From an uncultured Eubacteriales bacterium (GTDB lineage: Bacteria > Bacillota > Clostridia > Christensenellales > Aristaeellaceae): a stretch of DNA of 33,263 nucleotides. Numbering within the stretch: position 1 is the first letter of the stretch; every line of letters starts with the position of its first letter. This document shows, in pieces, positions 1-33,263 of this stretch. Under the pieces are notes generated by a model that was not told where the DNA came from, searched no databases, and saw nothing but the letters and a program-made list of their open reading frames with translations. A program made the translations under genes and the position numbers. The DNA lies in assembly GCA_902764875.1 (NCBI GenBank), contig CACWXP010000028.1:1-33263 (forward strand), read 5' to 3'.

Positions 1-95
1 TACTTAATTAGGCGTTCTATTCTACTGTGGGGTACTTTCGTTTCGCAATCTGTTCCGCTTCTCAGCGGTCACTTTGAATCATACAGGAAGCTCCG
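1..95. other. short gene-free left edge
   Basis: I see no coding frame here. The only structure is a 5-bp stem with a 4-base loop (CCGCT at 55-59 and AGCGG at 64-68). It lies downstream of the first minus-strand gene but has no T-run, so it is a poor terminator candidate. Confidence 0.4.
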
Positions 96-1424
96 TTATT
101 TAATCAGCTCAAAACTGAAGCTGTCCGCCAGTTTTCCGTCAACGTACATGGCCATCTCGTAAATCCCGTCCGGATACCCGTTCTGGTTCAGCATGTCCAG
201 TAGCCCGGTTTCCTCCATGGATGTATACCATTCGTCCTCGCCCATGATCTCCGGATCATAGTACCACTGGCTTTCATAGCGGTAATTGCTCCCGTCCGGC
301 GCCGTCAGCGCCACCAGCAGGCTGAATCCTTCCATCTTTTTGCTCACCTGATAGCTGGTGGAGGAAAGCATGCAGGCGCGTCCGCTGCGCAGCAGTTCCT
401 CCGTAACCTGGGTAGTCGGAGCCGGCATGGTGGTTTCATCTGCGTTCTCCGGCATCTCGGCAATTGCAAAAATCAGCGATTTGAATTCATAGTCCGTCAG
501 CTTTTCCGCCTCCGGGAGAGCGGTGATCGCGATCTGCTGCGGCAGGTCGTCCGGCACCCCCGCAAATGCGGCCAGCCCGGAAAGATAGGTCCTTCCAGGC
601 GTCAGCAGCATGGTCGTTGCCGTCGTGTTTTCATCCATTTCCAGATAGTTCAGATAGGAGGACTCCGAATCCGCCACAATGTGGTACAGTTTTTCGCCTT
701 CCTTTATTTCCGGGAGGGAAACGCCCGACCAGTCAAACGTCACCATGTTCTCCTCCATGGAAACCTGATAACCCTCCGGGCGGTTATCCGTTTCCGGGGC
801 GTCCAGGAAACCGGCCGCCTCCTGCAGACAGATGGAGATTTCCGGCACGGTCAGCGCCACATAACGGTTCACGCCTTCCGCGTATTCCGCCATGATGATT
901 CCTGCCAGTTTTCCGTCCGTCGTTACAACAGGAGAACCGATCACCGTATCGCCGGAAAGCGTCAGCAGCATGGCTTCCTTCCCGTTCCAGGTGATCAGTG
1001 CCGCGTCGTAGACTGCCCGGTTTACCCTCGAACGCATCCAGTCGCCGCTGCGAACCATCAGATCCCCGGTCTGGGGCATAATACCGGTGTTCAGAAAATC
1101 ATAGGCCGGGATGGCCGGCTTCGCCCCGTCGGTTTCATGAAGCAGCACCAGCACCTTTCCGTCCGCGACAGGCAGAGCCGCCGAAACGGGCCTGTATGCC
1201 GATCCGTCCCAGATGACCAGCATCGTTACCTTCTCCGGCAAGCCGACCGGAGAGGCAACCGCCACGCCGTCCATCACCGGCACGGCCGTACCGATCCATG
1301 TTTTCCCGGCTTCCGTCGCGTCGTACAGATCGTACAGATCCGGCGACGTGGCCGTTTCCGCAATCACGGTGCCCGCTGAAACCAACATCACCAGCGCAAT
1401 CAGAAAAGCTGTCCACTTCTTCAT
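96..1424 (-). CDS. secreted protein with degenerate trypsin-like domain
   Basis: This 442-residue protein begins with a signal peptide (MKKW, then a hydrophobic run, with likely cleavage after VIA near residue 22). Residues about 40-200 look like a chymotrypsin/HtrA-like beta-barrel. The stretch around SGDTVIGSPVV, followed by a DGKLAGI-like strand, resembles the GDSGSPV...G..VGI region of such proteases. I cannot identify a convincing catalytic His or Asp, so it may be a binding-only pseudoprotease. The C-terminal half (about 215-442) looks like beta-rich repeats of unknown family. It lies 79 bases downstream of smc on the same strand and has its own ribosome site (AGGAGGG, minus strand, just upstream of the ATG). 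Fold assignment is by eye and moderate; that the protein is exported is well supported. Confidence 0.7.
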   Translation of the reverse strand: MKKWTAFLIALVMLVSAGTVIAETATSPDLYDLYDATEAGKTWIGTAVPVMDGVAVASPVGLPEKVTMLVIWDGSAYRPVSAALPVADGKVLVLLHETDGAKPAIPAYDFLNTGIMPQTGDLMVRSGDWMRSRVNRAVYDAALITWNGKEAMLLTLSGDTVIGSPVVTTDGKLAGIIMAEYAEGVNRYVALTVPEISICLQEAAGFLDAPETDNRPEGYQVSMEENMVTFDWSGVSLPEIKEGEKLYHIVADSESSYLNYLEMDENTTATTMLLTPGRTYLSGLAAFAGVPDDLPQQIAITALPEAEKLTDYEFKSLIFAIAEMPENADETTMPAPTTQVTEELLRSGRACMLSSTSYQVSKKMEGFSLLVALTAPDGSNYRYESQWYYDPEIMGEDEWYTSMEETGLLDMLNQNGYPDGIYEMAMYVDGKLADSFSFELIK

Positions 1425-1460
1425 GCCAACTGTCCCTCCTGTTCCAAAAACATCTAACCC

Positions 1461-1495
1461 CTAAATCCTAAATCCTAAATCCTGAATCCTATATC
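1461..1495. repeat. five tandem 7-bp units (CTAAATC-like)
   Basis: On the plus strand, CTAAATC occurs three times in tandem (1461-1481), followed by CTGAATC and CTATATC (1482-1495). The array fills the gap between the smc stop and the ribosome site of the next minus-strand gene. On the transcript it reads as GATTTAG-type units. Confidence 0.85.
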
Positions 1496-1503
1496 CAAAC
1501 CCC

Positions 1504-4500
1504 TTACTCCTCGTAATCCTGCAGCGAAACGGAAACCATCCGGCTCACGCCCTGTTCCTCCATGGCGACGCCGTACAGGCCGTTTGCCCGCTCCATGGTT
1601 CCCTTCCGGTGTGTAATCACAACAAACTGGGTGGATTTGGAATACTCCGACAGATAATCCGCGAAGTATCCGATATTCGCGTCGTCCAGCGCCGCTTCGA
1701 TCTCGTCCAGAATGCAGAACGGCGTGGGTTTCAGCTTCAGCGTTGCGAAAAGGATCGCAATGGCCGTCAGTGTTTTTTCTCCGCCGGAAAGGAGCGACAG
1801 CAGCGTCAACTTCTTTCCCGGAGGCTGGGCGTTGATCTCAATGCCGCAGTTCAGCGGGTCGTCCGGATCGGTCAGCAGCAGTTCCGCGTGACCGCCGCCG
1901 AAGAGGCGGGTGAATGTCTCCGTAAAGTATCCCTGCAGCAGGGCAAAGCGTTCCACAAAGGTCTCACGCATCTGCTCCAGCAGGCGGGCAATCAGGTCCC
2001 GCAGATCCTTTTCCGCCTTCTCCAGATCCTCGCGCTGCACATACATTTCGTCGTACCGCGCCTTTGTCGACGCGTATTCCTCAACGGCGTGCACGTTGAC
2101 CGGGCCCAGCGCCCGGATTTCCGCCGACAGCTGTGCCGCCTGGCGGTCCGCTTCCGTTATATTGATTCCCTCCGGGCGGCGGAATTCTTCCGCCCCGGCA
2201 TAGGTCATCTCGTAGGTGTTCCAGATCCTGTCCCGAAGCGCCTTCAGGTCGCCGTCGGTCCGGGCCCGGCCCAGCTCCAGCCGGTGCGCCCTGTCGCTGT
2301 CCCGGCTCATGGACTGGTGCAGGCCTTCCATTTCCGCCAGAAGCTCCTTCAGCAGGTTCTGCCTGCCGGTGCGGGTTTCTTCCAGCTCGCCGGTAATCCG
2401 CTCCCGGCCGGCCTGTTCCGCCGTCACCTCGTCCAGTGCTTTGCGCTTTTCCGCCTCCGCCAGCGTGTCCGCCTCGTCCTGGGCGTTCATCTCCGCAAGG
2501 GTTCTCCGCCGCTGCTCCTGTTCTTTTCCGATGCGCTCCTTTTCCTGTTCCAGGCGTGCTTTGTCCCGCTGCAGCGTCTCCAGTTCATGCTGCAGATCGT
2601 TCACCGCCAGGGTCAGGCGCAGCGTTTCCGCTGCCCGTTCCTCGGCCGTCTGCCGGGCTTCCGCCGCCGCCTGCTGCAGGCCGGCCGCTTCCTTTTCCAT
2701 TTCTTCCCGGGTTTCTTCCGTCTTTTCCGTCTGGTCGTCGGCCATGGACAGCTGCTCCCGGATCTGCATCATGGATTCCATCAGCTGTTCGCGGGCCGCC
2801 TCCGTTTCGCTGACCCGCATGGAATGCATCCGCTGTTCGTCTTCCGCGCTCTGCAGGCGTTCGGTTTCCCGGGTTACCGCGATCTCCTGCTGATGCAGCT
2901 CTTCCAGCGCCTCCGCGGATCGGATTTTCAGGTTGTCCTTCGTTTCCTGTCCGTTGCGCATGCGGTCAAGCAGGCGCTCCAGCTCGTCCTGGCCTTTGTT
3001 CAGTGCCTCCGTCAGTTCCCGCAGTTCCCTCTCCCGGCTGAACAGATTGATGTTCCGGGAGGAAACCGAGCCGCCGGTCATGGAGCCGCCGGAGTGCATC
3101 ACGTCGCCCTGCAGCGTCACCAGCCGGAATTCATGGCCGCCCCGCCGCATAATGGCAATCCCGTGGTCCAGGCTGTCCGCCACCACCGTGCGTCCCAGCA
3201 GGTTTTCCACGATTCCCCGGTAATGATCCTCGCAGGAAACCAGTTCCGAGGCCACGCCGAGACACCCGGGCATATTCAGCACTTCGCGCTCCCGGGCCGT
3301 CAGCCCCCGGGACTTCACGGAGGTCACCGGCAGGAAGGTAGCCCGGCCCAGCCGGTTTTTCCGCAGGAATTCAATCAGCTCTTTGGCTGTTTCCTCGTCC
3401 TCGGTCACAACGTTCTGCTGGGCGTTGCCCAGCACCATGTCCATGGCCGTCTCATATTCCCGGGGTACGGAAACCAGCCGGTTCAGCGGCCCGTAAACCC
3501 TGTCCATGGAGCGCTCCTGCGCATATCGGACCACCGAGCGCACGGAGTTTGCGTAGCCCTCCATCTCGCGGGACATTTCGTCCAGCAGTTTCTGGCGGGA
3601 TTCCATGTCCCGCATCTCCGCCAGTTTTTCGTCGTAATCCTTCCGGGCCTGAATCACGGAAGCATCCGCCGCTTCCAGCTGTTCCCGGGCTTCCTGAACG
3701 CTCTTTGCGAGCGCTTCCTGCTTTTCCTGCTCCGCCCGCAGGCGCTCCCGGGCTTCCGTCACCGTGCCGTCCAGATCGGCGCCGGCCCGCTTCATGGCTT
3801 CGCAGGAAACCGTAACCTCCTGCAGCCGTTCTTCCATGGTGGTCAGCATGGTCTTCAGCCGCGTCTGGTCGTTCAGCGCGGCCGCCCGGCGGTTAATGGC
3901 GTCCATCATGGCCGTCTTGTGGGCTTCCAGGGCTTCTTCCCGTTCGTTCTGTGTCCGGCGGGCTTCCTCTTCCGCCTCCCGGGCTTTTTCCAGGGCCTCG
4001 GTCTGCTCCGCCAGCACGCCGGAGCGCATCTCGCTCCCGCTTCCGCTTTCTTCGGCCATGCGGTTCAGCTCTTCAAGGCGTTCGCTGCCCTGCTGCAGTT
4101 CGCCGGTGATTCTCTCCCGGTTTTCCCCGCGGCTGCGTTTTCTCTCCTCAATGGCGTGCAGCGCGTCGCCGGCCGCGTGCACCGCTTCCACGCCGGAAAG
4201 CATGGCCGCGTGGGCTTCCGAAATCTTGGCGTCCAGATCGGCAATCTCTGCCTGCCGGGCGTCCCGCTCTTCCGCTTTTTCCTGAAGGGTGATCTCTGTC
4301 TGTTCCAGAACTGCCTTGATATTCTGCAGGTCCAGATCATAGTCCCGCAGTTTTGCTTCCATTTTATCCGACCGAACGAGGAACAGGTTCAGATCCAGTT
4401 CCTTCAGCTGTGCCGCCAGATCCAGATACACGCGGGCGTTCTTCGACTGTTCCTCCAGGGGATCCAGCTGACGCTTCAGCTCGTCCAGGATATCGTCCAC

Positions 4501-5070
4501 CCGGGTCATGTTTTCCATCGTCCGGCTCAGTTTCCGGTCCGCCTCTTCCTTCCGGGCCTTGAACTTCACGATACCGGCGGCTTCCTCGAAAACCAGGCGG
4601 CGGTCCTCGCCCTTGCGGGAAAGAATCTCGTCAATCCGGCCCTGCCCGATGATGGAGTAGCCTTCCTTGCCGATGCCCGTGTCCCGGAAAAGATCCACCA
4701 CGTCCTTCAGCCGGCAGGCGCTCCGGTTCAGGAAATACTCGCTTTCCCCGCTGCGGTATACGCGGCGGGTCACCATCACTTCGGCATACTCCAGCGGAAG
4801 CGTATGATCCTCGTTGTCAAAAACCAGAGACACTTCGCAATAGCTCAGCGGTTTGCGCGTCTGCGTTCCGCTGAAAATCACGTCCTGCATGCTGGCGCCG
4901 CGCAGCGTCTTGGCGCTCTGCTCGCCAAGCACCCAGCGCACCGCGTCGCCGATATTGCTTTTTCCGGAGCCGTTGGGACCGACAATCGCCGTAATGCCTT
5001 CGTTGAAGACGATCTCGGTCCTTTGGGCAAAAGACTTAAATCCGTACAGCTCCAGTTTCTTTAATCGCAT
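1504..5070 (-). CDS. smc: chromosome segregation ATPase SMC
   Basis: SMC forms the ring-shaped condensin complex with ScpA and ScpB that compacts and separates the chromosome. The 1188-residue length is normal for the family. Walker A is at residues 31-38 (GPNGSGKS). It is followed by a long coiled coil rich in Glu, Arg and Gln, and a hinge at roughly 500-670 that ends in the GGSMTGG-type motif. A second coiled coil leads to the ABC signature LSGGEK at 1094-1099 and Walker B ILDEIEAALDD, with the DE pair at 1122-1123. The start ATG is preceded by GGAGG. Neither rnc nor ftsY, its frequent neighbours in Bacillota, is adjacent: upstream is a divergent cell-surface operon and downstream is a secreted protein. 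Confidence 0.98.
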   Translation of the reverse strand: MRLKKLELYGFKSFAQRTEIVFNEGITAIVGPNGSGKSNIGDAVRWVLGEQSAKTLRGASMQDVIFSGTQTRKPLSYCEVSLVFDNEDHTLPLEYAEVMVTRRVYRSGESEYFLNRSACRLKDVVDLFRDTGIGKEGYSIIGQGRIDEILSRKGEDRRLVFEEAAGIVKFKARKEEADRKLSRTMENMTRVDDILDELKRQLDPLEEQSKNARVYLDLAAQLKELDLNLFLVRSDKMEAKLRDYDLDLQNIKAVLEQTEITLQEKAEERDARQAEIADLDAKISEAHAAMLSGVEAVHAAGDALHAIEERKRSRGENRERITGELQQGSERLEELNRMAEESGSGSEMRSGVLAEQTEALEKAREAEEEARRTQNEREEALEAHKTAMMDAINRRAAALNDQTRLKTMLTTMEERLQEVTVSCEAMKRAGADLDGTVTEARERLRAEQEKQEALAKSVQEAREQLEAADASVIQARKDYDEKLAEMRDMESRQKLLDEMSREMEGYANSVRSVVRYAQERSMDRVYGPLNRLVSVPREYETAMDMVLGNAQQNVVTEDEETAKELIEFLRKNRLGRATFLPVTSVKSRGLTAREREVLNMPGCLGVASELVSCEDHYRGIVENLLGRTVVADSLDHGIAIMRRGGHEFRLVTLQGDVMHSGGSMTGGSVSSRNINLFSRERELRELTEALNKGQDELERLLDRMRNGQETKDNLKIRSAEALEELHQQEIAVTRETERLQSAEDEQRMHSMRVSETEAAREQLMESMMQIREQLSMADDQTEKTEETREEMEKEAAGLQQAAAEARQTAEERAAETLRLTLAVNDLQHELETLQRDKARLEQEKERIGKEQEQRRRTLAEMNAQDEADTLAEAEKRKALDEVTAEQAGRERITGELEETRTGRQNLLKELLAEMEGLHQSMSRDSDRAHRLELGRARTDGDLKALRDRIWNTYEMTYAGAEEFRRPEGINITEADRQAAQLSAEIRALGPVNVHAVEEYASTKARYDEMYVQREDLEKAEKDLRDLIARLLEQMRETFVERFALLQGYFTETFTRLFGGGHAELLLTDPDDPLNCGIEINAQPPGKKLTLLSLLSGGEKTLTAIAILFATLKLKPTPFCILDEIEAALDDANIGYFADYLSEYSKSTQFVVITHRKGTMERANGLYGVAMEEQGVSRMVSVSLQDYEE

Positions 5071-5088
5071 TCACATTCCTCCGGATGA

Positions 5089-5106
5089 TTCGCGCTTTAG
5101 CGCGAA
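5089..5106 (-). promoter_or_regulatory. hairpin in the smc 5' leader
   Basis: TTCGCGC (5089-5095) and GCGCGAA (5100-5106) form a perfect 7-bp stem with a 4-base loop. It lies between the putative smc -10 box and the ribosome site. It could affect mRNA stability or ribosome access; there is no T-run, so it is not a normal terminator. Confidence 0.55.
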
Positions 5107-5112
5107 CGGTTT

Positions 5113-5118
5113 ATTATA
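5113..5118 (-). promoter_or_regulatory. extended -10 promoter of smc
   Basis: On the minus strand the bases read TGATATAAT, a perfect -10 hexamer with the upstream TGn extension. The -35 region at the expected distance is poor, which is common for extended -10 promoters. The predicted transcript starts about 35 bases before the smc start codon. Confidence 0.6.
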
Positions 5119-5191
5119 TCATGAAACAGCCCGGTAAAACAGTCCGTCGACATCAAAAATACACGATCTTTCCCCGAACCCCTTTCTCCAT

Positions 5192-5219
5192 TTGACACGG
5201 CAGGCGAAATCGGTATAAA
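5192..5219 (+). promoter_or_regulatory. sigma-A promoter of the surface-acylation operon
   Basis: A consensus -35 TTGACA (5192-5197) is followed after 16 bases by TATAAA (5214-5219). It faces the SGNH hydrolase gene and would give a leader of about 45 bases. Confidence 0.8.
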
Positions 5220-5269
5220 ATCACATGTACTTTTGATGGAAGCGCCTGTATTGCGAAAGAGGGAGCCGG

Positions 5270-6112
5270 ATGAGAAAGGTTATTGCTGTTGTACTGGTCC
5301 TGCTGCTTTCGGCGGGGATTATTGGGGCCGCCAGTGCGGAGGCGCTGCCGGGTGCGGAGAAAACCGCGGATCGCCTGTCGGACACTGTACTGATGACCTT
5401 CTTTGACCACTCAATGTTCGTCGGGGATTCCCAGATGGCGAAGTTCCGCAATTATGTGAAGAGAAAATGGAGCGAAAATCCGGATTTCTTCAGCAACGTC
5501 GATTTCCGGGCCGAAAACAGTTACAAGTTCCGCTTTGTCGGCTATAAGTACATTCCTGCGGCGGAAAAGCACTACATCCATCTGACAGACAGCGGAGCAG
5601 ATACCACCCTCTATGAGATCGTGAAGAAAAAACACCCGCAGAAGATTTTCGTGCTGGCCGGACTGAACGACGCCCTGACCACGGACTATACCATGGACGT
5701 CCAGGGGCGGGATGAAACCGGCTATGACCGCGCGGCCCGGTATGTGCGGGAAATGACGGAGCTGGTTCGGGAAGTTTCGCCTGAAACGGAAATCTTTGTC
5801 ATCTCCCAGATGCCGGTGGCCAGGGGTTTTTACCAAGGGAGCAGCGACTGTTACGCCTGCCGGGATCGGTTTGACCTGGTGAACACAACGGTTCAGGCCG
5901 AATGTGAAAAGCTGGGCATCCGGTATCTGGATCTTGCCACGGGCCTGAAGGACAAGGAAGGCCTGATGCCGGAGGAGTACTGCGAGGGCGGATCCTTCCA
6001 CCTGAACGATGCGGGATACGCTGTTTTTGCCCGGGAACTGCTGGATTTTGCCCAGGCGGAATATGAGGCGGGAAGATGGACGCCCGGCTCCGGTTCCGTT
6101 CCGGAAGAATAA
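5270..6112 (+). CDS. secreted SGNH/GDSL-family hydrolase
   Basis: This 280-residue protein has an N-terminal signal peptide (hydrophobic residues 4-20, cleavage probably near ASA, residues 21-23). The GDS motif at residues 52-54 supplies the SGNH nucleophile Ser54, and GLND further on matches the block with Gly and Asn. The C-terminal block reads GGSFHLND: the His is present, but the Asp normally three residues before it is Gly. Family members hydrolyse acetyl or other ester groups on sugars and lipids. Being first in an operon with an MBOAT acyltransferase and a DHHW protein, it probably acts outside the cell on the same polymer, either removing or transferring acyl groups. The ATG follows GGGAG at short spacing. 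Confidence 0.85.
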   Translation: MRKVIAVVLVLLLSAGIIGAASAEALPGAEKTADRLSDTVLMTFFDHSMFVGDSQMAKFRNYVKRKWSENPDFFSNVDFRAENSYKFRFVGYKYIPAAEKHYIHLTDSGADTTLYEIVKKKHPQKIFVLAGLNDALTTDYTMDVQGRDETGYDRAARYVREMTELVREVSPETEIFVISQMPVARGFYQGSSDCYACRDRFDLVNTTVQAECEKLGIRYLDLATGLKDKEGLMPEEYCEGGSFHLNDAGYAVFARELLDFAQAEYEAGRWTPGSGSVPEE

Positions 6113-6117
6113 CAGAA

Positions 6118-6675
6118 ATGGTGATGCAAATGAAAAAACCGGGAATTCTGCTGGTATTGCTCCTGGTCGCGGTTCTGCTGACAGGCTGCGGAAGCTCTCA
6201 GCCCGCGGCGCCGACTGCAAAGGAAACCGCGGTTCCGGAGCAGACGGACGCTCCGGTTTCGCCGGAAACAGCCCGGCTGCCGGAAGCGTCGGAGGAAACC
6301 GCCGGAAGCCTGAAGGCGACGGTGGAAGCCGCCGTCGGTGACGCGGCGGAACTGGCGCCCTTCACGGCCGACGAGCTGACGGACATGACCGGAATCGTTC
6401 CGGAAGATGTTGCGGATTTTGTTTTCCTCCAGGGGAACGGAATGGACGGCCGGGAAATTCTTGTGATCCGTGCGAAAGACGAAGCCTCGGCGGACCGTGT
6501 GGCGTCCGGGCTGGAAAAATACCTGGAACGCAGGAAGAAAGAACACCGGGATTACGCGCCGGACGCCTATAAACTCCTGACCGACGCGAAAGTGGAGCGG
6601 AAAGGTTTGCTCCTGGCGGTGATTTCCGGCAAAAATGCCGCTGCGGAACTCTCGGCGCTGCTATCCGGAGAATGA
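6118..6675 (+). CDS. DUF4358-type lipoprotein
   Basis: This is a small lipoprotein: a hydrophobic stretch ends in LLTGCG, a lipobox with the lipidated Cys, followed by an Ala/Pro/Thr/Glu linker and a compact C-terminal domain. That domain (from about LAPFTADELTDMTGI to the end) resembles DUF4358, a family of unknown function often found beside MBOAT and DHHW genes in Clostridia. Three in-frame ATGs (6118, 6124, 6130) are possible starts. I chose 6118 because GGAAG lies 10 bases upstream; 6130 would give the cleanest signal peptide (MKKPG). It begins 5 bases after the hydrolase stop. Its role is unknown; membrane anchoring on the outer face is inferred from the lipobox. Confidence 0.82.
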   Translation: MVMQMKKPGILLVLLLVAVLLTGCGSSQPAAPTAKETAVPEQTDAPVSPETARLPEASEETAGSLKATVEAAVGDAAELAPFTADELTDMTGIVPEDVADFVFLQGNGMDGREILVIRAKDEASADRVASGLEKYLERRKKEHRDYAPDAYKLLTDAKVERKGLLLAVISGKNAAAELSALLSGE

Positions 6676-6676
6676 T

Positions 6677-8029
6677 ATGATCTTTTCATCCTTTACTTTC
6701 CTGCTCCTGTTCATGCCGTGTGTGCTACTGCTCTATCGGGTGCTGCCGGCCGGGGTGCGGATGCCGTTTTTGCTGGCGGCATCCTTGCTTTTTTATGGCT
6801 GGGGAAATCCGGCGTGGCTGCTGCTGATCCTCTTTTCCATGGTGCTGAACTGGGGCGGCGTTCTGCTGATGACCCGCGGCGGAAAAAAGCCCTCGAAGGC
6901 GGCGCTGGCCGGAATGATCGTTCTGAATCTCCTGCCCCTGCTCTGGTTTAAGTATGCCGGCTTTCTGGCGGACACCTGGACCCGCCTGACCGGAATCCCC
7001 TTGGATTTCACCGCCCCGGGTCTCCCTGCCGGCATCTCTTTTTTCACCTTCCAGGCCATGAGCTATGTCATCGATGTTTACCGGGGACAGGCGAAGCCTC
7101 AGAAAAACTTCGTCACCTTCAGCGTCTACCTTTCCCTCTTCCCCCAGCTGGTGGCCGGCCCGATTGTCCGCTATACGGATCTGGAGGCCCAGCTGATTGC
7201 CCGTCCGAAGCCGGAGTATCCGGAAATGCGGGAAGGTCTGCGCCGGTTCTGCACGGGGCTGGCCAAGAAAGTGCTCCTTGCGGACGCCATGGGGCGCCTG
7301 TGGGGCAGTATCAACGGAAACTTTGCGGAGGCGGGAGCCCTGGGCGCCTGGGTAGGGCTCCTGGCTTTCTCCTTCCAGATTTTCTTTGATTTTTCGGGTT
7401 ATTCCGATATGGCCATCGGCCTTTGCCGGTGCATGGGCTTCCGGATTCCGGAAAACTTCGACCGTCCTTACCGGGCCCAAAGCCTCACGGATTTCTGGCG
7501 CCGGTGGCATATGACGCTGACGGACTGGTTCCGGGCGTATGTGTATATTCCCCTGGGCGGGAGCCGGCGCAGCCGCATCCGGCGGGATCTGAATGTGCTG
7601 GTCGTCTGGGCGCTGACGGGCCTGTGGCACGGTGCGGGATGGAATTTTGTGCTGTGGGGGCTTTATTTTGCCCTGCTGCTGATCTTTGAAAAACGCTTTT
7701 TGCTGGAGAACCGGATCTGGCAGAAAATTCCCGGATGGATCCGGCAGCTGCTGACTTTCCTGGCAGTCATGCTGGGTTGGGGGCTTTTCTCCGGGTTCGG
7801 AAGCGAGCTGTGGAAAGCCCTGTGGGGCGGATACGGCGGAGCCTCGGCGGAAACGGTCACGCGGTGCGCCGCCTACGTGCCGATGCTGCTGTTCTGTGCC
7901 GCGGTAAGCTTCCTGCCGGCGCCGAAGAAAAACCCGCTGCGCCGGTTTGCCGCGCCGGTTCTGATGTTCCTGTGCCTGGCCGCGCTCGCGGCGCAGGGCT
8001 ACGCGCCTTTTGTTTATTTCCAGTTCTGA
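6677..8029 (+). CDS. MBOAT-family membrane O-acyltransferase (AlgI/DltB-like)
   Basis: This 450-residue polytopic membrane protein belongs to the family that moves acyl groups across the membrane to extracellular polymers (alginate O-acetylation by AlgI, D-alanylation by DltB). Diagnostic segments are FDFSGYSDMAIG, the loop FWRRWHMTLTDWFRAYVY with IPLGGSR, and LTGLWHGAGWNFVLWG, whose His is the expected catalytic residue. The gene is read from ATG 6677 because GGAG lies 6 bases upstream. An earlier in-frame ATG at 6635 would add 14 polar residues and lie inside the preceding gene. The start is 1 base past the upstream stop, so translation is probably coupled. The substrate polymer cannot be read from the sequence. 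Confidence 0.95.
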   Translation: MIFSSFTFLLLFMPCVLLLYRVLPAGVRMPFLLAASLLFYGWGNPAWLLLILFSMVLNWGGVLLMTRGGKKPSKAALAGMIVLNLLPLLWFKYAGFLADTWTRLTGIPLDFTAPGLPAGISFFTFQAMSYVIDVYRGQAKPQKNFVTFSVYLSLFPQLVAGPIVRYTDLEAQLIARPKPEYPEMREGLRRFCTGLAKKVLLADAMGRLWGSINGNFAEAGALGAWVGLLAFSFQIFFDFSGYSDMAIGLCRCMGFRIPENFDRPYRAQSLTDFWRRWHMTLTDWFRAYVYIPLGGSRRSRIRRDLNVLVVWALTGLWHGAGWNFVLWGLYFALLLIFEKRFLLENRIWQKIPGWIRQLLTFLAVMLGWGLFSGFGSELWKALWGGYGGASAETVTRCAAYVPMLLFCAAVSFLPAPKKNPLRRFAAPVLMFLCLAALAAQGYAPFVYFQF

Positions 8030-8043
8030 CGGAAACACGCAAT

Positions 8044-8064
8044 GAGCCGCCCGCAGGGCGGCTC
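8044..8064 (+). terminator. GC-rich hairpin between MBOAT and DHHW genes
   Basis: GAGCCGCCC (8044-8052) and GGGCGGCTC (8056-8064) form a perfect 9-bp stem with a 3-base loop. No T-run follows, so it is more likely an mRNA-processing or stability element, or a weak attenuator, than a full terminator. Confidence 0.5.
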
Positions 8065-8078
8065 TCAATCAGAAATAC

Positions 8079-8096
8079 ATGGCAAAAGCTTGCCAT
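8079..8096 (+). promoter_or_regulatory. second hairpin just upstream of the DHHW ribosome site
   Basis: ATGGCAA (8079-8085) pairs with TTGCCAT (8090-8096) around a 4-base loop. It ends 4 bases before the AGGGGAG ribosome site and could tune translation of the next gene. Confidence 0.4.
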
Positions 8097-8111
8097 TGTG
8101 AGGGGAGCTAC

Positions 8112-9218
8112 ATGAAAGATAAACGGTTCTGCATCGGAGACCGCGCGGCGGTGCTTCTGGGCCTGTGCCTGCTGCTGTGCATGGGACTGTTTGCGCTGCT
8201 CTGGCCTCACCCGGAATTCATCGCCGCGGAGCGGCGGTACCGTGCTTCCGCGCCGTCTGCGCCTTCCCTCACCGACTGGAAAACGGATCAGGAAACAGAA
8301 GCCTTCCTGGCGGACAGGGTACCGCTGCGAAACGTGCTGGTGGCCGCGGATTCTCTCGCCGAGGTCGCCACCGCCCGGCGCACGGAGCTGGATGCCTGGC
8401 CGGTGGCGGGCGCTTTTCTGGAAAAGCCGGTCACGGATCCGGAGGGTAAAACATCCCGTCGGCTGCAGCAGTTTGAATCCCTGTCGGAAAAAAGCGGAGC
8501 AAAATGGCAGCTGATCGTGCCCCGAAGCCACGGCTATCTGCTTCGGAAAAAGATGAACGGCCTGCTGCAAAGCCTGTATGATCAGGAAGCGCGGATCTAT
8601 GATGTCCTGACGTCGAACGCCCGTTTCCTCGATGTGCTGCCGGACGGCACCGAAGCAGCCGAAGTGTATTACCGCACCGATCACCACTGGACCCTGCAGG
8701 GAGCCTGGCTGGCCTATGCCGCCTGCTGCCGTGCAGACGGCCTGCCGGTATACAGTCTTGATGAATTTAATCGGTCATCCTTCCCCGGTTTCTTCGGAAC
8801 CACGCAGAGCCGCAGCGGACTTCCGGCCTTCCGGGGAGACATGCTGGAATGCGCCGAGCCGAAGGATCCGGTCATCCTGACGGCGGACGGGGAAACCTTT
8901 GATCATCTGATCTTCCCGGGCCGGGCCGAAACCTATGACGGATATGCGGTCTATCTGGACGGCAATCACGGAATGACGGAAATCCTGAACCCGGCGGCTC
9001 CCGGAGGAACGCTCCTGGTTTTCAAGGATTCCTTCGCCAATTGCCTGCTGCCGCTGCTTTCGGCGGATTATCGCCGAATCGTGGCGGTGGACGCGCGTTA
9101 CTATACCGGAAACTTCTCCCGGGCCGCGGAAGCCGCCGGGGCAGTGGACAGGATCCTCTTCGTCTATTCGGCGGACAGCCTCATCAACGATACATCTCTG
9201 GCCGGAAAGGTAAAATAA
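8112..9218 (+). CDS. DHHW/AlgJ-like membrane-anchored acyltransfer protein
   Basis: This 368-residue protein has an N-terminal membrane anchor (about residues 12-31) and a large extracellular domain. The DHHW motif at residues 190-193 (in YRTDHHW) and the later FKDSF block are hallmarks of the DHHW family, related to AlgJ/AlgX. In alginate systems these SGNH-like proteins take part in polymer O-acetylation together with the MBOAT AlgI. Its partner here is the MBOAT gene directly upstream. The start at 8112 is set by AGGGGAG at 8101-8107; an ATG at 8079 lies inside a hairpin and lacks a ribosome site. Two hairpins separate it from the MBOAT gene, so its expression may differ from that of the genes above. 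Confidence 0.9.
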   Translation: MKDKRFCIGDRAAVLLGLCLLLCMGLFALLWPHPEFIAAERRYRASAPSAPSLTDWKTDQETEAFLADRVPLRNVLVAADSLAEVATARRTELDAWPVAGAFLEKPVTDPEGKTSRRLQQFESLSEKSGAKWQLIVPRSHGYLLRKKMNGLLQSLYDQEARIYDVLTSNARFLDVLPDGTEAAEVYYRTDHHWTLQGAWLAYAACCRADGLPVYSLDEFNRSSFPGFFGTTQSRSGLPAFRGDMLECAEPKDPVILTADGETFDHLIFPGRAETYDGYAVYLDGNHGMTEILNPAAPGGTLLVFKDSFANCLLPLLSADYRRIVAVDARYYTGNFSRAAEAAGAVDRILFVYSADSLINDTSLAGKVK

Positions 9219-9232
9219 CCTCTTCCCCCGTA

Positions 9233-9257
9233 TCATCCTGAGCACATTGAAGGATCC
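9233..9257. repeat. possible interspersed element with short inverted ends
   Basis: The stretch beginning TCATCCTGAGC and ending GAAGGATCC has short inverted ends (ATCCT/AGGAT). It resembles a pattern seen between genes in many bacterial genomes. Identification is from memory only. Confidence 0.25.
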
Positions 9258-9317
9258 AAGCATTCGCTGCAGTTGGCAGAATACACCGTAAACGGGTATA
9301 AATCTGAAAAGTTGCGG

Positions 9318-9345
9318 TTGACTTTCCCGTTCTGGCATGTACAAT
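9318..9345 (+). promoter_or_regulatory. sigma-A promoter of the MATE-malic enzyme operon
   Basis: TTGACT (9318-9323), a 16-base spacer, then TACAAT (9340-9345). The predicted transcript starts near 9352, which excludes an in-frame upstream TTG at 9273 as the start of the MATE gene. Confidence 0.7.
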
Positions 9346-9389
9346 GGGAAAGGTTCTTTGTATTTCTCGGGATCGGAGCTTTCCTGCGC

Positions 9390-10772
9390 ATGCTGCATCG
9401 GTTTATCGGCTCAAAGGCCTTCTACAAAAGCGTTCTGACGCTGCTGATTCCCATTGTGATTCAGCAGTTTATTTCCTCTTTTGTTTCTTTGCTCGACAAT
9501 ATTATGGTGGGCAGCCTCGGCCGCGAAGCCATCTCCGCCGCCTCCATCGCCAATTCCATCCTCATGGTGCATATGCTGGCCATCTTCGGCGGTCTCAGCG
9601 GCGCCAGTATCTACGGCGCCCAGTTTTTCGGCAAGGGTGACATGGACGGCATGCGCAACACCTTCCGGATCAAGGTTTATTTCGCCGTGTTCTGTTCCCT
9701 GGCCGCCATCCTGGTCTACCTGGTCTTCGGCGAAACTTTCCTCGCGTCCTTTCTGCGGGGAGAAAGCAACGGCGGCGACCTGGCCCTCACCCTGAGGCTC
9801 GGCACCGGTTATCTGCGCATCATGCTGTGGGGGCTGATCCCCTTCTCCCTGGTTCAGGTCTATACCGGAACCCTGCGGGAAGCCGGTGAAACCAGAGCCC
9901 CCATGGTTGCCGGTATTATTGCTATTCTCACGAATCTTTTCCTGAACTGGGTCCTGATTTACGGGCATCTGGGCGCCCAGGCCCTCGGCGTGGAAGGCGC
10001 CGCCATCGCAACGGTCATCTCCCGCTATGTTGAGCTGTGCGTCGTCGTTTTTCATTCCCATCGGCATACGGAGCGCTATCTCTTCCTCATGAATGCCTAC
10101 CGCAGCTTCCGGGTTCCCGGAAAGCTGATCGGAAGAATCGCCCGCACCGGTCTTCCCCTCCTTATCAACGAAATCCTCTGGTCCCTGGCAATGACCTTCG
10201 TCAGCCAGCTCTATTCCTCCCGGGGGCTGAATGCCGTCGCCGCCCTGAATATCAACAGCACCACCTGGAATCTTTTCTGCGTCATCATGTTTGCCATGGG
10301 CAGCGCCGTATCCATCATGGTGGGCCAGCGGCTGGGCGCCGGCAAGATGCAGGAAGCCCGGGATGTGGACCGGAAGCTGATCTTCCTGACCGAGGTGCTG
10401 CATATCCTCATCGGCCTGGCGATGGTCCTGTGCTCCCCGCTGATTCCCCGGCTGTACAATGTGGAGCCGGAGGTCCAGGATCTCACCCGCCGCCTGCTTG
10501 TGATTGCCGGCCTTTCCCTGCCGGTCCATTCCTTTGCCCACGTCACGTATTTTACCATCCGTTCCGGCGGGCGAACCGTCATCACCTTCTTCTTCGACGG
10601 AGTCTATGCCTGGGCGGTCACGGTGGTGCTGGCCTTTTGCCTCACCCGCTTTACCAACCTGGACATTATTCAGATCTATTTCTGCGTCCAGTTTGCCGAT
10701 ATCCTCAAGGTCATCATCGGTCTGCTCATGCTCCGATCCGATTTCTGGGCCCGGAACGTTGTGAATGAGTAA
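9390..10772 (+). CDS. MATE-family efflux transporter
   Basis: This 460-residue protein with about 12 membrane segments belongs to the multidrug and toxin extrusion family, which exports organic compounds in exchange for Na+ or H+. The N-terminal block, with SFVSLLDNIMVG and the following residues, is typical of clostridial MATE proteins; a second repeat half starts near residue 240. The ATG at 9390 is chosen because it follows the mapped promoter and a GGAG 11 bases upstream, and because family members begin near this point. The malic enzyme gene follows after 22 bases. The substrate cannot be inferred. Confidence 0.93.
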   Translation: MLHRFIGSKAFYKSVLTLLIPIVIQQFISSFVSLLDNIMVGSLGREAISAASIANSILMVHMLAIFGGLSGASIYGAQFFGKGDMDGMRNTFRIKVYFAVFCSLAAILVYLVFGETFLASFLRGESNGGDLALTLRLGTGYLRIMLWGLIPFSLVQVYTGTLREAGETRAPMVAGIIAILTNLFLNWVLIYGHLGAQALGVEGAAIATVISRYVELCVVVFHSHRHTERYLFLMNAYRSFRVPGKLIGRIARTGLPLLINEILWSLAMTFVSQLYSSRGLNAVAALNINSTTWNLFCVIMFAMGSAVSIMVGQRLGAGKMQEARDVDRKLIFLTEVLHILIGLAMVLCSPLIPRLYNVEPEVQDLTRRLLVIAGLSLPVHSFAHVTYFTIRSGGRTVITFFFDGVYAWAVTVVLAFCLTRFTNLDIIQIYFCVQFADILKVIIGLLMLRSDFWARNVVNE

Positions 10773-10794
10773 TCTGTAAAAGGAGGAATCCACT

Positions 10795-11964
10795 TTGAAC
10801 TACATGGAAGAAAGCCTGCGGCTCCACGGTGAATGGCAGGGAAAAATCGAGGTCGTTTCCCGCGTATCCGTCAAGAGCAAGGAAGACCTGTCCCTGGCCT
10901 ACACACCCGGCGTCGCCCAGCCCTGCCTGGAAATCCAGAAGGATTACGATAAGTCCTTCACGCTCACCCGCCGCAGCAACCTCGTGGCCGTCATCACCGA
11001 CGGCACCGCTGTGCTCGGCCTCGGCGACATCGGCCCGGAGGCCGGCATGCCGGTCATGGAGGGAAAATGCGCCCTCTTCAAGTCCTTCGGCAACGTGGAC
11101 GCTTTCCCGATCTGCGTCCGCAGCAAGGATGTCGACGAGATCGTCCGCACGATTTATCTGATTTCCGGCTCCTTCGGCGGCATCAATCTGGAGGACATTG
11201 CGGCGCCCCGCTGCTTTGAAATTGAGCGGCGGCTGAAGGAAATCTGCGATATCCCGATCTTCCACGACGATCAGCACGGCACCGCCATCGTGGTCGGCGC
11301 GGCGCTGATCAACGCCCTGCGCGTGGTCGGAAAGGAGATCGGTGAAATCAAAGTCGTGATCAACGGCGCCGGGAGTGCCGGTATCGCCATCGCGTATCAT
11401 CTGATGGCCCTGGGCGTGAAGCACATGAAGATCGTCGATAGCCGCGGCATTCTTTCCGATCCAAACAATCCGAATCCCGCCAAAGCGGAAATCGCCCGGA
11501 TCACCAATCCGGAAGGCTTCTCCGGAAAACTGGCCGACGCGATGGCCGGCGCCGATGTGTTTATCGGTGTCAGCGCTCCGCATGTGGTCAGCAGGGACAT
11601 GATCGCCTCCATGGCGCCGCGCGCCATTGTCTTCCCCATGGCCAATCCGGTTCCGGAAATTGAGCCGGATGATGCGCTCTCAGCCGGCGCGGCTGTCGTC
11701 GGTACCGGCCGCAGCGATCACCCGAACCAGATCAACAACGTCCTCGTTTTCCCGGGTCTCTTCCGCGGAGCCCTGGATGTCCGCGCAAGGGATATCAACC
11801 AGCCCATGAAGCTGGCGGCCTCCTTCGCCCTGGCAGACCTGGTGGAGCCGGAGAAACTGAGTGACAAATATGTCATTCCCGCCGCCTTTGATCCCCGGGT
11901 CGGTCCGGCCGTGGCCGCGGCCGTGGCAAAAGCCGCCCGCGACAGCGGCGTCGCAAGGCTGTAA
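10795..11964 (+). CDS. NAD(P)-dependent malic enzyme, TTG start
   Basis: This enzyme converts malate to pyruvate and CO2 with reduction of NAD(P). At 389 residues it is the short bacterial form without the phosphotransacetylase-like tail. Visible elements are YTPGVA (Tyr36), the EGK..LFK block (Lys91), the metal-binding NLEDI and HDDQHGTA segments, and a Rossmann motif INGAGSAGIA. The start is TTG at 10795: AGGAGG at 10781-10786 lies 8 bases away, whereas the ATG at 10804 would be 17 bases away. Only 22 bases separate it from the MATE gene, so the two are probably co-transcribed. NAD versus NADP preference is not readable by eye. Confidence 0.96.
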   Translation: MNYMEESLRLHGEWQGKIEVVSRVSVKSKEDLSLAYTPGVAQPCLEIQKDYDKSFTLTRRSNLVAVITDGTAVLGLGDIGPEAGMPVMEGKCALFKSFGNVDAFPICVRSKDVDEIVRTIYLISGSFGGINLEDIAAPRCFEIERRLKEICDIPIFHDDQHGTAIVVGAALINALRVVGKEIGEIKVVINGAGSAGIAIAYHLMALGVKHMKIVDSRGILSDPNNPNPAKAEIARITNPEGFSGKLADAMAGADVFIGVSAPHVVSRDMIASMAPRAIVFPMANPVPEIEPDDALSAGAAVVGTGRSDHPNQINNVLVFPGLFRGALDVRARDINQPMKLAASFALADLVEPEKLSDKYVIPAAFDPRVGPAVAAAVAKAARDSGVARL

Positions 11965-12012
11965 GGCGCTGTCCACCCCGCTTTTGCCGGGTGGCAATTG
12001 CAAAGGCAAAGA

Positions 12013-12043
12013 AAAACTGCTCCGGAATATCCGGGGCAGTTTT
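12013..12043. terminator. bidirectional terminator between malic enzyme and rpsR
   Basis: A 13-bp stem (12013-12025 with 12031-12043, one G-U pair) surrounds a 5-base loop. The A-run on the left and the T-run on the right form the outer stem, so it can end transcripts from both converging sides. Confidence 0.85.
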
Positions 12044-12053
12044 CGTTTTGAAC

Positions 12054-12311
12054 TCAATCCACCGTGTAGGGCATCAGCGCGATGGCACGTGCGCGCTTGA
12101 TGGCCTCGCTCAGCTGACGCTGATGCTTGGCGCAATTGCCGCTCATCCGGCGGGGCAGGATCTTGCCGCGCTCATTGGTGAAGCGGCGCAGGCGATTGAC
12201 ATCCTTGTAATCGATGAATTCAATCTTATCGACACAGAAGGTGCAAACCTTCCGGCGGGGACGGCGTCCTCCGCGGGGGCGCGGCCTTCTTTCGCCACGA
12301 TCTTCAGACAT
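12054..12311 (-). CDS. rpsR: 30S ribosomal protein bS18
   Basis: This 85-residue protein of the small subunit pairs with S6 on the platform. The core ([24 protein letters not shown], shown by its FIDYKDV and GKILPRR parts) is fully conserved. Cys23, Cys26, Cys60 and His63 form the set found in zinc-binding S18 proteins. The first 20 residues are an Arg/Pro/Gly-rich extension. It is the last gene of the rpsF-ssb-rpsR operon, with AGGAGG upstream of the start. Confidence 0.97.
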
Positions 12312-12336
12312 AGGGCTTTAACCTCCTTACTCAGCG

Positions 12337-12774
12337 TTAGAAAGGCAGTTCGTCGGTCTCCACAGCGGTGAAGCCGGGGGCTGCCTGGGGTTCTGCTGCG
12401 GGAGCTTCGGCTGCGGGGGCGGTGTATCCGCCGGCGGCAGCTTCCGCGTCACTGCGGGAAGAAAGGAATTCAACATCGTCCGCATTCACTTCCAGGCTCG
12501 CGCGGGTCTGTCCGTCGCTCCCGGTGTACATATGCAGACTGACGGCCCCGACCACGGCGACCTTGCGTCCCTTCTGCAGGAACTTTGCGCAGTTCTCACC
12601 CAGCGCACGCCAGGCGCTTACGCGGAAGAAATCCGCATCAGGCTGGTTGCTCTGTTCGTCCCGGCGGCCGCGGCGGTTTACCGCAACCGTAAAGGTGGTT
12701 ACATTGATTCCGGTGGAAGTGGTTCTCATTTCGGGGTCACGGGTCAGGTTTCCGATGATTGTCAGCTTATTCAT
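12337..12774 (-). CDS. ssb: single-stranded DNA-binding protein
   Basis: This 145-residue SSB coats single-stranded DNA in replication and repair. The OB fold starts NKLTIIGNLTRDPEMR and continues to about residue 105. It is followed by an Ala/Pro/Glu-rich flexible linker and the conserved acidic tip DELPF, which recruits partner proteins such as RecO. The place between rpsF and rpsR is the classic bacterial arrangement. Start supported by GAGAGGA upstream. Confidence 0.97.
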   Translation of the reverse strand: MNKLTIIGNLTRDPEMRTTSTGINVTTFTVAVNRRGRRDEQSNQPDADFFRVSAWRALGENCAKFLQKGRKVAVVGAVSLHMYTGSDGQTRASLEVNADDVEFLSSRSDAEAAAGGYTAPAAEAPAAEPQAAPGFTAVETDELPF

Positions 12775-12829
12775 GATACATTCCTCTCTCTCTCAGCTAT
12801 TACTCTCACACTCAGCTATTTCCGGGTTA

Positions 12830-13291
12830 TTACTCCGCATCGGCAGGAGCAGCTTCAGCGGCGGGCGCTTCTTCAGTCGCGGGAGCGGCTTCTTCAGCAG
12901 CTTCGGCAACAGGAGCTTCCGCGGCAGGAGCGGCTTCAGCCTCGGCAGGAGCTTCCACGGGAGCGGGTCTGTTGGCGCGCGGCTTCACGGAAGAGCGCTT
13001 TTCGACCAGCTTCACGACCAGATAACGAAGCACATTTTCGTTGATCTGCAGGTTACGCTCGAGCTCACGAGGCAGTTCGGCGGGGGCCTTGAAGGTCACC
13101 AGCACGTACCAGCCTTCGGTCTTGTAGTCGATCGCATAGGCCAGGCGGCGCTTGCCCCATGTTTCATCGACCTTTTCGATCTCACCACCGTTTTTTTCGA
13201 TCAGGGCGGAAACCTTTTCGATCAGCTCTTTGCGGGCCGCTTCCTCCAGACCGGTGTCGATGATGTAGATCATTTCATACCTGTTCATCAT
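12830..13291 (-). CDS. rpsF: 30S ribosomal protein bS6 with long acidic tail
   Basis: The first 95 or so residues are a standard S6 domain (RYEMIYIIDTGLEE at the start, YVLVTFKAP in the middle, LRYLVVKL at the end), which binds S18. Residues about 96-153 are a low-complexity tail of Ala, Pro and Glu with repeats such as AAEAP and EEAP. S6 is commonly shorter than this, though tails occur. The ATG follows GAGGAGGTG at good spacing; a second ATG codon is immediately next to it. Confidence 0.97.
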   Translation of the reverse strand: MMNRYEMIYIIDTGLEEAARKELIEKVSALIEKNGGEIEKVDETWGKRRLAYAIDYKTEGWYVLVTFKAPAELPRELERNLQINENVLRYLVVKLVEKRSSVKPRANRPAPVEAPAEAEAAPAAEAPVAEAAEEAAPATEEAPAAEAAPADAE

Positions 13292-13316
13292 TCTTTCACC
13301 TCCTCACGGACTTTTG

Positions 13317-13335
13317 GCGCTGCTCACGGCAGCGC
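13317..13335 (-). promoter_or_regulatory. candidate S6:S18 autoregulatory leader hairpin
   Basis: In the short leader between the promoter and rpsF, GCGCTGC and GCAGCGC form a 7-bp stem around CGTGA. CCG spans the end of the 5' arm and the loop. Known S6:S18 leaders display a CCG next to helices that mimic 16S rRNA helix 22. The match is suggestive; I could not test the full consensus. Confidence 0.45.
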
Positions 13336-13356
13336 AAGGATGTGTGCCGATTAGGG

Positions 13357-13385
13357 ATTATAGCAGAACAGTTGTTGATTTGCAA
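13357..13385 (-). promoter_or_regulatory. sigma-A promoter of rpsF-ssb-rpsR
   Basis: On the minus strand, TTGCAA (13380-13385), 17 bases, then a perfect TATAAT (13357-13362). The transcript would start near 13350. Confidence 0.85.
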
Positions 13386-13486
13386 GGGGAACAAACCGCT
13401 TTTGCGCATGAAAATCGCCGATTTGTTTTTCTTGTGTTTTCCCGGTTTTTCGCCCACAAGATCCTGTGCCGAAAACAAACCGTCGC

Positions 13487-13515
13487 TTGCTTTAATGGCA
13501 ATTCTTCGGTATACT
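13487..13515 (+). promoter_or_regulatory. sigma-A promoter of the DMT transporter gene
   Basis: TTGCTT (13487-13492), 17 bases, then TATACT (13510-13515), followed about 40 bases later by the gene start. Confidence 0.65.
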
Positions 13516-13553
13516 TTGCTGGAGTATCTGTTTCAGAATGAGGGGTGTTTCCT

Positions 13554-14522
13554 GTGAACTGGTTTGTCTGTGCGCTGATCAGCCTGCTCGGCTGGGGATG
13601 TGCGGATCTGTTTTATAAGAAGGGAACGGATGAAAACGACCGCTATTCCCATCTGCGGATTGCGGTCTGGGTCGGCCTGGTGATGGGCGTATCCGCCGTT
13701 GCCATGATGCTGATTCCCTTTGATGAAGAACTGAAAACCCCCATGTCGCCGGGCGCCCTGCTCGACAACGCCGTCAAGTATTCCCCGGCCTCTCTCTTCT
13801 ATATTATTTCCATGATCATCGGCTATGCCGGCCTTCGCTATATGGAGGTCAGCATTATCTCCCCCGTGCAGAACGCTTCCGGCGGCCTTTCCGCTGTTTT
13901 CATGACCGTGTATTTCCTGATCGTCGGCCGGCTGGACAGCGTCGCGGATATCTTTGATCCGCTGACAACGATCGGCACCGTGCTGATCGTGGCCGGCGTC
14001 ATCGCCCTGGCCGTGGTGGAGCAGCGCCTGGCCCGGGAAGAGCGACGCCTGGATCCCCCCGAGAAGAAATACCGTTTCGGCGCCCTGGCGCTGATCTTCC
14101 CCATTCTCTACTGTCTGTTCGACACCCTGGGAACCGCCGCCGACGGCATCATCCTGGACGATGAAGTCGGTCTGGGCCTGGGTGAGATCGACGTCCTGAT
14201 TCTCTACGGGCTTACGTTCCTGCTTGCCGGGCTCATCGCCTGGGTCTTCCTCTGGATCAAAGAAAAGAAGCCTTACAATCCTTTCGCGAAGTCGGAAATG
14301 CCGAAGGCCCTTGCCGCCTGCTGTGAAGAGTTCGGCCAGGTGTTCTACGTCTTCGCCATGTCCCGCAATCCCGTCCTCACCGCGCCCATCATCGCAAGCT
14401 ACTGCGTCGTTTCGGTGCTGCTGGGCCATGTGTTCCTGAAGGAAAAGCTGAAGCCCGCCCAATATGCCTGCATTCTCGCGGTCATCGCCGGCATCATCGT
14501 AATCGGCTTTACCGGTGACTGA
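13554..14522 (+). CDS. DMT/EamA-family transporter
   Basis: This is a membrane protein of about 322 residues and 10 segments, with two EamA-like halves, of the drug/metabolite transporter superfamily. The first half starts WFVCALISLLGWGCADLFYK. The second half ends with VSVLLGHVFLKEKLKPAQY, the typical last-helix block. I start it at GTG 13554: AGGGG just upstream gives normal spacing, whereas the GTG at 13545 overlaps that ribosome site. Both start codons are non-ATG. The substrate is unknown. The L,D-transpeptidase gene follows after 93 bases, so the two may be co-transcribed. Confidence 0.9.
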   Translation: MNWFVCALISLLGWGCADLFYKKGTDENDRYSHLRIAVWVGLVMGVSAVAMMLIPFDEELKTPMSPGALLDNAVKYSPASLFYIISMIIGYAGLRYMEVSIISPVQNASGGLSAVFMTVYFLIVGRLDSVADIFDPLTTIGTVLIVAGVIALAVVEQRLAREERRLDPPEKKYRFGALALIFPILYCLFDTLGTAADGIILDDEVGLGLGEIDVLILYGLTFLLAGLIAWVFLWIKEKKPYNPFAKSEMPKALAACCEEFGQVFYVFAMSRNPVLTAPIIASYCVVSVLLGHVFLKEKLKPAQYACILAVIAGIIVIGFTGD

Positions 14523-14615
14523 CAATATTATCCTCATTTCAGACGGTTTTCAGCCTCAAATCTGTCTTTTTCTCCCCGATGAGTTTCTTCCAATTCCGGA
14601 ACCCAAGGAGACAAA

Positions 14616-16058
14616 ATGATGCGGATCAGGAGTCATTCACAACACGGTTTTCTGCTGACCCTGTGGGTTTTTCTGCTTTTGATCCTCTTTGCCGTCGCCA
14701 CCCGGTCGGAGGAAGCCGGAACCGCCTTCTCCCTGTCCGTCCCTAAGGAAGTAAAGGGATATACCCATTGTGAAATCACGGTGCAATCCCCCGCGGCAGG
14801 AGAAGTGCTCCTCACGCTCTATGACAGCCTGAACAATCCCTGGCTCTACCGGCGCGAAACCCTTTCCGACGGGGAGAACGTTCTCTCCTGGGACGGGCGC
14901 GGCGCCGGCGGTGAGCTGCTGATGAGCGGGCCTTACCGTCTGGATGCCGAATTCTCCGCCGCCGACGGAAAGGAATTCACCGCTTCCGCCTCCTTCGAGG
15001 TTCGGGGTTACGCTCCGGCCCTGGCCCTGGCGCTGCCCTCCTCCGAATACCTGTATCTGGACCAGAGGGAAAACTGGTTTGTGGAATGCTGGGTGCCGAA
15101 TTCCTGCATCGTGGCCATGGATATCCTGGACAGCGAAGGCAACATCGTCTGCACCAAAAGCGCCCTGATGAAAAACCCGGACCGGGACGTTCTCCGCTGG
15201 AACGGAAAAGGTTCGGACCGTCAGCAGGTCGCCCCCGGCGAGTATACGGTGCATCTGTATCCGAAGAAAAACCCGGATTTCGGCTACACCTTTTCCCTCA
15301 CCGTGAAGGAAACGACCCCCGAATCCCCGCCGGTTGCCGTCACCGGCCCGGTGCTTCCGGAGCGCGGTATGTCCGATTCGGAAATCTGGGAAATCATGAT
15401 GAAGCCCTCCGTCGTCGTCAATCACACCGGGTCTTCCCTCCGCCTCAAGGTATATGAAGCCCCGAGCCTGCGCAGCAAGGCCATCGGCCTCATCTGCGTC
15501 GGCACCCAGGGGCTGGAAATTCTTTCCCTTGAAGACGGCTGGGCCCAGATCCGAACCGCCAACTATAATGACGGAAAGCTTCTGACCGCCTGGTTCCCGG
15601 CTCGGGATCTGAAGGCCGTTTCCCCCGCGCCGCATTATGCCGTCCTGGTGGACAAGCGGGATCAGACCCTCACCGTCTGGCAGGACGGCCACCCCATCGG
15701 CACCGTACCGGTCTCGACCGGTCTCCCCACGGCAAACAAGCCGGAGCGGGAAACCTCCCCCGGCGCTTTCCTGACGGATGTGCATTTCAGCCGTGATTTT
15801 GCCCAGGAGGGCGCAAGGTACGATTATCCCCTGCGCTACCAGGGCGGAAATATCATTCACTCAACGGGCTATGCCCGGATCCCCCACGCGGCTTACAGCG
15901 TCAAGGATTACAGTAAAAATCTGCCCCTTCTGGGGCAGAAAGCCTCCCACGGCTGCGTCCGGGTCAGTCCCTTCGCAACCGCGGATTGTCCGATTAACAG
16001 TTACTGGCTCTGGACCCACCTGCCGTATCATACCAGGGTCATCATTCTTGACGACTGA
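14616..16058 (+). CDS. L,D-transpeptidase (YkuD) with Ig-like and SH3-like domains
   Basis: The C-terminal YkuD domain (about residues 340-480) carries SHGCVRVS, with His445 and the nucleophile Cys447, the catalytic signature of L,D-transpeptidases that make 3-3 cross-links or attach proteins to peptidoglycan. Before it, residues about 270-335 look like a bacterial SH3 domain (LRLKVYEAPSL, then a GWAQIR strand). The N-terminal region (about 40-230) contains two FlgD-like beta-sandwich repeats with the pattern L.W.G(K/R)G. A transmembrane anchor or signal lies at about 10-30. The start has AAGGAG upstream and two adjacent ATGs (14616, 14619). The 3' end overlaps the convergent lacZ by 17 bases. 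Confidence 0.94.
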   Translation: MMRIRSHSQHGFLLTLWVFLLLILFAVATRSEEAGTAFSLSVPKEVKGYTHCEITVQSPAAGEVLLTLYDSLNNPWLYRRETLSDGENVLSWDGRGAGGELLMSGPYRLDAEFSAADGKEFTASASFEVRGYAPALALALPSSEYLYLDQRENWFVECWVPNSCIVAMDILDSEGNIVCTKSALMKNPDRDVLRWNGKGSDRQQVAPGEYTVHLYPKKNPDFGYTFSLTVKETTPESPPVAVTGPVLPERGMSDSEIWEIMMKPSVVVNHTGSSLRLKVYEAPSLRSKAIGLICVGTQGLEILSLEDGWAQIRTANYNDGKLLTAWFPARDLKAVSPAPHYAVLVDKRDQTLTVWQDGHPIGTVPVSTGLPTANKPERETSPGAFLTDVHFSRDFAQEGARYDYPLRYQGGNIIHSTGYARIPHAAYSVKDYSKNLPLLGQKASHGCVRVSPFATADCPINSYWLWTHLPYHTRVIILDD

Positions 16059-19000
16059 TCCCCCTGAAGGAAAATGCAAACTCCACCGGCCGGGTGATAT
16101 CGATCAGGTATTCCGGATGCGTCCTCGCGCCCCAGCTGTCGTCCCCCCCGATGCCCATCTGCCGGCTGCTCATCTTCACAACCGTATAGTTCACCGGCGG
16201 CAGCTCGTATCCGTGCGCCGCGTTTTCAATTTCATGGGGCGTCCAGGGCAGCGCGGAGAATTCTCCGCCGTTCAGCCAGAGTTTCAGCCCCCGTCCCCGG
16301 TCATCTGTAATCTCCGCCCAGCGCACGCCGGTCCGGTTGCCGCATTCCTGGGGCAGCAGGTAAGGCGTAAAGTTCTCTTTCGCCGTGTATTCCCAAAGGC
16401 CAAGCCGGGCGCCTTCCCGGCGGTCGATATAGTTTTCCGCCGGCCCCAGGCCGAAGAACCGCACCCGGTCATAGTCCGCGTCCAGTTTCATCATCATGCC
16501 GAATTCCGGCATATCGCCCAGTTCCTTCACAGGCGCATACCGCATCCGCGCGTCTACCTTTCCGCAGGGATGCACCCGGTATTCAACGGTGCACCCGGCC
16601 TTCGGGTTCGTCGGCAGGTCATATGCCATCGTGAAGGAAACGCTGCCGTCCGCCTCCCTCGCGGGGCGCACCGCGGCATTCTTCAGGGCCGATTCCTCCT
16701 CCAGCCCGGTATGGCCGTACATCGAGGCAATCTTCCACTGAGCATACCGCTGCGGCATCCGGTTGCCGTTGTCGTTGTTGGTGGGCGCCCGCCAGAAGTT
16801 CGGCACCAGCGGCGCCTTCAGCATTTCCCGGCTGCCCCAGCGGTAGGAATCGATCGCGCCCATGCCCCGGTTAAACATCACTTCAAAGTGTTCCCCGCGG
16901 ATGCCGATGTTCCACAGGCTCTCATGAATTTCCAGCGCCCCGGCAGCCGGGCATGCGGGTTTCTCCCCGGATTCCACCGCGAAGATCCCCTGTCCGAAGG
17001 CGATTTCGTACCCCGCCTCCGCCCAGGGCGTGTCCTCCTTCAGCCGGAAGGAAACCGTCACGGCGTATTCTCCGGGGATCGTCTGTTTTCCGAAGGGCAG
17101 CGGATAGGTCTTTTCGGAAAGCGGCGCCACGTCCGTTTCCACGGTCTCCCGGGCCACGCGCTTCCCGTCCCGCTCCAGCGTCACAATGCAGCGGAACGCC
17201 GCGGTGGAAGTGAACATGTGCCGGTTGATCACCGTCATCCGTTCCGCGTCCGCCTTGATCACGATGTTCTGATAGCAGTATTTCACTTCCTGCAGTTTCG
17301 GGGTTTCCTTTCCGTCCGCAAAGACAATCCCGTTGCCGCAGAAGATGCCGTCGTTCGGCCGGTCGTCCCAGTCCCCGCCGTACAGCAGAGTTTTCTTTCC
17401 GCTCCGGTCCCGGGCGGTCAGCGCCTGGTCGATAAAGTCCCAGATAAACCCGCCCTGGTAAAGCTCCTCTTCATACGCCAGCTCTGTGTACTTGTGCATG
17501 GCGCCGTTGGAGTTGCCCATGGAATGGGTATATTCGCACAGGATGAACGGCTTCTCCCGGTGCTCCTTCAGATAGGCCCGCACCCGGTCCGCCGGGGTAT
17601 ACATTTCCGTTTCAATGTCCGTGATCTCCCGGATGCGCAGGTCTCCCCTGCCCATGTTTTCAACCTGATGATCGCCTTCGTAATGCACGGGTCTCGAAGG
17701 ATCCAGCTTCTTCAGCTCCCGGCTCATGCTAAGGATCACGCTGCCCGTCAGGCTCTCGTTGCCGCAGCTCCAGATCACCACGCACGGATGGTCCCGGTCC
17801 CGCCCCACCATGGAGCGCACCCGGTCCAGCAGCATCGGTTCCCATTCCGTCCGGTTTCCGGGTACCATTTGGTCAAACCCGATCCGCTTGTTCCACAGCA
17901 TGTCCCACATCCCGTGGGTTTCCATGTTGTTCTCGTCAATCACGTACAGCCCAAGCTCGTCGCAAAGGCGGTAAAGGGCGCTGCTGTTCGGGTAATGGCT
18001 GGTCCGCACCGCGTTGATGTTGTTCCGCTTCATCAGGATCAGATCCCGCCGGATCTTTGTTTCCGTCACGGCCCGGCCGGTTTCGCCGCAGAAGTCGTGC
18101 CGGTTGGTTCCCTTGAAAACCACCCGCACGCCGTTCACGCGGATCACGCTGTCAACAATCTCAATTTTCCGGAACCCGATCCGCACGGGAACGATTTCTT
18201 CCATCCCTCCCGCTGTCTTCAGCCGCAGTTCAAATTCGTACAGATAAGGATCCTCCGCGGACCAGAGCCTCACCCCCTCCACGGTCAGCGTCCCGCCGAT
18301 TTCATCTCCGGCCGCCGTTCCCTCCGCTTCCGCAAGCGCCTGTCCCCGGTCTGTCACCTTCACACTCCACGCCGTTCCCTCAGGCGCGCAGATCTTTGCC
18401 TTCCATTGCAGAATCCCTTTCCGCAGGGTTTCATCCGGCTCCGCCAGCGTCTGCAGGTCCCAAACATGGGCCTCCGGCACGGCGTACAGTATCACGTCCC
18501 GGTAAATCCCGGAAAAGCGCAGGAAGTCCTGATCCTCCAGCCAGCTGCCCGCGCTGAAGCGATACACCCGGCAGGCCAGCTTGTTTTCCCCTTCCCGCAG
18601 TGCCTCGGTCAGCTCAAACTCGTGCGGCGTAAAGCTGTCGGAGGAAAAACCGATATACGTCCCGTTCAGCCAGACCGCCACGCAGCTTTCCACGCCCTGA
18701 AAAGAAATGAAAACCCGTTTGCCCTTCATGCCTTCCGGCAGAAAGAAATTCTTCACATAGCACCCGACGGGGTTGAACCGTTCCGGAATCTCTCCGGGCA
18801 GCAGCGTTTCGTGTCCCGTCCAGGGATACTGGGTGTTGGCATACTGCGGCACGCCGTATCCTTCCATCTGGATATGCGCCGGAACGGAAATGTCCGTCCA
18901 CCCGCCGCAATCGTATTCCGGCTGCTCAAATCCGGGAATCACCTGTCCCGGGTTCATAGCATGGAAAAATTTCCACTCCCCGTTCAGGCTCATCCGCAGC

Positions 19001-19119
19001 GGGCACGCCCCCGCCCCTTTTTCCGTTTCCGACACATACCATTCATGATCCGTATGCGGATCCAGCCGGTTCTCGCGAAAATATCCCGGATCCTTCAGTC
19101 TTTTTTCGTCAAACATCAT
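16042..19119 (-). CDS. lacZ: beta-galactosidase, glycoside hydrolase family 2 (LacZ type)
   Basis: This 1025-residue enzyme is full length for the E. coli LacZ type (about 1023). It would hydrolyse lactose and other beta-galactosides. The acid/base Glu455 lies in WSCGNES and the nucleophile Glu529 in ILCEYTHSMGNS. The N-terminal sugar-binding domain has LNGEWKF and the GVESCVAVWLNG block, and the C-terminal small-chain domain includes GLGPAENYIDR. There is no signal peptide, so it is cytoplasmic. It is 11 bases downstream of the anti-sigma-like gene, suggesting transcription with the sigma factor operon. Its end overlaps the convergent transpeptidase gene. No sugar transporter is adjacent. 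Confidence 0.97.
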   Translation of the reverse strand: MMFDEKRLKDPGYFRENRLDPHTDHEWYVSETEKGAGACPLRMSLNGEWKFFHAMNPGQVIPGFEQPEYDCGGWTDISVPAHIQMEGYGVPQYANTQYPWTGHETLLPGEIPERFNPVGCYVKNFFLPEGMKGKRVFISFQGVESCVAVWLNGTYIGFSSDSFTPHEFELTEALREGENKLACRVYRFSAGSWLEDQDFLRFSGIYRDVILYAVPEAHVWDLQTLAEPDETLRKGILQWKAKICAPEGTAWSVKVTDRGQALAEAEGTAAGDEIGGTLTVEGVRLWSAEDPYLYEFELRLKTAGGMEEIVPVRIGFRKIEIVDSVIRVNGVRVVFKGTNRHDFCGETGRAVTETKIRRDLILMKRNNINAVRTSHYPNSSALYRLCDELGLYVIDENNMETHGMWDMLWNKRIGFDQMVPGNRTEWEPMLLDRVRSMVGRDRDHPCVVIWSCGNESLTGSVILSMSRELKKLDPSRPVHYEGDHQVENMGRGDLRIREITDIETEMYTPADRVRAYLKEHREKPFILCEYTHSMGNSNGAMHKYTELAYEEELYQGGFIWDFIDQALTARDRSGKKTLLYGGDWDDRPNDGIFCGNGIVFADGKETPKLQEVKYCYQNIVIKADAERMTVINRHMFTSTAAFRCIVTLERDGKRVARETVETDVAPLSEKTYPLPFGKQTIPGEYAVTVSFRLKEDTPWAEAGYEIAFGQGIFAVESGEKPACPAAGALEIHESLWNIGIRGEHFEVMFNRGMGAIDSYRWGSREMLKAPLVPNFWRAPTNNDNGNRMPQRYAQWKIASMYGHTGLEEESALKNAAVRPAREADGSVSFTMAYDLPTNPKAGCTVEYRVHPCGKVDARMRYAPVKELGDMPEFGMMMKLDADYDRVRFFGLGPAENYIDRREGARLGLWEYTAKENFTPYLLPQECGNRTGVRWAEITDDRGRGLKLWLNGGEFSALPWTPHEIENAAHGYELPPVNYTVVKMSSRQMGIGGDDSWGARTHPEYLIDITRPVEFAFSFRGISRQE

Positions 19120-19130
19120 GCCGATGCACC

Positions 19131-20057
19131 TTATCCTTTCTTTTGCCCTCGTTTTTTCAGGGCTTTATGAATGGCCGCCGCCCCGAAAGCCAGCGCCGCC
19201 GCAGCTGCCGCCACCGCCAGTGTCTTCAATGTGAAACTCCCGAGATCCTTCAGGAAGGAAACAAACTCGCTCTCCGCTGCCGGCGCCGCGGTGGGTTCAG
19301 CCGTGGGTGCCAGCGTCGGTTCCGTCGTCGGTGCAGCCGTGGCTATCGGTGCGGCTGTCGCTGTCGGCGCGGCCGTGACCGTCGCAGTGGGCGCTGCCAT
19401 CTGCAGGGCGTTCTCTTCTTCGGCGTCTTCCACGGCCCTGTCCGCCTCTTCGGCATAGTCCCGGGCCGCGTATGTATCCATGGCCGTTCCCACTGCCATA
19501 TCCGTTTCCGCGTTCATCGCCGCTCCGCCGCCTGCTTTCACGGAGGATTCGTTCGAAGCGCTTTTGGCCGACGAAGCCGCCATGAGGGCTCCGGAATCCG
19601 CCTCCGCCGCCGGTGCTTCCATCGCCGCAAATGCGTTCGCATCCTCAGCAATCTGCACTGCGTCCATATCATTGCTTTGCACCGCCGCCCCGGTCTGAAT
19701 TTCCGGCCGTACAGCCCCCGTTTCGTCAGTCTTTTCAATTGCCGTTACGGCAGCATCTGTCTTCTCCGCCGGCACCACGGCCGCAGGTTTGTTCACAAGG
19801 TCCGTCTGATTCATGCTTCTGGTCAGCAGTGTTCCGCCGATCAGGAATATAAATACCGCCGCTGCGCTCAGGATATAGCGCAGCTGCCTACGGCCTTCCC
19901 GATGTTTCCCCGTCTCTGTCCGGGGAGCTTCCCCGGCCTCCGCCCGTATCGCTTCTGTCCAGCGGGCATGGAAATCGGCCGGCATTTCCGGTGTTTCCCG
20001 CGCCATCTGTTCCAGCATCCGGTCCAGCGCTGCCGTTTTTTCCCTGTTTTCCGTCAC
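19131..20057 (-). CDS. two-TM anti-sigma-factor-like protein
   Basis: This 308-residue protein overlaps the sigma factor stop by 4 bases (ATGA), the classic arrangement for an anti-sigma partner. Residues 1-58 form a short cytoplasmic part that could hold the sigma factor; I see no zinc-binding HxxxCxxC motif. A membrane segment spans about 59-79. An outer region of about 190 residues rich in Ala, Glu, Thr and Pro follows, including a TAAP/TATAAP-type repeat linker around 220-262. A second Ala-rich hydrophobic segment at about 276-297 and a Lys-rich end complete it. The two-TM layout would put both ends inside. Function is inferred from position; the family is not recognised. Confidence 0.8.
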   Translation of the reverse strand: MTENREKTAALDRMLEQMARETPEMPADFHARWTEAIRAEAGEAPRTETGKHREGRRQLRYILSAAAVFIFLIGGTLLTRSMNQTDLVNKPAAVVPAEKTDAAVTAIEKTDETGAVRPEIQTGAAVQSNDMDAVQIAEDANAFAAMEAPAAEADSGALMAASSAKSASNESSVKAGGGAAMNAETDMAVGTAMDTYAARDYAEEADRAVEDAEEENALQMAAPTATVTAAPTATAAPIATAAPTTEPTLAPTAEPTAAPAAESEFVSFLKDLGSFTLKTLAVAAAAAALAFGAAAIHKALKKRGQKKG

Positions 20058-20662
20058 GGCCGATTCCCTCCTCTCTTTTTCTTCTCATCCCGTTGGACGC
20101 TGTTTCTCGGAGAAAGTTCCCCGTTTTCCGCAAGCCATTCCTTCAGCTTGGATTTCGCCCGGTTCACCCGGCTTTTAACCGTCCCTTCCGTAATCCCAAG
20201 CCGCTCGGCCGCCTCCCCGTAGGAGATCCCCTCCAGCTGGGTCATCACCAGGGCTTCCCGCTGTTCTTCCGGAAGCTGTGCGATCGCCTCCCGAAGCTGC
20301 CGCTGTTCCTCCGTTTTTACAACCTGCTCTTCCGTTCCCGCCTTCGGATCCGCCGGATCAAATCCCGTCTCCCGAAGCGGCTCGATGGATTCGCTGCGGT
20401 CCCGCTTTTTCTTCCGAAGCCAGTCGATGCAGCAGTTGGCTGCCACCCGGTATACCCATGTCTCAAAGGCACAGTCCCCGTGATATTTGTCCAGTCCCCG
20501 CCAGATCCGGATCATCGTATCCTGGCCGCAGTCCGAAGCCGCCTCCCGATCCCCCGTATAATGCCAGCATACGCGCCAGATCATTTGTTCCAGCGGGGTC
20601 ATCAGCTGCTCGAAAGCCTCCGGGTCTCCCCGCTGTGCGCGATGCAGTAAAAGCTCATCCAC
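20054..20662 (-). CDS. ECF-type RNA polymerase sigma factor
   Basis: This 202-residue protein has only regions sigma2 and sigma4, as in extracytoplasmic-function sigma factors. Region 2 holds the DTMIRIWRGLDKY and FETWVYRVAANCCIDWLRK stretches (about 48-86). Region 4 (about 122-175) includes LPEEQREAL and the helix-turn-helix ISYGEAAERLGITEGTVKSR. It would direct RNA polymerase to a stress or surface regulon and, usually, to its own operon. The ribosome site is not ideal: GGAGGG lies 12 bases from the ATG. It is translationally coupled to the anti-sigma-like gene. Confidence 0.94.
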   Translation of the reverse strand: MDELLLHRAQRGDPEAFEQLMTPLEQMIWRVCWHYTGDREAASDCGQDTMIRIWRGLDKYHGDCAFETWVYRVAANCCIDWLRKKKRDRSESIEPLRETGFDPADPKAGTEEQVVKTEEQRQLREAIAQLPEEQREALVMTQLEGISYGEAAERLGITEGTVKSRVNRAKSKLKEWLAENGELSPRNSVQRDEKKKRGGNRP

Positions 20663-20690
20663 CTGTCCAGCCCTCCCGCGTCGTTTTCTC

Positions 20691-20719
20691 TTGCAATCCG
20701 TATGCCTCTATGATAGCAT
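20691..20719 (+). promoter_or_regulatory. candidate recO promoter
   Basis: TTGCAA (20691-20696), 17 bases, then TAGCAT (20714-20719), a 4-of-6 match to the -10 box. Its -10 overlaps that of the divergent sigma-factor promoter. Confidence 0.45.
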
Positions 20720-20738
20720 AGCGTAGAGTTTTCGCCAA
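20710..20738 (-). promoter_or_regulatory. candidate promoter of the sigma/anti-sigma/lacZ operon
   Basis: On the minus strand, TTGGCG (20733-20738), 17 bases, then TATCAT (20710-20715). It resembles a sigma-A promoter. I see no clear AAC-type ECF -35 box, so autoregulation is not evident. Confidence 0.45.
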
Positions 20739-20770
20739 CTCCGAACTGCCTGAATAAGGAACGAAAAATC

Positions 20771-21499
20771 ATGATTCAGACCGAGAACACCGCCATCGTC
20801 CTGCGCCGCGTCAACTATCGGGACAACGACCGCATGGTCACCCTCCTCAGCCCCTCCCGCGGCCGGATCGATGCCGTCATCCGCAACTGCCGCAAGCCGA
20901 AGTCCCACAATCTCAACGCCGCAGAGCTCTTTGCCCTGGGGGATTATATGATTGTCGAAACCGGAGGACGCATGACCGTCACCTCCGTCCGGCTCATCGA
21001 AACCTTCTGGCCCCTCCGCAATGATTACGACCGGCTCACCTGTGCCGCCTGGCTGCTCAGCCTCGCCGAAGCCGCCGCCGAGCCGGAGCAGGAGCAGCAG
21101 GAACTCTTCATGCTCCTGCTGCATACCCTCTCCCGCCTGGCTTTTTCGGATCAGCCCTGGCAGCCGCTGCTTTCCGGTTTCCTGCTCCATTTTTCCGCCT
21201 GCCAGGGGTTCAAGCCCCGCCTCAACCATTGCGTGCACTGCGGAAAGCGGGCGGAAGAGCCTCCCTTCTTTTTCGATGCGGAGGAAGGCGGTCTCTGCTG
21301 TGAAAGCTGCCGCCGCTCCCGGGCCCAGATCCCGCTCTCCCCGGAGCAGCTCCGCTGGATGCGCCATGCGCTCACCGTCGGCTCCGCTTCCTGGGTCAAC
21401 TTGCCCGAAGCCGAGGCGCCTTTTGCTCTCCTCCGGTCTTATGTGGAGGGAAAGCTGGGCCGCCGCCTGAAAAGCGGCGCGCTTCTTCCCCCGGAATAA
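20771..21499 (+). CDS. recO: DNA repair protein RecO
   Basis: RecO helps load RecA onto SSB-coated single-stranded DNA in the RecFOR pathway. The 242-residue protein has the N-terminal OB-fold (AIVLRRVNYRDNDRMVTLLS, then the GRIDAVIRNC strand). A helical domain follows, with the zinc-finger Cys set at 154, 157, 177 and 180. AAGGA lies about 10 bases upstream of the ATG. It stands alone on the plus strand, but its partners recA (24.2-25.3 kb) and ssb (12.3 kb) are in the same window. Confidence 0.95.
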   Translation: MIQTENTAIVLRRVNYRDNDRMVTLLSPSRGRIDAVIRNCRKPKSHNLNAAELFALGDYMIVETGGRMTVTSVRLIETFWPLRNDYDRLTCAAWLLSLAEAAAEPEQEQQELFMLLLHTLSRLAFSDQPWQPLLSGFLLHFSACQGFKPRLNHCVHCGKRAEEPPFFFDAEEGGLCCESCRRSRAQIPLSPEQLRWMRHALTVGSASWVNLPEAEAPFALLRSYVEGKLGRRLKSGALLPPE

Positions 21500-21500
21500 C

Positions 21501-21538
21501 GAACCGCGGTTCCCTCATGAACCGCGGTTCTCTTTTTT
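21501..21538 (+). terminator. recO terminator
   Basis: GAACCGCGGTT (21501-21511) and AACCGCGGTTC (21520-21530) form a perfect 11-bp stem with an 8-base loop, followed by a T-run (21533-21538). The T-run touches the stop codon of the convergent flavin reductase gene. Confidence 0.9.
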
Positions 21539-22145
21539 ATCTGTATTCCTTCATTCTTTTTTCCAGCACATCCGGCCGGGCCACGGACCATCCGAAAAAC
21601 CCCGTCACTTTTCCAAGCTGGTGGTACAGCCCGTGGCTGTAGGCGATCAGTCCAGCTTTTTCCAGGTGCAGTGCCCCTTTTTCGTCCAGCAGGTCCTTTC
21701 GCACCTGCACGGACACCACTTCACCGATGAACATGTCGTGGCTTCCCAGTTCCAGCACCTGCCGTACCCTGCAGGCCAGGCTCACCGGCGCGCCGTCCAC
21801 CCGCGGGGCGGCTTCCAGACCTTCCGCCTCCACAAGCGTCAGCCCCAGTTCCGCCGCCTTGTCGATGTCCCGTCCGCTGCGCACGCCGCAGAAATCCGTC
21901 GCCCTGGCCAGGCCTTCGTCCACAAGGTTCACCACGAACTCCCCGCTGGCGGAAATCAGCCCGTGGGAATACCGTTCCTTCCGCAGGCTGACGGAAACCA
22001 TCGGCGATTCGGAGTTCACCGTTCCCGCCCATGCCACCGTCACCAGGTCCCGCTTCCCCGTCTTTCCCTTTTCGGCGCAGCTCACCAGCACCACCGGCGA
22101 TGGATTCAGCATTGTGCTCGGATTCAGGGATACATATTCCTTCAT
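21537..22145 (-). CDS. flavin reductase-family protein
   Basis: This 202-residue protein has the split-barrel FMN-binding fold of flavin reductase-like proteins: NPSPVVLVSCAEKGK, then TVAWAGTVNSESPMVSVSL, and GEFVVNLV. Members bind FMN and reduce flavin or act as flavoproteins in redox metabolism. It begins 4 bases after the htpG stop, so it is very probably the second gene of the CIRCE-controlled htpG transcript, linking it to the heat-shock response by position. The exact substrate is unknown. Confidence 0.9.
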   Translation of the reverse strand: MKEYVSLNPSTMLNPSPVVLVSCAEKGKTGKRDLVTVAWAGTVNSESPMVSVSLRKERYSHGLISASGEFVVNLVDEGLARATDFCGVRSGRDIDKAAELGLTLVEAEGLEAAPRVDGAPVSLACRVRQVLELGSHDMFIGEVVSVQVRKDLLDEKGALHLEKAGLIAYSHGLYHQLGKVTGFFGWSVARPDVLEKRMKEYR

Positions 22146-22149
22146 CTCT

Positions 22150-24051
22150 TTATCCTTTCACAACCATGTTCAGAATCTTCCGGCTCCGCTCCAGGAAAGC
22201 GGTGATCTCCTCCGCCTCCAGCGGCTGCGCGGCCATCCGGGCCAGGTCGTACACCTGGCTGCAGAGCATCTTCGTCGTCTCGTCCTCCGGGTCCCGCTCC
22301 GCCAGGGCCTGCACCGTCTCGTTCCTGCGGTTCAGCACCAGCGTAAAGCTGTCCGGAATCGGGAAGTTCTGGCCGTAAATCCGGCTCATCTCCTTGTACC
22401 GGCGCATCTGTTCGTCTTCCGTCACCATGGCGGTCATGCCCGCGTCGCCCAGGGATTCAAGCTTCACTTCCAGCTTGTCGTTCCCCAGCGCGCTGCGGAA
22501 CAGGGTCTGCAGCTTCTCCGCGTCCAGGTCCTTTCCCTCGTCGGATTCCTCCTTCAGGCCGTCGATGTCCGCGTCCACCCGGGCGAAGGTCACCCGGTCG
22601 TCCTCGCTGCCCTGGTATTCCATGAAGGACATAAAGTTCCCGTCAATCAGGGTGTTCATCACGGCTACTTCGATGCCCCGGTCTGTGTAAAGCTTCACGG
22701 AAGCTGCCTGGCGCTTCTCGTCGTTGGTGTAGTAGACCTTCTTGTCGGTCTTGTCGAAGTTCGCCGCCTTGTATTCCGCAATCGTGGAGTACTTCCCGTC
22801 GGTCTTCTTCAGCAGGATCGCGCCCTTCACCTGGTCGTAGAACTTGCTGTCCTTAATCGCGCCGTACTTCACGAAGGGCGCGATATCGTCCCAGTACCCT
22901 TCGTAGGTTTCCCGCTCGGTGTTCATCAGGCTGTTCAGCTTGTCCGCCACCTTTTTGGTGATGTGCGCACTGATCTTCTTGACGTACCCGTCGTTCTGAA
23001 GGAAGGAACGGCTCACGTTCAGCGGCAGGTCGGGGCAGTCGATCACGCCCTTCAGCAGCATCAGGAATTCCGGAATCACTTCCTTAATATTGTCCGCCAC
23101 GAACACCTGCCCCGCGAACAGCTTGATCTGCCCCTCGTGGGTGCCAAAATCGTTCTTCAGTTTCGGGAAATACAGGATGCCCTTCAGGTTGAAGGGATAG
23201 TCTACGTTCAGGTGAATCCAGAACAGCGGATCCTCAAAGTCCATGAAGACCTTATGGTAGAAGCTCTTGTATTCCTCCTCCGTGCAGTCCGCCGGCTTCT
23301 TCAGCCACAGCGGCGCGGTGTCGTTGATCTGCTGGGGTTTCGGAACCTCCATCACCTTTTCGGTCTTCGGCGTGCCGTCTTCATTCTTTTCGTCTCCGAC
23401 GGGAACTTCCTTCTCAACGGGCTTGGCGTTCAGGTCCTCCAGCATCACCGGATACGCCATGTATCCGCAGTACCGGTTCAGCACTTCCCGAACCTTCCAG
23501 GTCTCAAGGAATTCCTTTTCCTCTTCGCTCACGTGCAGGATGATGTCTGTCCCGTGGGTCTTCCGGCTGCCTTCGGAAATCTCGAAGCCCATGCCGTCTT
23601 CCGAAACCCAGTGAACCGGCTCCGCCTCGCCTTCGCTGCTCAGCGTTTCAATCTCAACCTTGTCGCTCACCATGAAAACGGAATAGAAGCCCAGCCCGAA
23701 GTGGCCGATAATGTCTCCCTTTTCTTCCGGCTTGTCCTCAAACTGCTTCATGAACTCGCTCGCGCCGGAGAAAGCCACCTGGTTGATGTATTTGCGTACT
23801 TCCTCGTCCGTCATGCCGATGCCGGTGTCGGAGATCCGGATAATCTTCTGCTCCTTGTCCACCGCCACGGTCACCGCCATAGGCTCCTCGCTGTCCGGAT
23901 GAAGCATCCGGAACTTCGTAATCGCGTCGCAGGCGTTGCTCACCGCCTCGCGGAGAAAAATATCCTTGTCGGAATACAGCCAGCGCTTGATCACCGGCAT
24001 GATATTCTGCGCATCAATGGATACGGAACCTTTTTCATTCTGAATAGCCAT
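22150..24051 (-). CDS. htpG: molecular chaperone HtpG (bacterial Hsp90)
   Basis: This 633-residue ATP-dependent chaperone acts on unfolded or late-folding proteins in the cytoplasm. The N-terminal ATPase shows LREAVSNACDAITKF, DTGIGMT and GHFGLGFYSVF, the GHKL ATP-binding motifs. The middle domain and the C-terminal dimerisation domain follow in normal order and length. Upstream on the minus strand are a CIRCE operator and a TTGCAA-17-TAAAAT promoter, so HrcA repression is predicted. In Bacillus subtilis htpG is not in the HrcA regulon, so this wiring differs from that model. The flavin reductase gene follows. Confidence 0.98.
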   Translation of the reverse strand: MAIQNEKGSVSIDAQNIMPVIKRWLYSDKDIFLREAVSNACDAITKFRMLHPDSEEPMAVTVAVDKEQKIIRISDTGIGMTDEEVRKYINQVAFSGASEFMKQFEDKPEEKGDIIGHFGLGFYSVFMVSDKVEIETLSSEGEAEPVHWVSEDGMGFEISEGSRKTHGTDIILHVSEEEKEFLETWKVREVLNRYCGYMAYPVMLEDLNAKPVEKEVPVGDEKNEDGTPKTEKVMEVPKPQQINDTAPLWLKKPADCTEEEYKSFYHKVFMDFEDPLFWIHLNVDYPFNLKGILYFPKLKNDFGTHEGQIKLFAGQVFVADNIKEVIPEFLMLLKGVIDCPDLPLNVSRSFLQNDGYVKKISAHITKKVADKLNSLMNTERETYEGYWDDIAPFVKYGAIKDSKFYDQVKGAILLKKTDGKYSTIAEYKAANFDKTDKKVYYTNDEKRQAASVKLYTDRGIEVAVMNTLIDGNFMSFMEYQGSEDDRVTFARVDADIDGLKEESDEGKDLDAEKLQTLFRSALGNDKLEVKLESLGDAGMTAMVTEDEQMRRYKEMSRIYGQNFPIPDSFTLVLNRRNETVQALAERDPEDETTKMLCSQVYDLARMAAQPLEAEEITAFLERSRKILNMVVKG

Positions 24052-24098
24052 CGCTCAAAACTTCCTTTCCTGCGGCTGCTGTTGCCTGCCGCCCATCT

Positions 24099-24127
24099 AT
24101 TTTATCACCCCTCCAAAGCGATTGCAA
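24099..24127 (-). promoter_or_regulatory. sigma-A promoter of htpG
   Basis: On the minus strand, TTGCAA (24122-24127), 17 bases, then TAAAAT (24099-24104). It starts 7 bases downstream of the CIRCE element. Confidence 0.75.
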
Positions 24128-24129
24128 GG

Positions 24130-24161
24130 AAAAATTAGCACTCTCCGTCGGAGAGTGCTAA
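24130..24161 (-). terminator. recA terminator that coincides with CIRCE
   Basis: On the minus strand the stem runs from 24161 to 24150 and 24146 to 24135: 12 perfect pairs with a 3-base loop. It is followed directly by five T (complement of 24130-24134). It begins 16 bases after the recA stop codon. This is a good intrinsic terminator by shape. Confidence 0.75.
24135..24161. promoter_or_regulatory. CIRCE operator (HrcA binding site)
   Basis: TTAGCACTC (24135-24143), exactly 9 bases, then GAGTGCTAA (24153-24161). Both arms match the CIRCE consensus without a mismatch. HrcA binds this element to repress chaperone genes until heat stress. The operator precedes htpG. Confidence 0.95.
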
Positions 24162-24177
24162 CAATCGTTCCGTTCAT

Positions 24178-25317
24178 TTATTCGTTGTCCAGGTCTTCCT
24201 CCAGCAGGGCCATGTCGTCCTCTTCCTCCGCAGCCGGTTCCGCAGCGGCGCCGGCTTTTTCCGCCGTAACGGGCTTCTGCTCAAACATCTGTTCCCGAAC
24301 CTTGGCTTCGATCTCCGCCGCCAGTTCCGGATGCTCTTTCAGGTACTTCCGGGCATTGTCCCGTCCCTGAGCCAGTCGCTGGTCGTTGTAGGAGAAGAAG
24401 GCGCCGCTCTTGTGGACGATATCCATTTCAACTGCCATATCCAGCAGCGTTCCTTCGGTGCTGATGCCTTCGCCGTAGATGATGTCGAACTCCGCAATCC
24501 GGAAAGGCGGAGCAACCTTGTTCTTGACGACCTTCACCTTGGTCCGGTTGCCGATCACCTCGCTGCCGTTCTTGAGCGGTTCACCCTTGCGCACGTCCAG
24601 CCGCACCGAGGAGTAGAACTTCAGCGCCCGGCCGCCGGGAGTAGTTTCCGGGCTGCCGTACAGCACGCCAACCTTCTCGCGCAGCTGGTTGATGAAGATC
24701 GCCACGCATCCGGTCTTGTTGATGATGCCGGTCAGCTTGCGCAGCGCCTGGCTCATGAGGCGGGCCTGCAGGCCAACAAAGGAATCGCCCATTTCGCCGT
24801 CAATCTCGGCTTTCGGCACCAGCGCCGCCACCGAGTCGATCACCACCACGTCCAGCGCGCCGCTGCGCACCAGCGCCTCGGTAATCTCCAGCGCCTGCTC
24901 GCCGGTATCCGGCTGGGAAACGTAGAGCTCGTCAATGTTAACGCCCAGCTTCTTGGCGTATGCGGGATCCAGCGCGTGTTCCGCGTCGACGAACGCGGCG
25001 ATGCCGCCGGCTTTCTGCGCCTCGGCAACAATATGCAGCGCAACGGTGGTTTTGCCGGAAGATTCCGGCCCGAAAATTTCAACAATCCGCCCCCGGGGAA
25101 TACCGCCCACGCCCAGTGCTTCGTCCAGCGTCAGGCACCCGGTGTGAATCACGGGGATATCCTTCGCGATGGCTTCCGACCCCATCTTGATCACGGAGCC
25201 TTTGCCGAACTGCTTATCCAGGTCCGCCAGCGCGTGCTCAAGCGCCTTCAGCTTTTCTTCCTGAATGTTCGTAATCTGAACGGTTTTCTCGGGTTTCGAA
25301 GATTTTCTTGCTGCCAT
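24178..25317 (-). CDS. recA: recombinase RecA
   Basis: RecA forms filaments on single-stranded DNA for homologous recombination and the SOS response. The 379-residue protein has Walker A GPESSGKT at 83-90, the [15 protein letters not shown] strand with Walker B, the loop-2 region [21 protein letters not shown], and an acidic C-terminus. Residues 1-20 are a Lys-rich extension. AAGGATG lies before the ATG. A sigma-A promoter is upstream; I found no GAAC...GTTC-type LexA box there, so SOS control is not visible by eye. Its terminator overlaps the htpG operator. Confidence 0.98.
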
Positions 25318-25379
25318 TTTGTTTCATCCTTTCACTCTTTACGTCTCATCACCCGAAGGTGATCGCTCCCGGTGAAAGT

Positions 25380-25408
25380 ATTGTATCTCCCTCCGCACCA
25401 AAAAACAA
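25380..25408 (-). promoter_or_regulatory. sigma-A promoter of recA
   Basis: On the minus strand, TTGTTT (25403-25408), 17 bases, then TACAAT (25380-25385), about 60 bases before the recA start. Confidence 0.65.
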
Positions 25409-25441
25409 GGGGAACAAAAATATTTTTTTTACCCAATTTTT

Positions 25442-26656
25442 TTATCGTTTATACGCCCTGCGGATCCCTGCCGCGTCTGTTGTCATAATCGCCCGGATCT
25501 TCCCCGGCTCCGCCCGCAGCGACATCGTCAGCTCCGGATAGCGGAAGCTCCGGCGGAAACTCTTCTCTGCCCGGAACACGCCGTTTTCAATCCTTCCGAA
25601 GTCCCAGGATTCCAGGTTGTCCGCCGGCGTGGCCTTCGCCGGGAACCCGGCGTTCTCCTCCGCCAGCCCTTTCATCAGGAAGCGGCCGCTTTCCGGATCC
25701 TCCTCCGCCAGCAGCTCCGCCTTCTCTTTTCCGCAGGGACAGATCACCGTCAGGTTCTCCGGCTTCAGCCGGGCCAGCGTAATCGCGATTGCTTCCGGAT
25801 TCACGTCCATTCCCGCAAACCGGCACCCGATCCTCTGCGCCGCTTCCAGCGCCGTCCCGCTGCCGCAGCAAAGGTCGACCACCAGATCCCCGGGCCGGGT
25901 CACCGGCAGCAGCAGCCGCTCCAGCAGTTTCAGCGGTTTCTGCGTCGCGTATCCGGTCCGTTCCGGGTCCCGCTGCTGAAGAAATCCGATGTCTGTCCAA
26001 ACGTCTCCCGGATAAACCGGTTCGTCGTCGTAGTAGCGGTATTCTTTTCCGTTCGACGTGATGTAGGAATACGCCCGGCCCGTTTCATCCATGCCCCGGG
26101 CCATGTGGTTCCGCCGAACTTCGCCCCGGGGAAGCGGAACCTTCGTCAGATCAAAAAGATACTTCTGGCTTTTCGCGTAAAGCAGAATCACGTCGTGCTT
26201 CCGTGAAAAGTGGCGTTTCGACCGTCCGCCGCTTTCATATCCCCAGATGATTTCGTTCAGAAACCGGTCCTTCCCGAAAACCTTGTCGCACATGATCCGC
26301 GCCTGCGCGCTCATGCGCCAGTCCAGGTGAAGATAAAACACGCCGGTTTCGCTCAGCAGATTCTTCGCCGCCCCCACCAGCCTCCGCAGCAGCCGCAGGT
26401 ATTCCTTCTCCTCGGTGAACTGGTCGTTGTAGGCCGGATATCGGCACGAAGGGGTGCCCGTGCGCCAGCCCTTCTCGCCGTAGGGCCGGCGCCGCATGTA
26501 TTTTTCTCCCGTCATGAACGGCGGGTCCAGATAAACGCACTGTGCCTTTCCGTACAGTGCGCGGATATCCTTCGGCATCGCCATCGCGCTGCCGCATCGC
26601 AGCAGGTTCTCTCCCTCTCCGAAGATTTCCTTCTGAATCTGAATCTGTTCAAACAT
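25442..26656 (-). CDS. orphan DNA methyltransferase (beta-class N4/N6)
   Basis: This 404-residue protein has the motifs of amino-group DNA methyltransferases: motif IV DPPF at residues 44-47, and later motif I as VVDLCCGSGTALEA followed by an acidic GMDVNPEA block, the S-adenosylmethionine site. The order IV before I and a mid-protein target-recognition region mark the beta class, as in type III Mod subunits. The ATQKPLKLLERLL segment is motif X-like. No restriction endonuclease gene adjoins it, so it is an orphan in this window. Its start overlaps the YkgJ-like gene by 8 bases. The methylated sequence and base cannot be read from the protein. Confidence 0.92.
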   Translation of the reverse strand: MFEQIQIQKEIFGEGENLLRCGSAMAMPKDIRALYGKAQCVYLDPPFMTGEKYMRRRPYGEKGWRTGTPSCRYPAYNDQFTEEKEYLRLLRRLVGAAKNLLSETGVFYLHLDWRMSAQARIMCDKVFGKDRFLNEIIWGYESGGRSKRHFSRKHDVILLYAKSQKYLFDLTKVPLPRGEVRRNHMARGMDETGRAYSYITSNGKEYRYYDDEPVYPGDVWTDIGFLQQRDPERTGYATQKPLKLLERLLLPVTRPGDLVVDLCCGSGTALEAAQRIGCRFAGMDVNPEAIAITLARLKPENLTVICPCGKEKAELLAEEDPESGRFLMKGLAEENAGFPAKATPADNLESWDFGRIENGVFRAEKSFRRSFRYPELTMSLRAEPGKIRAIMTTDAAGIRRAYKR

Positions 26657-27149
26657 GGCTGCCTCCCAGTTTTTCCCGAAGGGCTTTCAGTTCGTCCTGC
26701 TCTTCGGTCAGTTTCTCCAGAAAAGCCCGTTCCTCCGGAACCTCCGCCAGCATTCTTCCGGCTTCCCGAACCGCCTCCGTAAACGCGGGGTCCATTCCCC
26801 GGATCCCCTGCTTCAGCAGCGGGCATACCGCCCGGGCCCGCTGATCCGCGGCCACCTTCACCGCCCCGTCCCGGATCACCGGCAGCAGCGGAAAAATCCG
26901 GCAGCTCAGCGGCCGTTCACCCCGTTCGCAGCTGCCGGTACATACCGCCAGCACGCCCGCCGGCGTCTCCCGCAGTTTCCATCCCGCTTTCCCCCGGTAA
27001 AGCTCTTCCTCCCCGGGAAAAAGCAGCATGCCCGTTTCCTCCGCCTCCAGCGGCCGGCAGCACCGCCCGCCGCAAACCTTTCCGCAGTCCGTCTTCAGCG
27101 GCGTCACGTTTTCCAGCAGCTCCCTGGCTTTTTCCAGCGCGTCATGCAT
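26649..27149 (-). CDS. YkgJ-family cysteine-cluster protein
   Basis: This 166-residue protein is Cys-rich near its start: DCGKVCGGRCC, then CTGSCERGERPLSC and a later VCPLL. The spacing matches the YkgJ (CxxCxxC-type) cluster, thought to bind a metal ion or an Fe-S cluster, function unknown. I start it at 27149 because GGAG lies 10 bases upstream; an in-frame ATG at 27188 would overlap the upstream gene by 47 bases. Short overlaps of 8 bases on both sides tie it to the phosphatase and methyltransferase genes as one operon. Confidence 0.88.
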   Translation of the reverse strand: MHDALEKARELLENVTPLKTDCGKVCGGRCCRPLEAEETGMLLFPGEEELYRGKAGWKLRETPAGVLAVCTGSCERGERPLSCRIFPLLPVIRDGAVKVAADQRARAVCPLLKQGIRGMDPAFTEAVREAGRMLAEVPEERAFLEKLTEEQDELKALREKLGGSHV

Positions 27150-27597
27150 TTTTCGTTTTCTCCAGAAGTCCCCGGCAGCCTTCCTCAATCTGTTTCAGCA
27201 CGCCGGTAAAATCCCTCGTGTACCAGGGGTCGTCAATTTCCCGGCCCGGTTCTCCGGCCCAATCCATCAGCAGGCTGATCTTCCCCTCCGGATCCCCGCC
27301 GTAAATCCACTTCATATCCTGCCTGTTTTCCTCGTCCATTCCGATCAGCAGGTCAAACGCGCCGTAATCCTGCCGGGTCGTCTGCCGCGCCGCGTGCGGC
27401 GCGCAGACGTATCCCGCATGAACCAGCGCTTTTTTCAGCGGCGGATAGATGTCGTTCCCGATCTCCTCCCGGGTCGCCGCTGCAGAGGCAATCTGCAGGT
27501 CCCGCCGCCCGTTTTCCGCCGCCATCTGTTTCAGCACAACCTCAGCGGCAGCGCTCCGGCAAATATTGCCGTGGCAGATAAATAAGATTTTGATCAT
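27142..27597 (-). CDS. low-molecular-weight protein tyrosine phosphatase
   Basis: This 151-residue phosphatase has the active-site loop at its start: CHGNICRS, with nucleophile Cys8 and Arg14 (C-X5-R). The general-acid Asp is in the DDPWY block near residue 116. Such enzymes remove phosphate from tyrosine or arginine residues of bacterial proteins. The ATG at 27597 matches the family's N-terminus (MIKILFICHGN). AGGAGG lies 12 bases upstream, a long spacing. It is the first gene of the phosphatase-YkgJ-methyltransferase operon, and its leader carries large inverted repeats. Confidence 0.95.
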   Translation of the reverse strand: MIKILFICHGNICRSAAAEVVLKQMAAENGRRDLQIASAAATREEIGNDIYPPLKKALVHAGYVCAPHAARQTTRQDYGAFDLLIGMDEENRQDMKWIYGGDPEGKISLLMDWAGEPGREIDDPWYTRDFTGVLKQIEEGCRGLLEKTKNA

Positions 27598-27626
27598 GGG
27601 TCGATAAGGCCTCCTAAGGCGACGTT

Positions 27627-27710
27627 TTGCCGCGATTTGCGCACTGGCTGAGACGTGCATTTCTGCCGGAAAACCGGGAGAACCCGGCAAATCGCGGCAA
27701 ATCGCGGCAA
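27627..27710. repeat. 14-bp inverted repeat with a duplicated arm
   Basis: The 14-mer starting TTGCCGCGA at 27627-27640 is inverted perfectly at 27687-27700 and again at 27697-27710, the two copies being offset by a 10-base tandem unit. A small hairpin (CCGGG 27674-27678, CCCGG 27683-27687) lies just before the second arm. The whole lies in the leader region of the phosphatase operon. Confidence 0.85.
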
Positions 27711-27726
27711 TGGATGGTAGTCAAAT

Positions 27727-27755
27727 GGTAGTAGAAATTCAGAGGTTCTACTACC
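27727..27755. repeat. 10-bp perfect hairpin
   Basis: GGTAGTAGAA (27727-27736) and TTCTACTACC (27746-27755) flank a 9-base loop. There is no T-run on either side. With the previous repeat it fills much of the 219-base gap between the phosphatase and DUF1801 genes. It could be a transcript structure, a mobile-element relic or a recombinase site. Confidence 0.7.
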
Positions 27756-27816
27756 GTGCAAGATTCAGCGGTCATCGGCGGAGTGAAACCGCCTTTGAAA
27801 GTTTACCATAGTATCA

Positions 27817-28149
27817 TCAATTATTCATCCCGCACCACTCGGCAATTCGTCCGATCAATTCCAGATCGATCTTCTCATACGGAAATTGGATTGCTCCTTT
27901 GCTGTATTTCAGTCCACGTTCCTCAATTTCGTCTTTGAACGCATTCACGCCGCCATCCCCTGGATAAATCCCCAGGTGATTCTTCATGGCGGCAAAGTGG
28001 ATCAGATTGTGCCGTTTCCAGAACGTTGGCATTTTATAGCTGATCCGCTCTTCAGCATCGGGAAGTTCAGTACAAATGGTTTCCCGTACTGATATAAGAA
28101 GTGGCTGGAGCTTTTCCGGTTGTGCTGCTATGTATTCATCAATCGTCAT
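27817..28149 (-). CDS. DUF1801-family protein (YdhG-like)
   Basis: This 110-residue protein resembles the DUF1801/YdhG-like fold: a start of TIDEYIAAQPEKLQPLL, the block ISYKMPTFW, then HFAAMKNHLGIYPG. Some members are related to frataxin-like proteins but the function is unsettled. It overlaps the upstream DUF2200 gene by 4 bases (ATGA), so the two are coupled. Base composition is visibly more AT-rich than in the genes to the left. Confidence 0.88.
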   Translation of the reverse strand: MTIDEYIAAQPEKLQPLLISVRETICTELPDAEERISYKMPTFWKRHNLIHFAAMKNHLGIYPGDGGVNAFKDEIEERGLKYSKGAIQFPYEKIDLELIGRIAEWCGMNN

Positions 28150-28481
28150 CTCAGCACCTTCTCCATCGGTTTTCCTGTTGCCAGTTCGTCGATCAGTTTA
28201 TCCAGCTGCCGCATCTTCTTTGTCATAGGATCATCAATTTCCTCAACCTTAACCCCGCAGATGGAACCGGTGATCAGGTCAGATCGCGGATTCCACATCG
28301 GAGCCAGGGATATAAACTGTCCGTAGGTCAGGCCGTTCAGGATATCCATGCTGACATAACCCGTCAGCCATTTGATAACCTGATCCACTTCCTCCTGTGT
28401 CCGTCCTTTCCGTTCTGCCTTCTGGACAAGACACTGATAAACCTTTTCAAACGGCATTTCAAACACGCTCTGCCGCGCCAT
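28146..28481 (-). CDS. DUF2200-family protein
   Basis: This 111-residue protein matches DUF2200 (MARQSVFEMPFEKVY, then VDQVIKWLTGY). The function is unknown. I take ATG 28481, with GGAGGTG upstream, not the in-frame ATGs 13-14 codons earlier. It is the first gene of a two-gene operon with DUF1801, behind an extended -10 promoter. Confidence 0.88.
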   Translation of the reverse strand: MARQSVFEMPFEKVYQCLVQKAERKGRTQEEVDQVIKWLTGYVSMDILNGLTYGQFISLAPMWNPRSDLITGSICGVKVEEIDDPMTKKMRQLDKLIDELATGKPMEKVLR

Positions 28482-28517
28482 AATGCATGCACCTCCTGCT
28501 ACTTCACAGGAATTCAT

Positions 28518-28544
28518 CACAGAAGCAAGCCCATCGCTTCTGTG
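28518..28544 (-). promoter_or_regulatory. hairpin at the predicted 5' end of the DUF2200 mRNA
   Basis: CACAGAAGC (28518-28526) and GCTTCTGTG (28536-28544) form a perfect 9-bp stem with a 9-base loop. The predicted transcription start (near 28545) is right beside it, so the mRNA may begin with a stem, which would protect it from 5'-end decay. Confidence 0.5.
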
Positions 28545-28551
28545 GCCTACG

Positions 28552-28580
28552 ATTTTACCATATCCGGCCCGTATTTTCCA
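28552..28580 (-). promoter_or_regulatory. promoter of the DUF2200-DUF1801 operon
   Basis: On the minus strand, TGGAAA (28575-28580), 17 bases, then TAAAAT (28552-28557) with TGG just before it, an extended -10. Confidence 0.6.
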
Positions 28581-28645
28581 CTTTTTCAGGCTTCGGCACG
28601 GTTGTTCTTCATAATTGGGAACTTTTCTATTTCCCGTGCGTCAGA

Positions 28646-28651
28646 TATAAT
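28646..28651 (+). promoter_or_regulatory. -10 box of the SIMPL-domain gene
   Basis: A perfect TATAAT lies 48 bases before the start codon. The -35 region at 17-18 bases upstream is poor. Confidence 0.55.
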
Positions 28652-28699
28652 GTGGGGAAGGGAAAAGTATGCCTCCCCGCAGAAAGGACGGTCATTCTC

Positions 28700-29404
28700 A
28701 TGAAGAAACTGATTGCTATTTTTCTGTCCATCGTTTTGATCCTGGCAGCCACTGCGGCTCTTGCCGATACCAAGATCACGGTTAACGGCACCGGTGAAGT
28801 CCGTGTCAGCGCGGATACTGCTGTGATCTCTTTGGGCGTGAACGCCAGGGATAAGGATGTCCTGAAAGCCCAACAGAAAGTCAATGAAACCATCGCGGCG
28901 ATAAGGGCTGCGCTCATCGATGCGGGCGTAAAGGAAGAAAACATCAACACTGATTTCATCAACATCTATGCCATCTACGATTATAAGGAAGATCAGGAAC
29001 AGATTGTCGCCTACAACGCAAACTCCACACTGGCCATCAAAGTCACGGATATGGAGAGCGTCGGAAGCATTATCGACGTCTGCTTCGCCGCTGGGGCGAA
29101 CACTCTGAACGGCATCAATTTCTCTGCTTCTGACACCACAGACGCGGAAACCGAAGCCATGAAAAAAGCAGTGGCCTCCGCAAAGACCAAGGCTGAAGTG
29201 CTGGCTGAAGCTGCCGGACTGAAGATCAAAGGAATCGAAGTAATCTCTGAAGGCGGCGTATACAGCTACACGAACACCGTTGGCAATATGTACGACAGAG
29301 GCTTCGGGGTTGAAGAAGACGTAGTCACTGAGGGAGAAACTGTCGTCCAATCCGCAAAACTGGTTGTCAGCGCGTCTGTAAGCATTACCTTCGAGGCGGA
29401 GTAA
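28700..29404 (+). CDS. secreted SIMPL-domain (DUF541) protein
   Basis: This 234-residue protein starts with a signal peptide (MKKL, hydrophobic 4-19, cleavage after ALA at about 22). The mature part is a SIMPL/DUF541 domain: ITVNGTGEVRVSADTAVISLGV at the start (shown by the GTGEV and ISLGV parts), an ALIDAGVKEENINTDF block, and paired repeats ending KLVVSASVSITFE. Members such as YggE-like proteins are exported and linked to stress tolerance, but the biochemistry is unclear. AAGGA lies 11 bases before the ATG. It faces the prophage integrase and shares a terminator with it, so it is probably the last host gene before the prophage. Confidence 0.93.
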   Translation: MKKLIAIFLSIVLILAATAALADTKITVNGTGEVRVSADTAVISLGVNARDKDVLKAQQKVNETIAAIRAALIDAGVKEENINTDFINIYAIYDYKEDQEQIVAYNANSTLAIKVTDMESVGSIIDVCFAAGANTLNGINFSASDTTDAETEAMKKAVASAKTKAEVLAEAAGLKIKGIEVISEGGVYSYTNTVGNMYDRGFGVEEDVVTEGETVVQSAKLVVSASVSITFEAE

Positions 29405-29439
29405 CGCCCCTATCCGAAAATCCCAAAAACGCAAAAACC

Positions 29440-29473
29440 GGCGCTTCCGTACCCCAATTGGTATGAAAGCGCC
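29440..29473. terminator. bidirectional terminator shared by SIMPL gene and integrase
   Basis: GGCGCTT...GTACC on the left pairs with GGTAT...AAGCGCC on the right (14-position stem with one mismatch and one wobble pair, 6-base loop). On the minus strand it is followed by GGTTTTTGCG. On the plus strand it is followed by a weaker T-rich stretch. The host-prophage border is probably close to here. Confidence 0.7.
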
Positions 29474-29491
29474 GTCCTTTATTCTGTTCTC

Positions 29492-30790
29492 TTACATCGC
29501 CACCACGATACCGCTATCGTCGTCGTCCCTTTTCTGATTCAGCTTCTCCTGCTCTTTCCGTGCCTGTTCAACCTCTGCCAGCCTTTTCATCTCTTCTGCT
29601 GCGTCCTCAAGCCCGAGATGCGTGTAGGTGTCCAGGGTGACCGTAATGTCCGAATGTCCCATCAGATACTGTAGCGTCTTCGGATTCATTCCAGCCTTCG
29701 CCATGTTGCTGCAGTAGGTGTGGCGGCACACATGCGGGGTAATGTTCGGCATCTGCTCCTTGTAGATCGCATTGTACCGGTTCACCATGTTGTTGAAACG
29801 GTGCTCCCAGTGCATGGCCACCAGCGGCAGGCCTGCATCATCCAGAAATAGGAAACCCCGATAACCGTCCACAGCCTTTTCCATCTGAATAACATCACCT
29901 TCGGCAACAGGTTTTTCGGCATTCCTGTCATCCACAATCGCCCGGAAGCAGTCCTCCACTTCTTTCGTCATGGGCAGTTTCCTTTTCCCGGCACTGGTTT
30001 TAGTTTCCTGAACATGCAGCACCATGTCCGGTGTCCGAATCAGCTGGTGATCAACGTTGATGAGATGGTTTTCAAAGTCGATGTCCTTCATGGTCAGACC
30101 GCAGAATTCACTGATCCGCATCCCAGTATGGAAAAGAATATAAACAACCTCGTAGTATTTGCAGTAACAATTGTCATCATGAACAAATTTCAGGAACTTT
30201 CTCATCTGCATTTTCGTGATAGCCTCCCTCGTCGCACTGTCATTAACGATCACCCCCGCGAGCTGAAAAGCAAACGGGTTCTTTACAAGCAGGTCGTCAT
30301 CCACCGCCATCTGAAAAGCGGGGCGAAGGACGCCTCTCATGCATTTAATCGTGCTGTGCCCTTTTCCGGCATCCTGAAGTCCAATCAGGAAGAGCTTTGC
30401 ATCCGAAGTTTTCACCTCTCCAATTTTCTTGCTGCTGAAAGCTTCTTTCACTAATACGTTTCTCACAAAGTTATAGTTTGTCTTCGTGTTTGCTCTTACA
30501 CCGGTTTTGGTTTTCAGGTACTTGTCCACCAATTCAATCACCAGCATGCCTTTCTGGCTCGGGTCAATCATGGAATCAAAGTCTTTTCCAATCTGCTTCT
30601 CCAATTCGCGAAGAGATGGCCCAGGCTTTTTCCCATGAGGTACTGGATCTGTGGGTTCCAATCGCCAGCTGTAAACGAACTTGATCTTCCCGCCGACATA
30701 GTACTTGAACTGGTATTTCCCGTCAACGCGTATGGATTCACCGTTTCGTAACACCCTGTGCTTTGAATCCCGTCGTCTTGATTTACCCAT
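29492..30790 (-). CDS. int: tyrosine recombinase, Tn916-type integrase
   Basis: This 432-residue integrase would insert and excise the element. The N-terminal arm-binding domain (about 1-75) matches the Tn916 Int type: RVLRNGESIRVDGKYQFKYY, then FVYSWRLEPTDPVPHGKK. A core-binding domain follows, then the catalytic domain with Arg in HTGMRISE, Lys in SAGKRKLP, HVCRH with the His and Arg, GHSD with the second His, and the nucleophile Tyr in LDTYTHLG. AAAGGAG lies before the ATG. It is the last gene of the element on the minus strand. The C-terminus is Glu/Gln/Lys-rich. Confidence 0.97.
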   Translation of the reverse strand: MGKSRRRDSKHRVLRNGESIRVDGKYQFKYYVGGKIKFVYSWRLEPTDPVPHGKKPGPSLRELEKQIGKDFDSMIDPSQKGMLVIELVDKYLKTKTGVRANTKTNYNFVRNVLVKEAFSSKKIGEVKTSDAKLFLIGLQDAGKGHSTIKCMRGVLRPAFQMAVDDDLLVKNPFAFQLAGVIVNDSATREAITKMQMRKFLKFVHDDNCYCKYYEVVYILFHTGMRISEFCGLTMKDIDFENHLINVDHQLIRTPDMVLHVQETKTSAGKRKLPMTKEVEDCFRAIVDDRNAEKPVAEGDVIQMEKAVDGYRGFLFLDDAGLPLVAMHWEHRFNNMVNRYNAIYKEQMPNITPHVCRHTYCSNMAKAGMNPKTLQYLMGHSDITVTLDTYTHLGLEDAAEEMKRLAEVEQARKEQEKLNQKRDDDDSGIVVAM

Positions 30791-30811
30791 ATGATCTCCT
30801 TTCCCCTTGCA

Positions 30812-31060
30812 TCACTGTGTAGTTGATTTTGGTTTATATGGGGGTTCGCCGTTCCGGAGAGATTCCTTCAGCTCCGGTCGCAGTCGAAGATACTCATCAA
30901 ATTCCCTCCGATCGACGAGCTTTCGTTTGTTGTACATAAGCACAAATGGAAGATTCTTCTGCTGTAGCAGTCGATAGAATTTCCTTCGGCTAAAGTCATA
31001 CAGTTTCACGGTCTCTTCCGGGTTTAATGTAGCTTTTTCTTGCAATGCCACTCTTCGCAT
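30812..31060 (-). CDS. small DNA-binding protein, excisionase/MerR-like fold
   Basis: This 82-residue basic protein has a winged-helix or excisionase-like pattern: LNPEETVKLYDFSRRKFYRLLQ, then LPFVLMYNKRKLVDRREFDEYL. It probably guides integrase during excision or regulates the integrase gene, which starts 21 bases downstream. I use ATG 31060 with AAGGAGG 6 bases away; an earlier ATG at 31102 lacks such a site. Confidence 0.75.
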   Translation of the reverse strand: MRRVALQEKATLNPEETVKLYDFSRRKFYRLLQQKNLPFVLMYNKRKLVDRREFDEYLRLRPELKESLRNGEPPYKPKSTTQ

Positions 31061-31201
31061 TTTCGCCCTCCTTTCAATTGCCTTCCAACCCTTGTTTTTC
31101 AAGGCCTCAGCAGCGTTCTATCAATCACTCCGAAGGCCCTGAAAGTCAACTACTATTTGGCAAATAAAGAGAATTTCGATCAGCACAGGCAAAAAAGAAA
31201 A

Positions 31202-31227
31202 CGTGCCCACCTGCAACAGTGAGCACG
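31202..31227 (-). terminator. terminator after the Tn916-type xis gene
   Basis: On the minus strand, CGTGCTCAC pairs with GTGGGCACG (9 bp, one G-U) around an 8-base loop, followed by TTTTCTTTTTT. It separates xis from the next small gene and integrase. Confidence 0.8.
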
Positions 31228-31231
31228 CAAA

Positions 31232-31426
31232 TCATATGGCCGAGCATTGCGAAAGGAAGGTCTCAAACTTCTCCCGAAGAATCAGATACCTGTTCCCGCT
31301 GAAAACAGAAAACCTTCCCACGTTTTCTTCTGCCAGCCTGCGCATCTTTTTCACGCCAATACTGAAGTATTCAGATGCTTCCTGTATGGTAAGACTGTAT
31401 TTTTCATTGATGGGGATTTGCTCCAT
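31232..31426 (-). CDS. xis: Tn916-type excisionase
   Basis: This 64-residue protein aligns by eye over its length with Tn916 Xis: IPINEKYSLTIQEASEYF, then MRRLAEENVG and GNRYLILREKFE. Xis directs integrase to excise the element. The ATG at 31426 is right behind AGGAGGT; in-frame codons upstream (to 31471) lack a ribosome site. The DNA around it is more AT-rich than the host genes. A terminator lies directly downstream, so integrase is probably made from another promoter or by read-through. Confidence 0.9.
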   Translation of the reverse strand: MEQIPINEKYSLTIQEASEYFSIGVKKMRRLAEENVGRFSVFSGNRYLILREKFETFLSQCSAI

Positions 31427-31510
31427 TCTATTACCTCCTCGCACCTGTGCAAATGATAAAGTTCTCTCCATCTATAAGATTTTTCAGAAGTCATTTTGCA
31501 AGTCCCCAAT

Positions 31511-31545
31511 AAAAAAATGCCCCGCAGAGCAAAACTCTACAGGGC
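31511..31545 (-). terminator. terminator of the lysis gene operon
   Basis: An 11-bp stem with two G-U pairs (31519-31529 with 31535-31545) and a 5-base loop, followed on the minus strand by seven T (31517-31511). It lies 7 bases after the endolysin stop codon. Confidence 0.9.
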
Positions 31546-31552
31546 CTGACGA

Positions 31553-32332
31553 TCAGCCGACTGCGCCATCATACGCTTCCAGCATAGCCACCCGTTTTTC
31601 CAGCCGGGTGACCCGTTCTTCTAGGGTCAGATCTTCGTCCGGTTCCTGGTCGTCTTCGGCAATCAGGAACTTCGTCATCATATAGCCAGTCCGGGAACCA
31701 AACTTCACTTTTGTCCAGGAACCGCAGGTTCCCAAAACCTCTACCCGGGCACCGAGGGGGACCCGCTCCACCAGAGCAGCAGTGCTCCTTGCCTTCGTTC
31801 GCATATTCACTGTGGAACCGCTGTCCGCAATCACAGTGGCAAACTCAGTCGTGGTCATGGGTTCTTCATCTCCTTCATCCGTCGGTTCAGCGGGAGTTGG
31901 CGGCAGGCTGTCAGCCTTGGCCACATCCTTCAGCCAGCCCCAGTATGCCCATTTCCCGAGCTTCGTATCGGTCGTGACGCATCCGGCAGCAGAGGAAGCG
32001 TGCACGATCCGGAGTGGATTCACACTGGTGACGAGACCAATGTGCTGGAAGTCTCCAAGGCCGTCGTCAAACTTCTCCGGGGTATTTGCGTTCCATTTGA
32101 ATACTGCCATACCGGGTTTAAGCTGAGAAACATTCGTCAGTTTGCCCTTTTCAGAGCAGTATTTCCGGTAGATCGTGTTGCTCCCGTGATAAATGCTGCC
32201 GCCTTGATCCCGGAAAGCCTTCACGAACAGCCCGGAACAGTCAATGCCCCGGCTGTCATTGGTTCCCGGGCTGACATAAGGCCAGCCCAGGCATTCTTCC
32301 ACCGAGGCAATCAGTTTATTCACATCAAGCAT
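31553..32332 (-). CDS. phage endolysin, NlpC/P60 peptidase with SH3 and coiled-coil tail
   Basis: This 259-residue protein cuts peptidoglycan peptides to release phage. The NlpC/P60 domain (about 1-140) has the nucleophile Cys32 in GIDCSGLF and His97 in FQHIGLV. After a Pro/Glu-rich linker, residues about 170-225 form a bacterial SH3 domain (STVNMRTKAR, then GSWTKVKFGSRTGYM) for wall binding. The last 30 residues (EERVTRLEKRVAMLEAY) are a short coiled coil that may oligomerise it. The start at 32332 has GGGAG 9 bases upstream; the ATG at 32341 is too close to it. No signal peptide: export is expected to depend on the holin. Confidence 0.93.
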   Translation of the reverse strand: MLDVNKLIASVEECLGWPYVSPGTNDSRGIDCSGLFVKAFRDQGGSIYHGSNTIYRKYCSEKGKLTNVSQLKPGMAVFKWNANTPEKFDDGLGDFQHIGLVTSVNPLRIVHASSAAGCVTTDTKLGKWAYWGWLKDVAKADSLPPTPAEPTDEGDEEPMTTTEFATVIADSGSTVNMRTKARSTAALVERVPLGARVEVLGTCGSWTKVKFGSRTGYMMTKFLIAEDDQEPDEDLTLEERVTRLEKRVAMLEAYDGAVG

Positions 32333-32358
32333 CGTTTTCATCTCCCATCAGAAAACTG

Positions 32359-32383
32359 GGGTGGAGGTTATTCGCCTCCACCC
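32359..32383 (-). terminator. hairpin between holin and endolysin genes
   Basis: On the minus strand, GGGTGGAGG pairs perfectly with CCTCCACCC around a 7-base loop. Two bases later comes TTTT. It resembles a weak terminator, so endolysin mRNA may be attenuated relative to holin. Confidence 0.6.
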
Positions 32384-32406
32384 TTGTCGGTCGGTTCAGT
32401 TTTGTC

Positions 32407-32844
32407 CTATTCAGTATCGTCCTTTTCCTTTTCGGCCCGCCGATGAAGCTGCGCGAGAATATCTTTCAGCTTCTCGGGGATCGGCAGCCCCAGGTATGCG
32501 GCATTTTCCAGCAGGCTCAGGCCTTCATTGCTCAGGTAGAAGCAGATGACGGCTCCCCGCAGGACGGCCCCGCTGCCAACCACATGTGTGTCGATGATGT
32601 TGGCCACACCGACCAACATCAGGATCAGCACCTTTTTGCAGATGCCTTTGAAGCCAACGGCGCTGGACAGCTTCTTATCCGCGATGGCGCACATAACGCC
32701 AGAGAGATAATCCAGCGCCATGAGCACAATCAGGGCAATGAGCATACCGTCCACACCTCCCAAGAACCAGCCAATCCATCCGCCTACAGCGGTGATGGCC
32801 ACCTGAATCTTTGCCCAGATCAGGTCAATCGAAAAATCACGCAT
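32407..32844 (-). CDS. phage holin (TcdE/phage holin 4 type)
   Basis: This 145-residue membrane protein has three or so hydrophobic segments: VAITAVGGWIGWFLGG, then GMLIALIVLMALDYLSGVM and KVLILMLVGVANII. It ends in a charged tail. The MALDYLSGV motif and the KKLSSAVGFKGICKK loop are typical of the clostridial holin family with TcdE. It makes holes in the membrane that let the endolysin reach the wall. GAGGAGG lies before ATG 32844. It directly precedes the endolysin gene, as in most lysis cassettes. Confidence 0.93.
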   Translation of the reverse strand: MRDFSIDLIWAKIQVAITAVGGWIGWFLGGVDGMLIALIVLMALDYLSGVMCAIADKKLSSAVGFKGICKKVLILMLVGVANIIDTHVVGSGAVLRGAVICFYLSNEGLSLLENAAYLGLPIPEKLKDILAQLHRRAEKEKDDTE

Positions 32845-32908
32845 TGGATCTTCCTCCTCGTATTTTTTGATATGAAAAACCACCCTGGGTGGACAAGGCG
32901 GTGATTCA

Positions 32909-33263
32909 TCAGGTACCGATTGCAATCCAGTTCACTTTCCGTGTGCCGGAACCGGAGGATCCAGCCATACAGACCTGGAAGCTGGTCGTGGATTCACTGC
33001 CGGTTTTCAGCACCGCAATACCGCTGGAGGTTGGGTTGCCAGCATACGACACAATGATCGTCGGGGTTGCGGTAAACCCGGCTGTCAGGCTAACCCGCGG
33101 GCAGTGTGCCTGTGGTCAGGTTGCTGGCGTTGTTTGCTCCGAGTTTCGACCGGGCTGTCGCTGCGGAAGTACCGCCTGTTCCTCCCTTTGAAAGCGGAAT
33201 CACGGTTTCCATGCCCTCATGATAGACCCGGTAGTTTCCCCAGGTACCGCCATCGCAGACACG
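32909..33263 (-). pseudogene. partial phage tail-fibre gene with frameshift
   Basis: From the right edge, one minus frame reads through GGTGGTSAATARSKLG and LTTGTLPAG and then stops at TAG (33090-33092). The next frame (codons ending at stop 32909-32911) continues with VSLTAGFTATPTIIVSYAGN and ends VNWIAIGT. The two together make a normal tail-fibre C-terminus (LTTGTLPAxRVSLTAGF-like). A one-base loss near 33093-33100, or a +1 ribosomal shift, would join them. The gene extends beyond the window, so its length is unknown. It is the first visible gene upstream of holin. Confidence 0.75.

Follow-up and report, generated by a model that had tools for sequence, protein, structure and literature searches.

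The window analyzed here comprises 33,263 nucleotides from one contig of a draft genome (3.27 Mb, 67 contigs), and the titled relatives nearest to it are chiefly Clostridia MAGs from rumen and gut. The minus strand carries recA and then htpG, the gene for an Hsp90-family chaperone, and the two are separated by a short region containing the inverted repeat known as CIRCE, the operator of the heat-shock repressor HrcA (Table 1). A motif search of the window returned this single perfect copy, TTAGCACTC-N9-GAGTGCTAA, and none of 100 shuffled sequences contained any match when up to three mismatches were allowed. The start of htpG is located 83 nt downstream of the operator, and the genome also encodes HrcA (L001:1554-2585; TIGR00331, 308 bits against a cut-off of 197). 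The spacer of the operator is a palindrome about one base, and its outer three bases on each side pair with one another. A G-U pair at the base of the stem brings the hairpin from 12 to 13 pairs, with a loop of 3. On the minus strand, the tail following the hairpin reads TTTTTCC, and the predicted -35 and -10 hexamers of htpG come next. Folding of this strand yielded -27.1 kcal/mol over 76 nt (z = -4.79), a value that none of 200 shuffles equaled or bettered. The initial annotation had described a perfect 12-bp stem, a 3-base loop, five T and a position 16 bases past the recA stop codon; all of these features and their coordinates are found in the sequence.

Table 1. Features of the recA-htpG intergenic region and its flanking genes, in window coordinates.
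Feature	Position	Strand	Evidence or remark
htpG, 633 aa, Hsp90-family chaperone	22150..24051	-	NCBIfam NF003555, 615 bits against a cut-off of 371
Predicted htpG promoter, TTGCAA-17-TAAAAT with TG extension	24099..24127	-	Hexamers directly downstream of CIRCE
Five T, predicted U-tract of recA	24130..24134	-	Within the 7 nt that link CIRCE to the htpG -35
CIRCE, TTAGCACTC-N9-GAGTGCTAA, 0 mismatches	24135..24161	.	Motif search
CIRCE spacer TCC-GTC-GGA, loop at 24147-24149	24144..24152	.	Turns the 9-bp arms into a 12-bp stem
Gap between recA stop codon and CIRCE, 16 nt	24162..24177	-	Sequence
recA stop codon	24180-24178	-	Sequence
recA, 379 aa	24178..25317	-	NCBIfam TIGR02012, 559 bits against a cut-off of 325; putative terminated transcript

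By its sequence, the element qualifies both as a CIRCE and as an intrinsic terminator. As in known CIRCE/HrcA systems, a chaperone gene is preceded by a perfect operator and hrcA is present in the genome, and as in intrinsic terminators a stable stem of 12-13 bp with a 3-nt loop is directly followed by T residues and placed 16 nt past a co-directional stop codon; another terminator-like hairpin was not found in the gap between recA and the operator. The hairpin has an energy of -19.8 kcal/mol, while an average of -14 is quoted for terminators of B. subtilis (PMC1852404), although the underlying energy models may differ. On the other hand, the window CIRCE differs from the groES operators of Streptococcus pneumoniae and a cyanobacterium discussed below in that it lies upstream of the predicted -35 region, combines a pairing spacer with a T-tract and seems to act on behalf of the gene before it, and it differs from ordinary terminators in that a repressor site fixes 18 of its 24 stem bases, so that only the inner pairs and the linker are free to evolve. 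As the foot of the stem is rich in A-U and the T-run comprises five residues only, termination efficiency may be partial. A lone terminator-like match means little, since a simple terminator scan over 8 kb of the window gave nine sites with 8.4 expected; it is the comparative pattern described below that goes beyond chance. A search of positions 23800-25600 against Rfam gave no matches to curated families at gathering score.

Two other structures in the window are recorded here for completeness. In the recA leader (25348-25364, minus strand), a small hairpin, GATCACC-TTCG-GGTGAT, is visible by eye just 3' of a TACAAT-like -10. A LexA-type palindrome near recA was considered and discarded: the exact pattern GAACNNNNGTTC, which we take to be of the LexA type, is absent there, and both matches in the window fall at 21501-21530. 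On the plus strand, this segment consists of two GAACCGCGGTTC copies six bases apart and a subsequent TCTTTTTTAT, located between two minus-strand open frames; the array is terminator-like, and each GAACCGCGGTTC copy resembles the LexA-type palindrome.

The comparison was based on a genus set of 45 genomes, 41 of them with an htpG match (genus level being defined as an htpG identity of 82% or more), on 80 titled loci and on 120 further htpG upstream regions; the last came from the 143 genomes of the family in which htpG was matched, after 7 genus members already included and 16 others (incomplete matches, contig edges, unlisted matches) had been set aside. Among the 242 loci handled, one lacked the htpG N-terminus and 16 lacked a CIRCE with up to three mismatches. 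Removal of identical CIRCE regions reduced the 225 loci with CIRCE to 168 unique ones, 159 of which entered the htpG tree. Spacers were scored as pairing when the two outer pairs were Watson-Crick, and loci were assigned to the close class when a co-directional stop codon lay at most 40 nt upstream of the operator, a limit fixed once the loci of the genus and the 80 titled ones had been inspected. Upstream genes were called with our own codon-score script rather than with a standard gene finder, and separate terminators with our own hairpin script.

The spacer proved to depend on what lies upstream. Two outer pairs are present in 32 of the 41 close-class loci and in 12 of the 127 others (Fisher p 1e-16), the latter being made up of 7/45 with a more distant co-directional gene, 4/67 with a gene on the opposite strand and 1/15 in which no upstream gene was called. 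For all three outer pairs the corresponding figures are 15/41, 3/45, 1/67 and 0/15; the third pair is less constant and is Watson-Crick in 17 of the 41 close-class loci. The pairing loci are concentrated at particular distances: 0/3 at gaps below 8 nt, 3/5 at 8-14 nt, 21/21 at 15-24 nt (the window included), 8/12 at 25-39 nt, 2/11 at 40-59 nt, 2/10 at 60-99 nt, 3/10 at 100-199 nt and 0/14 beyond. The difference recurs in the loci fetched later (9/14 close against 6/76 other, p 1e-5; first loci 23/27 against 6/51), a hold-out that was not fully blind as bare spacers of some of these genomes had been listed earlier, with their contexts unseen. Relatives contain compensatory pair types (TCG/CGA, GCC/GGC, TCC/GGA, GCA/AGC), and in all 32 close-class loci with complementary spacers at least three of the first four linker bases are T. 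The T-tract may have come first, because many loci in which no gene ends close by have a T-rich linker as well. The median hairpin energy (-17.8 versus -12.5 to -13.2 kcal/mol) was likewise counted in favor of a combined operator and terminator. Wobble pairs on the side of the transcribed strand amounted to 5 against 2 (p 0.45).

Nine of the 41 close-class loci fall below two pairs (L146, L147, L196, L252, L221, L066, L120, L206 and L232); L066 misses the mark by a wobble second pair, and the other eight miss it more plainly. The linker is T-rich in four of the nine and A-rich in five, and the A-rich linkers (L146, L147, L196, L252, L221) would make poor U-tracts. Conversely, two loci (L179 and L112) have kept a pairing spacer despite an opposite-strand gene between recA and CIRCE; these intervening genes we infer to be recent insertions.

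Base composition does not explain the pattern, since re-pairing of the spacer ends within the close class gave on average 9.9 and at most 18 pairing loci out of 41 in 2000 permutations, compared with the 32 observed. Common descent was taken into account through 19 independent pairs on the htpG tree, of which 10.6 ran in the expected direction and 0.3 in the opposite one (median p 0.002); when loci containing recA were omitted, 13 pairs gave 9.6 against 0.1 (median p 0.004). When a spacer had to form all three outer pairs in order to count, the same test was not significant (3.9 versus 0.8, median p 0.375), and our claim therefore rests on two extra pairs.

The check proposed in the initial annotation, namely whether spacer self-complementarity persists in relatives that also have recA beside htpG, was carried out, and it does in the great majority of cases: two outer pairs are present in 20 of the 23 close loci at genus level. 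Here, recA is the immediate neighbor in 22 of the 23 (19 of these pair, the window included), and an ABC gene is inserted in the remaining one (L180), where an ABC ATPase gene now follows recA and the spacer pairs. The comparison across all 168 loci thus lends support to the earlier proposal that one element may act as operator and terminator. Its second part, a specific link between DNA repair and heat shock, was not supported, because the spacer is reshaped in the same way behind other genes and, among the loci examined, recA is found upstream only in the genus-level group. Two outer pairs occur in 12 of the 18 close-gene loci without recA upstream, and pairing spacers were found behind genes for a Na/Pi cotransporter, a phosphoglycerate mutase, an ABC-F-like protein, a protein mannosyltransferase, an ATPase, an amidohydrolase, a glutamine synthetase and an ABC permease (10 of the 13 non-recA neighbors of pairing loci were scanned, one of them without a family). 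A specific partnership of recA and htpG as a general driver is therefore rejected: other upstream genes behave alike among the loci examined.

Other groups were inspected as well. A second family of the order is represented by 11 genomes, 10 of which have an htpG match. All four loci with a close gene (gaps of 20, 20, 25 and 4 nt) have pairing spacers (AGC/GCT, AGG/CCT and twice TC/GA), and neither of the two with a CIRCE lacking such a gene does; in three genomes, a CIRCE was not found despite a visible htpG start, and a further case ended at a contig edge. The four loci have what looks like the same neighbor, which is recognized solely from a long open frame and a common C-terminus, and pairing in this family may therefore have a single origin. 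Loci with both a CIRCE and a close gene were few in two additional families of the order and in one from outside the class. Scans for T-tailed CIRCEs gave hits in 13 of 398 genomes across the phylum and in 20 of 396 across the order, the window's own genome included; the contexts of the loci retrieved are mixed and support single cases only, because the longest-open-frame caller misplaces some known genes. In other families, CIRCEs with a pairing spacer and a T-tract precede genes whose products, read by eye, resemble small heat-shock proteins (L334 in G676 and L324 in G812), and these are possible further cases of an operator that doubles as a terminator. Two htpG CIRCEs with pairing spacers (L204 and L323; G069) are situated between AAAA and TTTT and could stop transcription from both sides. 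Furthermore, among the matches listed, a degenerate CIRCE, TTAGCACTGTCAAGAGGTGAGTGCTAA or nearly so, with an almost constant spacer was seen in several genomes of the genus (G132, G066, G091, G156, G163 and G164).

The predicted position of the promoter indicates to which transcript the hairpin should belong. A pattern TTGNNN-N16-19-TANNNT lies downstream of CIRCE in 165 of the 168 htpG loci and its TTG begins exactly 7 nt past the operator in 149, it being this fixed offset, rather than a shuffle control, on which the argument from the count relies. With the predicted promoter 3' of CIRCE, the hairpin should be part of the upstream transcript and not of the htpG leader. The genome has two further CIRCEs, ahead of hrcA and groES. 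Both lie downstream of promoter-like hexamers, as judged by eye, their spacers form one outer pair only, and the side facing the gene is devoid of a T-tract. At these sites, a hairpin with a T-tract would halt the operon's own transcription. The htpG CIRCE is unlike them because it is located upstream of its predicted promoter.

Separate terminators and pairing spacers nearly exclude each other. In 73 loci, a co-directional gene ends no more than 260 nt away; among these, the spacer is complementary in 1 of 20 with a separate terminator-like hairpin (L148 being the sole case) and in 38 of 53 without one. Short gaps leave no space for a separate terminator, and the analysis was therefore narrowed to gaps of 41-260 nt, where the proportions are 1/20 and 6/12 (p 0.006); the other six of these twelve have neither a separate terminator that we found nor a pairing spacer. 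Two genus members with recA upstream, L083 and L086, combine a non-pairing spacer with a terminator-like hairpin of its own in the gap. Nothing is added to this contrast by L150 and L068, in which recA is further upstream and the script did not find a separate hairpin. This substitution of one structure for the other bears on the idea that the hairpin merely stabilizes the 3' end of a longer upstream mRNA as an exonuclease barrier, or attenuates read-through in a recA-htpG operon. Hairpins are capable of both, and in sequence a 3' end made by termination looks the same as a trimmed one; yet the T-tract directly adjoins the hairpin and the favored gap of 15-24 nt is what one would expect of a terminator placed shortly after a stop codon, which together with the substitution makes us consider such a role highly improbable.

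No greater probability is assigned to the view that the self-complementary spacer arose by chance or is an HrcA-driven variant, a symmetric spacer binding the repressor better and recA transcription being unaffected. CIRCE is after all a DNA palindrome, its spacers vary, and three outer pairs are expected in 1/64 of random spacers. Against this view, pairing depends on the upstream context (32/41 against 12/127), and CIRCEs of the genus that do not belong to htpG pair in only 5 of 49 cases among the matches listed. These controls are 49 distinct spacers, defined as non-htpG and mostly not by the gene they serve, from which sites with arm mismatches were left out with one exception. Furthermore, in the absence of a close upstream gene the htpG spacer frequently has T at both ends, i.e., a T-T mismatch (33/67 opposite-strand and 21/45 distant co-directional loci). 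This arrangement is rare among the typed non-htpG spacers, again among the matches listed, and might mark avoided pairing or a contact on the promoter side.

A 5' leader element of the htpG mRNA acting on stability or translation, as suggested by the CIRCE leader stem of Bacillus subtilis and by the hrcA and groES CIRCEs of the same genome, is the least probable of the alternatives and is disfavored by the predicted promoter position in nearly all loci and by the fact that such a role would be independent of the distance or direction of the upstream gene.

Other CIRCEs have been described as follows. In Mycoplasma gallisepticum, four are reported to be located, like the one in the window, upstream of chaperone gene promoters (PMC4245973), whereas in Streptococcus pneumoniae the groES CIRCE is positioned after the start site (PMC6212727), and in a cyanobacterium the groES start lies within the CIRCE loop (PMC2662882). 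A description of CIRCE as a terminator was not found in the passages, titles and abstract openings consulted, mostly from open-access journals. The closest parallel found is provided by Neisseria and Pasteurellaceae, in which DNA uptake signal sequences arranged as inverted repeats are reported also to form terminator hairpins, and the same source notes that a terminator-like appearance might also arise from further palindromic sites, among them some factor-binding sites (PMC1852404). In both situations, a DNA motif recognized by a protein would double as a terminator hairpin, as we propose for the window CIRCE. The difference is that, according to that account, complementary copies of a genome-wide uptake word pair with each other, whereas here a single palindromic operator gains pairs mainly where a neighbor needs a terminator.

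Taken together, the window CIRCE very probably serves HrcA as its operator at htpG, and its RNA copy very probably provides the hairpin for intrinsic termination of recA. At the level of sequence, its anatomy, the covariation, the dependence on the upstream gene and the near-exclusion with separate terminators are established, and from these we infer that transcripts do end here, that HrcA binds, that the promoter is used and what the selective reason would be. The following course of events may be envisaged. In the family of the window, the htpG CIRCE is usually located 7 nt upstream of the -35 region, which would place it outside the htpG mRNA and render it usable by transcription arriving from upstream. 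Where a co-directional stop codon has come to lie about 10-40 nt from the operator and the space for a separate terminator is gone, the spacer would usually evolve self-complementarity, such that the 9-bp arms grow into a hairpin of 11 to 13 bp with a T-rich linker immediately after it. RNA polymerase leaving the upstream gene would transcribe the operator, arms and spacer would fold, and the transcript would be released in the T-rich linker before the htpG promoter is reached. The upstream mRNA would thereby gain its 3' end, and htpG would be shielded from read-through that bypasses control by HrcA.

It is conceivable, though in our estimation unlikely, that upstream transcription and HrcA occupancy are in direct conflict and that gene order wires the neighbors into the heat-shock response, since RNA polymerase coming from upstream must cross the entire operator in order to reach its stop signal. 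If this were true, induction of the neighbor, here recA, would knock HrcA off and open htpG briefly, whereas bound HrcA would act as a roadblock, with the consequence that the neighbor's mRNA would end short of the protective hairpin. Heat shock would then alter the 3' end and the lifetime of the mRNA of whichever gene is located upstream, and operator-terminators would let gene order alone wire unrelated genes into the heat-shock response.

Nature appears to have repeated the same experiment with different upstream genes: the operator tends to gain a job at the RNA level when gene order demands it, and this second job is mostly missing where a separate terminator exists. The family thus offers numerous matched pairs of natural loci in which one could ask if repressor and terminator, when made of the same bases, interfere with each other. 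It is also a warning that operator spacer sequences should not be read as free, as operators can carry constraints that stem from the neighboring gene and not from the regulator.
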